From positions 6,918,350 to 6,982,349 of the forward strand of contig OY811972.1 in assembly GCA_963681505.1 (NCBI GenBank): a stretch of DNA of 64,000 nt. The letters are read 5' to 3'. The notes below the pieces were generated by a model that was not told the origin of the DNA, searched no databases, and saw only the letters and a list, made by a program, of their open reading frames with translations. Source of the DNA: Eunapius fragilis (lineage: Eukaryota; Porifera; Demospongiae; Spongillida; Spongillidae). This document shows, piece after piece, positions 1-64,000 of this stretch (its first letter is position 1; each line of letters starts with the position of its first letter). Made by a program: the position numbers and the translations under genes.

Positions 1-543
1 AAGGGAACTCAAATATGTCTCTGTGTTGTCTACATGCACGTCAGCAGCTTGATGGTCAGAAATCAAAAGTTCTACACTGCTAGACAATGGTGCAGATTTA
101 CAGCGACTTACACTGTCTTCTTCTTGTGGAAAAAGGTCTTGCTCTATGACATCAATATCATCCACGACCTGTAATTCATCGTCTTGCGCAGGGTTCTCCA
201 AATTTAATTCTTCGTCAGAATTCTCAAGGCTCTCAACGTTCCATTCGTAAGCAACATCTTCCTCATGGGAATCCAGTTGATCCGCAATTTCAGCACTGGT
301 ATCTCCTTCGTCCTGCAACTCAGCTGTAACGTCAGGATCCAGTTGATCCGCAATTTCAGCACTGGTATCTCGTACATTTCCTTCGTCCTGCAACTCAACT
401 GTAACGTCAGGGGAGGCAGTTTCTTCAGGAAAACGTGAATTCGATGGTTTACAATTATACAAAGGGTTTGTATGGCGTTTGTACGCAGAATAGCTCAGTT
501 TTTCGTGGCATTTAGGACACCGAATTCTGTTACGCATAGACAT
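1..543 (-). CDS. Unrecognised acidic protein with N-terminal CPKC finger, partial
   Basis: Reading leftward from an ATG at 543 there are 181 open codons that run off the window edge. The N-terminus carries CPKCHEKLSYSAYKRH, a CxxC pair followed by spaced histidine, as in small zinc-binding fingers. The rest is strongly acidic (many D and E) and contains a tandem duplication of about 22 residues around the words ELQDEG and DTSAEIADQLD. Acidic proteins with an N-terminal finger occur in animal CACTA/Plavaka-type transposons, so a mobile origin is possible, but no catalytic region is inside the window. It is divergent from the gene at 823. Codon pattern and lack of stops make it a real coding region; function is unknown. 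Confidence 0.6.
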   Translation of the reverse strand, partial: MSMRNRIRCPKCHEKLSYSAYKRHTNPLYNCKPSNSRFPEETASPDVTVELQDEGNVRDTSAEIADQLDPDVTAELQDEGDTSAEIADQLDSHEEDVAYEWNVESLENSDEELNLENPAQDDELQVVDDIDVIEQDLFPQEEDSVSRCKSAPLSSSVELLISDHQAADVHVDNTETYLSSL

Positions 544-822
544 TGTTTAAATGTGGAGGATAAACCTTTATAATCCATGCACGTGCGAGACACGAAATGA
601 GCGGACTAACGCGAGCTCGACGTCGTGGTGGCAATACCACTTTTAGTGCACATCGTCATCTGGGAGGAGATACACCCGAGAGAATTAGTGAGGCAAGAGA
701 CTTCAACATTTTTATTAATTATTAAAAGTGTTTTTTGATCAAAGGCAGGTCACATTATACCCAGAAGGCTGATAAGTAGCGCATCAACGAGTTCATTTTA
801 CGGCCCTACACGTACACCTGCT
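544..822. promoter_or_regulatory. Divergent intergenic region
   Basis: Gap of about 280 bp between two divergently read coding regions, so it probably holds both promoters or an upstream exon of the right-hand gene. I see no clear TATA box. The right-hand reading frame stays open to about 725 without an ATG, which suggests that its first exon lies in or beyond this gap. Confidence 0.3.
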
Positions 823-1906
823 GTGGAAAACTCCCTAACGTGGCTTCCAGGCGAGACCATAAATTGTGGTTTGAGCGATACCAACTCCGGATCCCAGTAT
901 GAATCAGAGCTAGAGCGGCTAAAAGAGTGGATGCACCGGCTTGTATCCGATATGCAAGCAGCGGTACTAGGACGTATAAGTGGCATTGAGGAAACAATTC
1001 AGAGCCTTTCTGTTCGAGTTGCAAAACTGGAGGAAGATGCTGCACGCAATCAACCGGCTGAGTCTCCCGCTACAGGGGGTTCTCATCAAAGCCACAGTGA
1101 CATTCGCATACGTAAAACTCCCACTGAATTGCAGGCAAGTTATTCGCGTTATTAAAGTTGTTAGTATTCATTATTCATGATATGGTCCTAAACAACTTTT
1201 TTGCAGAGTCGCATCAGGGAGGTGTATAGAAATTTAGGGGGGGATCAGCAGTTTCACCTTGATGAAGAGTAAGTACCTGTACATGTGTCTTCTACATTAA
1301 CTCTTTGAACCTACTTATTTTGTAGGATTGATAGTGAGCACAACTCCAAGGTTGTGAAGCTTGTGGCTGCCGAGTTTGATAGCCCACTTGCTATGATTAA
1401 AGGTATACTTTAAGTCGTTGAATTGATTAGCAAAATATCTCCTGCATGGTAGGCGGTCTTGCAACCTACAAGAGAACTCTTAAAAGAGCTATGACAGACG
1501 AGGGTGCCGGTGCTTGTCGGCGTACAAAGCGTTCCCGCCAGCAGCGTGTATGTTGAGAGAGCCGAAGTTCAGACGTGTATTTATGGTGTTTTCTCACTTG
1601 CAGCTCTGGGAAAAAAGGTGCGAAAAGATTACAAGTGAAGAGGAAAGACGGCTGTGGAGTGACGTAAAACCCTGTGCGATGTCTGACGAAGAAACTGATG
1701 ACGAGGACCCACAGATGCTGAAACATCGTCGACCATCTTGGCGTTCTGAGCAACTGAATGAACTGATAGACACACTGGATGCTAGAAACAGCCAGCTGCA
1801 CAGCAACAAGAAAAACCCTAGCAAGAAACGTGTAACTGGACCGCTACTACAGACTCTTCCTCCTCCTTCCACTCCAAACTGGATGGTTCGCCAGCCACTT
1901 GTTTAA
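823..1906 (+). CDS. Unrecognised five-exon coiled-coil protein
   Basis: Five exons fit with matching phases: up to 1134, 1207-1268, 1326-1402, 1453-1547 and 1604-1906, ending in TAA. The first intron uses a GC donor (GCAAGT); the others are GT-AG. Exon 1 has heptad-like leucines (ISGIEETIQSLSVRVAKLEE), suggesting a coiled coil. Exons 2-4 give a basic block (KVVKLVAAEFDSPLAMIKGG, then YKRTLKRAM and RRTKRSRQQR). The last exon has MSDEETDDEDPQ and WRSEQLNELIDTLDAR. No ATG begins exon 1, so the true start is upstream. I do not recognise the family. It could be a host gene or the accessory gene of a DNA transposon shared with the divergent neighbour. Confidence 0.6.
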
Positions 1907-2930
1907 ATAATTATAATGCTCCATTTGTACACAGCACCATTTATTAATACAAAATTCAGTTAGTAGTAATTTCAATTGGAGCCCCACAACGTGGCTTGAG
2001 CGGAAAAATTACCGTTCGACGTTCTATTCGTCGAGATGAGAAACTGTTGGTGTTGGTTGGTTGCAAAATGTATTGGCTAATTGGCGGCTCTTCATCCGAC
2101 AGATTGTACAATGCCCCGTTTGCTGAGCGCGCGTGGTTGGCTTGAATCTCTAAGACCGTATCGAATCTTGAGGGCGTAACTGCATTGTGTCGCGATCAGG
2201 TATCTCATTCTCTCACCATTATGATTTCCCGTAACACGTGGATAGTACCCCAACCGGTGGTAAGTAATCACCACCTTTTTTTTCTTGAGTCAAATTTAGA
2301 GACGTCATAAAAACTAGCAAAGGCAGAGCGGGTAAGAGATTGCGTTTTCATTCACACTTGCTGTTTATCAGTGTCTGTTGTCAAAATTGAATTGAATACA
2401 AATTATACGAAGAGCGGAGATAGAGAAGTAGCGGATTGCTTTGGAGTATAAGGTAAAGGCTTCGTTTGTTTTAACCCTGTATATTCCCTGCAGCTAGACA
2501 AGGAGAGCTCAGATTCAGCTGAGCTTGTCAAGCAACCCCGCCGTCAGTGTAGGCCTCTGTTTGCATTTGTATCGTATGGATGCTCTATTTTGCTGTAGCT
2601 ATATGGACTATGGTGACAGTACAGGGAGCAGTTTGAAGCCTACGCTCAACTACTGCCGCGCGTTTCGTTAGAAGAGGTTGCAATGGATTTCTGAGCAACT
2701 CGTGGCAACGGCGGGTTGGAGGGCCACTACTGGAGTATCTCCTTCCTGGATGGCTGGAGAGCTTGAACGTTGTCTATTGATTGTATTGCTTTATTTAATA
2801 TTGATAATAAATTTTATACTAATCAAGCCAGTATACAACGAACAAAATCGGATGGCGTACCCAATACAGTATACGGTCAACGTAGGTACAGTGTAGTATC
2901 CGGAGACTTTAATTAGAGAATCCTCCATAA
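1907..2930. other. Non-coding stretch
   Basis: No supportable gene. The few short open frames lack splice-consistent partners. Confidence 0.4.
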
Positions 2931-2944
2931 GCGCACGTGATACA

Positions 2945-3085
2945 TTTGAGGATACTCGAAATATACGCAGTGCGAAATTGGTTCTATACGCAAAATATAC
3001 CAGTGGGATACTTCGCGTATACGCACGCGTATATTCATGCGTATACTCGAAATATACGCAAAATATACAATAGCGTATATCCTAT
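2945..3085. repeat. GTATAC/ATATACGC-rich palindromic cluster
   Basis: The words ATATACGC, CGTATAC and AAATATAC recur at short irregular spacing, many of them self-complementary. Confidence 0.6.
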
Positions 3086-3352
3086 GTTTTGCACAGTGCA
3101 CCCAGAAGTCAAAAGGCCTAAGGAAACAATGGTAGTATTGCCTGAACTTTGTTAATTTTTCTGTGTGTATTATACATCGTGTGATTTGATGTCGTCATTG
3201 CTGTTGGATAGTAAGTATAATAATCATTATGAGTATTTTAAAAAATACAAGAACATATGGCAATGTTTAAATTTTTCTTGCTTGCATCCATGTTGGACTT
3301 GTAAGGATTCAGGTGCGGATGGCAGCTATTACCTAGTGTTAATTGGGCTCGT

Positions 3353-3380
3353 TTCCAATCCCTCTATATATTATCTCTGC
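3353..3380. mobile_element. Solitary 28-bp transposon end
   Basis: TTCCAATCCCTCTATATATT followed by ATCTCTGC is identical to the terminal inverted repeats of the element at 29735-31288. The inner side (towards 3330) also shares the word GTTAATT. No partner end was seen to the left, so this is a truncated or solitary end. Confidence 0.55.
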
Positions 3381-3384
3381 TTCA

Positions 3385-3530
3385 GTGCTCGTACCTCCTC
3401 TACTCGCGCCTCCACTATTCGCGCCTCCATAATTTGCACCTCCGGTCCACTACTCGCGCCTCCACCATTTGCACCTCCACTATTCGAGCCTTCAGTGCTC
3501 GTGCCTCCACTGTCAACACATCCTTCTGCT
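3385..3530. repeat. Degenerate CTCGCGCCTCCACTA tandem repeat
   Basis: About nine imperfect units of roughly 13-20 bp built on CGCGCCTCCACTATT and GCACCTCCA. It translates to a serine/proline/alanine-rich frame, which I take to be a by-product. Confidence 0.6.
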
Positions 3531-3619
3531 CTGCGTACACGTACACCTCAGTCGAATGCGCAACGTTTTCTCTGTTTTTCTAACGTGGTTTATTTGTCAG
3601 TTAACGATCAAATAATTTG

Positions 3620-4795
3620 AATTATTGGTGACCATCAATTAATTATCTGTTGTGTACGATATTGATTTTTGAATGACAGATGTGATTTCTTACAAAGATA
3701 AGGTAGGGTAAGTAACTTGTGCTCCCCTGTACACATATTACCCAATATGTGTACAGGTGTACACACGGATGCAAATAGACAATATGTTTCGTGACCTCTT
3801 TTGCATATCAGGTATATTCAACTTGAGGTCCAATACTTATCAGCGGCAGTAATGTGATGGACTGGGGATTCATGACTCATGCATATTTGCTTGCATTATG
3901 TATTGACATTGTGCTCAGGCCGATGGACTGGCCTGTATATGTATGTTGTAGTTCACTTGATATCTCGAGTTCAAGTGCCTCTATTTAACATTGACATCCC
4001 GTGCATACAGCGTTGCGCGTTGTAGTCATGATACCTTTGGCTGGCCTATCACAAGTCCACAAAGTCACTGTTTCTCCATGATCATTTCTAGCATCCAAAT
4101 TTATTTTTATAGTTTGGGCATGAACTTCTTATTTTTTACATCAAGGGGATTACAAAATTCAGGCAACTAAGGAATTAGTTATAATTTTAGACAGGTTCTC
4201 TACTCTCCAGTCTTTACAGAAAGTTGGCTAAATGTTAATGCAGCAATACCTCATATCATGCAGCCGTCCTTGCCAATGAAACTCGTCATTTTGGGTGTTT
4301 TGTCTGCGCATGCCACTGTTGCCACATCCATGCACCTACTGTTTCACAATACCACACAAATGTCCCCAGCCAGAAGCCATGATAAATAAATAAAGTATCA
4401 ATTACATGAAGATCTGAAATAGATCTGTAATTGCAAGATTTGAAAACACATCCCTCCTCAGGAAAGTTTCAGTGGCAAACCGTCTATTGGGTTATTTCTA
4501 ATGCAATAACCTACTAGGCAACAATGCTTGCCATTTCTTCGAACTCGGAGCACAATGCGCGAAGGTGCATGCCGGTTAACAGGCTCAGATCCAGTAGAAT
4601 AATTAGCATTTGGATGCTAGCAATCAATCAGGACAGTGAGCCGTTTGCAAAATTACGATGACGTCATGCTAACCGGCCACATACATGAAATAATAATAAA
4701 TTGAAATCCACGCGCACTGGCAAACGGTATACGCGAGCGAAGAGACGAAATTCATAACAATTTAAAGTACATGTACCCGTTGTCATTAGGAGGGG
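3620..4795. other. Non-coding stretch
   Basis: AT-rich, without a supportable gene. Includes ACGT-rich and TGCAT-rich words but no element ends I can define. Confidence 0.4.
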
Positions 4796-4797
4796 CT

Positions 4798-4800
<3 letters not shown>

Positions 4801-4832
<32 letters not shown>

Positions 4833-4940
4833 ATCATTTTTGTGGGGCAAAAGACCCTCCAGCCGATGTGTAGGGGGGCTGGTCGAAACTATATTAGGAA
4901 AAATTAGCGTCATTGTGACGTTGGGGGGGGGGGGGGGGGT
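4801..4940. repeat. Poly-C and poly-G tracts
   Basis: A run of more than 30 C at 4801-4832 and a run of G at 4923-4940. Lengths of such tracts are often unreliable in assemblies. Confidence 0.8.
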
Positions 4941-5005
4941 AAGGCTATGACGCTAAGAAAACTTTATTGTCCGCAAGTTTTGCGAAACATATCATCTTAG
5001 TACTA

Positions 5006-5727
5006 CCGTACTGACAAGACGTAATGGCGGAGAGAACCATTTGGCGGAGCCAAAACTATTTATTTTAACTAACTGGCGATTTGTAATTGGCGGAAGTCTC
5101 AGAATCTTTAAATTTATGGCGATTTATAATTGGCGGAAATGAAATGATGAATGTTAGCGTAGCTGTTGATCATACTTCTATTTAGACTGAATAGGCCGAA
5201 GAGCACCTGCTGCCTCCACAAAAGCGGCAGCCAGGGCTGCATCCTCCTCCTCATCCTCTGAAGCATCCCCATTGGAGTGAAGGTCGTCGTCAACCTCAGC
5301 ATCAGAAAGATCTGATTCAGATGCACAGTCGTTGAATTGAATCGACTGGGTGCACGGGTCAGCCGTCGGGTCAGCCTTACATGAATTGAACAGTATCAGT
5401 TTTATAGCGGGGAGAAAGGAATTATTTCGTATAGCCGACCCGCTACTGGGTATATAGTAGTACCGGTATGAACACTACAAGCGCCGTATGTCTGTGCATT
5501 GTACATTTACATGTACGATAATCATTTAGCAGGGCAAGATTATGAGGCATAGGTCTAGGGATACTTATACAATTATGTGCGTAATGTCCCTCCCCCCGCC
5601 CCCTTCCGCGACGCCGTGGATCCGCTGATAACATGTTGGCGGAAAAAATTTAATATTAAGTTAATGGCGGCACAGTTGGCGGAGCCTTCCGCCAAATAGT
5701 CGCCGCCAAAACGTCTTGTCAGTACGG
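5006..5727. mobile_element. TA-flanked MITE (Tc1/mariner-like)
   Basis: The ends are perfect inverted repeats: CCGTACTGACAAGACGT on the left and its complement on the right, each flanked by TA (5004-5005 and 5728-5729). The interior has repeated TGGCGGA words in both orientations and no transposase. A TA duplication with short TIRs fits a non-autonomous Tc1/mariner-type element of 722 bp. Its right end lies about 50 bp before the ATG at 5780. Confidence 0.8.
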
Positions 5728-5779
5728 TATAAAGCTATAAAGTAGCTTGCAAGCAGCGTTGACTCTAGTGGCAGCAGTT

Positions 5780-8700
5780 ATGTCTATTCAGACTACACTT
5801 TTCGGAGGAGTATTGAAAGATGTGCAACACATTTACAAGGTGCCACGAGACGCGTACGAAAAGTTTATTGAGTTGTGGTGGCAACGAGCCAGGCGAGAGA
5901 AACCAGGAGCAAGCAAGAACGAACTTCTCAAGCAAGCACAGGTATGTAGTTTATGGAGGCACAGCTGCTAATATATACTTGTAACCTGTACTATAGGGTA
6001 GGTTAAATGGAAAGCTATGAAGAATTCACCTAAGGATCTTGAAAACTTTTTCACTGAGTGTGAAGAACAAGGTACAGAGAGTGGACAGTATGATGTGGAA
6101 GTACCGGATTATGGGTTTTCCAGAATGGCAACCTCAACAACAGGTGTGCAGTCCTGTTGTATATAGATCTAATTGTAGATAAAGATTTTCTGTTTACATA
6201 CATGTACAGCAGCAACACATGGCCCTCAGTCTTGCTCAACACATGGCCCTTAGTCATGCTCAACACATGACCCTCAGTCCTGCAGAACACATGGCCCTCA
6301 GTCATGCTCAACACATGGCCCTCAATCTTGCTCAACACATGGCCCTCAGTCTTGCTCAACACATGGCCCTCAGTCTTGCACAACACATGGCCCTCAGTCA
6401 TGCTCAACACATGGCCCTCAGTCATGCTCAACACATGGCCCTCAGTCTTGCTCAACACATGGCCCTCAGTCTTGCTCAACACATGGCCCTTAATCATGCT
6501 CAACACATGACCCTCAGTCCTGCACAACACATGGCCCTCAGTCATGCTCAACACATGGCCCTCAATCTTGCTCAACACATGGCCCTCAGTCATGCTCAAC
6601 ACATGGCCCTCAGTCTTGCTCAACACATGGCCCTCAGTCATGCTCAACACATGGCCCTCAGTCATGCTCAACACATGGCCCTCAGTCTTGCTCAACACAT
6701 GGCCCTCAGTCCTGCACAACACATGGCCCTCAGTCTTGCTCAACACATGGCCCTCAGACTTGCTCAACACATGGCCCTCAGTCTTGCTCAACACATGGCC
6801 CTCAGTCTTGCACAACACATGGCCCTCAGTCTTGCTCAACACATGGCCCTCAGTCTTGCTCAACACATGGCCCTCAGTCTTGCTCAACACATGGCCCTCA
6901 GTCTTGCTCAACACATGGCCCTCAGTCTTGCTCAACACATGGCCCTCAGTCTTGCTCAACACATGGCCCTCAGTCTTGCTCAACACATGGCCCTCAGTCA
7001 TGCTCAACACATGGCCCTCAGTCTTGCACAACACATGGCCCTCAGTCTTGCTCAACACATGGCCCTCAGTCTTGCTCAACACATGGCCCTCAGTCTTGCT
7101 CAACACATGGCCCTCAGTCTTGCTCAACACATGGCCCTCAGTCTTGCTCAACACATGGCCCTCAGTCTTGCTCAACACATGGCCCTCAGTCTTGCTCAAC
7201 ACATGGCCCTCAGTCTTGCTCAACACATGGCCCTCAGTCTTGCTCAACACATGGCCCTCAGTCATGCTCAACACATGGCCCTCAGTCTTGCTCAACACAT
7301 GGCCCTCAGTCTTGCTGAACACATGGCCCTCAGTCTTGCTCAACACATGGCCCTCAGTCTTGCACAACACATGGCCCTCAGTCTTGCACAACACATGGCC
7401 CTCAGTCTTGCTCAACACATGGCCCTCAGTCTTGCTCAACACATGGCCCTCAGTCTTGCTCAACACATGGCCCTCAGTCTTGCTCAACACATGGCCCTCA
7501 GTCTTGCTCAACACATGGCCCTCAGTCATGCTCAACACATGGCCCTCAGTCTTGCTCAACACATGGCCCTCAGTCTTGCTGAACACATGGCCCTCAGTCT
7601 TGCTCAACACATGGCCCTCAGTCTTGCTCAACACATGGCCCTCAGTCTTGCTCAACACATGGCCCTCAGTCTTGCACAACACATGGCCCTCAGTCTTGCT
7701 CAACACATGGCCCTCAGTCTTGCTCAACACATGGCCCTCAGTCTTGCTCAACACATGGCCCTCAGTCATGCTCAACACATGGCCCTCAGTCTTGCACAAC
7801 ACATGGCCCTCAGTCTTGCTCAACACATGGCCCTCAGTCTTGCTCAACACATGGCCCTCAGTCTTGCTCAACACATGGCCCTCAGTCTTGCTCAACACAT
7901 GGCCCTCAGTCTTGCTCAACACATGGCCCTCAGTCTTGCACAACACATGGCCCTCAGTCTTGCTCAACACATGGCCCTCAGTCTTGCTCAACACATGGCC
8001 CTCAGTCTTGCTCAACACATGGCCCTCAGTCATGCTCAACACATGGCCCTCAGTCTTGCACAACACATGGCCCTCAGTCTTGCTCAACACATGGCCCTCA
8101 GTCTTGCTCAACACATGGCCCTCAGTCATGCTCAACACATGGCCCTCAGTCTTGCACAACACATGGCCCTCTGTCACCATCATTTCCTGTGATTTCAAGC
8201 ACATTGCAAGCAACTTGATTGCCATCATCATCCACTTCCTCACAGGCAGAATCATCATCAACTCCTTCACACATGCTTTTCAATTTTCTCTGTCCTGTAA
8301 TTGACTTTTTGACTGATGATGTGAGGAATAATAAGGCATTCATGACTTGTGTGAAATCCTCAGAGCAATCATTGCTGTATTTCCTAAACCTCAGGGAGAA
8401 ATATTTGGCAAAACAAATCTGAGACAGGCCAAGCAACCTCAAGAAGTGCCTGGATGAAATCCAGAAAAGTATTGCTGCAATTATTTCCCTCATTGACGAA
8501 GCTTCAAAGTTGAATATCAACCCATCCATTGGGGTTGATAGACTTGCACGAATGTGTGTGCAGAAGCAAGAACTTCTCACTCGAATTGGTCAATCCCTCA
8601 TTGCACTGAAAAACAAAATAACCTCTGGAGATGTACTGAACAACATTCGTCTCAGGGTTCAACAGCAATCAGAGGCACATACAGACGACAGCAATGTGAT

Positions 8701-10123
8701 CTGCTGCCACATGCCCAACTATACTTGGGAATTGGCCTTCCAAAAGCTTGAAGATCAGCAAAACTCAGGTGTCTCTGGTTTTCCCCTTCAATATGATGAC
8801 CTAAGGTAAGGTTATCTGTACACCTTAACCCATTTAGAAGTACATGTGATAACAGTGTAAACCATGAACCAGATAAGCATATCTTGCTGTTACTGCATAC
8901 ACACAGGGAAATAGGAGTGATGCTGGAAAGTTCTTTGGCTGTCCCTCTCTCAGAGCTGATGAAGAGTGTTTTGAGCACTTGCTCACCCTCAGCTGTTGTT
9001 AGGCAAGTTGCTGAGTCTTTCCCAATACTGGTCGTTTCCAAGGGTGATTACACCGTGCTGATCAACAGCCATGAGCTTATAATGACTTGTGATGGCTTTG
9101 ATGCTCTGCTACTTGTTGATCAAGTTCCAAAAAGCTCCCACAAGAAACCTTCAGAGAAAAAAACCACCTTTTTGTCTACTGCTAGTGGAACACATAGTCA
9201 AATCGGAAGACCATCACTTGTGTCTCAATTTCCCCCAATTGTGTCTACTGCTGCCTCGTTTGTGAAAGCTAATGGATTCAGTGCACATGAGCGGCGCAGA
9301 GAAAGCATTGGAAAAGTAGGTGTGAGCCTCAGAGAAATTAGAGAGCATCTACTCAGCACAGTACCTGGCTTAAAAAAGCATGGAACTAGTGCAAGCTCAG
9401 TGGCTCATCTCATGCAGCCCCAAGACACGGAACAAGAGCAAGCTTAAGGTACAAAGGGCAAGTTGCTGCCAGGGTTCCTGGCAAGCGAAACCAGTACCGA
9501 GAATTCCACACAGACCAACACTATCTCTTTGCTCAAGTTGCCTACAGGCGTGAGTTCTCAGTCATGTTTGAGAATGAATGTGCTCTGTTCAGCTGTGATG
9601 ATATGAATAAGATCAAGGTAGGGGCCTTAGCAGTAAGTCGTTATCATCAAATTCAGCGTTTCTTCTCTGTTGATGATGCTCCAAATGTGCCTGATCATAA
9701 TTTCCAGTTTCAGGATATCTGCTGATTCCTTCTGGGTATATGAGACTAGTGAAGAAGCCATCACCTACTGCCAATGCAATGTACCTAGAAGGTGAAGACA
9801 TGACAGAGTACAGAGACGATGGGCTGAACAATACCTGCACAATGTCTCTAGCCACAGCTGTTCGCACAAGTCCCCATGAAGGCCATGGTCAGCATCATGG
9901 ACACGAATCTTCTCATCACAGTACCTGTGAAGTGACAACAGTCAGTACCACTACTATTTCAAGTACACAAATATCCATCCATGTGGAAAACAGACCAACA
10001 AGCCACAATGCCAATCTACATGTGGAGGTTCATAGTAATGGAAACCAAACAATATCACTGTCATGTACTACCAACACTCATGGCAATGTCTCCATGATAA
10101 CTCCTGAAGTAGCAGCTCGTTAG
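5780..10123 (+). pseudogene. Broken multi-exon gene, possible DDE-type transposase, with expanded repeat exon
   Basis: Exons that fit: 5780-5941 (starts MSIQTTLFGG, contains RDAYEKFIELWWQRARREKP), 6002-6143, 6210-8805 and one from 8907. Later coding continues through 9460-9715 and 9735-10123 in changing frames. The segment FSCDDMNKIKVG near 9590 resembles the SxDDKxKVxxG start of some DDE catalytic cores; this is inference. The last part is His/Ser/Thr-rich (HGQHHGHESSHHSTC). Exon 3 is dominated by a 24-bp array. Flanking phases require the array frame THGPQSCS, and that frame contains stops inside and just after the array. At least two further frame changes occur near 9430 and 9712. So it is a decayed gene or a decayed DNA-transposon gene. 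I do not recognise the family securely. Confidence 0.55.
6214..8172. repeat. 24-bp coding minisatellite, about 81 copies
   Basis: Head-to-tail units of 24 bp around ACATGGCCCTCAGTCTTGCT, with variants at two or three positions (T/A, C/A/G) that recur in blocks. Because 24 is a multiple of three and the unit lacks stops in several frames, long open frames appear on both strands (MALSLAQH, LNTWPSVL, and TEGHVLSK on minus). The frame supported by flanking exons is THGPQSCS. Blocks of identical unit order recur, which points to growth by unequal exchange of multi-unit segments. Confidence 0.9.
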
Positions 10124-10640
10124 CCTCCCCACCTTCCCTGCACTAGGAGGCTAGCGTAAGGAAGATGGGGAGGCTAGCGTAGGGCAGGTGGGGAGGCTAG
10201 CGTAGGAAGGTGGGGAGGCTAGCCCATTGTACTCTCCACTACTGGTGGAATGGGTCCAATTGCAACCACTTTCTATAAACGCCTGGCAGACCGGCTAGCT
10301 TCCAAATGGAACTCATCATACAGCCAAACCATTGGATGGTTGCGATGCCGTCTGTCCTTTTCTCTCCTCCGCTTATCCATCCTTTGCATCAGAGAAGCTC
10401 GTTCTTCAAATGGGCGTGTACCCTGCAGTGTCCCTCTCCCTGTAGACCTAGTGCACAGTGAATCTAGGTTCACTCTGGACTAGAAAGCAACTAGTTGATC
10501 TATATCAATTATTTAACTCGTATCTAACACTGTGTACATGTACATGTAAAAAATAATCCTTCTTCATAAAAAAATAAAAAAATAAAAAAAAGCGTAGGAA
10601 GGTGGGGAGGCTTGCGTAGGGAAGGTGGGGAGGCTAGTGA
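10124..10640. repeat. Split GGTGGGGAGGCTAGCGTAGG minisatellite
   Basis: About four units at 10124-10222 and two at 10592-10640, separated by the segment 10230-10585. The split suggests that the middle segment inserted into an existing short array. Confidence 0.7.
10250..10483 (+). pseudogene. Short C-terminal ORF fragment of a mobile element
   Basis: The 77-codon frame contains ATTFYKRLADRLASKW and IGWLRCRLSFSLLRLSI. From memory, this tail recurs at the C-terminal end of ORFs in many invertebrate mobile elements. Nothing upstream in this window completes it, and it sits between two halves of a minisatellite. Likely a transposon fragment; class not resolved. Confidence 0.4.
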
Positions 10641-10836
10641 AGGTTAATCGCTTCAAGTATGCCCACGCAATTGTTTTTTGGTGTCTACTTAATTGGGTTA
10701 ATTTCTCCCTTGATCATTACGTCACGCTATATTTAGATATAAACAGCGTCTTCAAAAATCAGGGACGCTGGAACAAAAATCTTTGACTTGTTTCCCAGAC
10801 CGTCTGAACGTAGCGATTATACTGTTTACAGCGATA

Positions 10837-12488
10837 ATGCTTTTACACATGCATGTGGATGCATACGTGCATTCCGAGTTCTCCTTTCACACTAGTGGTG
10901 TTGGTAAGACAATAATCTTCAACATAAATTCATGTATGCACACAGTGGGAAGTGCGCAGGACAGGTATTTGTAATTGTTTTCAGCAATCACAGCTATATC
11001 AGGTTTTGTTTTATTTCATTTTGGGATGCCTTTTCAACTTTTGGTGTAAAGTACATAGATGATAAGCATTGTCTGAACATAATGTATCGATGATTTATTG
11101 ATGTAGCACAAGTGATAGCAGCTTCTTAATGAATTAATAAACTATTAGGCATAGCACGAATAGCTACTATTAGAGGTAATCTTATTTTGGAAAATGAACT
11201 GTGGTAAATACACATTTGATTACAACTAGTGATAGTCTTGAAGAAAATTGGGAAATAATAGTTTTTGTATTAACTGTACTTATAATTCTTCGTGGTTAAT
11301 TAATGTAACAATGAATACTTTTATTATTTCACACACAATCCTACTGCTAATAAATATTATACAGCCTTTTTGTTTGGCTGTGTAGGCATTAATTTTTCAG
11401 CTCAAATGATAACAATTAATTTAAATGTCAATACATTCATTCATATGCAAATACTAACACTTATAGTTGGTTTTATGGAGAGCTGAATGCGGATGCAGCT
11501 GCAGCTATTCTTGGATCCAGTGGCTGGAATACATTCATTGTGTACAAAGACAATAACAGGGAAGCATTTGTGGTGGCCTTCAGGTATTAACCTTCACTAT
11601 CAACTCTGCATTAACCTTTTCATTGTGATATAGTTCCATACATGAAGGGAATTGGAAATCAAGTGTGTTGACCAAAAGTTCATGGTTGACGGTTATGTGA
11701 GTTTTATTCATTTGGGTGACTTTAATATTAGTCTACTTATTAATTTGAACAACATTTTATAGACCAAACTTAGTGATGATGCTGTACAAGCTGTTAAATC
11801 TTTTGCTACACAATACAACCCTCCTCTGTTGCCAGCATTCGACAAGACATTACTGACACAAACAAGTATAACAAGTACAAGTTCCCCTCCTCCGTATAGC
11901 CTAGCTGAGAGAGCACTGCAGGTATTTATTATTGTAAGACCGGTACAATCGCATACTGTGTGTATTACATCCTAATGTGTGTAGATATTATGTCTCAGCC
12001 ATTCTTTAGACTGTGCCTATAACTATGGCATTGCTATACTCAATATATCATGTTCCTTTAAATTTACATTTACCTGCAGCCTGATATTGCTCCATTGCCT
12101 AATCTTAATGAGATTGATAAGGAACCTGTAGGTATGTTATATAGACATATGGATGGACAAGGGTTTATAATTCTAGGAACCACTCTTTACAGAATTCAGT
12201 ATACAAAATACTTCCTTCTTAGGGGAGAGTTATCAATTGGAGCCACAGACGTATGCATCTCTTCAGCGATCTCACTGGCACTATTATGCAAATCACAATG
12301 TGTGCCATCCGAAAAATACCTGCCATGCTTGCTGTTATATGGAAGGATCATTCTACTCACCAAAAAGGAAAGGGTTTCTCCTTGCTCTTTGCATAATACT
12401 GGCATGGATCATTATTGTTTCATTACTACTTTGTGTGCTGTTACCCCTAAGCCCATTCATAATAATCATTTTTACTTGTGCTCTGTGA
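10837..12488 (+). pseudogene. SH2-like, PPPY-bearing, membrane-anchored protein, copy A
   Basis: Exons: about 10837-10964, 11467-11583, 11634-11696, 11763-11921, 12080-12131 and 12193-12488. The second exon gives WFYGELNADAAAAILGSS then NTFIVYKDNNREAFVVAF. This matches the SH2 opening (W-F/Y-x-G-x-L then FLVR), but the phosphotyrosine-binding arginine of FLVR is Y. The third exon lacks 34 bp found in copy B, which shifts frame inside the domain. The next exons give SSPPPYSLAERAL (a PPxY motif that WW domains bind) and NLNEIDKEPV. The last exon gives HWHYYANHN, CHPKNTCHACCY and two hydrophobic spans (GFLLALCIILAWIIIVSLLL and PFIIIIFTCAL). Unless the 34-bp loss is bypassed by splicing, the copy is damaged. 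Confidence 0.7.
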
Positions 12489-12599
12489 ATTTTTTTTTGC
12501 CACTTCATATATGCATATGTTATCTAGCTATATTAAAAGCGTTTCCATGGCAACTGTCTAGACATTATGTATGATTGGAACAGGTGGGGGGTTCATTTG

Positions 12600-12860
12600 T
12601 GTTTTTAGGGTTAGAAAAACAAGCTGTCGTGCACAGCAGATTTGCTACATCCCAGTACCCTGCCCAATCCAAGTGTACACACACATAGATGCACACACAC
12701 AACATGTATGTCCTAACACGTACATGTCTATGTACACAGATGATCATGTCTCCTCCCCTCAACTCACCCACTCATTCACCTATAGCTCTCTAGACTGAAG
12801 CATTCACTGTGCACACATGGACCTGTGCCTTCCTAACACACACACACTATCCCTCCACTT
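12600..12860. repeat. CA-rich tail shared with copy B
   Basis: The words TTTTTAGGGTTAGAAAAACA, CCCAGTACCCTGCCCAATCC and CTCACCCACTCATTCACCTA recur at 24820-25030. The last also occurs inverted at 62985-63010. It is part of the duplicated block behind the SH2-like genes. Confidence 0.75.
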
Positions 12861-12864
12861 CCAT

Positions 12865-13200
12865 GGGCCACGATATTGGTATGGGAAATATGGCAGCTGC
12901 AACCCACATGTTGACACTGTGCCCAGCTGCTATTCTCTACCATGGTGAATGCTAATTGATAGCCACCTTGCCATACCCATACCAAGAAAGAGGACCACCT
13001 ATTAATGCATATTGAGAGGCATGAGGGGGGCATGAGGGAGGCATGAGAGGGGGGGGGGGGGTCCATGAGGGAGGTATGAGGGGGGGGGGGGGCATGAGGG
13101 AGGCATGAGGGATGCATGAGGGGGGGGGCATGAGGGAGGCATGAGGGAGCATGAGGGAGGCGTGAGAAGGGGGGGGGGGGCATGAGGGAGGCATTACCAG
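12865..13200. repeat. Repeat Y, copy 1, with GGCATGAGGGA minisatellite
   Basis: Conserved lead (GACACTGTGCCCAGCTGC, TTAATGCATATTGAGAGG) then about 15 units of an 11-13 bp repeat, GGCATGAGGGA with G-run variation. The Pro/Ser/His-rich frames opposite it (PPSCLPHA) are by-products. Confidence 0.85.
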
Positions 13201-13596
13201 GGACACGCCCAACTAGGTATGTGGTTAGGCAAAGCAACGTAAGCCTAGGTAGCTGTGGTTGTGTGCTGAGTGCATCTGGGTGCAATGGGGGTACATGTAG
13301 CTGTGGTTGCGCAGTGGCATATCCAGGATTTCAGCGAGGGGCCGGGGGTGCTTCAGGTCAGGCCCGGTGGTACTGTCCGCTTCAGGCCCGATACAAAAAG
13401 TGGGGGGCTGTTTGGCACATAGCAGATACATTATCGTTAATAGTTAACGGTTACAATTTTGGCCGAGGGGGGTCTCAAGCACCCGGAGCACCCTCTCTGG
13501 ATACGCCACTACCTTAGCGTGGTCACGCGCTGAAGTCTACCTACACATCGCACTTGATGCCAAAAGAATAGAACCCTAGATGAAGTTTATGCAACC
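13200..13596. repeat. Repeat X, copy 1, left part
   Basis: Begins ACACGCCCAACTAGGTATGT and includes GTGCATCTGGGTGCAATGGG, the unoccupied form of the site used by the transposon at 25829-32730. A sub-element with ends CAGTGGCATATCCAGG and CTGGATACGCCACTA lies at 13315-13510. X resumes at 14335 after a hAT insertion. Confidence 0.8.
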
Positions 13597-14326
13597 CAAG
13601 GCCGTAGACAAGGGGGGGCTTGGGGGGGCTTGAGCCCCCCCAAAATTTCCCTTGAGAGAAAATATTAAAATGTTAACCGTATCTCGTATAATTAGAATTA
13701 ACTACTTACATGTACATCGATCTGTAATCATTGATAGCGGTCGATCGTGAGTAGAGTATAGTCCACAGCATGGACTCTACTCTGCAGAAAGCATCATCCG
13801 AACAATAGAAGACATTTTGCTGAGGTTATCCCTTTCACTTCAGTGGACAGTGCTACGATGGGGCTAGTTCAATGGCAGGCTGTAAAACAGGTGTATCAAC
13901 TACTATACTTCGAAAAGAGCATAGAGCTTTGTATACCCATTGCTATGGCCATGCTCTGAACTTAGCTGCAAATGTAATCCCGGCCTTCGTGATATATTAG
14001 ACACTATCGAAAAAATGACAAAGCTGATCAAAAAATCTCCGCGGCGGCAAGTGATTTTTGACAAGGTCAACTAACTTAAATATATAGCAATAGCATTCGT
14101 TGCTATACCGTATAGAGCTGGGTCAATTTCTGCATTTAATGTTATGTTTTTGCTAACAACAAATAAGGAAAAGGTTAAAGCGGCTGGGGCTTCGCCCCAG
14201 ACCCCATTGGGGGAGCTTACAGCGCTCCCCCAAACCCCCTATCTGGGGGCAGGAGGGGGCACGCCCACTACTGCACCCACCCCCAGTCATTATAGCCCCC
14301 CCAAACTTTGAAAGTTGTCTACGGCC
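13597..14326. mobile_element. hAT-family DNA transposon remnant
   Basis: 730 bp flanked by an 8-bp duplication ATGCAACC (13589-13596 and 14327-14334). Ends are CAAGGCCGTAGACAA and the complement of GGCCGTAGACAAC. An 8-bp duplication and CA-AGG-type ends are hAT hallmarks. The centre (13845-14085) encodes a transposase fragment: SGQCYDGASSMAGCKTGV, then YTHCYGHALNLAANV, then RDILDTIEKMTKLIKKSP and RRQVIFDKV. These match the ZMYM1/DUF4371-type hAT core as I know it. One frame change falls between the second and third pieces. The inverted ends carry GGGGGGCTTGAGCCCCCCC-type words. Confidence 0.85.
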
Positions 14327-14334
14327 ATGCAACC

Positions 14335-14640
14335 TATTTTCATCATCGCGAGTTAGTAACTATGTAGTGCGATCACGGCAATATCAGCTCAGAGAGATTG
14401 ATGCAGGAAACCAGCCGGCTCTTTCGAAATCAGCTAAGCGAACTAACTTTGATTTGTAGCTGGAGCTGTCCTTCGTCATGACTCGTGATTCGAGATTAAT
14501 TATAGAATTACTGTGCATCTGATCTCGTTCCCATGTATTGATAAGCAGTAGACGTTATGTTAAATGTGTATCCGTATATTTGTCATTATAAAAAAGTATA
14601 ATAATGGGCGAATTGTCGATGCGGACGAATAGAGCTCTGA
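14335..14640. repeat. Repeat X, copy 1, right part
   Basis: Continues X after the hAT insertion (TCATCATCGCGAGTTAGTAA, GAGATTGATGCAGGAAACCA). Matches 34530-34860 and, inverted, 60750-61110. Confidence 0.8.
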
Positions 14641-14845
14641 TTGGTATGGTAAATATGGCAGCTACTACCCACATATTGACACTGTGCCCAGCTGCTATTC
14701 TCTACCATGGTGAATGCTAATTGATAGCCACCTTGCCATACCCATACCAAGAAAGAGGACCACCTATTAATGCATATAGGGAGGCATGAGGGGGCATGAG
14801 GGAGGTATGAGGGAAGCCATGAGGGGGGCATCAGGGGGGCTGATG
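14641..14845. repeat. Short Y copy nested in X
   Basis: Starts at GATTGGTATGGTAAATATGG, carries the Y lead and only a few GGCATGAGGG units. It interrupts the X word GAGCTCT that is continuous at 34875. Confidence 0.7.
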
Positions 14846-14899
14846 TCAGCAATTTAAGCTTGGAGAGCTTCAATATGTTTGTTCCCTGAAACACAATTC

Positions 14900-17800
14900 A
14901 TTGCAGTCACTTCACAAAGAGGTATGTACAGGAATGACTTCTCTAATTTTTTACTTTACAATCATCAATGCGAATATTGTAGATAACATGCAGTACTCAA
15001 GATTGATAATAATCCTTTTGTGAAAGGATTTCAAAAGTGCAAAACTGGGTAATCAAAGGCAAGTAGAAAGATTGTATGTATTGCCAGAATGGTTTTGGAA
15101 TAGCTAGTGTTATCTTTATTGTATTGTAAAGTTGGCTAGGAGTTTGTCACTGGTCAATTATATAAGTGCACTCATCCCTCAATCAGTTACTCAGATGCTA
15201 AAGGGTTGCACACCACATCCCCAGATCAAAAAGGTACGTACGTACCTACTCATATTCATCACGTGACTCATGCATCATGAATTTGTCGATCGCACCTCGC
15301 CCCTAAGTTATAGCTTAGTATGTGAATAACGTGAACGCTAAAGCTAGTAACTATTGCCCCTTAAAAAATAGGAGATAGTCTAATTTTTAACTAGAAACTT
15401 GCAGAAATCGAAAAGTGAGGGCTGTAACGTTAATTATACATCTCATGAAAAGTTCCCGGCGTGTTGTTGGTAAGCCATAATTGGTCTCGCCTTCTATTAT
15501 ATCACATGATCAAGTGTTATAATGATGTAATTTTGGGTGTGGCAATATTATATTAATGGAGGACCTCACTAAACAAAGGTTTGAACTCTGAACTCGATGT
15601 ATTTATTAAGGATGATTTGCGCAATGTAACCCACTTTCTCTCCAATTTCCAAAACAACGCGCCATGCTGGTATTAATCATTCATACTGAGGGTGATGGGA
15701 CAAAATTCTATTTACAGTAACTTAGCAACGACTGCATGGTAATGTACCACAACGAAATAATCTACAGGTCCTTTAAATTGTCATAACCTTTCGACGATCG
15801 ATACAAAGCCCTTTTACACATTTACACATTTACACAATTTATCACAGCGATTCGATTGCCCTGCCGTGGGTCAGGCGTACGTCACGTAAATTCTTTTGTA
15901 ACCCTGTCGTGACGGATTACGTTGACATCAGCCGTAGTTATTCATCAGTGTGTTTGCGCGATAGTACGTGTGCAATATCCGTAAGGTTACTTTATTTCAT
16001 CTCGTACCCACGTTGTTTGTCGAATAATGACTCGTTGCCAGTAGTAACATGATTTGCCCGGTAATTTCTTTCGTATACGATTTTACATCTGCATGCACTG
16101 AGGCGAATATAGCAATGAGCCAATTGAGAAGATCATGGCAGAAGGCTCTACCATGCACACAGGTTAAGTCTGGGAGACGCCCATAGGCCATAGCCTAAAT
16201 AGAGCATATGAAAAAATACACGCATGCTGAACGATCTGCTCTACGATCTACCTGGTAAAAAGAGTACTACTTCAAGATGTGTTTGGTGCCACGTGCACCG
16301 CCTACATGCACGCAGCTAGAGCCTCAACTTTTGTAGGGCTCGCTTGACTCGCCTAGCTGAATCATTATTAGAGTCGATGTAGGACTGATTTTAAAAATTC
16401 ATCAACACCACACATTCACTAACCCTTTTTAAAAAAAAATTCCTCTTTATCAAAGTTCTTCTATTCAATCCTGCGAAGAGACACTGATTCAATGTACATT
16501 TTCACATTTATTTGAATTTATGTACGGATTTACGGACTTACGTAGAGTGCATGCGATTCGCGATTAATATCGCGCGATATGATTGAATGTTAAATCGATA
16601 CACGATTGAACAATTGAAGGATTAAAGTTCATTAATGTTAGTTCAGAAAGCGGCGTGGCCTCTGCAACCGTGTGATATAAAATGGTTCAAAGCTGTATTA
16701 AGCCTCACGACGTGACGTCGTGATGTAAGCAGTTGCGCGCCGCGCTTTGCGATCGAGATTAATGATTTCGCAACTGCTGCAGGTGTGAAAGAAAAACACA
16801 GAAAGGGGCGCTGATGAAGCATATATGTTTCTGTCGGTTGAACGCAGTGAATTAGACAGAAACTATGCTCCCATCCAGTAGTAAGAGCACGTGAGCCACC
16901 TCGTGGGGGGGTGAGTATAAGGAGGTGTGAACAGGGGTTAAAAGTCATTCTAAGCGTCTGTGCACGGTTGTGGCAGTTACGGTGATTTTTTCACGGTATG
17001 GGGGAGTGTTGCTCATCCTTATTACAAGCAGATGCAGATGTTTCCTTGACAAGGTTCCCCAGAAGTGCAACACCGAAGTGAGATGGAGCAGGAGGATGGA
17101 AGAGAGCTAAACATTTATGTCATGTTGTGTGTGGCACGGATTTTTCTCCCCTATTGGGTTTTGTCCCCCAACAGGGGGTTTTTTTTCCCATGTGGGGTTT
17201 TTTCCCTGAGAAGGTGTGTTGTTAGCACCTTGCTCTAAATAAAGTCGTTGTGTTGTGTTTTGTGTACATTCTAGTTTGTGTACATGTGTGTTTGTGCTGC
17301 GTCGTGCACAATGGACGCTGAACAAGTTATGGTGTCATGTCAAGGGTGATAATGCAGTTGAGGAGGGAGCTCTAGATCCAGTCTTTTTCAACTGGGTTGA
17401 CTCAACTCTAGGCAACCGATTGACCTGCAAGGCATATGACACGCGGGGTAAAACAAAAACCTCATCGTGTTGGTGTCGTCATACCTTGTTTGACTTGTTT
17501 TTTTCAGAGCCTCTATTCAACACATACCTATGTTGCACGCAATATTTATCTTGCGCAGTGCAACAGTACCCATCGACAATGCCACTAACAGTAGAGTCGT
17601 AGAATAAATGGCTACCACTACCAACGACAAACGTACACGTGTAAATCTGACCCCTCCAGAGGGCTGCAACAAAATATAAAAAGGCAGAATACGTACGATG
17701 AGATTCTATCTCACCATTGTATAGAAGAGTCCACGTGATTAACAAAACGTGTCTCGAAACAGCCCATTTGCCAAAAAAGTCACCTACTGGCGGAAACGGA

Positions 17801-18200
17801 AAATATTTCAGAATCACAATGGCATTTGTGAGCATTTTGAAATGTTAGTGGATTTTGGCGTAGATAGGTTTAACTACCCAGACCAAAGCTATGGGCATTA
17901 TGTACACATATTGGTTAAACATTCTTTACGTGAATGATGCGGCATGATGTGTTCAAAATAGGAAATCAATATAGTGTTTACTGTTAGAAAGCTACAATGC
18001 GATGAATTTTCGAAAGGCAGTCATTAAGAAAAGTATATATAATCATCGAATTCGTTCTGTTTTGAAGAGCAGAATACATGCTTATATTCACATTGAAACT
18101 AAATATTGCCTGATTAGAGAACACACAACCCCCTGATGGTATATACACATGTGTACTCCTAGAAATATTTTATACGTTCAGCTACTATGATATTGAATGT
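14900..18200. other. Mostly non-coding stretch
   Basis: No complete gene. At 15556 the words ATGGAGGACCTCACTAAACA precede a possible donor and match 22150, so this may be the first exon region of the SH2-like family. A repeat of GGGTTTT/CCCC words with AATAAA lies at 17140-17245. A 115-codon frame from about 17255 (LDPVFFNWVDSTLGNRL) is unrecognised. Confidence 0.35.
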
Positions 18201-18226
18201 ATTTCCATACTAATAATCGAATCTAG

Positions 18227-18463
18227 GTGGTTTCTTGGCGAGCTGAATGCAGATGCGGGTGCAGCATTTCTTGAATCCAGTGATCAAAACACATTCATTG
18301 TGTATAAAGACAATGTCACAAAATCATTTGTGGTGGCCTTCAGGTATAAGTCCTCGCATTTTAGTATGCACCTTACATTACTATGACACAGTTCTGATGC
18401 AGTGGACTCTAAAAATGTTGTTAAAGTTTTGGAAATCAAGTTTTTTGACCAAAAGTACGTAGT
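18227..18463 (+). pseudogene. SH2-like gene fragment, copy C
   Basis: Two SH2-like exons: 18227-18343 (WFLGELNADAGAAFLES, NTFIVYKDNVTKSFVVAF) and 18392 to about 18463 (SSDAVDSKNVVKVLEIKF, FDQKYVV). As in copies A and B, the FLVR arginine is Y. Coding similarity stops abruptly at about 18463, where a Ty3/gypsy fossil begins in the same orientation. The membrane and PPPY exons are absent here. Confidence 0.75.
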
Positions 18464-21400
18464 CAGCAGGGATGACTCTAAACCCAGACAAATGCAGGTT
18501 TTTCTAGAAGAAAGTACTCTATCTGGGACACATAGTGTCAGAGCAAGTAGTGACTCCGGATCCGGAGAAATCAAAAGTGGTTACTGAATGGCCCACACCC
18601 ACTTGCCTGGTAGAGTTGCAAGGATTCCTGGGTCTGGCAAACTACTACAGACACGTCATCCATGGATATGCGGAAGTTGCCAAACCCTTGCACGAATTAT
18701 CCAGAAAAGGAAGCGACTTCAAGTGGACGAGTGATTGCATGAGTGCTTTCAGTACTCTAAAGACAAAACTCACTTCATCTTCTATTCTAGCATACCCCGA
18801 CAGCTCCAAACCCTTCATCTTAGATACAGATGCAAGCAAACACAGCCTGGGAGCAGTTCTATCCCAGATTCAGGATGGTAAAGAAAGGGTTGTCTGTTAT
18901 GACAGTAGGCTGCTCAGTAAGGAGGAGCGATACTACTGTGTAACTAGGAGAGAGTTATTAGCAGTTGTGGTCTTTACCAATAAATTTCATCACTACTTGT
19001 TGGGAAGACCTTTTCGCCTCAGAACAGATCATGGCTCACTTCTGTGGTTACATAATTTCAAAGAGCCAGAAGGCCAACTCGCGAAGTGGATTGAGAAGTT
19101 ACAAGAGTTCACCTATGAGATTGTACACCGAGAGGGTCGCAGTCATAATAATGCAGATGCTATGTCCCGTATTTCTTGTAACAACCGCAAGTGCCCAGTA
19201 CATGATGGTACAGCGCACACCTCAGGTGAGAGTGCAGTGGTGCCTATTATATTACCGGAGGCAGTGTCAGATATGGATGTCTCCAGCTTGCAGTTACAAG
19301 ACAAGGATATTGGACCAGTTTTAAAGCGACACAAGGAGGGGGCCAAGCAGCCAGAAGTTGGCCAGACAAAAGGGTTTAGTTCTGCTGTTTCAACAATGGA
19401 TGCAACTACTGCTTGAGGAAGGGGTCCTGTATCGGCAGTTCGAATATCAAGATGGAACTTCTGACAGATTGCAACTCATCGTTCCAAAAAGCCTCAGAGA
19501 GGAAGTGTTAAGGCATTTGCATGAAGGCCCATGTGGTGGGCACTTTGGGGAGGATAAGACATTGCATAGGTTACGAGAAAGATTCTACTGGCCTGGTCAT
19601 CAGAAAGATGTAATCAATTGGTGTCGCACATGCAAGGATTGTGCAGCTAGAAAAGGTCCAGCACCCAAGAGGAGAGCCCCATTGACCTTTATTAAGGTCG
19701 GATCCCCGCTACAGATTGTGGCAATGGATTTTCTTGGCCACTTGTGGAGTCCGAAGATGGCAACCGGTACATCCTGGTGGTTGGAGATCACTTCACGAAG
19801 TATATGTCAGCCTATGCTGTTCCGAATCAGAAAGCTAAAACAGTACGACAATTCTTGTAGAAGAATACTTCTGCCAAAATGGATTCCCGGAACAACTTCA
19901 TTCAGAGCAGGGACCACAGTTTGAGTACGATGTAATTGCAGAGTTGTGCAAAAACCATGCATGAGTATTCAGAAAACTAGAACTACACCATATCATCCTT
20001 CTTGCAACGGAGAGATAGAGAGGTTTAATAAGACACTGTGTGACATCCTGGCTACTGCATTGGAAGGCTGCCACTTCACCTGGGATAGGCATGTCAAGAT
20101 GGCCTGTTTTGCGTACAACACAAGTGTGCATGCTTCAACGGGTTATACGCCGTTTTACCTGATGCACGGTTACGAGGCCCGACTTCCAGTGGATCTCTTG
20201 TGTAGAACACCACAGCAGGAAAATGTGTCACACAGTGAATATGTCGCCAAAGTACAGAAGAGAATGGGTCAAACGTTTGACAAAGTTCGGGAAAAGACAG
20301 GACAAAGTCAGTTAAGGCAGAAAGCATTCTATGATAGAAAGATTCACGGGGAAAGGTTCAACACAGGTGATTTAGGGTGGCTGTGGAACCCTGCTGTTCC
20401 AAGAAAGAAAGGATTCAACTGTAAAAAGTTGCACAGATCTTGGCAAGGACCTTTTGAGCTCGAGGTTATTAAGCAACTTTCAGATGTTACATACAGGATC
20501 CAGCACACAGCAAAGAGAAGGCAACGTCAAGTTGTGCACTTTGACCGCCTCAAACCTTGTAACCCAGATGTCCGCCTTCACAAGGTTAGTCAACCAGCTA
20601 GGACACCACAGGAGTTACGTGTCAGTGTACAAATTCCAAATACAAACCCTGCTAATCCTGACGCAGAGGAAGATACGGATGATGAGGTGCCGCTCCCACA
20701 TGTCAGAGAGAGTGAAGAAAAATCAGAGGGGGGAGATGTGGAGATGGAAAATGCGGGTCAGTTGCCAGGCCAAGTTGAGGAGACTGAGAACATTCAAGAA
20801 GTTCTAGAGAATGGTGGTTCTCCTGCACCAGATGATCTGGAAGAAGATGCAGCTTCCCCTCTAGAACAGAGACGGTATCCAGTTAGAGAGCGAAAAGAAC
20901 CAGACTGGTTTGGGAATTTCGTTACTAAGTCGATACGAGGACGTATCTTTCATGAGGGAGGGCTATGTAATAGGCTGAGCAAATAATAATGATGTAATGT
21001 ATTGCGCGCATGCGTGTTGGGTGGGTGTCCCTTTCTGTCTGTGAGATATTTTGGAGACTCATGTGTCGTCAACGGTTGTAGTTCGGGGTTTACAACTGTA
21101 TAGAGAAACTTCATTCGTCACTGCAGCTCTAAAAAGCAAGCAAATCATAAGATGTTCAGGCAATGGCTGGATAAGTACTTTCAGTCCATTTCTGAGGATG
21201 AATGGGTTGGGATTGAAGAAGATGATGATGCATTTGACTATGCTCATTGTGGTCCAGGTATATCAGTTGACACCATGGAGGGCTTAGAGGAGGCACGTGC
21301 ACTATAGTGACGCCATGCATGCGCATGTTCACTTCCTATTGATTGTACCCATTTATACTCTGTCAGATCAACCTTCATCTGAGTTATATATTATTCCATA

Positions 21401-21475
21401 TATATTCTCTTGTATTCCTTTTTTTTTCAATAAATCATCATTACCTCTATGAAATAAGTACAACAACATACTGCA
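18464..21475 (+). mobile_element. Ty3/gypsy LTR retrotransposon fossil, 5' truncated
   Basis: Ty3/gypsy family. Parts in order: end of reverse transcriptase, RNase H, integrase with zinc-binding and core regions, a C-terminal tail, then a probable 3' LTR from about 20990 with AATAAA near 21430. The 5' LTR, gag and protease are absent. It is broken, with a few breaks in addition to the large 5' truncation. Coding similarity is still easy to read, so it is of moderate age. Confidence 0.85.
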
Positions 21476-21479
21476 TCGT

Positions 21480-22980
21480 GCAACCATAATGCTTCCGAAG
21501 GCCAAAGGCCGTTACTAGCGCTGCGGTGCTTCTGATAATATATAACTTGATTTAGCGGTGAATTGACATGCAGGATAACAGGCTTATAATACCCGTGCAC
21601 CACTGTACTTGTGGTATTTAATATGGGTCAAATATAATCCTAAGCGATAATAAAATAAACTAGATACACCTCTTTTACACACCTGTGAATGCCTGTGGTC
21701 CTGATTATGCTGTTAGCGATCACAGAATGTGAGCTAATTAAATGTTTCAATGAGAACGCCTAGCCCGTGGGTGCGTGCTGGTGTTCGTACAATGAACCGA
21801 GGTATGACGTATTAATAAAACAGAATCGCATGTGATTACTAAGCGCCGTAACAGTGACGGTTGCTTTTTCGACCGAATCAAACAAAACTCTCACAACCGA
21901 TTCATTTTGAAGCTGTAACGGCACTACTTCATTTTGGGCGTGGTCTTGGTCGAGCGACTCATAAAGATGAATTACGTCCGTCGCCTAACGCTTCAGTTGC
22001 GCCTGCGATATCGCCCACGAATCACTGGCGAATTCATTACGCACGTGATTCGTTGGTGAAAAAAGTACCTAACCAAGCTGTTATTCATACCTGTGGTTAT
22101 ACTATGACGATGCAATGATGATGCAATTGAATAATTTTTGGGTGTGGCAATGGAGGCCCTCACTAAACAAAGGTTAGTACTCTGCAGACACATTGATCGT
22201 TTGACAATATAATGTACCTCTATCGTCATGCCAGCGCTAGCTATGTCTTTGTCACTGTGTTTGTACATTGCCTACCGGTAGTACTCTTTTCTAGTTGCGT
22301 AGTGATTGTTAATTTACGAGGGCGATTTTCTTCGCTACGCGCAACTTCAGGGCCGTAGGAATAAAAACTGTGCGCTAATTATGCGTTGAAGCTGGGTGTG
22401 TGACTACGATTGTTGGGAGGCATGAAAACCCGTAAATAGCTATCGCAATGGTACCAGCGCCAGTTGGAAAACCGAGGGGTTAAAAACACGTTTTATCGTC
22501 TTCGAACTAGCGCGGCTGATTTGGTCTATTGCCCACGATTGGTTTTAAGGTTTCTAGAAACAGGATTCATACCACACGTCATAATGAAATTTTAAATAGT
22601 TTTAATAACTTATGCTTAACAAGAGAATCTGCTAATTATAGTACATAACAACCAAGCTGCTACCTTGGCACTGCAAGTAGATGATACTTTTCTGACAGGA
22701 ACCCAATGGTATGATATGCACCTCAAAGATACAGAAAAAAGACACATTCATTGCTCTTTAAATATACAGTCCGTGGTCGTAATAATGCAATTCATCGCTG
22801 ATGGCACCCTCACCTGAAATGTAATTCAGGTGAGCGCGGCGTTGGGTGTGCCTGGCAAAGTAACCAATTTTTTGTCTACTCTTTCCATATTGTTGTCATG
22901 CCAACTATAGGTTCCTAGCGTTTGCAGACCTCCCTAGCATATGCATTACATATACTTACCCCGCACAATGCCCACTGCGT
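21480..22980. other. Mostly non-coding stretch
   Basis: No complete gene. ATGGAGGCCCTCACTAAACA with the donor-like GTTAGT lies at 22150-22178. It could be exon 1 of SH2 copy B: joining it to an acceptor at about 22912 keeps an open frame (LAFADLPSICITYTYPAQ). This is inference. Confidence 0.35.
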
Positions 22981-22989
22981 GCATGCATG

Positions 22990-24708
22990 CATATGGATGC
23001 ATATGTGCATTCCGAGTTCTCCTTTCGCACTGGCAAGACAATAATAATCAACATGCATTCATGTTTGCAAGCAGTGGGAAGTGCTGGGACAGGTATTTGT
23101 AATAGTTTTCAGCAATCACAGCTATATCAGGTTTTTTTTTGCATTACATTTTGGGATGCCTTATCAACTCTTGGTGTAAAGTACATAGATGATAAGCATT
23201 GTCTGAACGTAATGAATCTTGATGATTTATTGAATCATTGCACGTAGCACAATTGATAGCGGCTTCTTAATGAAATAATAAACTATTAGGCATAGCACGA
23301 AAGAGGTGATCTTATCACTGTGGTAAATACACATTTGATTACAACTAGTCGTGAAGAAAATTAGGAAATAATAGTTTATTTGGCTTGAAATAGGATATAT
23401 CAAATACATTTGCTATGGTGATTTGTATTAACTGTACTTGTTGTTCTTCGTGGTTAATTAATGCAACAATCAACACTTTTATTATTTCACACACAATCCT
23501 ACTGCTAATAAATATTATACCCCCTTTTTGTTTGATTGTGTAGGCATTAATTTCAGCTAAAATGAAAACAATTAGATTTAAATATCAATACATTCATTCA
23601 TATGCAAATACTAACACTTATAGTTGGTTTCTTGGAGAGCTGAATGCGGATGCAGCTGCAACTATTCTCGGATCCAGTGGCTGGAATACATTCATTGTGT
23701 ACAAAGACAATAGCAGGGAAGCATTTGTGGTGGCCTTCAGGTATTAACCTTCACAATCAACTCTACATTAAACTTTTCTTTGTGGTATATAGTTCCATTC
23801 ATGAAGGGACCAATGCAGTGGACTCAAACAATGAAATAAAGGAATTGGAAATCAAGTGTGTGGACCAAAAGTACATGGTTGATGGTTATGTGAGTTTCAT
23901 TCATTTGGGTGACTTTAATATTTTATTAATTGGAACAACATTTTATAGACCGAACTTAGTGATGATGCTGTACAAGCTGTTAAATCTTTTGCTACACAAT
24001 ACAACCCTCCTCTGTTGCCTGCATTTGACAAGACATTACTGACACAAACAAGTATAACAAGTACAAGTTCCCCTCCTCCGTATAGCCTAGCTGAGAGAGC
24101 ACTTCAGGTATTTATTATTGTAAGATAGGTACAATTGCATACTGTGTGTATTACATCCTAATGTATGTGGATAATATGTCTTAGCCATTCTTTACATTTC
24201 AATAAAGACTGCGCCAATAACTATGGCATTGTTAAACTCAAGACGTCATATTCCTATAAATTTACATTTACCTGCAGCCTGATATTGCTCCATTGCCTAA
24301 TCTTAATGAGATTGATAAGGAACCTGTAGGTATGTTATATCGACATATGGATGCATGGACAAATGTTTATAATACTAAGAGCTGCTCTTTACAGAATTCA
24401 GTATACCAAGTACTTCCTTCTATGGGGAGAATTATCAATCGGAGCCACAGACCTATGTAATTCGATCTCACTGGCACTATTATGCAGATCACAACGTGTG
24501 CCATCCAAAGAATACCTGCCATGCTTGCTGTTATAAGGAAGGATCTTTCTTCTCACCAAACAGGAAAGGGTTTCTCCTTGCTCTTTGCATAATACTGGCA
24601 TGGATCATTATTGTTTCATTTTTAGTTTGTGTGCTGTTACCCCTAAGCCCAATCATAGTAATTATTCTCTGTTTTGCTCTGTGTATTTTTTTTTGCCACT
24701 GCAATTAA
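22990..24708 (+). CDS. SH2-like, PPPY-bearing, membrane-anchored protein, copy B
   Basis: Exons: to 23092, 23624-23740, 23793-23889, 23949-24107, 24278-24329 and 24395-24708, all with GT-AG borders. The domain reads WFLGELNADAAATILGSS, NTFIVYKDNSREAFVVAF, then NNEIKELEIKCVDQKYMVDG. This follows the SH2 strand order, with Y for the FLVR arginine and E for the usual strand-D histidine, so classical phosphotyrosine binding is unlikely. A PPPYS motif follows, then CHPKNTCHACCYKEG and two hydrophobic spans (LLALCIILAWIIIVSFLVCV and IIVIILCFALCIFF). It probably sits at a membrane with the SH2-like part on one side. From 23624 on it is intact. The first exon lacks one base relative to copy A, so the junction into the domain is uncertain. 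Paralogue of 10837-12488, introns included. Confidence 0.7.
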
Positions 24709-25099
24709 TTACATGTATATTTTATCTGGCTATATTAAAAGCGTTTCCATGGCAATTGTCTAGAATTATATATCTTTATATATGATTGGAACATGTGGGG
24801 GGGGGGGGGGGGGGTTCATTTGGGTTTTTAGGGTTAGAAAAACAAGCTGTCGTACACAGCAGATTTGCTACATCCCAGTACCCTGCCCAATCCTAGTGTA
24901 CACACACACATGACACACACATGCACACATACATACACTACATGTATGTCCTAACACGCACATGTCTATGTACACAGGTGATCATGTCTCCTCCCCCTCA
25001 ACCCACCCACTCATTCACCTATAGCTATCTAGACTGAAGCATTCACTGTGCACACATGGATCTGTGCCTTTCTAACACACACACACACACACTATCCCT

Positions 25100-25700
25100 C
25101 CACTTCCATGGGCAACGGTATTGGTATGGGAAATATGTCCACATGTGGACACTGTGCCCAGCTGCTATTCTCTACCACAGTGAATGCTAATTGACAACCA
25201 CCTAGCCACACCCACACCATGAGATAGTACCACCCATTAATGCATATTGAGAGGCATGAGGGAGGCATGAGGGGGGGCATGAAGGAGGCATGAGGGATGC
25301 ATGAGGGGGGGCATGAGGGAGGCATGAGGGAGGCATGAGGGGGCATGAGGGAGACGTGATGGGGCATGAGGGAGGCATGATGGGGGCATGAGGGAGGCAT
25401 TGGGGGGGGCATGAGGGAGGCATGAGGGGGGGCAAGAGGGAGGCATGAGGGATGCATGAGGGGGGCATGAGGGAGGCATGAGGGAGGCATGAGAGGGCAT
25501 GAGGGAGACGTGATGGGGCATGAGGGAGGCATGATGGGGGCATGAGGGAGGCATGAGAGGGCATGAGGGAGACGTGATGGGGCATGAGGGAGGCATGAGG
25601 GGGCATGAGGGAGGCATGAGGGGGCATGAGGGAGGCATGTGGGGGGGCATGATGGAGGCATGAGGGGGCAGGGGGGGCATGAGGGAGGCATTACCATGGA
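25100..25700. repeat. Repeat Y, copy 2, with GGCATGAGGGA minisatellite
   Basis: Same lead as copy 1, then some 40 units of GGCATGAGGGA/GGGG at 25255-25690, with higher-order blocks including GAGACGTGATGGGGCATGAG. Confidence 0.85.
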
Positions 25701-25864
25701 CACATCCAACTAGGTATGTGGTTAGGCAAAGCAACGTAAGCCTAGGTAGCTTTGGTTGTGTGCTGAGTGCATTGCCGTGATGTAGGTAGCTGTGGTTGTA
25801 CGCATGTGTGTGCTGAGTGCATCTGGGTCAAGGGGTCCGCCACCACTGAAATGTCGTACACTCT

Positions 25865-26030
25865 GGTGAGAAATCAAATAGAAATCTTGAAATCAATAGA
25901 AATCAGGGAGAAATCACGAAATCCTAGAAATCCGTCAAAAATCACGAAATCACTTGAAATGCGGTAGAAATCACATTGAAATCTTGAAATCACCATATAT
26001 TTACAAATCACAGCCGTAAATTTAGAAATC
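25865..26030. repeat. Subterminal AGAAATC repeats, left end
   Basis: About fifteen copies of GAAATC at 7-15 bp spacing, all in the same strand orientation. Likely binding sites for the element's own protein (inference from other transposons). Confidence 0.8.
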
Positions 26031-26152
26031 ACATCCGTATTTGCTTTAATAACTAATGCTACGTTTGCAATAATTATTAATGTTTTTATACATATGCCAA
26101 TTATACAAAAATTATGCAATAATTATACTTATACTCGTACGAAATAATCTGT

Positions 26153-29100
26153 ATGGAGCTCGGAGCTTGCGATTCAGTATCAGAAGAATCAAAAGTTCAG
26201 TGTGTTGAGCGCCTGTTGAGGTCAAAGCTGCCAGGCTACATAGTCAGTTGCATGTTGGCTGCTGGATTCGACACACTCGACACTTTGGCATTGGAAACCA
26301 ACCGGGCAATTCCATCCAGATCATTGAAGAATACATCTCTTCCAACTTTCCAGGCGATGCCAGGTACATGCATGCTCCATTACTTGGATCAACTTGCAAA
26401 TTTCCCCCTAGACACCGTATTAGAATCAAGCAATTTGTGCAAGAACTGCGCTCAAGCCACGTATGTCATGACCTCCTCAATGATGCTGTTCAGCCTGCTA
26501 CGAAGAAAAAGAAAAAAAACTGTGAACCAGAAGCAGCAGCTGCACAAGCTCCAGCTGGAGAAATTTCTGCTTTAACGGAAAGCTGCACTATCTCGACGAT
26601 TATTCCGAGACTTTGTCAGCAGATTAATGCGTGGCAAAAAAAGTTTATCTGATGAAAGGCTGCGAAGTTTGCAAGAAAATGTACACTATGAGTTGACTAT
26701 GAAAGAAGAACAAGCTGTGGTGAGTTGCAGGTTGTATTCTAGAAATTTCATTCTTAGTTCTAAACACAACAAGCTAATCTTGTCCAATTGGACATGTCAC
26801 GTTAGGACATGTTTCAAGGCTCCCAAAGAGCATAATCACATCGAAAAATACTTCTTGAACCTACCATCACAAGCTGATAAGCCTTGCACATCTAAATCAG
26901 CTAATCTACCATCCAATTCTTCTTCAGCATTGCTTTCATCATCATCTCCAACTGTCACCCAACTCAGCAACTTACTTGCATGTAGATCCTCCACCACCAT
27001 CACCATCACCACCACCATCATCATCATCATCATCTACTACTACTTCATCATCATCTAATTCCAGTTAATCATCACCTCCAGCTGTCGCTATGTCAGCAAT
27101 TTGTATGTCAAAGCCAAAAAAGCACCAAGTTCAGGCAGATAAATATCACATACATCCAATTGATAAATTTAGTACACCTATAGCTGACTTTGAACCTCCA
27201 TAACCATTCATATCTCCATCAATGTCGTCTCAAATCGTATAATCAGAATCACCATCTTCATCAGCAGCTGCGCCATCACTATTACTGACATCATCATCAA
27301 GCTGCTCTTAAAGGAATATTCACACCACTTTTTCAAAAGCTTGTGGATAATGCTCAGTAAAATATACACAAATTACCAAAAGAAAGTCGTCATGATCACA
27401 TCATGAAAAAAGTTTCAACATCATTGTTCATTTATGCAGGGCTCCTTGCATATTCATTTGTTCATCAGAACATGCCTCAAGCTCTGCCATCACTTCGGAC
27501 TGTCCAACGAATTGTCCACCATGAGTATGAGGTTATGAATGAAGGGGAATTTAGATTTGACCAATTAGCTAATCATATTAACAGCTATAAATGCGCAAGA
27601 GTAAGAGTCATCGGTGAAGATGCAACTCGTTTAGTTGCAAGAGTTGATTACGATCCAAAAACAAATAGACTAGTGGGGTTTGTGCTGCCTGAAGGTGAGG
27701 ATAGCATACCATCTATTGATGCTCATGTAGCTATTTCTTTTCAATCTATTGAAGATTCTTTCAAAAGTTCCAAGATATCAAAATATGCTTTAGTCTACAT
27801 AGCCCAGCCTCTTTCACCAGTAGTTCTTGCCTTTCCTTTAGCTTGTATCGGTACTGATTATAAGTTCACTGCAGTTGTTCTTTTAAAGCGATGGTCGCAT
27901 ATTTCAAGTGAGTGTCAAAAAAGAGGAATCTCTGTGCTAAGCTATGGCTCAGATGGCGACTCGAGAGAACTAAAAAACATGCAGTATTGTACTGCATTAT
28001 TTGCTATGCATGCTTCAAAAGATGTGAAATCTTGCATTCCATCGCATTGGAAGTCATGGTTTTTTCTTAAAAAACCAACACACGTAGCATATGTCCAAGA
28101 TACAGTATATGTGGGGACAAAACTGCGCTAGACTCCTAACTCTATCCATCATTTTTGCGTTAGGAAAGTATGTTGCTGGTGCCCATCATTTGCAGTTGGT
28201 GTAGACTGCAGAGACAAGCAAAACTTTGATTCGGTGCTGCGCATTACAAGTAGAAGTGCGATGGCACAAATTTCTCAGATCCTTGATGCTAAGAGTACTC
28301 ATGTGTATTTTAAAGCTTTGAAAGCTGTTTTAGATAGTTATACTTAAATAAAGAGCTTAGTCCACTTGATAGAGTATCCAAATTTGGTATGCTGTGTTCT
28401 TTTTTCGATATTGGGGCCAATGGCTTTTGTCTGTTCCAAGCTACTCCTTGGGCAACAACTTCATAACGCGGAATGCTTATTTGTGTATAGAGCTAAATGC
28501 ACATGTTCTAATCATTTTCATGAGAACATTGCGGGATCATTATTCGGACGGTGCTGCCCTATTCAGTCCTTTGAAGCTTGGGTCACAGTCATGTGAAAAA
28601 ACCTTTAGGGCTGTTCGCAGCATGACCACTACTTTCTCCACTGTTATAAATGTGGGAATGCTTGGGTTAATAAGAAGGCTACACCGACTTCAGATTCAGA
28701 TTAGACTTGAGGCTGAATCAGCACAGAATGGCATTAGGTATCCACACTGTGAAAAGCATAACAACAAAGATGGATCTAATACATGAGTTACATTTTCCCT
28801 TCAGGGTGTAACTGATGCTAACATTGAAGATGCTGTCGAATGCGGAAGGAAATTAGCGATGAAAGATATCAAAATGCTTGGGATGGAGTTATCTTTGGAA
28901 AGGAACATGGATGTTGAAAATGAATCGGCAGGCAGTATAATTCCTGAAGTAGAAGAAGATGATGAAGAACTTGATGATGAAGAGCCACCAAGAAGTGATG
29001 TGAATGAAGCTGAGTTGCTGAAAGAAGCATGCTGTGCTGTTGATGAAGAGGAAGTGTCAAGTCTTGATGATTTAAAAAGTGCTAAACTAGTCAAGGGGGA

Positions 29101-29751
29101 ATCTTCTAAAGCAGTTGGTACAAATGCAGGAAGCTGTCTCCTACGAGAAGGTGCAGTCAGGTACATCTCTACCAATCTATACCAAAAATCTTGTGCAAAG
29201 CTCTAAGGCATCAAAGAAGTGTTCCCAATTTGTTGAAGTAAGCCACGTTGGCCGCACAATTTACATCCACAAAACAACTGCTGTGTGGCTATTTCAAGAA
29301 GGAGAAAGGGTTTCATCAGATCGCCTTTTTAGAGTTAGAGAAAAGCAACCTTATTCAAGTGTTACTACTAACGAAATCAAGGTCTGTGACTCCAATGCCA
29401 CTGTTCCGACTATGTGTGATGTGATTTCAATAGGTGACATGTGCGTTTAAGTTTCCGGAACCTTGTAAATGGAAGCTTGGCAAAGTTTTGCAATTTTGCT
29501 ACACATGTGAAAAAACAAAAATGAAACGGCAGTATAAAAAAACTAGTTACAACAAAAATTCTGAAGCAAAACAGACGGGAGTCATGTATTCTTGGTTTAA
29601 TTCATCTGATTCGAAAATGTATGAGTTGAATTTAGATAGAAATACCATAGAAAATAATTCCTTTTTGTCTACAAAGTCATACTTATGCACACTAGCTGTC
29701 ACGAGGCTGTTTTGCATCTTTGGATTGCCCAGAAGCAGAGATAATATATAG
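26153..29751 (+). pseudogene. Transposase-like gene block of the 6.9-kb element
   Basis: Coding pieces in several frames: 26153-26300 (LLRSKLPGYIVSCMLAAGFD), 26290-26650, 26627-26830, 27403-28345, 28394-28786, 28801-29210 and 29115-29751. The core has RVIGEDATRLVARVDYD and KTNRLVGFVLP, then SYGSDGDSREL, YVQDTVYVGTKL, and near the end SCEKTFRAVRSMTTTFST. The order (first acidic strand with YD..T..LVGFV, then SDG, then a D-x-x-x-x-x-T-K-L segment, then an E-x-x-F-x-x-x-R helix) recalls the RNase-H-fold transposases of P elements and THAP9. That comparison is inference. An acidic region (EEDDEELDDEEPP) follows. Stops and frame changes make it inactive as it stands, though some breaks may be unrecognised introns. 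Confidence 0.55.
26925..27055. repeat. CAT/CATCAC simple repeat
   Basis: Runs of TCATCATCATC and ACCATCACC within the transposase-like block. Confidence 0.8.
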
Positions 29752-31288
29752 AGGGATTGGAAGCTGGATAATTAAAACCTAATTAACACGGGCAATGCTG
29801 GCTAGGGTATAGAATCCATGCAAGTGTACATAAGAACACAACACAAATCTAAGTATTGAGGTTTTTTCTTAGTGCCTTGGCCTTCTGCAAGTTCTTCTTC
29901 TGGGCTTCTATGTATCTTTCGATCCATGCAGTGGCTTGTGAAAACCCTCGAATACAACCCACATGTCGACAACCATGCCCAAGAGGTGAGTGCTGTACTC
30001 TTCTTCCCAGCCTGCACTAATCATTGACTATAAGAAGAGAACATCTTTGCTCTGCTTCAAGTTCATTTTAATCTCACTGCCAGTAAACTCAGTCTCAGGA
30101 TTACTGCTTAGATGACAACGAAGTTCTCTCTCCATGGTAAGAAAGAGCTCAAATGTCATGCTATTGACACATAAGAGTCCTCCACGGTTGATAGCTCGCA
30201 GCCAGTCAGTCGATTCATTTTGTTCTTCCCTTCCATCATCCAGTAGGTAAGGACTGAATTTTTTCTTCAAGATGGTTGCAAACCAGTCGCACTGAATGTT
30301 GACATTCAAGGTCAAGGTCACTACTACACATAGCCATCCTGAATCATCATGTAGCACAACGTAAGTGGGTTGATGGAAGCTATAACCCATGGTGAAGGGA
30401 GAGTTATCTTCAACAGACGAGCACCAAGATGCTGAGAAGTTAACAACGTGCTACATGTGAAAGCAGAAAGGGGATAGGAAACTATTGCATTCAACAATCC
30501 TGAAGAGTTGCAATCAGTAGTCATGGAAGTGCTGGGACAGGCGGTCGGGGACACCACTGAAAGTCCTGAAGACGCATGAATCACCACCTGCCCTTGCCGC
30601 GGAAGAGACATCACAATACTAACAGCACCACCCTTGCTGCATTCTGCGGCGTATTTATGATGGAGACCAAGGCGAAATTTTCTTCCCATAGCGCAACTTT
30701 GGAAGAGCATGCAAAGCGCAAATACGACGATTTAGTAGTAAAAATACGCCTAAGCAATACAATCCCCTTCGCCCTTTCGTATCCCCTACATTTTAAGTGC
30801 TTGATATCTCCACAACTCCCGCAAAAGGTACAGCCAAAGAGGAACCTCAAAATGCTATTACTGTTCTTCCGCTCAAGCGGTGACGCTCAAACTATCACTA
30901 AGCAACATAGAATAGAGTATGTAATGTACTAACAGAACAATGAAATACATAGGTAGTGGCGGAAAGCTAAAAAAGGTACAGGGAAAAATTTTGTAGCTAA
31001 AATGCCATTACAAATGCAGAATGCGAAGCAAATTAGATAGGACAATCGCTCAAAATGTTTTATCCAACTAGTACAAGTGTCAAGCAATACAGAAAAGGTA
31101 TAAAACGTGGAGGAAGTATATACCTACTATGGAAAAGAAACGCTTCTTTCTGCCTTGGTCGACTCAAACCGCCCCTTTTGACAAGTTCGGAGGTGTGATT
31201 CGCACTAGTACGCATAGTCCGCAGGCATTACTATAGCATTGAATGGCGCACGTGATGAGTTTCCAATCCCTCTATATATTATCTCTGC
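29735..31288 (-). mobile_element. Nested DNA transposon with 28-bp TIRs
   Basis: Perfect 28-bp inverted repeats at 29735-29762 and 31261-31288, starting GCAGAGATAATATATAGAGG. A 5-bp duplication CAGAA lies outside each end (29730-29734 and 31289-31293; one extra matching base is possible). It sits between the transposase-like and Ulp1 blocks of the larger element. Another copy of the end occurs alone at 3353. It holds minus-strand coding remnants (29850-30710). Confidence 0.8.
29850..30710 (-). pseudogene. Transposon ORF remnant in the nested element
   Basis: The minus strand has an open stretch 30390-30028 with DWLRAINRGGLLCVNSMTF and ELFLTMERELRCHL, followed in another frame by WVVFEGFHKPLHGSKDT and PRRRTCRRPRH. 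The RGGL segment followed by an aromatic helix resembles the C-terminal part of transposase ORFs that I recall from sponge and cnidarian elements. It is decayed. The rest (30711-31260) shows no convincing coding. Confidence 0.45.
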
Positions 31289-31489
31289 CAGAAGCAAGTA
31301 GTAGTAAGTTCTTTACCTTTAATGAAGGTAAAATCGCTTTAATGACAGCTCACACAGTAACCCTTACCACCGCTGCTATTGATCACATCACCACCTTATG
31401 TGTCTGTGCCGATGATCAACAATCTACAAAGGCATCATAGACATATCTACAGACCTAAAAAAAAAGTGCAGGAAGTAGGTGAACACATT

Positions 31490-32140
31490 TGGGTCAAACA
31501 TGGAATTGTAACCCTGACGAAACAAGATAAGGTTGATTGGAGGACATGAGCTATCAGATGCTCACATCAACTTTGCTCAGTTTCTACTGAATCATCAGTT
31601 CTCTAGTATAGATGGTATCCGAAATACGCTTGAGCAAAACAAATCTTATGTCAGAAGATTTCCGGAGTCCTCTGCAAAATTAATGCAGGTCATATTTATC
31701 AGAGAATGACACTGGGCGTGTGTTCTTATACATGAAAACCAGGTGTGTATGTATGACAGTGCATACACATCTGTATCTGCTGATACCTTTCAAGTTGTAG
31801 CAAGGCTAGTACAATGCGTAGAACCATCATTCCAGATACAAGTTATGAATATATCTAAGCAGAGAGGTGCAGTAGATTGTGGTTTGTATGCCATTACTGT
31901 GCTAACAAGTTTAGCATTTGATCAAGATCGCACTACATTAGTTTATGATCAACAAGCCATGCGCCCCCACATTAAGTTGAAGAATGTATTCTGCATTGTT
32001 ATTGTAGGATGCCTGATGATGGGTACGAAATGGTCTGCTGTGATCTTTGTGATGCTTGGCATCACAAAGCTTGTGTCAGTGATTCGTATTGCAAGGATAG
32101 TTCCTGGTTATGCACACATTGTAGCAAAAATGAACTTGTT
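31490..32140 (+). pseudogene. Ulp1/SENP-like cysteine protease with PHD finger
   Basis: Pieces: 31540-31680 (LSDAHINFAQFLLNHQFSSI, SYVRRFPESSAKLMQ), then HWACVLIHENQVCMYDSAY near 31710-31760, then VMNISKQRGAVDCGLYAI near 31850. The His of HWACV, the Asp of YDSAY and the Cys of DCGLY with the preceding Gln are the C48 (Ulp1/SENP) catalytic set. About 60 bp further, in another frame, CYCRMPDDGYEMVCCDLCDA, WHHKACV and WLCTHC form a PHD finger. In the family as I recall it the two domains are linked by a few dozen residues; here that link is shortened and at least two breaks are present. Deubiquitinase/deSUMOylase-like genes are known cargo in eukaryotic DNA transposons. Confidence 0.7.
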
Positions 32141-32544
32141 CAATAATTATTGTTGTATCAGTTGTATTAAAATAATGTTGTGATGCATTGATTAATCGAT
32201 TGCGTAAATATTAAATTTAATAACCATGACTATAACATTATTATTACGTGGGCGTCATTTATCAAAAGAGCTATTTTAAATCAGAATGTCAATAATGACC
32301 GTTCTAATTACGTAAACAAAAATAGAATAGTCTTTGGGCATCGAAATTATGTCGGTTGGCACAAACAAGCACTATTCGGTTACAATAGAATGGCACGCTT
32401 TAAAATCATGCCATTGTTGAATTGGTTGCCGCATGCAGCCGCGCTGTGACCCGTCACCTCACTCGCCTCCCTCAGACCTCGCCTCAGATCGCCCGAGACT
32501 GACCAGCTACGTCACGAATGTATTTTTACGTCAAAAGAAATGTT

Positions 32545-32700
32545 GAAATCCAAGTCATATTACGGTAGAAATCAGGAAATAATATATAAATCACGGAAAT
32601 CACCTCGAAATCTAGAAATCATTTCAAAATCTAGAAATCACCGGAAATCAAACAGAAATCTGAAATTGATTTCGAAATCACCGTGATTTCGAAATCTCGT
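32545..32700. repeat. Subterminal AGAAATC repeats, right end
   Basis: A dozen or more GAAATC words, mostly in the same strand orientation as at the left end rather than inverted. Confidence 0.8.
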
Positions 32701-32730
32701 AGGGCTTTTAGGGTAATAGCGGACCCCTCG

Positions 32731-32934
32731 GGGTGCAATGGGGGTACATGTAGTTGTGGTTGCGCAGTGCCGTATCCAGGATTTCAGCGAGGACATAGGC
32801 GGCGCTGACGCTACGGCAAGTACGGCGAACGCCGTAGCACTTTTTATGAACAGTGCGCGCCGCCGTACCACTTTTTCTAAACTGTAGTGGGTGTGTAAGA
32901 CAGCCCCGGATCCAGCATAGGCTTGGGGGGGGGC

Positions 32935-32965
<31 letters not shown>

Positions 32966-33243
32966 CATTCATATGAAATGCCGCCCTCTGGGACCAATTG
33001 CCGCCCCCCCCCCCCCCCGCTCCACTCCCCACGTACTATCACGCACGCGCGCACAAACGAAGATCATCGTACAGCAGCTCCCCCCCCCCGCTTTTCGTAT
33101 CAGGCCCAAAACGGCCTGCTTTTCGTATCGGGTCTAAAACAGACAGCCCCCCCCCCCCCCGGTCCGCCGTATCACTTTTTTTATTGCTCCGCCGCCACTG
33201 GAGGGGCCGGGGGTGCGTCAGCTAGGTCAGGCGCGGTGGTGCT
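32731..33243. repeat. Repeat X, copy 2, first part, with internal insertion
   Basis: Starts with GGGTGCAATGGGGGTACATG, the continuation of the X repeat cut by the 6.9-kb element. Between about 32795 and 33200 it is interrupted by a GC-rich segment with two similar CCGCCGTA(C/T)CACTTTTT words and long C tracts. Confidence 0.7.
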
Positions 33244-34123
33244 CAGGGGCGGATGCAGGATTTTGGCGAGGGGGGGGTCCGACATGAATAATTGATGAGG
33301 AGGAGGGGCGCGCGCGAAGCGCGCGAAAAATTTTGTGGTACGCATTCCAATTTTTCCACAGATTGTACATGTAAGGGGGCCGGGGATTGGAAACTAAGAT
33401 AATCAACACCAATAAATGACTGACACTCCGTTACATTTCTGCCGGCTATTGTAGTCTTATGGATTTAAATGGCTGTGTTGTTACATGCATGCGGTTTCCA
33501 TTGCTATTTGAACCACTTAAAATTTACCATCGCACTCCGGCAGATGACCTACTTCAAGCAGTGAACAGTAGCGCGCGAAAAAATTTTTTGCACACATTCC
33601 ACAGATTGTACATGAAAGGCGATTAGAAACGGAAGCAATCATAACCAATAATGCGTGCCACTCCGTTACGTTCTGGTTTCCAGGCTATTGTGGTTTTGCG
33701 GATTTAAACGGCTAGTGTGTTTCGTCGCAGATTTGTATTGTACGCCGGCTTAGTTTCTTCGTTAAAATTTATAATTTAAAATTTACAATGGTCTTGCAGC
33801 AAGGTGCATTCAACCTTGATGGGTACTAATAAAAGAGCACGAATCAAAATAACTGCGGAAAGAATCGCTCTATATTACGACCGTGGGTTAGCATTTTGGA
33901 ATACATTTACCTTACGTACAAATACCAGCCTACTACGTATCTCGCAATTTACAGAACTACTAACCAACGAATAAGCAATAAGAATGAGCTATTTAGCAAC
34001 TTCACGAAGTGCACTCCGTAGAAATGTATATCTCACGTGCGACACGTCATATGCTAATTATATTCATATTCAGGTTCGAGGGGGGGGTCCAGACACCCTG
34101 GACCCCCCCCCTGGATCCGCCAC
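33244..34123. mobile_element. hAT-type non-autonomous element
   Basis: 880 bp with ends CAGGGGCGGATGCAGG and the complement of GTGGCGGATCCAGG, flanked by TGGTGCT (33237-33243 and 34124-34130; an eighth base is ambiguous). No transposase. The end sequence and 7-8 bp duplication fit hAT. It interrupts X, whose intact form at 13360 reads GGTGGTACTGTCCGCTTCAG. Confidence 0.75.
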
Positions 34124-35750
34124 TGGTGCTGTCCGCTTCAGACCCGGTACAAAGAGTGGGGGGCCGCGCCCTTTGTTTGGCACATACCACAGGGAAAAAA
34201 ATAGTGTTCCGGACCTTGGGTTTTACACCTATTGACCTTGGGATCTGTTCCATCAAACGTATTCAAAGTGCCCAAGACAACAGTGAATACATTTGATGGA
34301 ACAGTTCCCAAGGTCGATAGGATAAACCCAAGGTCCGGAACACGATTTTTTTTCCTGTGAACATTATCGTTAATAATAGGTTACAATTTTGGCCGAGGAG
34401 GGTGCTCAAGCACCCGGAGCACCCTCTCTGAATACGCCACTACCTTAGCGTAGTCACGCGCTGAGGTCTACCTACACATCGCACTTGATGCCAAAAGAAT
34501 AGAACCACAGATGAAGTTTACGCAACCTATTTCATCATCGCGAGTTAGTAACTATGTAGTGCGATCACAGCAATATCAGCTCAGAGAGATTGATGCAGGA
34601 AACCAGCTCAGCTAAGCGAACTAATATTGATTTGTAGCTGGAGCTGTCCTCCGTCGTGATTTGTGATTCGAGATTAATTATAGAATTACTGCTCCAATCG
34701 GTTAAATTGTTTATGCATCTGTTCTCGTTCCCATGTATTGAATAAGCATTGGACGTTATGTTATATTTCTTGTAAATGCGCATCCGGATATTTGTCGTTA
34801 TAAAAAAAGTATATTCGAATAATAATGGACGAATTGTACTTGTTGTCGATGCGGACGAATCACTCTAATAGAGCTCTGTGGTATCGTAGTGCCTTAAGGT
34901 ATCATCTCGGCCTCCGCACGCTCGGCTCTCTTTCCGTGATCGCATTTGCCGTGAAATTTAAGATGTCAATGGTATAAATTTGGGAATACTCTGATTGTCT
35001 AAATAATGCACATGGTTAGGTACTAGGTGTGTACATACATGTAACAGGGCAAATGTATGCTGGTTGGTACGAATTAGGGCGAGCTTATATGCTCCTCTAC
35101 GTTTCTGGGTCACATCGTAGCTGACTAGCTGCACACGCTGCTGATTATTTTTGTGTATGTGTGTGTATTCGTGTAGGAACGTACACAGCATTGGGGGCCC
35201 CTGCTGTATCCAAGAGTGGGGAGGGGGAGCCACGAATTTGCGTGTGTATAAATTTGTGTGCATGATTTTACAAATGTGTTGATACATGTACGCTTAAAAT
35301 GAGGTAAAATCTGATCAAACCTTTTATTGTCCAGTGCACTTCTATGAATATGCCTAAATTGAGTTGATACTTTTCCGTTTAATGGAGCGGGCACTGTAAT
35401 GTGTTTATGCAATCTTGTATGTTGAAGGTGTGAGTCATTCAATGCAATTATCAGAGCACAGAATATTTACAGCAGCTGACTTTCATCATTTTTCTGTGCA
35501 GCAGCATAAGATGCATATTTGATGTAGTTGATGATCGTAATATGTGCAGCAGCATAAGTGTTACCTGAATGTAATCAATGTGGAAAAACAGGTCACATTG
35601 CCCGAGTTTGTAACAGTAATAAGCAACCAAGGAGGGGTAGAAGGGATGTAGAACATGTGAAGAAGGTCCTCAAAGTGGTTTGCAGTGATGAAGAGATTGA
35701 AATTGGGGATACCCGAACAAAGTATACATTTGCGAATTAAATTTTTTGTT
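34124..35750. repeat. Repeat X, copy 2, main part
   Basis: Matches in inverted orientation 59790-61510 over about 1.5 kb, including TGCGATCACAGCAATATCAG, the GT-rich stretch at 35150 and the CCHC segment at 35561. These two copies form an inverted pair about 24 kb apart. Confidence 0.85.
34188..34359. repeat. Hairpin MITE inside X
   Basis: Inverted arms of about 75 bp: CAGGGAAAAAAATAGTGTTC, GGACCTTGGGTT and GTTCCATCAAA on the left are complemented on the right. Absent from X copy 1, present in copies 2 and 3. Confidence 0.8.
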
Positions 35751-36215
35751 GTACCAATTATGTAATGTACATAAATGGTGTTTGTGTGCATTTCGAACAG
35801 GATACGGGAGCAGCAATGACTCTCATTAGTAACAAAACGATTGATGAATTGTGAACGGAGGAAAACAAACCCAAGCTTAGGAGTACTTCAACTAGGCTGT
35901 GTACTGATACTGGGGAATCTTTGAAAGTGTTGGGGATTGCTGTTGTGGATGTTGTGTACAGGGATCAGCAGGCAAAGCTGAAATTGGTTGTAATAGATCA
36001 GGATAGTCCCAGCTTGTTGGGTCGAGATTGGCTCAAAGCCATTAAATTAGATGTGATTTTTATTAACAAGGTGTTGACAACATACAGCAATTGCTAACAA
36101 ACTATTCATATCTCAATTGCTAACAAACTATTCATCTCTGTTCAAAGAAGGATTGGGTTTGTTTAAGGGTGTTGTTGCAAAATTGTTACTTGACCCCAAT
36201 GCTGAGTAACAACCC
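35555..36215 (+). mobile_element. LTR-retrotransposon gag-protease fossil
   Basis: Ty3/gypsy-like. A CCHC zinc knuckle (CNQCGKTGHIARVC), a protease-like segment with a DTGA motif and LLGRDWL, and a short stretch before reverse transcriptase can be seen. It is broken and most of pol is missing. The same CCHC segment ends X copy 3 on the minus strand, so X may be the 5' part of this old element. Confidence 0.7.
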
Positions 36216-37320
36216 AAATTCTTTAATTAAGACAGCAGAGAAAAGCACAATTAAAAGCCATCATAAGATGTCCGCAGAGGATGTGCAAGCCAGACTTCTT
36301 GCTCAATATTGAAAGATGGACATTTTTTTGTTACATATATATCAGAAGTCCCTGTTGTTGGCCAGATTGGAGTGGTATATCCAACGCAAGTACCTTTCTG
36401 AACACGAAAATCAAAGGATGGAGTTCAGAGTGAAACACATCCTAAAGAGGTCAGCCTGGATAAAAGAGAGATTTGATGAAGTGAATACAAGTCAGATTAT
36501 CAAGTGTGTGCTTTCTAAAGTCTTTCTTCAACTAGATACAAAGCACAATAGCAGACAGTTTTGATGCATCATACATTATCAATGCTTCGGATAATAATGT
36601 ATGCTAAGAATGATTGTAGTAAAATTAGGGAATGCCTTAATTCATAAATAGCACTCACAAAAACAAAGACAGAAAGCAGTCTTAGCATGAAAGGAACCTT
36701 TTCAGTCGGACAAGTATGGGAGCTCAGCAGCTCTCCTTTATCTCGGTCGTTCTGCATAATACTGGTCAAGTGACACAAATTGTAACCGTTAATGCGCATG
36801 CGCGATATAAATAGTGTATAATAAATCAGCAGGACGCAGTATTGCACCAAATGCAAACCACCAGTCCTACATGTAGAAGCTTGCTTTGTCACAAAAACTA
36901 TGTTAAAGTGTAAGGCTACATACAAGCATCAAGTAAAATGCTTTCTATTTCTGGCAATGATGCATTTAATAAAGTGCCGTTTTTTGGGTAATCCTTCTGA
37001 CCGATTAATTAACTTCAGAGGAATGCAGGTCTTCAACCCTAAACTTGTCGTGAGAGAAAAAAGATGCATACCTTCATCCAACTGATTTATAAACACATAG
37101 CAACGAACAAAATGATTCAAGTTTCATCCGACACATTTTAGTTCTAGCAAATTCCAAAAAATGGGCTACAAAAGTACCCGTTTCTCATGGAACGGGTGTT
37201 AAAATAATGTTATGATTTTTACATGTTATAATTTCCCTAAAACGTTTTATTCTAAATCATGTTAAAGTACCAGTACATGCTGACCACTACATTGTAAATG
37301 GAGCAGATCATTTCATACCA
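36216..37320. other. Non-coding stretch
   Basis: Short frames only. A small inverted word pair (ATACATTATC/GATAATAATGTAT) lies at 36571-36603. No gene supported. Confidence 0.4.
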
Positions 37321-37322
37321 AC

Positions 37323-37425
37323 CTTATCGGCCTGATTGACATGCATCAGCTCCTGCTTCAATGAGTTTCTTTACCACTTTAAGGTGTCCTTTGGAACTTG
37401 CTATCCACAATGGACTCCAACCGTT
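37323..37425 (-). CDS. Ankyrin-repeat exon (probably decayed duplicate)
   Basis: Minus strand, with acceptor TATTAG and donor GTTGGT. Encodes NGWSPLWIASSKGHLKVVKK and LIEAGAD, one ankyrin unit. Relative to the sister exon at 39029 it carries four extra bases near its end, shifting frame. Flanking intron words (AATGGAGCAGAT, TTTCATACCAACC) are shared with the sister copy. Confidence 0.65.
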
Positions 37426-37429
37426 CTAA

Positions 37430-37860
37430 TACAAGAGTGATCAATGTAAATTAACATATTAATACCAGTCCTTTGTGTTTTACAAGTAATCGTTGTGCAA
37501 GTACATGTACGCACACTTCAATTTAAGTCCAAACAACAAATGATTGTGCATGCTACAGTTCATAATGTGTGCAGATAGTGGATCGTCTCCTCTGTTGACT
37601 GACCTGGTTAGTCAGCTGAAGTAAATTTGCCAAACTATGTCTGGCTGACACAACTAAATGTATAAATTCATAACACTGTCTTTGTAAATTGCTGTGGATG
37701 AACAAAACCATTGTGTTGTTAAGTGATCTAAGTAGATTAGGAAGCTCTTACCATTGATACTACGTAATGCACTAAAAGATCTTACTTGCATGTGGCATTT
37801 GTGGCTGGCATACACTATCAAAGAAACACTTTTGGCATAAATGGAAGCCTTTTGGATTAT
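37430..37860. other. Intron-like stretch between ankyrin exons
   Basis: No coding seen. Confidence 0.4.
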
Positions 37861-37867
37861 TGGTAGT

Positions 37868-38220
37868 TGGTGTTCCGGTTCGAACCATTCGAACCGAACA
37901 TCGAACCGAACCGGCTGCAATACCTCGAAAGGTTCGCCATCGCCAGTTATAGATTGTTGTTCCTGTTAATAAGCTAATTGATTCTAGCGGTCGCGCGCGC
38001 GTCCGTATATAATTCGGTTCTGCTTTTGTACTATAAACGCGGACGCACTAATGTGTACATGTTATTAGGTTGCGAATCATGAAGTTATTGGTGATAGTTT
38101 ATATACACAATGAATATTTAATGAGCAGTTCGAAAGGTTCGAAATTCGTTCGAACCGAACATTGAACCGTGTCGAACCTCGAACCATTCGATACCGGTTT
38201 GAGCCGAACCGGAACACTAG
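37868..38220. mobile_element. hAT-type MITE rich in TCGAACCG
   Basis: Ends GGTGTTCCGGTTCGAACC and the complement of CTAGTGTTCCGG, with TGGTAGT duplicated outside (37861-37867 and 38221-38227). Internal arrays of TTCGAACCGAAC in both orientations. No ORF. Confidence 0.75.
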
Positions 38221-38227
38221 TGGTAGT

Positions 38228-39028
38228 GCATCAAAAATTAGAACTCAAGATTACATGTGTGTGTGACACATAACTGTGGTAAATTGCTGGAACTAGAAAG
38301 AGTCAGGGACATGTGCCTAGTACATGTATCATTCGCTTTTCAAAGTGCTCAGGCACACTGCATATCCCGAAGGGAAGTGAATGAAAATAATACCTTCCTA
38401 ATGGGGTGATAAATGTAGTTAGAAGTTTGGATTTTCTGCTAGTGGTATTTGCCCGAACCCAAAAGCACAGAATGAAACAGTTTTGGTTAAAATAAAAAGA
38501 TGCACATTTAATGCAAGGGGATAGACAAGTTTTTAGGGTGAGGGGGCTAAGTTAGTAATTCTTATTAATTTTAACTACATGTATTTGTGGTTACTTTTGC
38601 GTGCGCTGGGTTTTGTTTGTGAATACGATGTCGTCTGAACAGCAAAACATTTCTCCAGACAATTACTACATATTTATTTCCAGGCATTAGATACAGCTTA
38701 AATGATAACTGATAGGTTCAATCAGTGTGGTCTCCCCCTAACCCTATTTTAGTCAAGGTAAAAGCTGATCTTAAAGTATGCTGGAAAGCAAGATTGAAAA
38801 AAATATGTACATCTGATGTAAATAGGAAACTTTACTTCTAATTAATATTGTAAACCTGCTTTTAAGATTGTGTCAACAGTCAATGGACGATCAATGAATA
38901 TCTATACCACATGATATTGACAACCCGCATGCATACGTTGTACATTGCACATAACATTATATCATGTCTAAGGTGAACTAGGCAAGGATATGCAGACCAC
39001 TAAATGGAGCAGATTATTTCATACCAAC
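38228..39028. other. Intron-like stretch
   Basis: AT-rich, no coding seen; probably intron of the ankyrin gene. Confidence 0.4.
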
Positions 39029-39127
39029 CTTATCAGCCTGATGGACATCAGCTCCCGCTTCAATGAATTTCTTTAATTCATCAAGGTGTCCGGTCAAACT
39101 TGCTATCCACAATGGACTCTGACCATC
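39029..39127 (-). CDS. Ankyrin-repeat exon
   Basis: A 99-bp minus-strand exon, exactly 33 codons, with CTATTAG acceptor and GTTGGT donor. It reads DGQSPLWIASLTGHLDELKK then FIEAGADVHQADK, a full ankyrin unit (D-G-x-S-P-L-W-I-A-S-x-x-G-H-L). One repeat per phase-0 exon lets repeats be added without frame loss. The rest of the host gene was not found; a Ty3/gypsy fossil lies just upstream in its intron. Confidence 0.8.
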
Positions 39128-39316
39128 CTAATAGAAGTGATGTATTTGTACCTACAGTAATTACTGCAAGATGTCCACTGTGTGTATATGATAAACACAA
39201 TGCATTCATACATGTATACATATGCATAATGGAAATGGTTGATGTTACTCTATAGTTATTTTTCTTTCTCACAAATCACATATGAACTACTACATGTATG
39301 CTGATTATTAAGATAT

Positions 39317-42087
39317 TGCGACGAATGTCATCACCAAGAATGTCAATTTAATTTGTTTACGCATGCACTGTTTGAGGTATTAATTGTGTGTAATACTTCA
39401 GATTAGTCAGTTAGATCTGAGTATTGACATTATATGCGTGCATTCCATCACATATGGTGGCAGCTGTGCCGGTAATTTTAATGCCAGGAAGTCTAGCTCA
39501 AGTACCCTGGCCTAGCCATGTTTTCATGTCAAAAACGCACTCAGGTCTTTGCTATAAGGAGGACAACACAAAGGAGAAAATGAAGATGCAGTAGTTAATG
39601 CAAATGCTGGTAGAGGACCGGGAAGTGGAAATAGCAGAAGAGAGATAACGTTGCGAAAAAGAGTTTGATGCAGAGAGGTGAAGAAGAGACGAAGAAAAAG
39701 AAGCGAGGGAATGAGAAATCCAGAAGAGACTGGATCAGATGCAGGCTTACATGGACAACCTTGTGAAACTGGTGGGGGGAACGGCAGTACAACACAGTTG
39801 AGGTGCTGAGATTACTATGAAGCTAGTTCCGTTGAACGAAAGGATGAAGTAGAGGCATACTTAGTCACGTTCGAAAGGATAATGGCAGCCCACAACATTT
39901 CATAGGACAGGTGGCCGTACTATTTGACTTCCCAGTTAATTGCTCTTCGCTGCTGTTTCTCCTTCAGATAGTGGAAATTAAAGCGGCAATTCTCATCTGG
40001 TATGGGATTAACGGGGAAGAATACAGGAGACGATTTCGATTGGCAAGGCGAAATGATGGGGAAACGAACAGAGCGCTAGTCGTGAGGCTGATGGAGTGGC
40101 AAGCCAAATGGTTGAAAGAATGTCACACTGTTGAGGATGTCATGAACGCTGTGGGTAAAGAGCAGTTCCTCAACACACTGCCAACAGTTAAGAAGTGGTG
40201 GGTACTCGATCGAAAGCCAGAAACTTGTGTGCAGGCAGGCGAGTTGGCGGACGAGTACGAGAAGGCAAGGCGGCCTGAAACGGAGATATTGGCTAGCTAT
40301 ACGCCTAAGCCAAACCTAGTAGGTTCCTGTGAATGTCAGTACTGTGGAAAGTCGGGTCATGCCGAGGACGACTGCTATAAGAGGAAAAGAGAAGAAAGTC
40401 AACGAAGCAGAAGTACTCAGTGTTACCACTGCAAAAAGCAAGGACACATGTCGTGGGAAAGCCCAAGAAAAAGTATGGTGTGCAAGGAACGGATGAACAG
40501 GAGACGTGCAGGTGGCAGACCAATGTACAAGACGGGCAAGGTGGAGGTCACCGATATTATGGTATCCTGACCACTGTGTTCATGTGGTTGTCATGCATAA
40601 TTAAGGTGTCAAATACTGGTGCAAGAATGCAAGCACAGGCAAGCACATGCAAGCTTAGCTTTGATGGACCAATGGGATTTGTCTGACAGGAGTCGTGGAC
40701 AAATCCCATTGGTGGACTTTTCAGTTGTTATGTATTTATACCCTTGCACAGTGTATTGATTCGGTTGGTCTGTACTATTATTATAGATTGTGTAGCGTCC
40801 AAAGAGATTGCGAGTTCCCAATTATCCTTCGGGATTGCGAGGCATTGGGTTGTTAGGTTACTACAGATATTCATCTTGACACGGGATGTTCAAGAATACA
40901 ATGGTTCGTCGTAATTTGGTTGCCATGGAGAAGGTCATTGTTGGGAAGGTCGTGACAATCACCTGGGCATCTGGAGACACCAAACTTCATCCCCTTGCTT
41001 TAGTGGAGGTAGAACTGGATGGAGCGCATATTCCGGTGGAAGTGGCTTTATCAGAGGAACTACCTGTGACTGTTTTGTTGGGAACAGGTGTTCCCGAGTT
41101 AACGCATTTGATAAGTGGAAAAGGATCAAGCACCAACTTAGTCAGTCAAGAGCAAGTGATGGTGGTGATGACAAGAGCCAAAGCCAAGCAGCAGCTGGAG
41201 AAAAAGCTGATTAGAAAGAGCTTTTGTTTGGTGCACAACCTAATACACTTGTTCGTGTATATGAATCTACTGCATGTGATAATGTTGTTCTACGAACTCT
41301 AGGTCAGAGAGTGAAGCTGATCAAGCGGAACGACAGCCTCCTATGAAGAATTCAAAGCTGACTAAGGATCAAAGACGAGAGATCAGGAAGAAGGCTCAGG
41401 AGACTAAAAAGTCACGGGAGGGAGGCAGTTCTGAGTATCCAGACATTACGATCGAGGACTTGAAGGAACTGCAAGCTGAAGACCCAACCCTAGCGGAAGT
41501 AATAAGGGCAGCTGATTGGTCAGTGAATGACAGAAAGGAAACGGTATTAGCGGTAGTAGAATACTTTAGGAGGGAGGGGCTCATGTACCGAAGGTGGACA
41601 TCAAGGGGGCGGAGATCAACATTTCAAGTGGAACAGTTGGTGTTACCGAAGCGCTGTCGAGGTACAGTACTGAAACTTGCACAAGAAATTCCCTTAGGTG
41701 GTCATTTGGGGAGGAAGAAGACAGGTCATCGTTTATTGAGACGATTGTATTGGCTGACGTTATTTCAGGACGTGGCAGAGTTTTGCCGAGTGTGCCCAAC
41801 ATGCCAGAGATCGGCACAAGGGACGATCAAACCTGCTCCATTAGTGCCGTTACCAACAATACAAGGTTGTTTACAGAGCTGGGGATCACAGCAAGAATGC
41901 AGATGCATTGTAAGATAGTTTGCTGCAACAGGAGGATGATACATGTATGTGACGAATGTCATTACCAAAAACAATTTAATTTGTACATGCACACGCATGC
42001 ACAGTTTGAGGTATAAATTGTGTGTAATACTTCAAAATTAGTCAGTTAGATCTGATTACTGACATTATATATGTGCATTCCGTCACA
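39317..42087 (+). mobile_element. Ty3/gypsy fossil with both LTRs
   Basis: Short LTRs at 39317-39452 and 41948-42087 (136 and 140 bp), clearly alike but visibly diverged, with GATAT duplicated outside (39312-39316 and 42088-42092). Parts: gag with coiled coil and two CCHC knuckles (about 39590-40560), a protease-region remnant (about 40890-41300) and an integrase zinc-binding region (about 41345-41900). Reverse transcriptase and most of integrase are missing. It is broken, with several breaks. LTR divergence suggests an old insertion. A solo-LTR-like element is nested at 40558-40865. Confidence 0.85.
40558..40865 (-). mobile_element. Solo-LTR-like element, copy 1 (nested)
   Basis: 308 bp, read on minus as TGTAGTAACC to GGATACCATA, flanked by GATAT on both sides (40553-40557 and 40866-40870). 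It matches 51654-51968 in the opposite orientation and lies inside the Ty3/gypsy fossil. Confidence 0.8.
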
Positions 42088-42092
42088 GATAT

Positions 42093-42385
42093 CACAAGTA
42101 CATTTAATTCATTTTAAAAAATACAGAAATGATATGAAAATCATTTCTGTTTACACTATTATGCTTTCTACCTCTTATCATTTATCTTTCATTACTAATT
42201 TTCATGTTGCCAATTCATGATGATCCAATGCATTCATTTTTAGCTCTTCGTTTGTGTGTACAAAAGGTTTTTGCATAAATCATTTGAGCAATCACAAAGG
42301 ATGAATGATCAATCAAGGTGATTTCCCATATTGAATCGTATGAAAATTCTGACATTATCATTTACACATGTGCAAGTGGAAGTGA
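42093..42385. other. Non-coding stretch
   Basis: AT-rich, no gene seen. Confidence 0.4.
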
Positions 42386-42389
42386 TTTC

Positions 42390-43230
42390 TTCGTTATATT
42401 ATCCTATCAGAAACTACGATAGTAGTTCCTATGTAGAAATTGACCCGGGTCGTGAATATCATTTTTTTAAAAGCGCCCCGCGTATAACTCGCGTACCGAG
42501 AAACGGATAGTGTTGCTCTTTGTTGCTATCGAACCAGAAGGCAAAGACGGTCATTTTAATGTTTTATTCCAGTGTTCGAACTGTTTGCTTTAAGAGAACA
42601 AAAAAGTTCGTGTTTTACCTCGTTCCCAGGCCAAATCTTCTCCGTCGTCGTCGTCGTCTTCTTCTTCTCGGGTGAGTATAACTCCGGATAGGAATGGTTT
42701 TAAAGAGCGCCAATTATACCAATCGCTTTAGAATCTCCTGGAAGGACATCTTCAAGTATCATATATATGAATAAAGCTTAAAACTTACATACGTAATCAT
42801 TACGTAATGCGTAGTGTTAAATAGAAGCATTCCCATGGCGACATTTACGTGAATTGTGCAAACAAACAAAGAGGAGAGCAGACGACGTGTTAGAATTCTC
42901 CCGCATTCCTTACAGTGATCCCAAACAAAAGCGGGCGTCTGCTCGTGACGGTTATTGAAGCGGAGGGGGGGTGGGGGGTGGGGGGGAGGGTGGGGGCACT
43001 TGCCAGTATTCATAATCGATAAAAAATGATAATAAAAAAATAGAGGGAACAAGTAAAGAAAAACATTCTCTAACGAGAAAGTTGGTGAGATATAGGAATT
43101 GGAGGCAATGGTGGTGTTAAAAGGAAGGGAACAAGGTTTTGAGAAAAGGGTAAATGAGACAAAAATCCTATATTGAGCACGTGTAAATGTAACAGAACCA
43201 AAAGAAGTGCTAAATATAGGATAGTGGCTG
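42390..43230. mobile_element. Composite foldback element, copy F1
   Basis: A leading part of about 380 bp (CGTTCCCAGGCCAAATC, CTTTAGAATCTCCTGG) followed by a left hairpin arm (AAACATTCTCTAACGAGAAA, GGTGTTAAAAGGAAGGGAAC). The right arm is mostly lost. A G-rich tract lies between at 42960-43000. Confidence 0.7.
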
Positions 43231-43335
43231 CTCATAGTTCTCTGTCGCAACTGTTTCAGTTTGGTATCAATATGAACACAATGATTTTATGTGCTGGCAA
43301 CAACATACATCATATACTATGCTATACTATGCAAT

Positions 43336-43530
43336 ACCTTTCCGCGCCAAAGTAAGGATTCCTAGATCATGCTGCGCAAGCCTATGATTGCTTTGTGCAA
43401 ATCCCTGCTTCGCGCAGAAATGTGCGTAATTCTGGAATACAGTGCGCAATCCTTGGATTGCGCGCCAAAGTAAGGATTCCTAGATTGCGCAGCGCAATCC
43501 TAGGATTGCGCAAATTCCTGCATTGCGCGG
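43336..43530. repeat. GCGCAATCCTAGGATTGCGC palindrome cluster
   Basis: Four or five variants of a 20-bp palindrome separated by CCAAAGTAAGGATTCCTAGA-type spacers. No coding. Confidence 0.75.
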
Positions 43531-43539
43531 AACAGATAT

Positions 43540-44270
43540 ATGTATGTGTAAATGTTTCGTAGTGCAAGGGTTGAAGTACCAGTCAGGTTCAATCAATTTC
43601 AAGCCCAGACTTTTTTCGCCCAAAAAGAGTACGGTTTTTTTAAAAACCTGCAGTAACTAAACACAGTCTTTTTCCAGGTTCTGTCTCCTGCAAATACAAC
43701 ATCTTGTCAATTTCCTCTACAGCTTCTCACAGCCTTATAAGTAGCAAGTTATCTCTGTTATGCAGTACTATATATACATGTGTAAGTTTACCTGGTAGTA
43801 TGCACTTTGCTTGTGTTGAATTGTTTTATTTTTGGTAGATGTGGCAGCAGGTTAAGTGAGCTTTATAGCAGTTGAACAATTCTTCAACACTGTCCCATGA
43901 AGATTTTTAATGATGCAAAGTGAATTTGTCACTCGGGCTGTGGAAAAAAAGTTTGTTGAACTTGAAGTCATGCATGGGGCACACTCATAACCCTTCAGAG
44001 GTTTCCAAAAAGGTACATGTTTCTTTGACTCTTGTCATCCATAATTGAACCACAGCCAGCTCCTCATAATGAATCAAAAACTCGGCCTGTATACATTATC
44101 AGACAGCTGTGCAGTTCTTACAGAGCGGTTGTTTCTTAACAACAATGCGTCGCCCACTCAGGTCATAGCTACATCCTGTGAACAAGGTACAACTGTACAA
44201 CAATCATGTTCATGAAGAATACTCCATGTATTGTATCTACCACTAGGGTCAACTACACTCCTGATAACAT
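43540..44270. other. Non-coding stretch
   Basis: No gene supported. Confidence 0.35.
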
Positions 44271-44272
44271 AT

Positions 44273-44632
44273 CTAGTGGTGCAACTTTGTGCTATAGCAC
44301 GAGGGTTCAAAGCAATGGCTCCAGCTGATGGGATCACCACTTTTGAACGGGTTTGACTGCCCTTTTTTCATTGCTACGAACCATTCTCTCTGTGGATAGC
44401 ACCAACATACTAACTTGCAACAGTCTCTACGTCCATAAAGAACCATTGAGGAAAGAAATGTACAGCTCACAACAAGAAAGAAAGAAGAAACATGTGCAAG
44501 CTTGTTTTCAAACATAACTATAGGTGGTATGATTTTGTGTAACAACCTTTTTTGTGCACAATAAAATCCGACAAGAAATATAAGTATTAAGCGATTACGA
44601 GCCAGCGCAACCCACGCAGCAATATAATACAA
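44273..44632 (-). CDS. Unrecognised ORF with hydrophobic spans
   Basis: Open frame of about 119 codons containing NRLILIFLVGFYCA and VSSFFLVVSCTFLSSMVLYG, which could be membrane spans, then CCKLVCWCYPQREWFVAMKK. No family recognised and no clear splice partners. Could be chance. Confidence 0.25.
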   Translation of the reverse strand: MYYIAAWVALARNRLILIFLVGFYCAQKRLLHKIIPPIVMFENKLAHVSSFFLVVSCTFLSSMVLYGRRDCCKLVCWCYPQREWFVAMKKGQSNPFKSGDPISWSHCFEPSCYSTKLHH

Positions 44633-44858
44633 CCCGATATCAGCCTTTATACGCCCTCGGTACGATCTGTTTACGGCACGGAGATAACCCGGTAGTTACG
44701 ATGCAGTTACATGCAATCCTGGCACCCGGCGCAACAGTATAGGCATTAATTCGCGGATCGCCATCATTACAGGTATGCCTATAACAACCACGATAACATA
44801 CCGTAACAGGAAAATTACGGTACCCGTAAAGGGCAAAAATTTTTGGTTGTGTACGCGG

Positions 44859-44962
44859 ATACAGGATTTTTCAAAAGGAGGGGTTAGACCCGCGATACGA
44901 AAAGCGGTGGGTGTTCGCTTCAGGCCCGATACGAAAAGCGGAGTGTAATCCAGTATCCGCCT
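44859..44962. mobile_element. Tiny MITE
   Basis: About 104 bp with inverted ends GCGGATACAGGATT and AATCCAGTATCCGC, and two internal CGATACGAAAAGCGG words. It is followed by a hairpin (CCCAGACCCACA ... TGTGGGTCTGGG, 44968-45035). Confidence 0.6.
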
Positions 44963-45039
44963 CTGACCCAGACCCACACTCACAGCTGCGGATGGATTAC
45001 ATCACCGGGTAAGTCAGCTGTGCCTGTGGGTCTGGGTAC

Positions 45040-45465
45040 GAGGCTACATCAGGTGGGGAGGAAGGGGGGGGGGGGGGGGGGGGGGGGGGGCTGTACGCTT
45101 CAGGCCTAACCAATATCAGGCCCTACCAATAAAATAGACCCCGTGGCATGTAACACAGTATATATCCTCTAGCCACATCTCAGGCTGGCGCAAATGATTG
45201 GCCGGTTAGCGTTTTACCCCGACCACTTTTTCACAATATATATAATTGTGGATTTACAATGTAACACTTGGCTACGATACACAGATAGGTTGCCCATTGC
45301 AATAAGCATACATGTATGCTACGAGACTGGAGCACGATTTACAAAACGGTGTTGTGCGATTACAATTGCGTCATGTAATTATTCATAGCCGACCACCTTT
45401 GAAGCTACTGTTTAAAAAAAAAAAAAACGTAATCTACATGTAGTATATACTAACAGTTCCTTGGA
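45040..45465. other. Non-coding stretch with poly-G
   Basis: Poly-G at 45065-45090; nothing else recognised. Confidence 0.4.
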
Positions 45466-45499
45466 GGTGAGGCTGGCACGTGAGCGCGCATATCGGAAG

Positions 45500-46162
45500 T
45501 TTCGTTAGAAACTTCCATATAGGATTTGACCCCGACTATGAATGTCATTAAAAAAACGCGACCCGTCTGTAACAACACTCCTGACGATCGGATCGTGTAG
45601 CTTGTTTTAGCAATCGATCTAGAAGTCAAAAATGAGTAGTTTCGTTTTTGTTTCATGTCGCTGAACCGCGTGGTTGTTGAGAACAAGAGTGTACTGCCCG
45701 TCCTCGTACCCAGTCTCGGAACAAGGGGCGGGTCGTCTTCTCATTCTTCTTCTTCTCCTTCTTGGCAACGCATAACTCAGGACAGGAACATTTCTAAGCG
45801 ATGAAAATTTCACCAATAGCTTCAGAATCGGCTGGAGGACTCGCTTTTATATAATATATGAAAAAAAAAATAAAGAAAACAAGTAAATAAAAACATTCTC
45901 TACGAGAAAGTTGGTGGGATAAAGGATTTGATTATGACATTGGTGGTGTAAAAAGCAAGGAAACAAGGTCTTATCAGAAGGGAAAATGTCATAGTCCTAT
46001 ATTTAGCACACAAACAACACATGCCCTAGAAATGTGCTAAATATAGGACTATGACATTTTCCCTTCTGATAAGACCTTGTTTCCTTGCTTTTTACACCAC
46101 CAATGTCATAATCAAATCCTATATCCCACCAACTTTGTCGTAGAGAATGTTTTTATTTACTT
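45500..46162. mobile_element. Composite foldback element, copy F2
   Basis: Leading part from about 45500 (short palindrome GGAAGTTTCGTTAGAAACTTCC, then ACGATCGGATCGT and CGATCTAGAAGTCAAAA), then a nearly perfect hairpin 45881-46162 with arms of about 130 bp and a loop of about 20 bp. It ends some 150 bp before the receptor start codon. Confidence 0.85.
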
Positions 46163-46314
46163 GTATATATACATGTGGTTGTGGTATTATGATAAGGGAC
46201 GTCGAAGATTACATCTACATTGCACACGCATCTTCTTTGTGCGGATCTCTGGTTACATGTTAATGTTTTTATAACCACGCTAATACGCCCAACTTGTCAA
46301 AACTCTAAAAGCAC

Positions 46315-48453
46315 ATGTCGCGGGCGAGGGCAGCTGCAGTGCTGACACTCCTGGCTCTAGGTAAAAGGGTTCAGGGGTGTATATCAGCTAATGACCCTGT
46401 ATAACTTTGGTTTGTTTATAGCCATTGCCTCAAGGGGCACTTTAATTTGCAAATGTGCCAGAAGCTATGTATCCGTGGTAGCCCTGGCAAAATGCGATGA
46501 GACGACCAGCACTTGCGAGGGAGCCGACGCGTGTGGCCTCTCCGCTACAAAGCTTCCCAACGACATCGTCCAGATGTCTTGGTTCTGCCTTTATTTTAAT
46601 GACCCCATCGATTGGTTCAGCGACCAGAGTTTTTGCCGCGGTGTCGGGTCGAGCGCGCGGAGGTTGCAGCTGTGTTGCTCAAACTACAGCATGTGCAACG
46701 AAGACCTCAACGCAACGTTTCCCACGCCCCTCTCCCCAACGACGATCGTCCAAAGTACGTGCGAGTGATATCATAGAATGATACGGGTGGTTTTTTATTT
46801 GTTCGTTTTTTATAATTTTAATACACTGTTGCTTCTCACACCCTGCCCACAGCACTACGTCCAAGTCCCACCCCAAGCTCCACCCACACCCCGCTCGCGT
46901 TCCCCGCTGTACCAATGCACTACCTGGTGACTCTAGTGCTCACTCCTGTGCTGATCTTTTCCATCTCCCTCATCGTGGCTGTGCTCATATGGCTGAAGAG
47001 GAAGCACCGTCACACCAGCACCATCCCAGACAATGCCAGCTCTGGCAGTGGATCGGGGAAACCCTACTTGGTCGCCCGCACCGTCTCCAGGGCGATAAAC
47101 CTCCGGGACATCGTCCTGGGTCACGGCCGGTTCGGCCTGGTGCACCTCGGCTACTACCTCAGGGAACCGGTCGCTGTGAAGAGGTTCCGCAGCAGCAATG
47201 AGAGGTCGTGGAGGTGTGAGATGCTCGCCTTCGACCACTGCATGCACCACGACGCCATTGTAGGCTTTGTGGCCAGCGACATGTTCAGCCTGGACGGGTG
47301 CACCGAGTACTGGCTGGTCACCCGCTACCACCCCTACGGCTCCTTACACAGCTATATGAGGAGGAGGGAGGGGACGGAGGGGGGAGGAGTGGGAGGGGGA
47401 GGAGTGGGAGGGGGAGGAGGGGATGCTACCTGCACTCTCTCCAAGGCCGATCTCCTGAGGATGGCATCATCGGCTTGCTCTGGTCTCGTCCACCTCCACA
47501 CCCCCATCGTTGGGGTCAGGTCAAAGCCCATCATGGCACACAGGGACTTGAAGAGCTCCAACATACTGGTGAAGTCCGACCTCACATGTTGCATCGCCGA
47601 CATGGGTCTTGCCGTCTTTGATGGGTGCAGTCTGGAGGAGGAGGAGCTACAGGGCCCCAACTCTCGGGGGACCAGGAGGTACATGTCCCCAGAGATCCTC
47701 ACGGCTGGATCCTTCCCCCAAAAGATGAGTGTGGACAGTCTGGTCAGGTTCTATGTGCACGCTGATGTCTACGCGATGGCCCTGGTCATTTGGGAGATGT
47801 GCAGAAGGACGGTGACTGATACTGGTAATTGGGAGTTATGCATACGAGTGTCATCTGTATGCAACCAAAAGGGCGTTCATTAACCCAGTTCGATCATCTG
47901 TCACATTCATCATGCTCCTTAACACATATACCCCTCCCCCTGCTGGTCTCTGTCCCTATAAACTATCCTTACTGCTTTCCGTTCCCTACCTTCCCCACCC
48001 TCCCCCTATGCACAGGGGAGTGTGACTCATGTGCTGTTCCATATGAGGACATGGTGCCCCCAGACCCATCACTGGAGGACATGAGGAGGGTGGTGTGTGT
48101 ACAAGGCATGCAACAGCGCCCACCTATCTCTGAGCACTGGAGCAAGGACAAGGTAAGGGAGAATAATGTGTGATCAGAACCACACATAGTCTCACACCTC
48201 ATCTCCCCCTCCCTCGCTTCATTCACCTCCCCCTCATCCCTCACTCCCTCACCCATCCCCCTCACCCATCCCCCCCCCCACCTTACCCCACCTTCCCTCA
48301 CCCACACCATTACTTTCCCCGTCTCTTCAGGTTCTGTCTGAAGTGGTGGAGCTGATGAAGGAATGCTGGAGGGACTGTCCCCATGCCAGGCCATCATCCG
48401 TTTACCTCAAATACACACTGTCAGCACTCTCCTCCAGTAGCCTTCCCTTGTAA
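46315..48453 (+). CDS. TGF-beta receptor type I (ALK-like serine/threonine kinase)
   Basis: Exons 46315-46360, 46422-46754, 46853-47824, 48016-48152 and 48331-48453 give 536 residues in perfect phase, the usual size for the family. Signal peptide about 1-20 (AAAVLTLLAL). The ectodomain has exactly ten cysteines, including the CC box and CN (CCSNYSMCN, 100-108). Membrane span about 150-173. GS box SSGSGSGKP (189-197) followed by LVARTVSRAI marks type I and is the site type II receptors phosphorylate. Kinase: GHGRFG (216-221), VAVK lysine 236, helix-C Glu 249, HRDLKSSN (356-363), DMG 376-378, SPE in place of APE, and C-terminal DLVP-like DMVPPDPSLEDMRRVVC. Substrates would be SMADs. Odd: a glycine-rich insert at about 299-317 between lobes, and DMG where DLG or DFG is usual. 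Confidence 0.95.
47382..47432 (+). repeat. GGGAGGA repeat coding the Gly insert
   Basis: GGAGGAGTGGGAGGG units encode GGGVGGGGVGGGGG inside the kinase. Length could vary by slippage. Confidence 0.85.
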
Positions 48454-50545
48454 ATGGTGTCCATCACCTAACCTCTGCTTCATGCATCCTTGATGGGACT
48501 TAACCACACCCTCAATCCATTCCTGACAGTGGGATTTCCTTGGACACAAATTATAATTGCCACAGCTGTCCTGTTCTTGTTTAGTGATTGATGTCGGAAA
48601 GGAGAGATGGGAGGAACTGGTGGGGTGGGCTGGGGATGAGGCAACTTATGTTGTGGGCTTGGGATGAGGTAACTTGTGGGATGAGACAATTTGTGGAGTG
48701 AAATGGGGAGGAGGAAGAAGGAGGTGTGGATATAATGTAAGCACACAAGTCAAATCAATTCCTGTGTGTCCACAAGTACCACTGTATGACAGGTTCCCTA
48801 TAATCTAGAATTGTCTATTCACTACTCCCCAGACCACACCTTCTGTTCTACCGCCATTATTCACCATCAGATATGGCAGCAGCAATATAATTATACAAAA
48901 TAATAATGGAGTAGAAAAAGCAGATCTTGAAACAGTAGAATACACTGATACTTGCACACGACTCATGAGGTCATAGGTCACGTGTGAGTGTGACTTTTCT
49001 TCCTCCCCCTCCTCCTCCCCTATAATTAAAAGGGGCGGATGCAGAAATTGAATGAAGGGGTATCCATAATGAATTTTTAATGAGGGGAGGGGCGCAATAG
49101 CAGCAAGGGGGTATGCGGGAGCGCTGTATGCTACCCAAACCCCGCCCCAGGATCCAACGCTTTTCGCGTCGTATCATTATAAGTTAGCGCAGTTTAAATG
49201 CAACTGAATGGAATGAAATGGTCATCGTGATTTGTGTGCACATGATGTACTTAGCTCAGTTGCATTGCATTTTTTAACTATGTCAAGTTAGAAAGTACTT
49301 CATTTCATATATGGGGGATCGAAACGGGTTAATTCCGATTCTTAGGCCTCTACAAATTCTTTCTTACGCTTTTGAAATTGGATAGAGTAGAATGGTCCGG
49401 TATGAATGTCTAATTACGCGTATATTTCATCTGTATGCGGCGCCAGCTCGTTTCATATTACTGCGTTAAGTCCATGTATTGGTGCAAACATTATCTGTTC
49501 AAAACCCATGCTACATAATGCTGAATCATGTGTAATGCATTATGTAGCATTTATGTAATGCATTACTTAGTCCTTTGTCATTACCTCACCATAATTTTCG
49601 CTCAAACTTTTTCTCAATCAGAGTTATACACATTTGGAATTCATTACCAGACTCTGTGGTTACAGCATCCTCCGAAGCAATATTTAGGTCTAAACTCAGC
49701 AATGTAGACTTGTCTCCATTTTGTAAATGTTACCCATTTTAGGACCGGCAGAATATTAGTGCATATTCATTTATGCCATTACTTGCCATTGTGTAATATA
49801 TGTACACATAAATTGTTATTATTATTAGTATTATTATTTATGCAAAGCCTAGAAGCAAAATTCTCAACACAGCAACATATATATCATATGGAGAAATCGC
49901 CCATACATCGGCGGTCATCTTGCATTTTATTTCAAATTGAATTCTAAAATAACCTGAATACACGCTGTATTTTTCAACGTAATACAAAATTACTATCGCT
50001 GGTATTTTAATTACTATTGCAGGTAATTTTAATTTCAACACTTCAATAACTACCAGCAGCAGCAGTTCGTTAATAAACTCATATCTCATGCACCCTACGC
50101 CAGCCCCACCTCATCCGACGAGGGGTGGATGCGCATCAATTAGCATAGACGACCAACCACAAGTTTGTACAGGTGAGTTATTTACAATTTCGGATTGTAA
50201 CTAAGAACAGAATGGCATATTGTTACTGTTACAAAGCGGCGGATATGCATCAGTACTAGGCTTTCATATTCTAGTAGTTTAAAATAACGCGCTGACACCG
50301 ATGGGGGCCGTGGGGACTGCGATATCCCATACTGTACTCCTTCCAGCCAATCAATTTGCTCCACCCCCCCCCCCCTCCCCCTCCCCAATTCAGGAACGTC
50401 AGTATACCACCAACATCATGACATCATCCTTTGATAACCTGTCTGAAAATACACATAGCCGTCCCGTATAAAAGTTAGGAGCGCATATTTTCTCACGTAT
50501 AGGCCTAATAGGGGTGACCCCCTGCGGTGAAAGGAACGGCAATTA
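48454..50545. other. Mostly non-coding region downstream of the receptor
   Basis: Holds a hAT-like end (GGGGCGGATGCAGAAATT, about 49033) and a small hairpin, TGCTACATAATGC with its complement (49508-49553). No gene supported. Confidence 0.4.
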
Positions 50546-50549
50546 TTTA

Positions 50550-50728
50550 GGGGGCGTCTCCAAACTATTGTGGTCATTTTGACGTCATTGATATCGAAGG
50601 TTATGGGAGGCCCGCCGCCATTTTTTTGGGTCAGTACATCGGATAACGTCACGAGCCTGAACCCCCCCCCCCCTCCCCCCAACGTCAAAATAACGTTAAC
50701 TTTTCCAAAATAATTTGGAGACGCCCCC
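50550..50728. mobile_element. PIF/Harbinger-type MITE
   Basis: 179 bp with inverted ends GGGGGCGTCTCCAAACTATT and the complement of GGGGGCGTCTCCAAATTATT, flanked by TTA on both sides (50547-50549 and 50729-50731). TTA duplication is typical of Harbinger. Confidence 0.85.
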
Positions 50729-50785
50729 TTAATGTGTGAGTATCTAGTATTCTAAAATTTTGCTTCTGTCTTGTGGCTTCTTAGG

Positions 50786-52395
50786 GTGCTTCAATATGTA
50801 TTTACATGTATGCTATGCTCTTTACATCTACCATGGTATGGTGCTTGGGTTTTAGCATACTGGCTTCATTTCCTGGGAAACATCAGCTTGTATGACTTCA
50901 GGCAACATGACCACCATGTGATCAAGCATATAGGTGAGTTAAATGTAATGTTGTCCTGCACAGTATTATACTCACCATCACACACATAACCCTAACAACT
51001 GTGCACTCCAAGTTCACAAAACACACAGGCACACTCAGAATTCTATATTACTCGCCCAACACACCGGATAACCCCCAACATGAGTGTACACTCCAAGCAT
51101 ACACAACTATATGACCCCATCAGCATACACACCTAACTCATACTTTCCACCAACCACACACGAGTACACACTAACAACAGTGTGTACATTCCCAATGACC
51201 CTACACAACAGTATAGTTTCATTGATGGGGCGGGAGTGCCCCACACCTCCCGTGTTTTTGCCCCCTCTTTGGCAATAAAGGGATAACAAGTTACATGCAC
51301 AAGTACAGAATTGGCTCGCTTGGTATATATGTTTCAACTTAACATTTGTATCTCCTCCCCCCCCCCCCACTAATGTTCTTTCCTGATGATGGGTTGTGTC
51401 ACTTGTTATTCCTTAATAATAGCATGTACATACCAGGTTACACCACTGACACACAAGCACAGTGTATAGCCGGCCAACCACCAAACCTACACATCTCGTT
51501 AGGCCAACATGAGTTTTATTCACACACATACAGACACACACACAGACACACACACACACACATGCATACATTGCACACCAATAGCTCTACACATCAGCCC
51601 ACACTAGAACAGTGAACATCACAGTGAACACTACCACCAGCACACAGTCCCACTGTAGTAACCTAACAACCCAACTGCCTCGCAATTCCGAATGCTATCG
51701 GTAAATCGCAATCTCTTTGGACACTACACAATCTAATAATAGTGCATACCAACTGAATCAATACACTGCAAGGGTATAAATACATAACAACTGAAAAGTC
51801 CACCAATGGGATTTGTCCACGACTCCTGTCACAGGTGAACTCTACAAATCCCATTGGTCCATCAAAGCTAAGCTTGCATGTACTTGCCTATGCTTGCCTG
51901 TGCTTGCATTCTTGCACCAGTATTTGACACCTTAATTATGACAACCACACAGTGGTCAGGATACCATACCCACATACTGGGTTTCTGTGAGGAGGTGGAA
52001 TAAATTTTTTTTTGCTAAGGCAACCCTGTGGGTTGTATCACTTATTGCCAAGGAGAGCCAACAATACGGCAAATGTCCATACACCAACAACTCATATGTA
52101 AAGGCATGCACTACATGTAACCATAGAGATGTATCACACATGCAGTTCCCTTCATACATGTACCCATAATCCATATAGTGTGTTCTTAGCCTACCCTTAT
52201 CAGAGATTATCTGCCCCACATAAAGGAGTAGGGATTAACAGGCTAACAGTTTCTTTTTATTTATTTTTCCTACTCTACATAATATACTCCCTAGGTGGCT
52301 GTATGGTCAATGTGACACAGGCAGCAGGACAAAAAGCTTCAGCAGCAACTCAAATAGAAGGGACATTGCACAGGCTTTGTGTGGTCATCAACTAG
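50786..52395 (+). CDS. Possible small two-exon gene
   Basis: An exon-like stretch, about 50786-50931, encodes QYVFTCMLCSLHLPWYGAWV and LAYWLHFLGNISLYDFRQ, ending at a GTGAGT donor. A second stretch from about 52294, after CTCCCTAG, continues the phase with GGCMVNVTQAAGQKASAATQ and LHRLCVVIN then TAG. No start exon was found. The intervening 1.3 kb holds a CA repeat and a solo-LTR-like insertion. Family unknown. Confidence 0.3.
51520..51572. repeat. CA/ACAC microsatellite
   Basis: ACACACACAGACACACACAC and similar. Confidence 0.85.
51654..51968 (+). mobile_element. Solo-LTR-like element, copy 2
   Basis: 315 bp, TGTAGTAACC to GGATACCATA, flanked by CCCAC on both sides (51649-51653 and 51969-51973). 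The same family as 40558-40865, in the opposite orientation. Confidence 0.8.
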
Positions 52396-52399
52396 CTTA

Positions 52400-52735
52400 C
52401 AAGGCTCTGCGGACTTCATGTGAGGCATGCATGTAGATTTGTGGTGTGCCAATGGATCTATGATCTGTGCATGTGAATGTGGATAGTTACTGAATATTCT
52501 GGTAACTTTCGACAATGGTGGACTTGCTGAAAGCAAACAGGAGCTTGGTCTTTTAGATAAGAACTATATAGGTAGTTGTGGGTGATAATACTTTTAAAAC
52601 TTGATCTGCTGAGTGTTTAGGGGGGGCACAGGTGTGTGTGTGGCAAGGAGGCGGGGCCGAATCGCCTTGGGGAGAGGGAGGGGGGGGGGGGGGCACACCT
52701 CTCGCCCAGCAAAAAAAAGTACACAAAACTGCACT
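52400..52735. other. Non-coding stretch
   Basis: G-rich tract at 52620-52695; no gene. Confidence 0.4.
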
Positions 52736-52737
52736 CC

Positions 52738-54965
52738 AGCTTCAGTGAAGATGATGTGAATAATTTCTTTTGGGGGTCATAAGTTGGTCAGGCATTGGGG
52801 AACTATGTGCCATCCTCAAACTGTCATCAGAATGTCTGGATCCACTTTAGAACAGGTGACATCCATCTTCAGTGAAGATACGTGAATAATTTCATTTGGG
52901 GGTCACTCACAAGTCATTGGGGAACTACATGTACGCCTGGCGTTGGGTTCCCCATCCTTACATGTCGGTGTGTACATGTGTGTACATGTGAGAATGGGGA
53001 ACCCAATGTCACACTAGAGCAATTGTATATTGGATCAACACAGCTTTTGCCAACACCCCTTCAGATTGTTTTCAAATTTGCATATATAAAAGATCCTAAT
53101 GTAACTATGTTATATGCACATTTTCACTTTCAACTTCACTTTGGTTCATGAATAATAATTAATCAAAGTTGGGAATTTTGCAAATTTTGAGTTGGACAAG
53201 ATATTTTTGCAAAGCTGTAGCACTGCAATGCTTGCTGTGATGGTGATTCAGTTGACATGAAGTTAAAGTATTTTCCATATAGGTCCACCACAATGCTAAA
53301 CTGTTTAATGATTTTAAATTAACTCCAGAGCCTTTCTGGTTAAGGTGGACAGTTCGTGATATCTCAAAAAGTGGTGTTTAAATTTTTTTATTTTTTGTGC
53401 ATAATGATGGGGTGTGTTATGATACATCTGCATACTAAAAATCACTTTGGGGATTGCATTATATGGAGAGGTGCAAGTTATTTAGTCTTTAAAAAGTCAT
53501 GTTTCTTTGATGTACCGCTTGACCACAAAGTTTACACAGCCATGTTGCATACACCAGATGCACGTACCAGTATGGAATAATAACGAATTGGCTGTTGATG
53601 CTCGCGCCTATGAGCCAGCCATCACCCATCAAGTGAGCGCGCATGCATGCGGATGTAAACGCTAATTTAGTCGATCAAGCGCCGTGCTGGTAACATTTTA
53701 ACCCCATCCATTATCTTTGTGGGATTTGAACGCGAGGCTTTGTTTGTGGAGCAAAAAGACCCGCTGCAAACATGATTGCATCTATATGATAAGCAACGTT
53801 CATAGCGTTATGCGTCGTCTTTACTAGAGCAGACTTATTGTCGGCGCTATGAATTCTTGATTCTAACGAATTCAACAGAGTTACTCATTGGATTCTTTGG
53901 AATCAAGATTATATAGCGCCGACAATAAAAGTCTGCTCTAGTAAAGACGACGCATAATGCTATGAACGTTGCTTATCATATAGATGCAATCATGTTTGCA
54001 GCGGGTCTTTTTGCTCCACAAACAAAGCCTCGCGTTCAAATCCCACAAAGAAGATGGATGGGGTTAAAATGTTACCAGCACGGCGCTTGATCGACTAAAT
54101 TAGCGTTTACATCCGCATGCATGCGCGCTCACTTGATGGGTGATGGCTGGCTCATAGGCGCGAGCATCAACAGCCAATTCGTTATTATTCCATACTGGTA
54201 CGTGCATCTGGTGTATGCAACATGGCTGTGTAAACTTTGTGGTCAAGCGGTACATCAAAGAAACATGACTTTTTAAAGACTAAATAACTTGCACCTCTCC
54301 ATATAATGCAATCCCAAAGTGATTTTTAGTATGCAGGTGTATCATAACATACCCCATCATTATGCACAAAAAATAAAAAAATTTAAACACCACTTTTTGA
54401 GATATCACGAACTGTCCACTTTAACCAGAAAGGCTCTGGAGTTAATTTAAAATCATTAAACAGTTTAGCATTGGGGTGGACCTATATAGTAAATACTTTA
54501 ACTTCATGTCAACTGAATCACCATCACAGCAAGCATTGCAGTGCTACAGCTTTTCAAAAATATCTTGTCCAACTCAAAATTTGCAAAATTCCCAACTTTG
54601 ATTAATTATTATTCATGAACCAAAGTGAAGTTGAAAGTGAAAATGTGCATATAACATAGTTACATTAGGATCTTTTATATATGCAAATTTGAAAACAATC
54701 TGAAGGGGTGTTGGCAAAAGCTGTGTTGATCCAATATACAATTGCTCCCTAGTCCCCCAAAGCCTGACCTACTTGTGAGTGACTCCCGATAACATATCAT
54801 TTTCACTGAAGATGGATACCACCTCTGTAAGTTCTAAAGTGGATCCAGACATTCCCACAGGTGTGGGAACAGGGAACTGTCATCAGAATGTCTAGATCTG
54901 CTTTAGAACTTACAGAGGTGGGGTCACTTAGAAGTTGGGCAGGCATTGGGAACTATGTGTGGCAT
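52738..54965. repeat. Giant inverted repeat (foldback)
   Basis: Core arms 53017-53863 and 53900-54748 are near-identical complements of about 850 bp with a loop of about 36 bp (GAATCAAGA/TCTTGATTC at the neck). Weaker, gapped inverted similarity extends outward to about 52738 and 54965 (GTCATCAGAATGTCT, GATCCACTTTAGAA). No ORF of note; the short frames inside are not supported. Confidence 0.9.
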
Positions 54966-55510
54966 TGCGTTTCCCCTTACATGTACACTGTGGGAACAGG
55001 GAACTGTCAAATAGATTTAATTGTATCGCATTACATTTCAGAACAGCAAATTGCCCAAGCAGGAAAACTCAAGTGACGCAGTGTGTATGCATGTGTAGAA
55101 AGGTAATTTCATACATCATTTGTATATTGCACAACAGGCTGATAGGCTTGTGATAGAAAATATTACAATTGAATACACCCAAGTACACTGCTAAAGTATC
55201 CAGCAGACCTTTCAAAAGTATTTTCTATTCAGGATATGGTGGAAAGGTACATGTAAGTGGTGTATCAGATCAGTTGGTGATTTGTTCCCTATGAAGATAT
55301 CTGTAGTAGGTCAGTAAATATTTAGGATAAAATAGCATGCATTACTGTCTTTTTTAAAACTTGGTTTCATAAGAGATTGCTTTGGATAAGGTATGGCTTT
55401 GGTAGTGACATTAGTTTATTACCCTTTCTTGATTACTTGGATAGGAAACACTACTTCATTGCCCATCAATACTCATCGTAAAGCTGTTATCATACCTGAA
55501 GACAGTAGGA
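54966..55510. other. Non-coding stretch
   Basis: No gene seen. Confidence 0.4.
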
Positions 55511-55515
55511 TATGC

Positions 55516-55905
55516 TAAATGGTGATGCATATTTTTACCCCGCTCCAGTGCGTTGCAATGACAATAAAAGTGACACATTTTCGAATCAAAGTACCCCTGA
55601 CCACAATGATAGCAGTAATGACAACTTCATAGTAGTGAAAGAGGCTGTTTTGGTTCTAAGAATGTGGAGCACTTCCTGATCCCATCATACTACAACAAGC
55701 CAGATGTGGATGATATAAGTGGGGCTTACATCATTACATTATGTTCTTTCCCTCATTGAGAAGAGAACCGCTCTTGTCCTCACTGGAGGCACGGCCGCTC
55801 ATTCAATGCTACCATCTGCCTCAATTGCATCTAGGATGGACGACAGTAGTTCAACGTCTTTGTTGTCGCTGGAAAACCCAAGCATAGCGTCGTCTAAAAG
55901 TAGAG
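55516..55905 (+). pseudogene. Unrecognised coding-like remnant
   Basis: Overlapping frames give NGDAYFYPAPVRCNDNKSD, then SKNVEHFLIPSYYNKPDVDD, then MDDSSSTSLLSLENPSIASS. The composition looks protein-like but frames change, and a foldback element interrupts the end. Family unknown. Confidence 0.25.
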
Positions 55906-55908
55906 ATC

Positions 55909-56160
55909 AAGTAAATAATAATGTTCTCTAATGAGAGAGTTATTAGTATATAGGATTGACCAATGGTGGTGTAAAAAGGACGGAAACAAGAGTGACAGAA
56001 AAATTGAAATAAACCTGTATTTAGCCCATTCCTCAGGCATGCACTGTTATGTGCTAATTTTCCAGTACAATTTCTGTCACTCTTGTTACAGTGCTTTTTA
56101 CACCACCATTGGTCAATCCTATATACCAACAACTCTCTCATTAGAGAATGTTGATTTCAT
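55909..56160. mobile_element. Foldback element, copy F4 (hairpin only)
   Basis: Inverted arms of about 105 bp: AAGTAAATAATAATGTTCTC, GATTGACCAATGGTGGTG and GTAAAAAGGACGG are complemented on the right. It lacks the leading part seen in F1-F3. Confidence 0.8.
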
Positions 56161-56276
56161 TAGTTTTTTTTTCACCCTGTCATAGCAGAATCGTAGTCAA
56201 TGAAATGCAGGAAGAACGTATAGAATTTGGACGATCTCCTTTATCTCTTAATGCAAAAAAAAAACTTTAATAATAA

Positions 56277-56651
56277 TTATAATAATTGTACAAATATGTT
56301 GTATAGATTATAATCTGTCCTCGCCCGCACCCTTGTCTCCTGCGGGGACGTCCTCCTCCCCAGCTTCCCCGCCATGCTGGGTTGAGCCAGGTGGCAGTGG
56401 CCATGCAGGCCAGGGAGGGAGCACAGGCGGTGGTGGTACCGGCGGAAGCGCAGCTGGTGGTGGCAGCGGGGTATCGCTGCTAGTGGTGGTGGGTCCATAG
56501 CTGCTACTGGTAGTGGCGGGGGCTGGTTGTGGTGGAGTAGCGGGGCTTCTTCTCGTGGGGCGAAGAGGAGAGGAGTCAGAAGATGTATGTCATCCTCTTC
56601 CTCCTCCGACCCCTCATTATAAAAAAATCGACGAAGGTCTTCAGCTGCCAT
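56277..56651 (-). CDS. Proline-rich ORF, unrecognised
   Basis: A frame from ATG at 56651 reads MAAEDLRRFFYNEGSEEEED, then a proline-rich region. The neighbouring frame is also open and even more protein-like (TSSDTPLPPPAALPPVPPPP, GEEDVPAGDKGAG, stop). The true frame is uncertain: either a short frame change or a low-complexity by-product. Confidence 0.35.
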   Translation of the reverse strand: MAAEDLRRFFYNEGSEEEEDDIHLLTPLLFAPREEAPLLHHNQPPPLPVAAMDPPPLAAIPRCHHQLRFRRYHHRLCSLPGLHGHCHLAQPSMAGKLGRRTSPQETRVRARTDYNLYNIFVQLL

Positions 56652-57140
56652 CTACATGTATGTGACAGAGATTAAATTTTTTTTTTACGTTTTTCTTTTT
56701 TCAAGCAAGTTTACACGTGAATCTGCATAGTGTTATTAAAATTTACCTGTTTTTGCAAATTCAGCAGGTGCATGACTGACTTTTATACCATCAAAGCCTT
56801 AACATGTGTGCAGGCTGTGCTATAATTCTATTGGTCCAATTCCATCATATTAATGGCATGTGCTAAAATTTTATTGGTCAAATTTCAAAATGCTCCAAGC
56901 TAAACATGGGGTGTAGCCTACATGCAGTAGAGATGGTTAGTGTGGGAATTCAGGAAGTGAACTACATGACAGCATGTAGATCTGGGATAAGTGAACTACA
57001 TGGCTCTATGTATATTGATAAGGGATGTTTTCAGGTGGGGTAATATCTGTGGACAGGGTTATGAGTGTGGGGAGAAGGTCTGATTTTTTTCGAAGTATTC
57101 AAAAAGTAAGGTTCAGAGCCTGCAGTATGATACCTATGCC
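56652..57140. other. Non-coding stretch
   Basis: Nothing recognised. Confidence 0.35.
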
Positions 57141-57143
57141 CTA

Positions 57144-57386
57144 CTAAATTTTTCCTTCTGCATTTATCCCACGGATAGTTTTTAGCAATGACTTTTGAAT
57201 GAATACTTTTGCTCTCCATACACTTAGTGCTTTAGAAACCAATGCCTCTCCCCCATTCTTATTTATTGCTGCACGGGCAGATTTAGTAACAACCTTTTGA
57301 GCTAGCAATGGATGAGGCTTACAAATAGCATCATTTACTTTGCTTAGAAGCTCACTATACCTAAGAATAGCTTTCAAGACCACCAT
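57144..57386 (-). CDS. Unrecognised 80-codon ORF
   Basis: Reads LRYSELLSKVNDAICKPHPL then NKNGGEALVSKALSVWRAK. Alpha-helical and basic. No family recognised. It may belong with the minus-strand remnants at 57800-58440. Confidence 0.35.
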   Translation of the reverse strand: MVVLKAILRYSELLSKVNDAICKPHPLLAQKVVTKSARAAINKNGGEALVSKALSVWRAKVFIQKSLLKTIRGINAEGKI

Positions 57387-57652
57387 TATACTCCATTAAT
57401 GCATGAGATTTGGGTTCATACATGGAGTAGCTATATTGGAGAAGGATATGGTTGCAATAATTTAGTGTTAAGCACTTGCAACTGCAATTATATTCATACA
57501 GTTGAAACATACACAGTACGTAGTACATGGCTAGTCTAGGTGATAAGCCTTTTTATACATCACATTAAAACAATAGACACTACTGTACACACAGTTGAGT
57601 CACAATGCATGGTTTACATGTGAAGTGAATGGTTTTGTGCAGATCCGTGCTG

Positions 57653-57737
57653 CACATAGTCGGGCGGGCCCTACGTCCGCGTTTGGTCAGGGACAAGCCC
57701 GACCAAACGCGGTAGTAGGGCCGCCTGACTATGCTCT
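57653..57737. repeat. Short strong hairpin
   Basis: ATAGTCGGGCGGGCCCTACG and CGCGTTTGGTC are complemented after a loop of about 5 bp by GACCAAACGCG and AGGGCCGCCTGACTAT. Confidence 0.85.
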
Positions 57738-57789
57738 ACAAATGTTACATGCACAGCTTTTTAATGTTAATACAACTACAACATGCCAT

Positions 57790-58417
57790 AACATACTTTT
57801 GGGTGGTAGTGGTAAACTGTGACCCCTGCGGTACCGCGTCCTCTCGAAAGCACATTTAGCCAATCGGACAGCGGGGTCATTCCAATACCTACTCCTTTAG
57901 ATGCTTTAATGGCAGCTAAATTGTCCTCATATTTCTGCCTGCTAACAGCGCAGTTTTCCTCCAGGTCCTCTTCATATCGCCTTTTAGCAGCATGGCTCTC
58001 CTTAAGGTCTACTTCATGTCGCCACCTTTTAGCAGATTGCTTATAGATTCAATATCGGCCTTGTAGCTGTCGCGTACAGAGGCCTTCTTTTTTCGGGATT
58101 GGCCTTGTAGCTGTCGTGTACAGAGGCCTTCTTTTTTCGGGATTGGCCTTGTAGAGCCCTCGGGCTTTAGCTTTGTTCTCGTCTTGCTTTTGGAGGTTTT
58201 TGCTTGTTGCTTAGATCTCTTCCTGTGATTACGCAAGGCATTTTTAGAAAAACTAGCAACTTGCTAACGAGTTTTGCTTTGTTAAGTACTTTTTGCCCTC
58301 TATCCGTTCAGTAACTGGAAGGTTAAGACGTCGTGCCATTGCCTTGAGCTCTGGCAGTTTCATTTCCATCAGTTCTTGAGCCGTCATCTTGTGAGGCTGC
58401 TGATCACTAGCCAAAGT
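57790..58417 (-). pseudogene. SAP-like DNA-binding ORF remnant
   Basis: Minus strand. The N-terminal part TAQELMEMKLPELKAMARRL resembles a SAP or Rho-N helix-extended-helix motif. After a frame change come KNALRNHRKRSKQQAKTSKS and IPKKEGLCTRQLQGQ, then, after another, SAKRWRHEVDLKESHAAKRR and SRQKYEDNLAAIKASKG. A 44-bp tandem duplication lies in the basic part. Likely a decayed nucleic-acid-binding protein; element or host origin unknown. Confidence 0.45.
58061..58149. repeat. 44-bp tandem duplication
   Basis: Two copies of a unit starting GGCCTTGTAGCTGTCG and ending TTTTTTCGGGATT, differing at one base (C/T). 44 is not divisible by three, so the copies are read in different frames, and both stay open. 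Confidence 0.9.
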
Positions 58418-58726
58418 AATAACAACTAAATACACAACAAAAAGTTTGATCTCGGTACAGGGGTGTATACCACCTGCAACAGGATGTTTACCGGCTTGAC
58501 ATGATCAGTGTAAAACTACTCGGTACACGCCCGAAAGGAACCAACCCTGCTATATGCTGTAGCTAACAACTTGTAGCGACCCAGTAACAACCTGCAACAG
58601 GGCCGTAATCAACCTGTACACAAGCAGATGAAATCCTTATATGGACTTAAATATACCGTAACTCTAATTCAATGACAAAGTTCATTGCGACTGTTGTTAT
58701 AACTTTTAAAGAAGTTAATACACATT

Positions 58727-59240
58727 AAGGCAAAAGAGCAGCTGTGTCCAGTCATGTACAAACACAAGCTTGGTATCTGCCACTTGCTCCCGTTCTACAA
58801 TGTTCAGAATTACAGCCGTTTCAAACTTGCAGTGGTTTCCACATTCAAGGACCATTGAAATTGCCTTCTGAATCCTTGTGCTATCCACAGTAAATAGCGT
58901 CTGCGACAGGGTGAAAAGTGGACATTCGTACTCATTCAGGAGTGGCTGTCCATTAGGTAGATGCAATGCCAAGACCCCTTGTACCAGGCAAAGGGTATGA
59001 CCCGACTTGTACTTGAATGTAGTCAGTAGCTGACCATATTTGAACTGGGATACATGTATTACAATAACATGTACATATGAACAAAACAAAATTCTGAACA
59101 ATTGATATTTTTACCTCACAGAATGGTGGGAGTAATTTGACATAATCCCCCAAATGGACCAGCTCTGAACAGTTGGAGACGACCACTCAGTACTCTTGTA
59201 CGTTCTCATCCATACTGCCCATGTGTGTGATGACACTATA
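58727..59240 (-). pseudogene. C-terminal part of an unrecognised gene
   Basis: Two minus-strand exons: about 59240-59115 (VSNCSELVHLGDYVKLLPPF, CE, then GTAAAA donor) and about 59045-58727 (FKYGQLLTTFKYKSGHTLCL, then NEYECPLFTLSQTLFTVDS, ending TAA). Second-exon coding is uninterrupted over about 105 residues. A stop occurs upstream in the first piece. It resembles C-terminal tails of transposon ORFs from cnidarians and sponges only loosely. Function unknown. Confidence 0.45.
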
Positions 59241-59244
59241 GGGA

Positions 59245-59780
59245 GTCTCGAGCTGTTGCAGTTTTTTAATGTGCCATCAATTACAGTAGCATGGAGCTTG
59301 AGATGGTTTAGTTTCCCACTATCCTAGACGTAAATTATATATAAGCATAAAATCAACAGATTACAACTCACGTGCACCATACGTGCTGTTCCAGGTTTAT
59401 AAATCTCTCGTTCTGCTTTCAAAACCTTGCTTGGAATGGAGTTTAAAAAACCTTGCACTTCATGTGTATTGTAAAGGTCTTTAACACCTTTACTGCAGCT
59501 GTGTAAAACTGGAGTTGAATTAATGGATAAAGATGTCTAACCTTTATTGCTATTAAACAGTCCTCCGCCACAAATGTAGCACAGATGCTCTACAGTAGCA
59601 AAGTGGTTAGCAATATCACGACATAGATAGTTTAGAACTATCTATGATCACGACTAGGAGCTTGCTTATTTCCATACATGTATATGTTTTGGGTTAGGGT
59701 TATATACATGTATATGTTTTGTAGACGCACAGAACATACAGTCGAGGGTATCCCTTTTCTGCTTGAGATAAGGTTCTTGA
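59245..59780. other. Non-coding stretch
   Basis: No gene supported. Confidence 0.35.
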
Positions 59781-59784
59781 AGTA

Positions 59785-61690
59785 CATGTATACTCTGTTC
59801 GGGTATCCCCAATTTCGATCTCTTCATCACTGCAAACCACTTTGAGGACCTTCTTTACATGTTCTACATCCCTTCTACCCCTCCTTGGTTGCTTGCTACT
59901 GTTACAAACTCGGCCAATGTGACCTGTTTTTCCACATTGATTACACTCAGGTAACACTTATGCTGCTGCACATATTACGATCATCAACTACATCAAATAT
60001 GCATCTTATGCTGCACAGAAAAATGGTGAAAGTCAGCTGCTGTAAATATTCTGTGCTCTGATAATTGCATTGAATGACTCACACCTTCAACATACAAGAT
60101 TGTATAAACACATTACAGTGCCCGCTCCATTATACGGAATAGTATCAACTCAATTTAGGCATATTCATAGAAGTGCACAGGACAATAAACGGTTTGATCA
60201 GATTTTACCTCATCATTTTAAGCGTACTTGTATCAACACATTTGTAAAATCATGCACACAAATTTACACACACGCAAATTCGTGGCTCCCCCTCCCCACT
60301 CTTGGATACAGCAGGGGCCCCCAATGCTGTGTACGTTCCTACACGAATACACACACATACACAAAAATAATCAGCAGCGTGTGCAGCTTCTCTAATCGCT
60401 TGTACATGCAGCGAACGTTCTCAGCTTCCACAAAAGTGTTTTTCTTATAGATCATCAGTACTTCTAGCACGTATCACTTCTATTGCATAACAATGCTACG
60501 ATATGACCCAGAAACGTAGAGGAGCATATAAGCTTGCCCTAATTCGTACCAACCAGCATATTATATTTGCCCTGTTACATGTATGTACACACCTAGTACC
60601 TAACCATGTGCATTATTTAGACAATTAGAACATTCCCAAATTCTTACCATTGACATCTTAAATTTCACGGCAAATGTGATCACGGAAAGTGAGTCAAGCG
60701 TGCGGAGGCCGAGATGATACCTTAAGGCACTACAATACCACATAGCTCTATTAGAGTGATTCGTCCGCATCGACAACAAGTACAATTCGCCCATTATTAA
60801 TATTATTCGAATATACTTTTTTTATAACGACAAATATCCGGATACGCATTTACAAGAAATACAACATAACGTCCACTGCTTATACGATTAATCAATACAT
60901 GGGAACGAGAACAGATGCTCAATTAACCGATTGGAGCAGTTAATCTCGAATCACGACTCATTACGAAGGACAGCTCCTGCTACAAATCAAAGTTAGTTCG
61001 ATTAGCTGATTTCGAACGAGCGGGTTTCCTGCATCAATATCTCTGAGCTGATATTGCTGTGATCGCACTACATAGTTACTAACTCGCTATGATGAAAATA
61101 GGTTGCGTAAACTTCATCTGTGGTTCTATTCTTTTGGCATTAAGTGCGATGTGTAGGTAGACCTCAGCGCGTGACCACTCTAAGGTAGTGGCGTATTCAG
61201 AGAAGGTGCTCCGGGTGCTTGAGCACCCCCCTCTGCCAAAATTGTTACCTATTATTAACGATAATGTTCACAGGGAAAAAAATCGTATTCCGGACCTTGG
61301 GTTTATCCTATCGACCTTGGGAACTGTTCCATCAAATGTATTTACTGTTGTCTTGGGCACTTTGAATACGTTTGATGGAACAGATCCCAAGGTCAATAGG
61401 TGTAAAACCCATGGTCCGGAACTCCCTGTGGTATTTGCTTTGTGCCTCACAAAGGGAGCGGCCCCCACTTTTTGTATCGGGCCTGAAGCGGACAGCATCA
61501 CTGAGCTTGACGTGAAGCACCCCTGGCCCCTCGCTGAAATCGTGGATACGCCATTGCGCAACCACAACTACGTGTACCCCCATTGCACCCAGATGCACTC
61601 AGCACACAACCACAACTATAGCTACCTACATCACAGCAATGCCCTCAGCATACAACCAAAGCTACCTAGGCTTACGTTGGGCGTGTCCCT
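59785..61690 (-). repeat. Repeat X, copy 3 (inverted)
   Basis: Inverted match to 33210-35745. It includes a CCHC gag remnant (59800-59957, CNQCGKTGHIGRVC) at its left end, a hairpin MITE at 61269-61430 and an uninterrupted transposon target site near 61585. The gag remnant is a broken LTR-element fossil. Confidence 0.85.
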
Positions 61691-62130
61691 GGTAATGCCT
61701 CCCTCATGCCCCCCCCCCCCCCCCCCCCGTGCCCCCTCACACCTCCCTCATGTCCCCTCATGCCTCCCTCATGCCCCCCCCCCTCATGCCTCCCTCATGC
61801 CCCCCCTCATGCCTCCCTCATGCCCCCCCCCCCCCCTCGAGCCTCCCTCATGCCCCCCCCCCCTCATGCCTCCCTCATGCCCCCATGCCTCCCTCATGCC
61901 TCCCTCATGCCCCCCCCTCATGCCTCTCCTCATGCCTCCCTCATGCCCCCTCATGCCCCCCTCATGCCTCCCTCATGCCCCCCTCATGCCTCCCTCACGC
62001 CTCCCTCATTCCCCCCTCATGCCTTCCTATATGCATTAATGGGTGGTACTGTCTCATGGCGTGGGTGTGGCTAGGTGGTTGTCAATTAGCATTCACTGTG
62101 GTAGAGAATAGCAGCTGGGCACAGCTGCCA
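61690..62130 (-). repeat. Repeat Y, copy 3 (inverted)
   Basis: CCTCATGCC minisatellite at 61693-62030, then the Y lead (ATTAATGGGTGGTACTGTCT, GAATAGCAGCTGGGCACAGC). Long Pro/Ser/His frames across it are by-products. Confidence 0.85.
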
Positions 62131-62935
62131 TATCGGAAGTCTCGCTAGAGACTTCCATGATATAGGTTTTAACCCCGACTATGAATTTAATTAAAATCCG
62201 CGACCCTACCGTAACTTCGCTCCCGACGATCGGATCGTCTAACTTGTTGCGGCAATCGATCTAGAAGTCAAAACTGAGTAGTTTCGTTTTTGTTTCACGT
62301 CGTAGAACCGCGTGGTTGTCGAGAACAAAAAATACTGCTGTCCTCGTTCCCCTTCCAAAAATAATGGGCGGGTCGTCTCTTCTTCTGCTTCCTGAGAGCT
62401 CATGACAGGAACACTTTTAAGCAATGAAAATTGCACCAATAGCTTTAGAATTTGCTGGAGGACTCGCCTTAGTCGATGTTAGGCATTGATACACAAAAGC
62501 CTAAAATCCTATATACGGTCTTATCAATTCTAATTAGAAAATTTTCACAATACGTCTGGATTGAATTAAATCGGTCAAATGAAAGGGGGAAACCTGCGAT
62601 GCAACAGTGATTTGGGTGTTTAAAAAAATTAAGGAAACAAGGAAATAAAAACATTCTGTCTGAGAAAGTTGGTGGGATATATGTTTTGCAGGCAAATAGT
62701 ATACTGGTGTAAAAAGCAAGGAAACAAGTTTTATCAGAAGGGAAAATGTAATAGTCCTATTTTTAGCACAGAAACAGCATATGCCTTAGTCGAAGTGGGC
62801 TAAATATAGGACTATTACATTTTCCCTTCTGATAAAACTTGTTTTCTTGCTTTTTACACCAGTATACTATTTGCCTACAAAACCTATATCCCACCAACTT
62901 TCTCAGAGAGAATGTTTTTATTTACTTGTTTCCCA
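62131..62935. mobile_element. Composite foldback element, copy F3
   Basis: Leading part of about 350 bp (GGAAGTCTCGCTAGAGACTTCC palindrome, ACGATCGGATCGT) plus a hairpin 62636-62930. It interrupts the Y lead: the flanks GCCATAT and TTCCCATAC are continuous at 12885 (on the other strand), giving clean boundaries. Confidence 0.85.
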
Positions 62936-63067
62936 TACTAATACCCTGGCCCTGGAGTTTGGAAGTCAATGGAGGGATTAGAAAGCTATAGGTGAATGAG
63001 TGGGAGGGTTGAGGGGGAGGAGACATGATCACCTGTGTACATAGACATGTACGTGTTAACATGTACG
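62936..63067 (-). repeat. Tail repeat of the SH2-gene block (inverted)
   Basis: GGTGAATGAGTGGGAGGGTT and CATAGACATGTACGTGTTA match 24960-25025 on the other strand. It is cut by the gypsy insertion at 63068. Confidence 0.7.
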
Positions 63068-64000
63068 TGTAACGACTCGCAATTAATATCCTCTCGTTAC
63101 TGACAAAATCTGATCATCATTTCAGCATACCAATTATATACCTAACATATATGACGCAACACATGGACTATCGTGCGCATGCGTGGTCAATTCAGTCATA
63201 ACACTTTCCCCCTCTTTGAAAAGAGTAGGTTCACCAGTAGTGGCAATGTGCACCATAGAAGTCTGGGGGACGTCGAATCCGCTTAGGGTACCGTGAAGAC
63301 TGCTCATTGGTTGTAGTCTCTTCACTTTGCTCGGCAATGTTACGATCGTCGTTCGGCGGCGAGATTCTTGACCCACAATGTCTGGACTGGTCACAGTTAC
63401 TTCCTGGTCTGGTAGATTTTGTTCAGTCCTTTGATCACGTGCACGCGATCTGTCCATTTCCGTCTCTTCAGGTTCATCATCCTCAAAATACTGCACGTTC
63501 GTACCTGGTGGCAACGCCCGTTCAGGACCTGTTTGTTGACCGACTAACGGATGAGGTGTCGAACCCGAAGGTAGTGCAGTCTCCACCCGCATATCCATAG
63601 GACAGCGCTTTAAGCGATCAAAGTGAACGACCATTCGACGACGAGACCTCGAGGTATGCTGGTCCTGAATTCTGTAAATTGCAGACGATATTTTCTTTAC
63701 CGCTTTAAACGGCCCACTCCAAGGGCAATGCAGTTTCCTTGGTACTCCTCTTGGTACTACTGGATTGTTCAACCAAACCAGATCACCTGCCTCAAACGAA
63801 TCCCCATGAACCTTACCATTGTATGTTTCTTTTGCTCTTTCAACTGCAGTGCCTACATGTTCGCGGGCAGTACTGTAGGCACGCTCCAAGGTTTGCTTCA
63901 ATTTCCTCGCATACTGGTGGTGCAACTCGGCCTTGGTAGGAGCGGAGCCATATACGATGTCTAGAGGTAGCTTGGCCTGCCGTCCGAACATCAGGTAGAA
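63068..64000 (-). mobile_element. Ty3/gypsy element, 3' end, leaves the window
   Basis: Minus-strand Ty3/gypsy. A 136-bp 3' LTR (63068-63203) with TG/CA ends is preceded by a purine-rich tract (AAAGAGGGGGAAAG on minus). Then comes the C-terminal part of pol, from integrase core end through the GPF-type region and tail, open from 63991 to 63134. The visible part looks whole; the rest is outside the window. Probably the youngest of the LTR elements here. Confidence 0.85.

Follow-up and report, generated by a model that had tools for sequence, protein, structure and literature searches.

The insertion at positions 25829-32730 of the window (the whole 64,000-nucleotide stretch of Eunapius fragilis DNA analysed here) is a DNA transposon, as supported by its terminal inverted repeats, its target-site duplication and two empty sites. 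This copy is dead, its coding frames being broken. We consider it probable that it is what remains of a cut-and-paste DNA transposon that was autonomous at one time. Its transposase would have had an RNase H (DDE) fold and most likely belonged to the C/DxxH group, which is listed as comprising hAT, P, MuDR, Kolobok and Dada. The most likely description is a degraded DDE transposon from the P/hAT/Kolobok/MuDR part of that group with a Ulp1-PHD module, and while its kind is already known, the lineage is probably new.

The 6,902-bp insertion splits a dispersed repeat and is bordered on both sides by GGGT (25825-25828 and 32731-32734), which is present as a single copy in both empty sites. The base-exact ends and the GGGT duplication claimed in the first-pass annotation were reproduced exactly. 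The left terminal inverted repeat, CAAGGGGTCCGC (25829-25840, plus strand), is complementary at 11 of 12 pairs to the right one, CGAGGGGTCCGC (32719-32730, read on the minus strand). The binomial probability of such a match is 2.7e-6, and 1 of 20,000 random end pairs matched as well. The element termini are CA..CG, the ends being CAAGG/CGAGG. The uninterrupted target CATCTGGGTGCAATGGGG occurs exactly twice, at 13273-13290 (plus strand) and, inverted, at 61578-61595 (minus strand), each time in a related copy of the repeat; the empty sites proposed earlier at 13270 and about 61585 are real, and their positions are corrected here. When up to three mismatches were allowed, the sole additional match was the element's own right flank (32726), and shuffled sequence gave a mean of 0.09 matches over 100 shuffles. 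Homology between both empty sites and the element's flanks extends to either side: 61 of 69 positions of the right flank are identical in each site, while for the left flank the aligned columns agree at 46 of 71 in one and 52 of 64 in the other, and a further comparison gave longer matches. We rejected the idea that the boundaries arose by chance. The 12-bp end did not recur elsewhere in the 64-kb window, and a comparison of the left and right ends revealed no long match in common. With a single copy, the duplication length has been observed just once.

The size of 6.9 kb initially given to the element is correct as a span but includes a second DNA transposon of 1,552 bp, nested at 29736-31287, so that the outer element's own length is about 5.34 kb. 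The nested transposon has perfect 27-bp inverted ends (CAGAGATAATATATAGAGGGATTGGAA) and a 7-bp target duplication, CCAGAAG, and a further copy of its end lies at 3351-3380.

Both subterminal regions of the outer element harbor arrays of the motif AAATC, which the first-pass annotation did not mention. The left array (25871-26030, plus strand) contains 14 AAATC and no GATTT, with 10 of its 13 spacings measuring 8-11 bp, while 500 dinucleotide shuffles of 25829-26040 yielded a mean of 2.1 AAATC and a maximum of 6. The right array (32546-32696) runs in the same direction and contains 12 AAATC and two GATTT, against a mean of 2.6 AAATC and a maximum of 6 in 500 shuffles of 32530-32700. These arrays are putative transposase binding sites. 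As both arrays run in one direction between inverted ends, the protein that binds them would meet two dissimilar ends.

The transposase-like coding region lies on the plus strand. It consists of N-terminal remnants alternating between two frames (26153-27058), a main open reading frame of 256 amino acids ending in TAG (27361-28131), a continuation disrupted by stops and frame changes (28132-28786), and an acidic region with C-terminal remnants (28787-29450). In the main ORF, a P-element HTH-like segment precedes an RNase H-like first half, as two P-transposase Pfam models, PF12017 (E 0.055) and PF21787 (E 0.038), match adjoining segments in that order, both below threshold. When the core was scanned in several cuts, PF21787 gave E-values of 0.017-0.082, below the Pfam cut-off, with no individual stretch passing E 1 in the first ORF scan or for 27403-28128; PF12017 gave sub-threshold E-values of 0.055 and 0.14 and was missing from the other cuts. 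No transposase model reached the Pfam cut-off on any piece scanned, and chance matches of comparable E-value arise on other pieces. One example is AflR (E 0.012 on 26576-27055), taken as chance in a Pfam scan of 26153-27058 that returned no transposase family. Pfam likewise gave no transposase family for 28132-28786 and no family at all for 28787-29450, where two NCBIfam matches (E 0.065 and 0.092 on 29091-29447) were taken as chance; the NCBIfam scan gave nothing meaningful, and PHD was the only domain found in the whole-frame scan. We also noted by eye a degraded C..HxxxxC stretch within 26153-27058, which may once have been a zinc finger.

Candidate catalytic positions were picked out by eye: D codons at 27619 and 27952, a DxxH-like DTVY with its D codon at 28099, in which the histidine position is Tyr in this copy, and an E codon at 28595, within QSCEKTFRAVRS. 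These D-D-DxxH-E landmarks can be set beside D230, D303, D339 and E531 of the P transposase. Alignment to the Drosophila P transposase (PDB 6p5a) remained at shuffle level (z 0.2-0.7), and an unfiltered phmmer comparison with the P transposase aligned the wrong region. Pfam gave no THAP match in the ORFs or in the whole plus frames, which are degraded, and the main ORF matched no PDB sequence up to E 10. AlphaFold predictions made without an alignment yielded no usable fold (pLDDT 34.0 and 38.6). The segment 28373-28783 had six PDB matches, of which the best, a fimbrial fusion (E 0.0021), was set aside as chance, being made of three repeated sub-matches that each fail alone. Of the P/THAP9-like core suggested in the first-pass annotation, there remain the sub-threshold PF21787 and PF12017 matches in the right order, but neither a THAP match nor a significant P alignment; a P-like transposase core is supported but not proven.

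On the transposase's strand and within the same element ends, we identified a remnant of a Ulp1 (C48) cysteine protease with one in-frame TGA (31518-32012, plus strand) and, in a different frame, a PHD finger (31997-32143, plus strand). Both had been reported as a block. The PHD finger is significant (PF00628, E 1.1e-5, 25.8 bits where 24 is the cut-off; best E 4e-7 against PDB PHD chains), while Ulp1 is marginal, with PF02902 giving E 0.0038, or 0.001 when the TGA is read through (19.4 bits, cut-off 20.7), both short of the cut-off. Its catalytic residues appear by eye to be retained, namely H (31710), D (in YDS, from 31752), and Q and C (in SKQRGAVDCG, from 31854); compared with the PDB, the read-through piece gave matches of E 1 or worse only, none to a protease. 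Ulp1-PHD is located past the nested element and uses other frames, and the whole could be a composite, in which a transposon with its own ends received the Ulp1-PHD gene through a separate insertion or capture. We find this quite unlikely. The block shares the transposase's strand, and of the 53 inverted pairs, the 25 that were listed include none recognised as enclosing Ulp1-PHD by itself. According to passages of PMC2836005, transposons are known to carry Ulp1 and PHD as accessories. The identity of the Ulp1 protease is, on its residues and score, supported but not proven.

A narrower version of the preferred explanation would make the element a divergent member of the P superfamily (Drosophila P, zebrafish Pdre2/THAP9), with 4-bp instead of 8-bp duplications. 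The sole transposase models matching the core are P-type and in the right order, and the weak HTH and RNase H matches and the D-D-DxxH-E arrangement seen by eye are what this superfamily would share with it. However, the element differs in its 4-bp duplication and its Ulp1-PHD block, with no THAP match and no significant P alignment, and we see this placement as unlikely. The duplications of hAT elements are 8 bp, and a canonical hAT element was rejected on the 4 bp found here. In the parts of PMC7776569 and PMC10983969 concerned, P and Pdre2 elements have 8-bp duplications and the P transposase has a THAP domain; a canonical P element is ruled out by a duplication of 4 bp at most. The element could also be a degraded member of a superfamily with 3-5 bp duplications, for example Academ or a broadly defined Kolobok, in which Ulp1-PHD would be an accessory gene, a reading that lies within or beside the preferred one and that we hold possible, if short of an even chance. 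Kolobok duplications are likewise 4 bp long but read TTAA, against GGGT here, and Academ duplications are 3-4 bp, which the 4 bp here would fit. A low-sensitivity whole-frame scan of the plus frames found no helicase or XPG nuclease match. Curated bivalve Academ elements have a mean length of 5,565 bp in the portion of PMC10294476 that bears on them, similar to the roughly 5.34 kb here. Passages of PMC9587614 give Kolobok the C/DxxH motif and, for KolobokP solo terminal repeats, duplications of 3-4 or 4-5 bp with no strong target preference. In contrast to the Kolobok features given in those same passages, the present element has termini of CA..CG instead of RR..YY, and its ends have no long match where KolobokP has long terminal direct repeats. 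A zinc finger between DxxH and E was not evident by eye, and no nuclease match that could represent the KolobokP-type His-Me finger was found in the ORFs or plus frames, which are degraded.

The argument made initially, that a 4-bp duplication other than TTAA does not fit the expected families, holds against a canonical P element. However, such a duplication is not enough by itself to define a new group, because excerpts of PMC9587614 and PMC10045372 give 3-5 bp for KolobokP and 4-10 bp for IS256/MuDR. A MuDR (Mutator-like) element bearing Ulp1-PHD, again a narrower version of the preferred explanation, would have its 4 bp at the lower limit of that range and belong to the C/DxxH group (PMC9587614, in part); in passages of PMC2836005, animal Mutator elements carry Ulp1, and a figure legend has Ulp1 and PHD aligned for Ginger1 and Mutator. 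We nevertheless regard it as very improbable, no Mutator-type Pfam model having matched any piece scanned, in frames that are degraded. A Ginger1-type element would bring together a 4-bp GC-rich duplication with Ulp1 and PHD, both carried by one listed member, Ginger1-9_HM. According to the same passages of PMC2836005, however, Ginger1 has TGTNR ends and inverted repeats of 40-270 bp, against CAAGG/CGAGG and 12 bp here, duplications of CCGG (75%) or CCGT/ACGG (24%), against GGGT, and a Gypsy-type integrase, of which we found no match in the ORFs or whole plus frames. On these four features (ends, repeat length, duplication sequence and catalytic domain) Ginger1 was rejected and is scarcely credible. 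It also seems to us unlikely that the element represents an undescribed superfamily-level animal lineage. Such a lineage would combine a P/Kolobok-like transposase and a Ulp1-PHD gene with CRAGGGGTCCGC ends of 12 bp and with 4-bp duplications other than TTAA, and its AAATC arrays, serving as binding sites and running in one direction at both ends, would render the ends functionally unlike.

Searches for protein relatives confirmed no stretch in viral_contigs (three queries; 1, 4 and 1 pattern stretches) and none in genome_contigs (two queries; 66 and 14 stretches), and the phages collection gave no match (one query). Degenerate motifs and exact DNA each had 0 matches in viral_contigs. As these collections contain viral and prokaryotic sequence, the negatives say little about animal relatives. 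Among the matches listed in our literature search, no title or abstract opening dealt with a transposon that is P-like, carries Ulp1-PHD and makes 4-bp duplications, which is no proof of absence, Repbase Reports and many journals lying outside its scope.

As a degraded DDE transposon of the C/DxxH group, the element would have moved by cut-and-paste, its transposase binding both ends and cutting at the 12-bp inverted repeats. Insertion at a target cut staggered by 4 bp, followed by gap repair, would have left GGGT twice. The Ulp1 part may have removed SUMO either from the transposase itself or from silencing and repair factors of the host, and the PHD part may have read histone tails. Afterwards, the second transposon would have inserted and the coding frames decayed.

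If intact relatives confirm this reading, a lineage with an altered duplication length would be added to the C/DxxH transposases, and it could be used to ask how the stagger depends on active-site spacing. Subterminal arrays that run in one direction raise a testable question, that of how unlike ends would be paired, and Ulp1-PHD is a further instance of the puzzling presence of SUMO-type proteases in unrelated transposons.

The outer element, a DNA transposon at 25829-32730 flanked by GGGT duplications, is a genuine insertion with base-exact limits, as the first-pass annotation had proposed, and the window holds two empty sites along with a third, split copy of the host repeat. The uninterrupted target CATCTGGGTGCAATGGGG is present at 13273-13290 and, inverted, at 61578-61595, while the split copy reads CATCTGGGT up to 25828 and GGGTGCAATGGGG again from 32731. 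The first 69 bases of the right flank are identical to each empty site at 61 positions; the 60 bases of the left flank aligned to them at 46 of 71 and 52 of 64 columns, and this flank also has longer matches to the empty sites, mostly through a minisatellite. That minisatellite, with GGGAGGCATGA-like units recognized by eye, adjoins the insertion site in all three repeat copies (25251-25691, 13016-13194 and 61695-62047). The target duplication cannot exceed 4 bp, since the base that follows it on either side does not match the empty sites. The terminal inverted repeats CAAGGGGTCCGC and CGAGGGGTCCGC pair at 11 of 12 positions (binomial P 2.7e-6), and the lone mismatch may reflect CpG decay, being of the kind expected from it.

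The 6.9 kb had been taken for one element, which it is not: the inverted pair 29735-29765 / 31258-31288 bounds a second transposon nested within the outer one (29736-31287; 1,552 bp, 27 perfect terminal inverted bases, 7-bp duplication CCAGAAG). One end of this nested family was found again as an isolated copy at 3351-3380. The nested transposon has two ORFs on the minus strand (140 and 135 aa), neither with a significant Pfam family. Subtracting the nested transposon and a single CCAGAAG leaves 5,343 bp for the outer element (6902-1552-7). Its coding stretches shift frame and contain stops, so this is a dead copy. Elsewhere in the window we observed Gypsy-type retrotransposon remnants (18508-20986; RNase H E 2.3e-33, integrase zinc-binding domain E 1.1e-23), retroelement-like ORFs (39848-41918; SCAN domain E 8e-14, integrase zinc-binding domain E 2.6e-14, CCHC knuckles by eye), an ORF for a receptor kinase (46822-47883) whose TGF-beta type I GS motif (E 2.3e-7) makes an animal host probable, and a long tandem repeat of 8 residues per unit (TEGHVLSK) at 6051-8304, open on both strands (742 aa minus, 669 aa plus).

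In the main ORF, a transposase-like frame of 256 aa (27361-28131, plus strand), two sub-threshold Pfam matches were found: the Tnp_P_element HTH (PF12017) at residues 4-49 (E 0.055) and TNP-like_RNaseH_N (PF21787) at residues 82-205 (E 0.038, no single stretch falling under E 1 alone). PF21787 returned in other cuts of the core at E 0.017 to 0.082, and PF12017 in one further piece at E 0.14, the latter being missing from the 242-aa cut and from the cut with a stop read through. Either match alone would not count, because another piece matched AflR at E 0.012; the two together, of the same transposase type and in adjacent segments in the correct order, carry more weight than such a lone match. 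Inspection by eye gave four candidate landmarks: aspartates at codons 27619 and 27952, DTVY in place of DxxH at 28099, and a glutamate at 28595. In the P transposase their counterparts would be D230, D303, D339 and E531, of which D230, D303 and E531 are catalytic (PMC7776569). The spacings are 111, 49 and about 165 codons in the outer element, the last spanning frame changes, against 73, 36 and 192 in P. Under none of four scoring schemes did local alignment of the main ORF with the P transposase stand out from shuffled sequences (the observed score was matched or exceeded by 145, 168, 194 and 118 of 500 shuffles), and unfiltered phmmer against this one target aligned a different region at domain E 0.43. 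No THAP domain was matched in the scanned ORFs or in the three whole plus-strand frames of the outer element.

Further downstream, a PHD finger at 31997-32143 is a secure assignment by profile and structure-database match (Pfam E 1.1e-5; PDB E 4e-7). It adjoins a Ulp1 remnant from 31518 to about 32012, which retains HW, YDS and QRGAVDCG and reaches E 0.001, just below the Pfam cut-off, with one TGA read through. No integrase, helicase or nuclease was matched in the three whole plus-strand frames, a weak negative because the same scan recovered only the PHD finger and missed even Ulp1; on the minus strand, two ORFs were scanned, both within the nested transposon. Ulp1 domains are carried by several unrelated transposons, among them Ginger1, MuDR and some Cryptons (PMC2836005, PMC3212892), and the Ginger authors suggested that the domain takes part in repair, either during transposition or following it (PMC2836005). 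The Ulp1 part of the outer element may act on SUMO.

Both ends of the outer element carry subterminal AAATC arrays, with 14 copies in 25829-26040 and 12 in 32530-32700, whereas 500 dinucleotide shuffles of each averaged 2.1 and 2.6 copies and never held more than 6. The inverse motif GATTT occurs 0 and 2 times, respectively, so that 26 of the 28 occurrences share one direction. Across the window in 10-base steps, omitting starts around the two ends, no other 200-base stretch held six or more of AAATC or GATTT. Spacing is 8 to 11 bp, near one helical turn, in 10 of 13 left and 7 of 11 right intervals. Since the arrays run in the same direction and the ends are inverted, the arrays face opposite ways relative to the ends. 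P element ends are also unlike each other, in binding-site spacing (PMC7776569), whereas the outer element has one-direction arrays at both ends, a different arrangement. We infer that these arrays bind the transposase.

The account with the most support is one of cut and paste, in which a DDE transposase from the C/DxxH group would cut the target with a 4-bp stagger. The C/DxxH motif is common to hAT, P, MuDR, Kolobok and Dada (PMC10045372, PMC9587614). The length of the 4-bp duplication had been offered as an argument for a new group and is insufficient for it: KolobokP duplications are 3-5 bp (PMC9587614) and the MuDR range is given as 4-10 bp (PMC10045372), so C/DxxH lineages can make such duplications without TTAA. 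Bivalve Academ elements, at an average of 5,565 bp (PMC10294476), are close to the 5,343 bp of the outer element. The duplication length rules out canonical P, and strict-sense Kolobok is ruled out because it has TTAA duplications and RR..YY ends. Ginger1 also duplicates 4 bp, and one of its listed members carries Ulp1 together with PHD, but it is ruled out by its ends, repeat length, duplication sequence and the lack of an integrase match. Similar proteins are common, as unnamed proteins, in sponge and cnidarian genomes. Judged from one dead copy, it is a fair claim that the outer element is a variant within a known kind of transposon.
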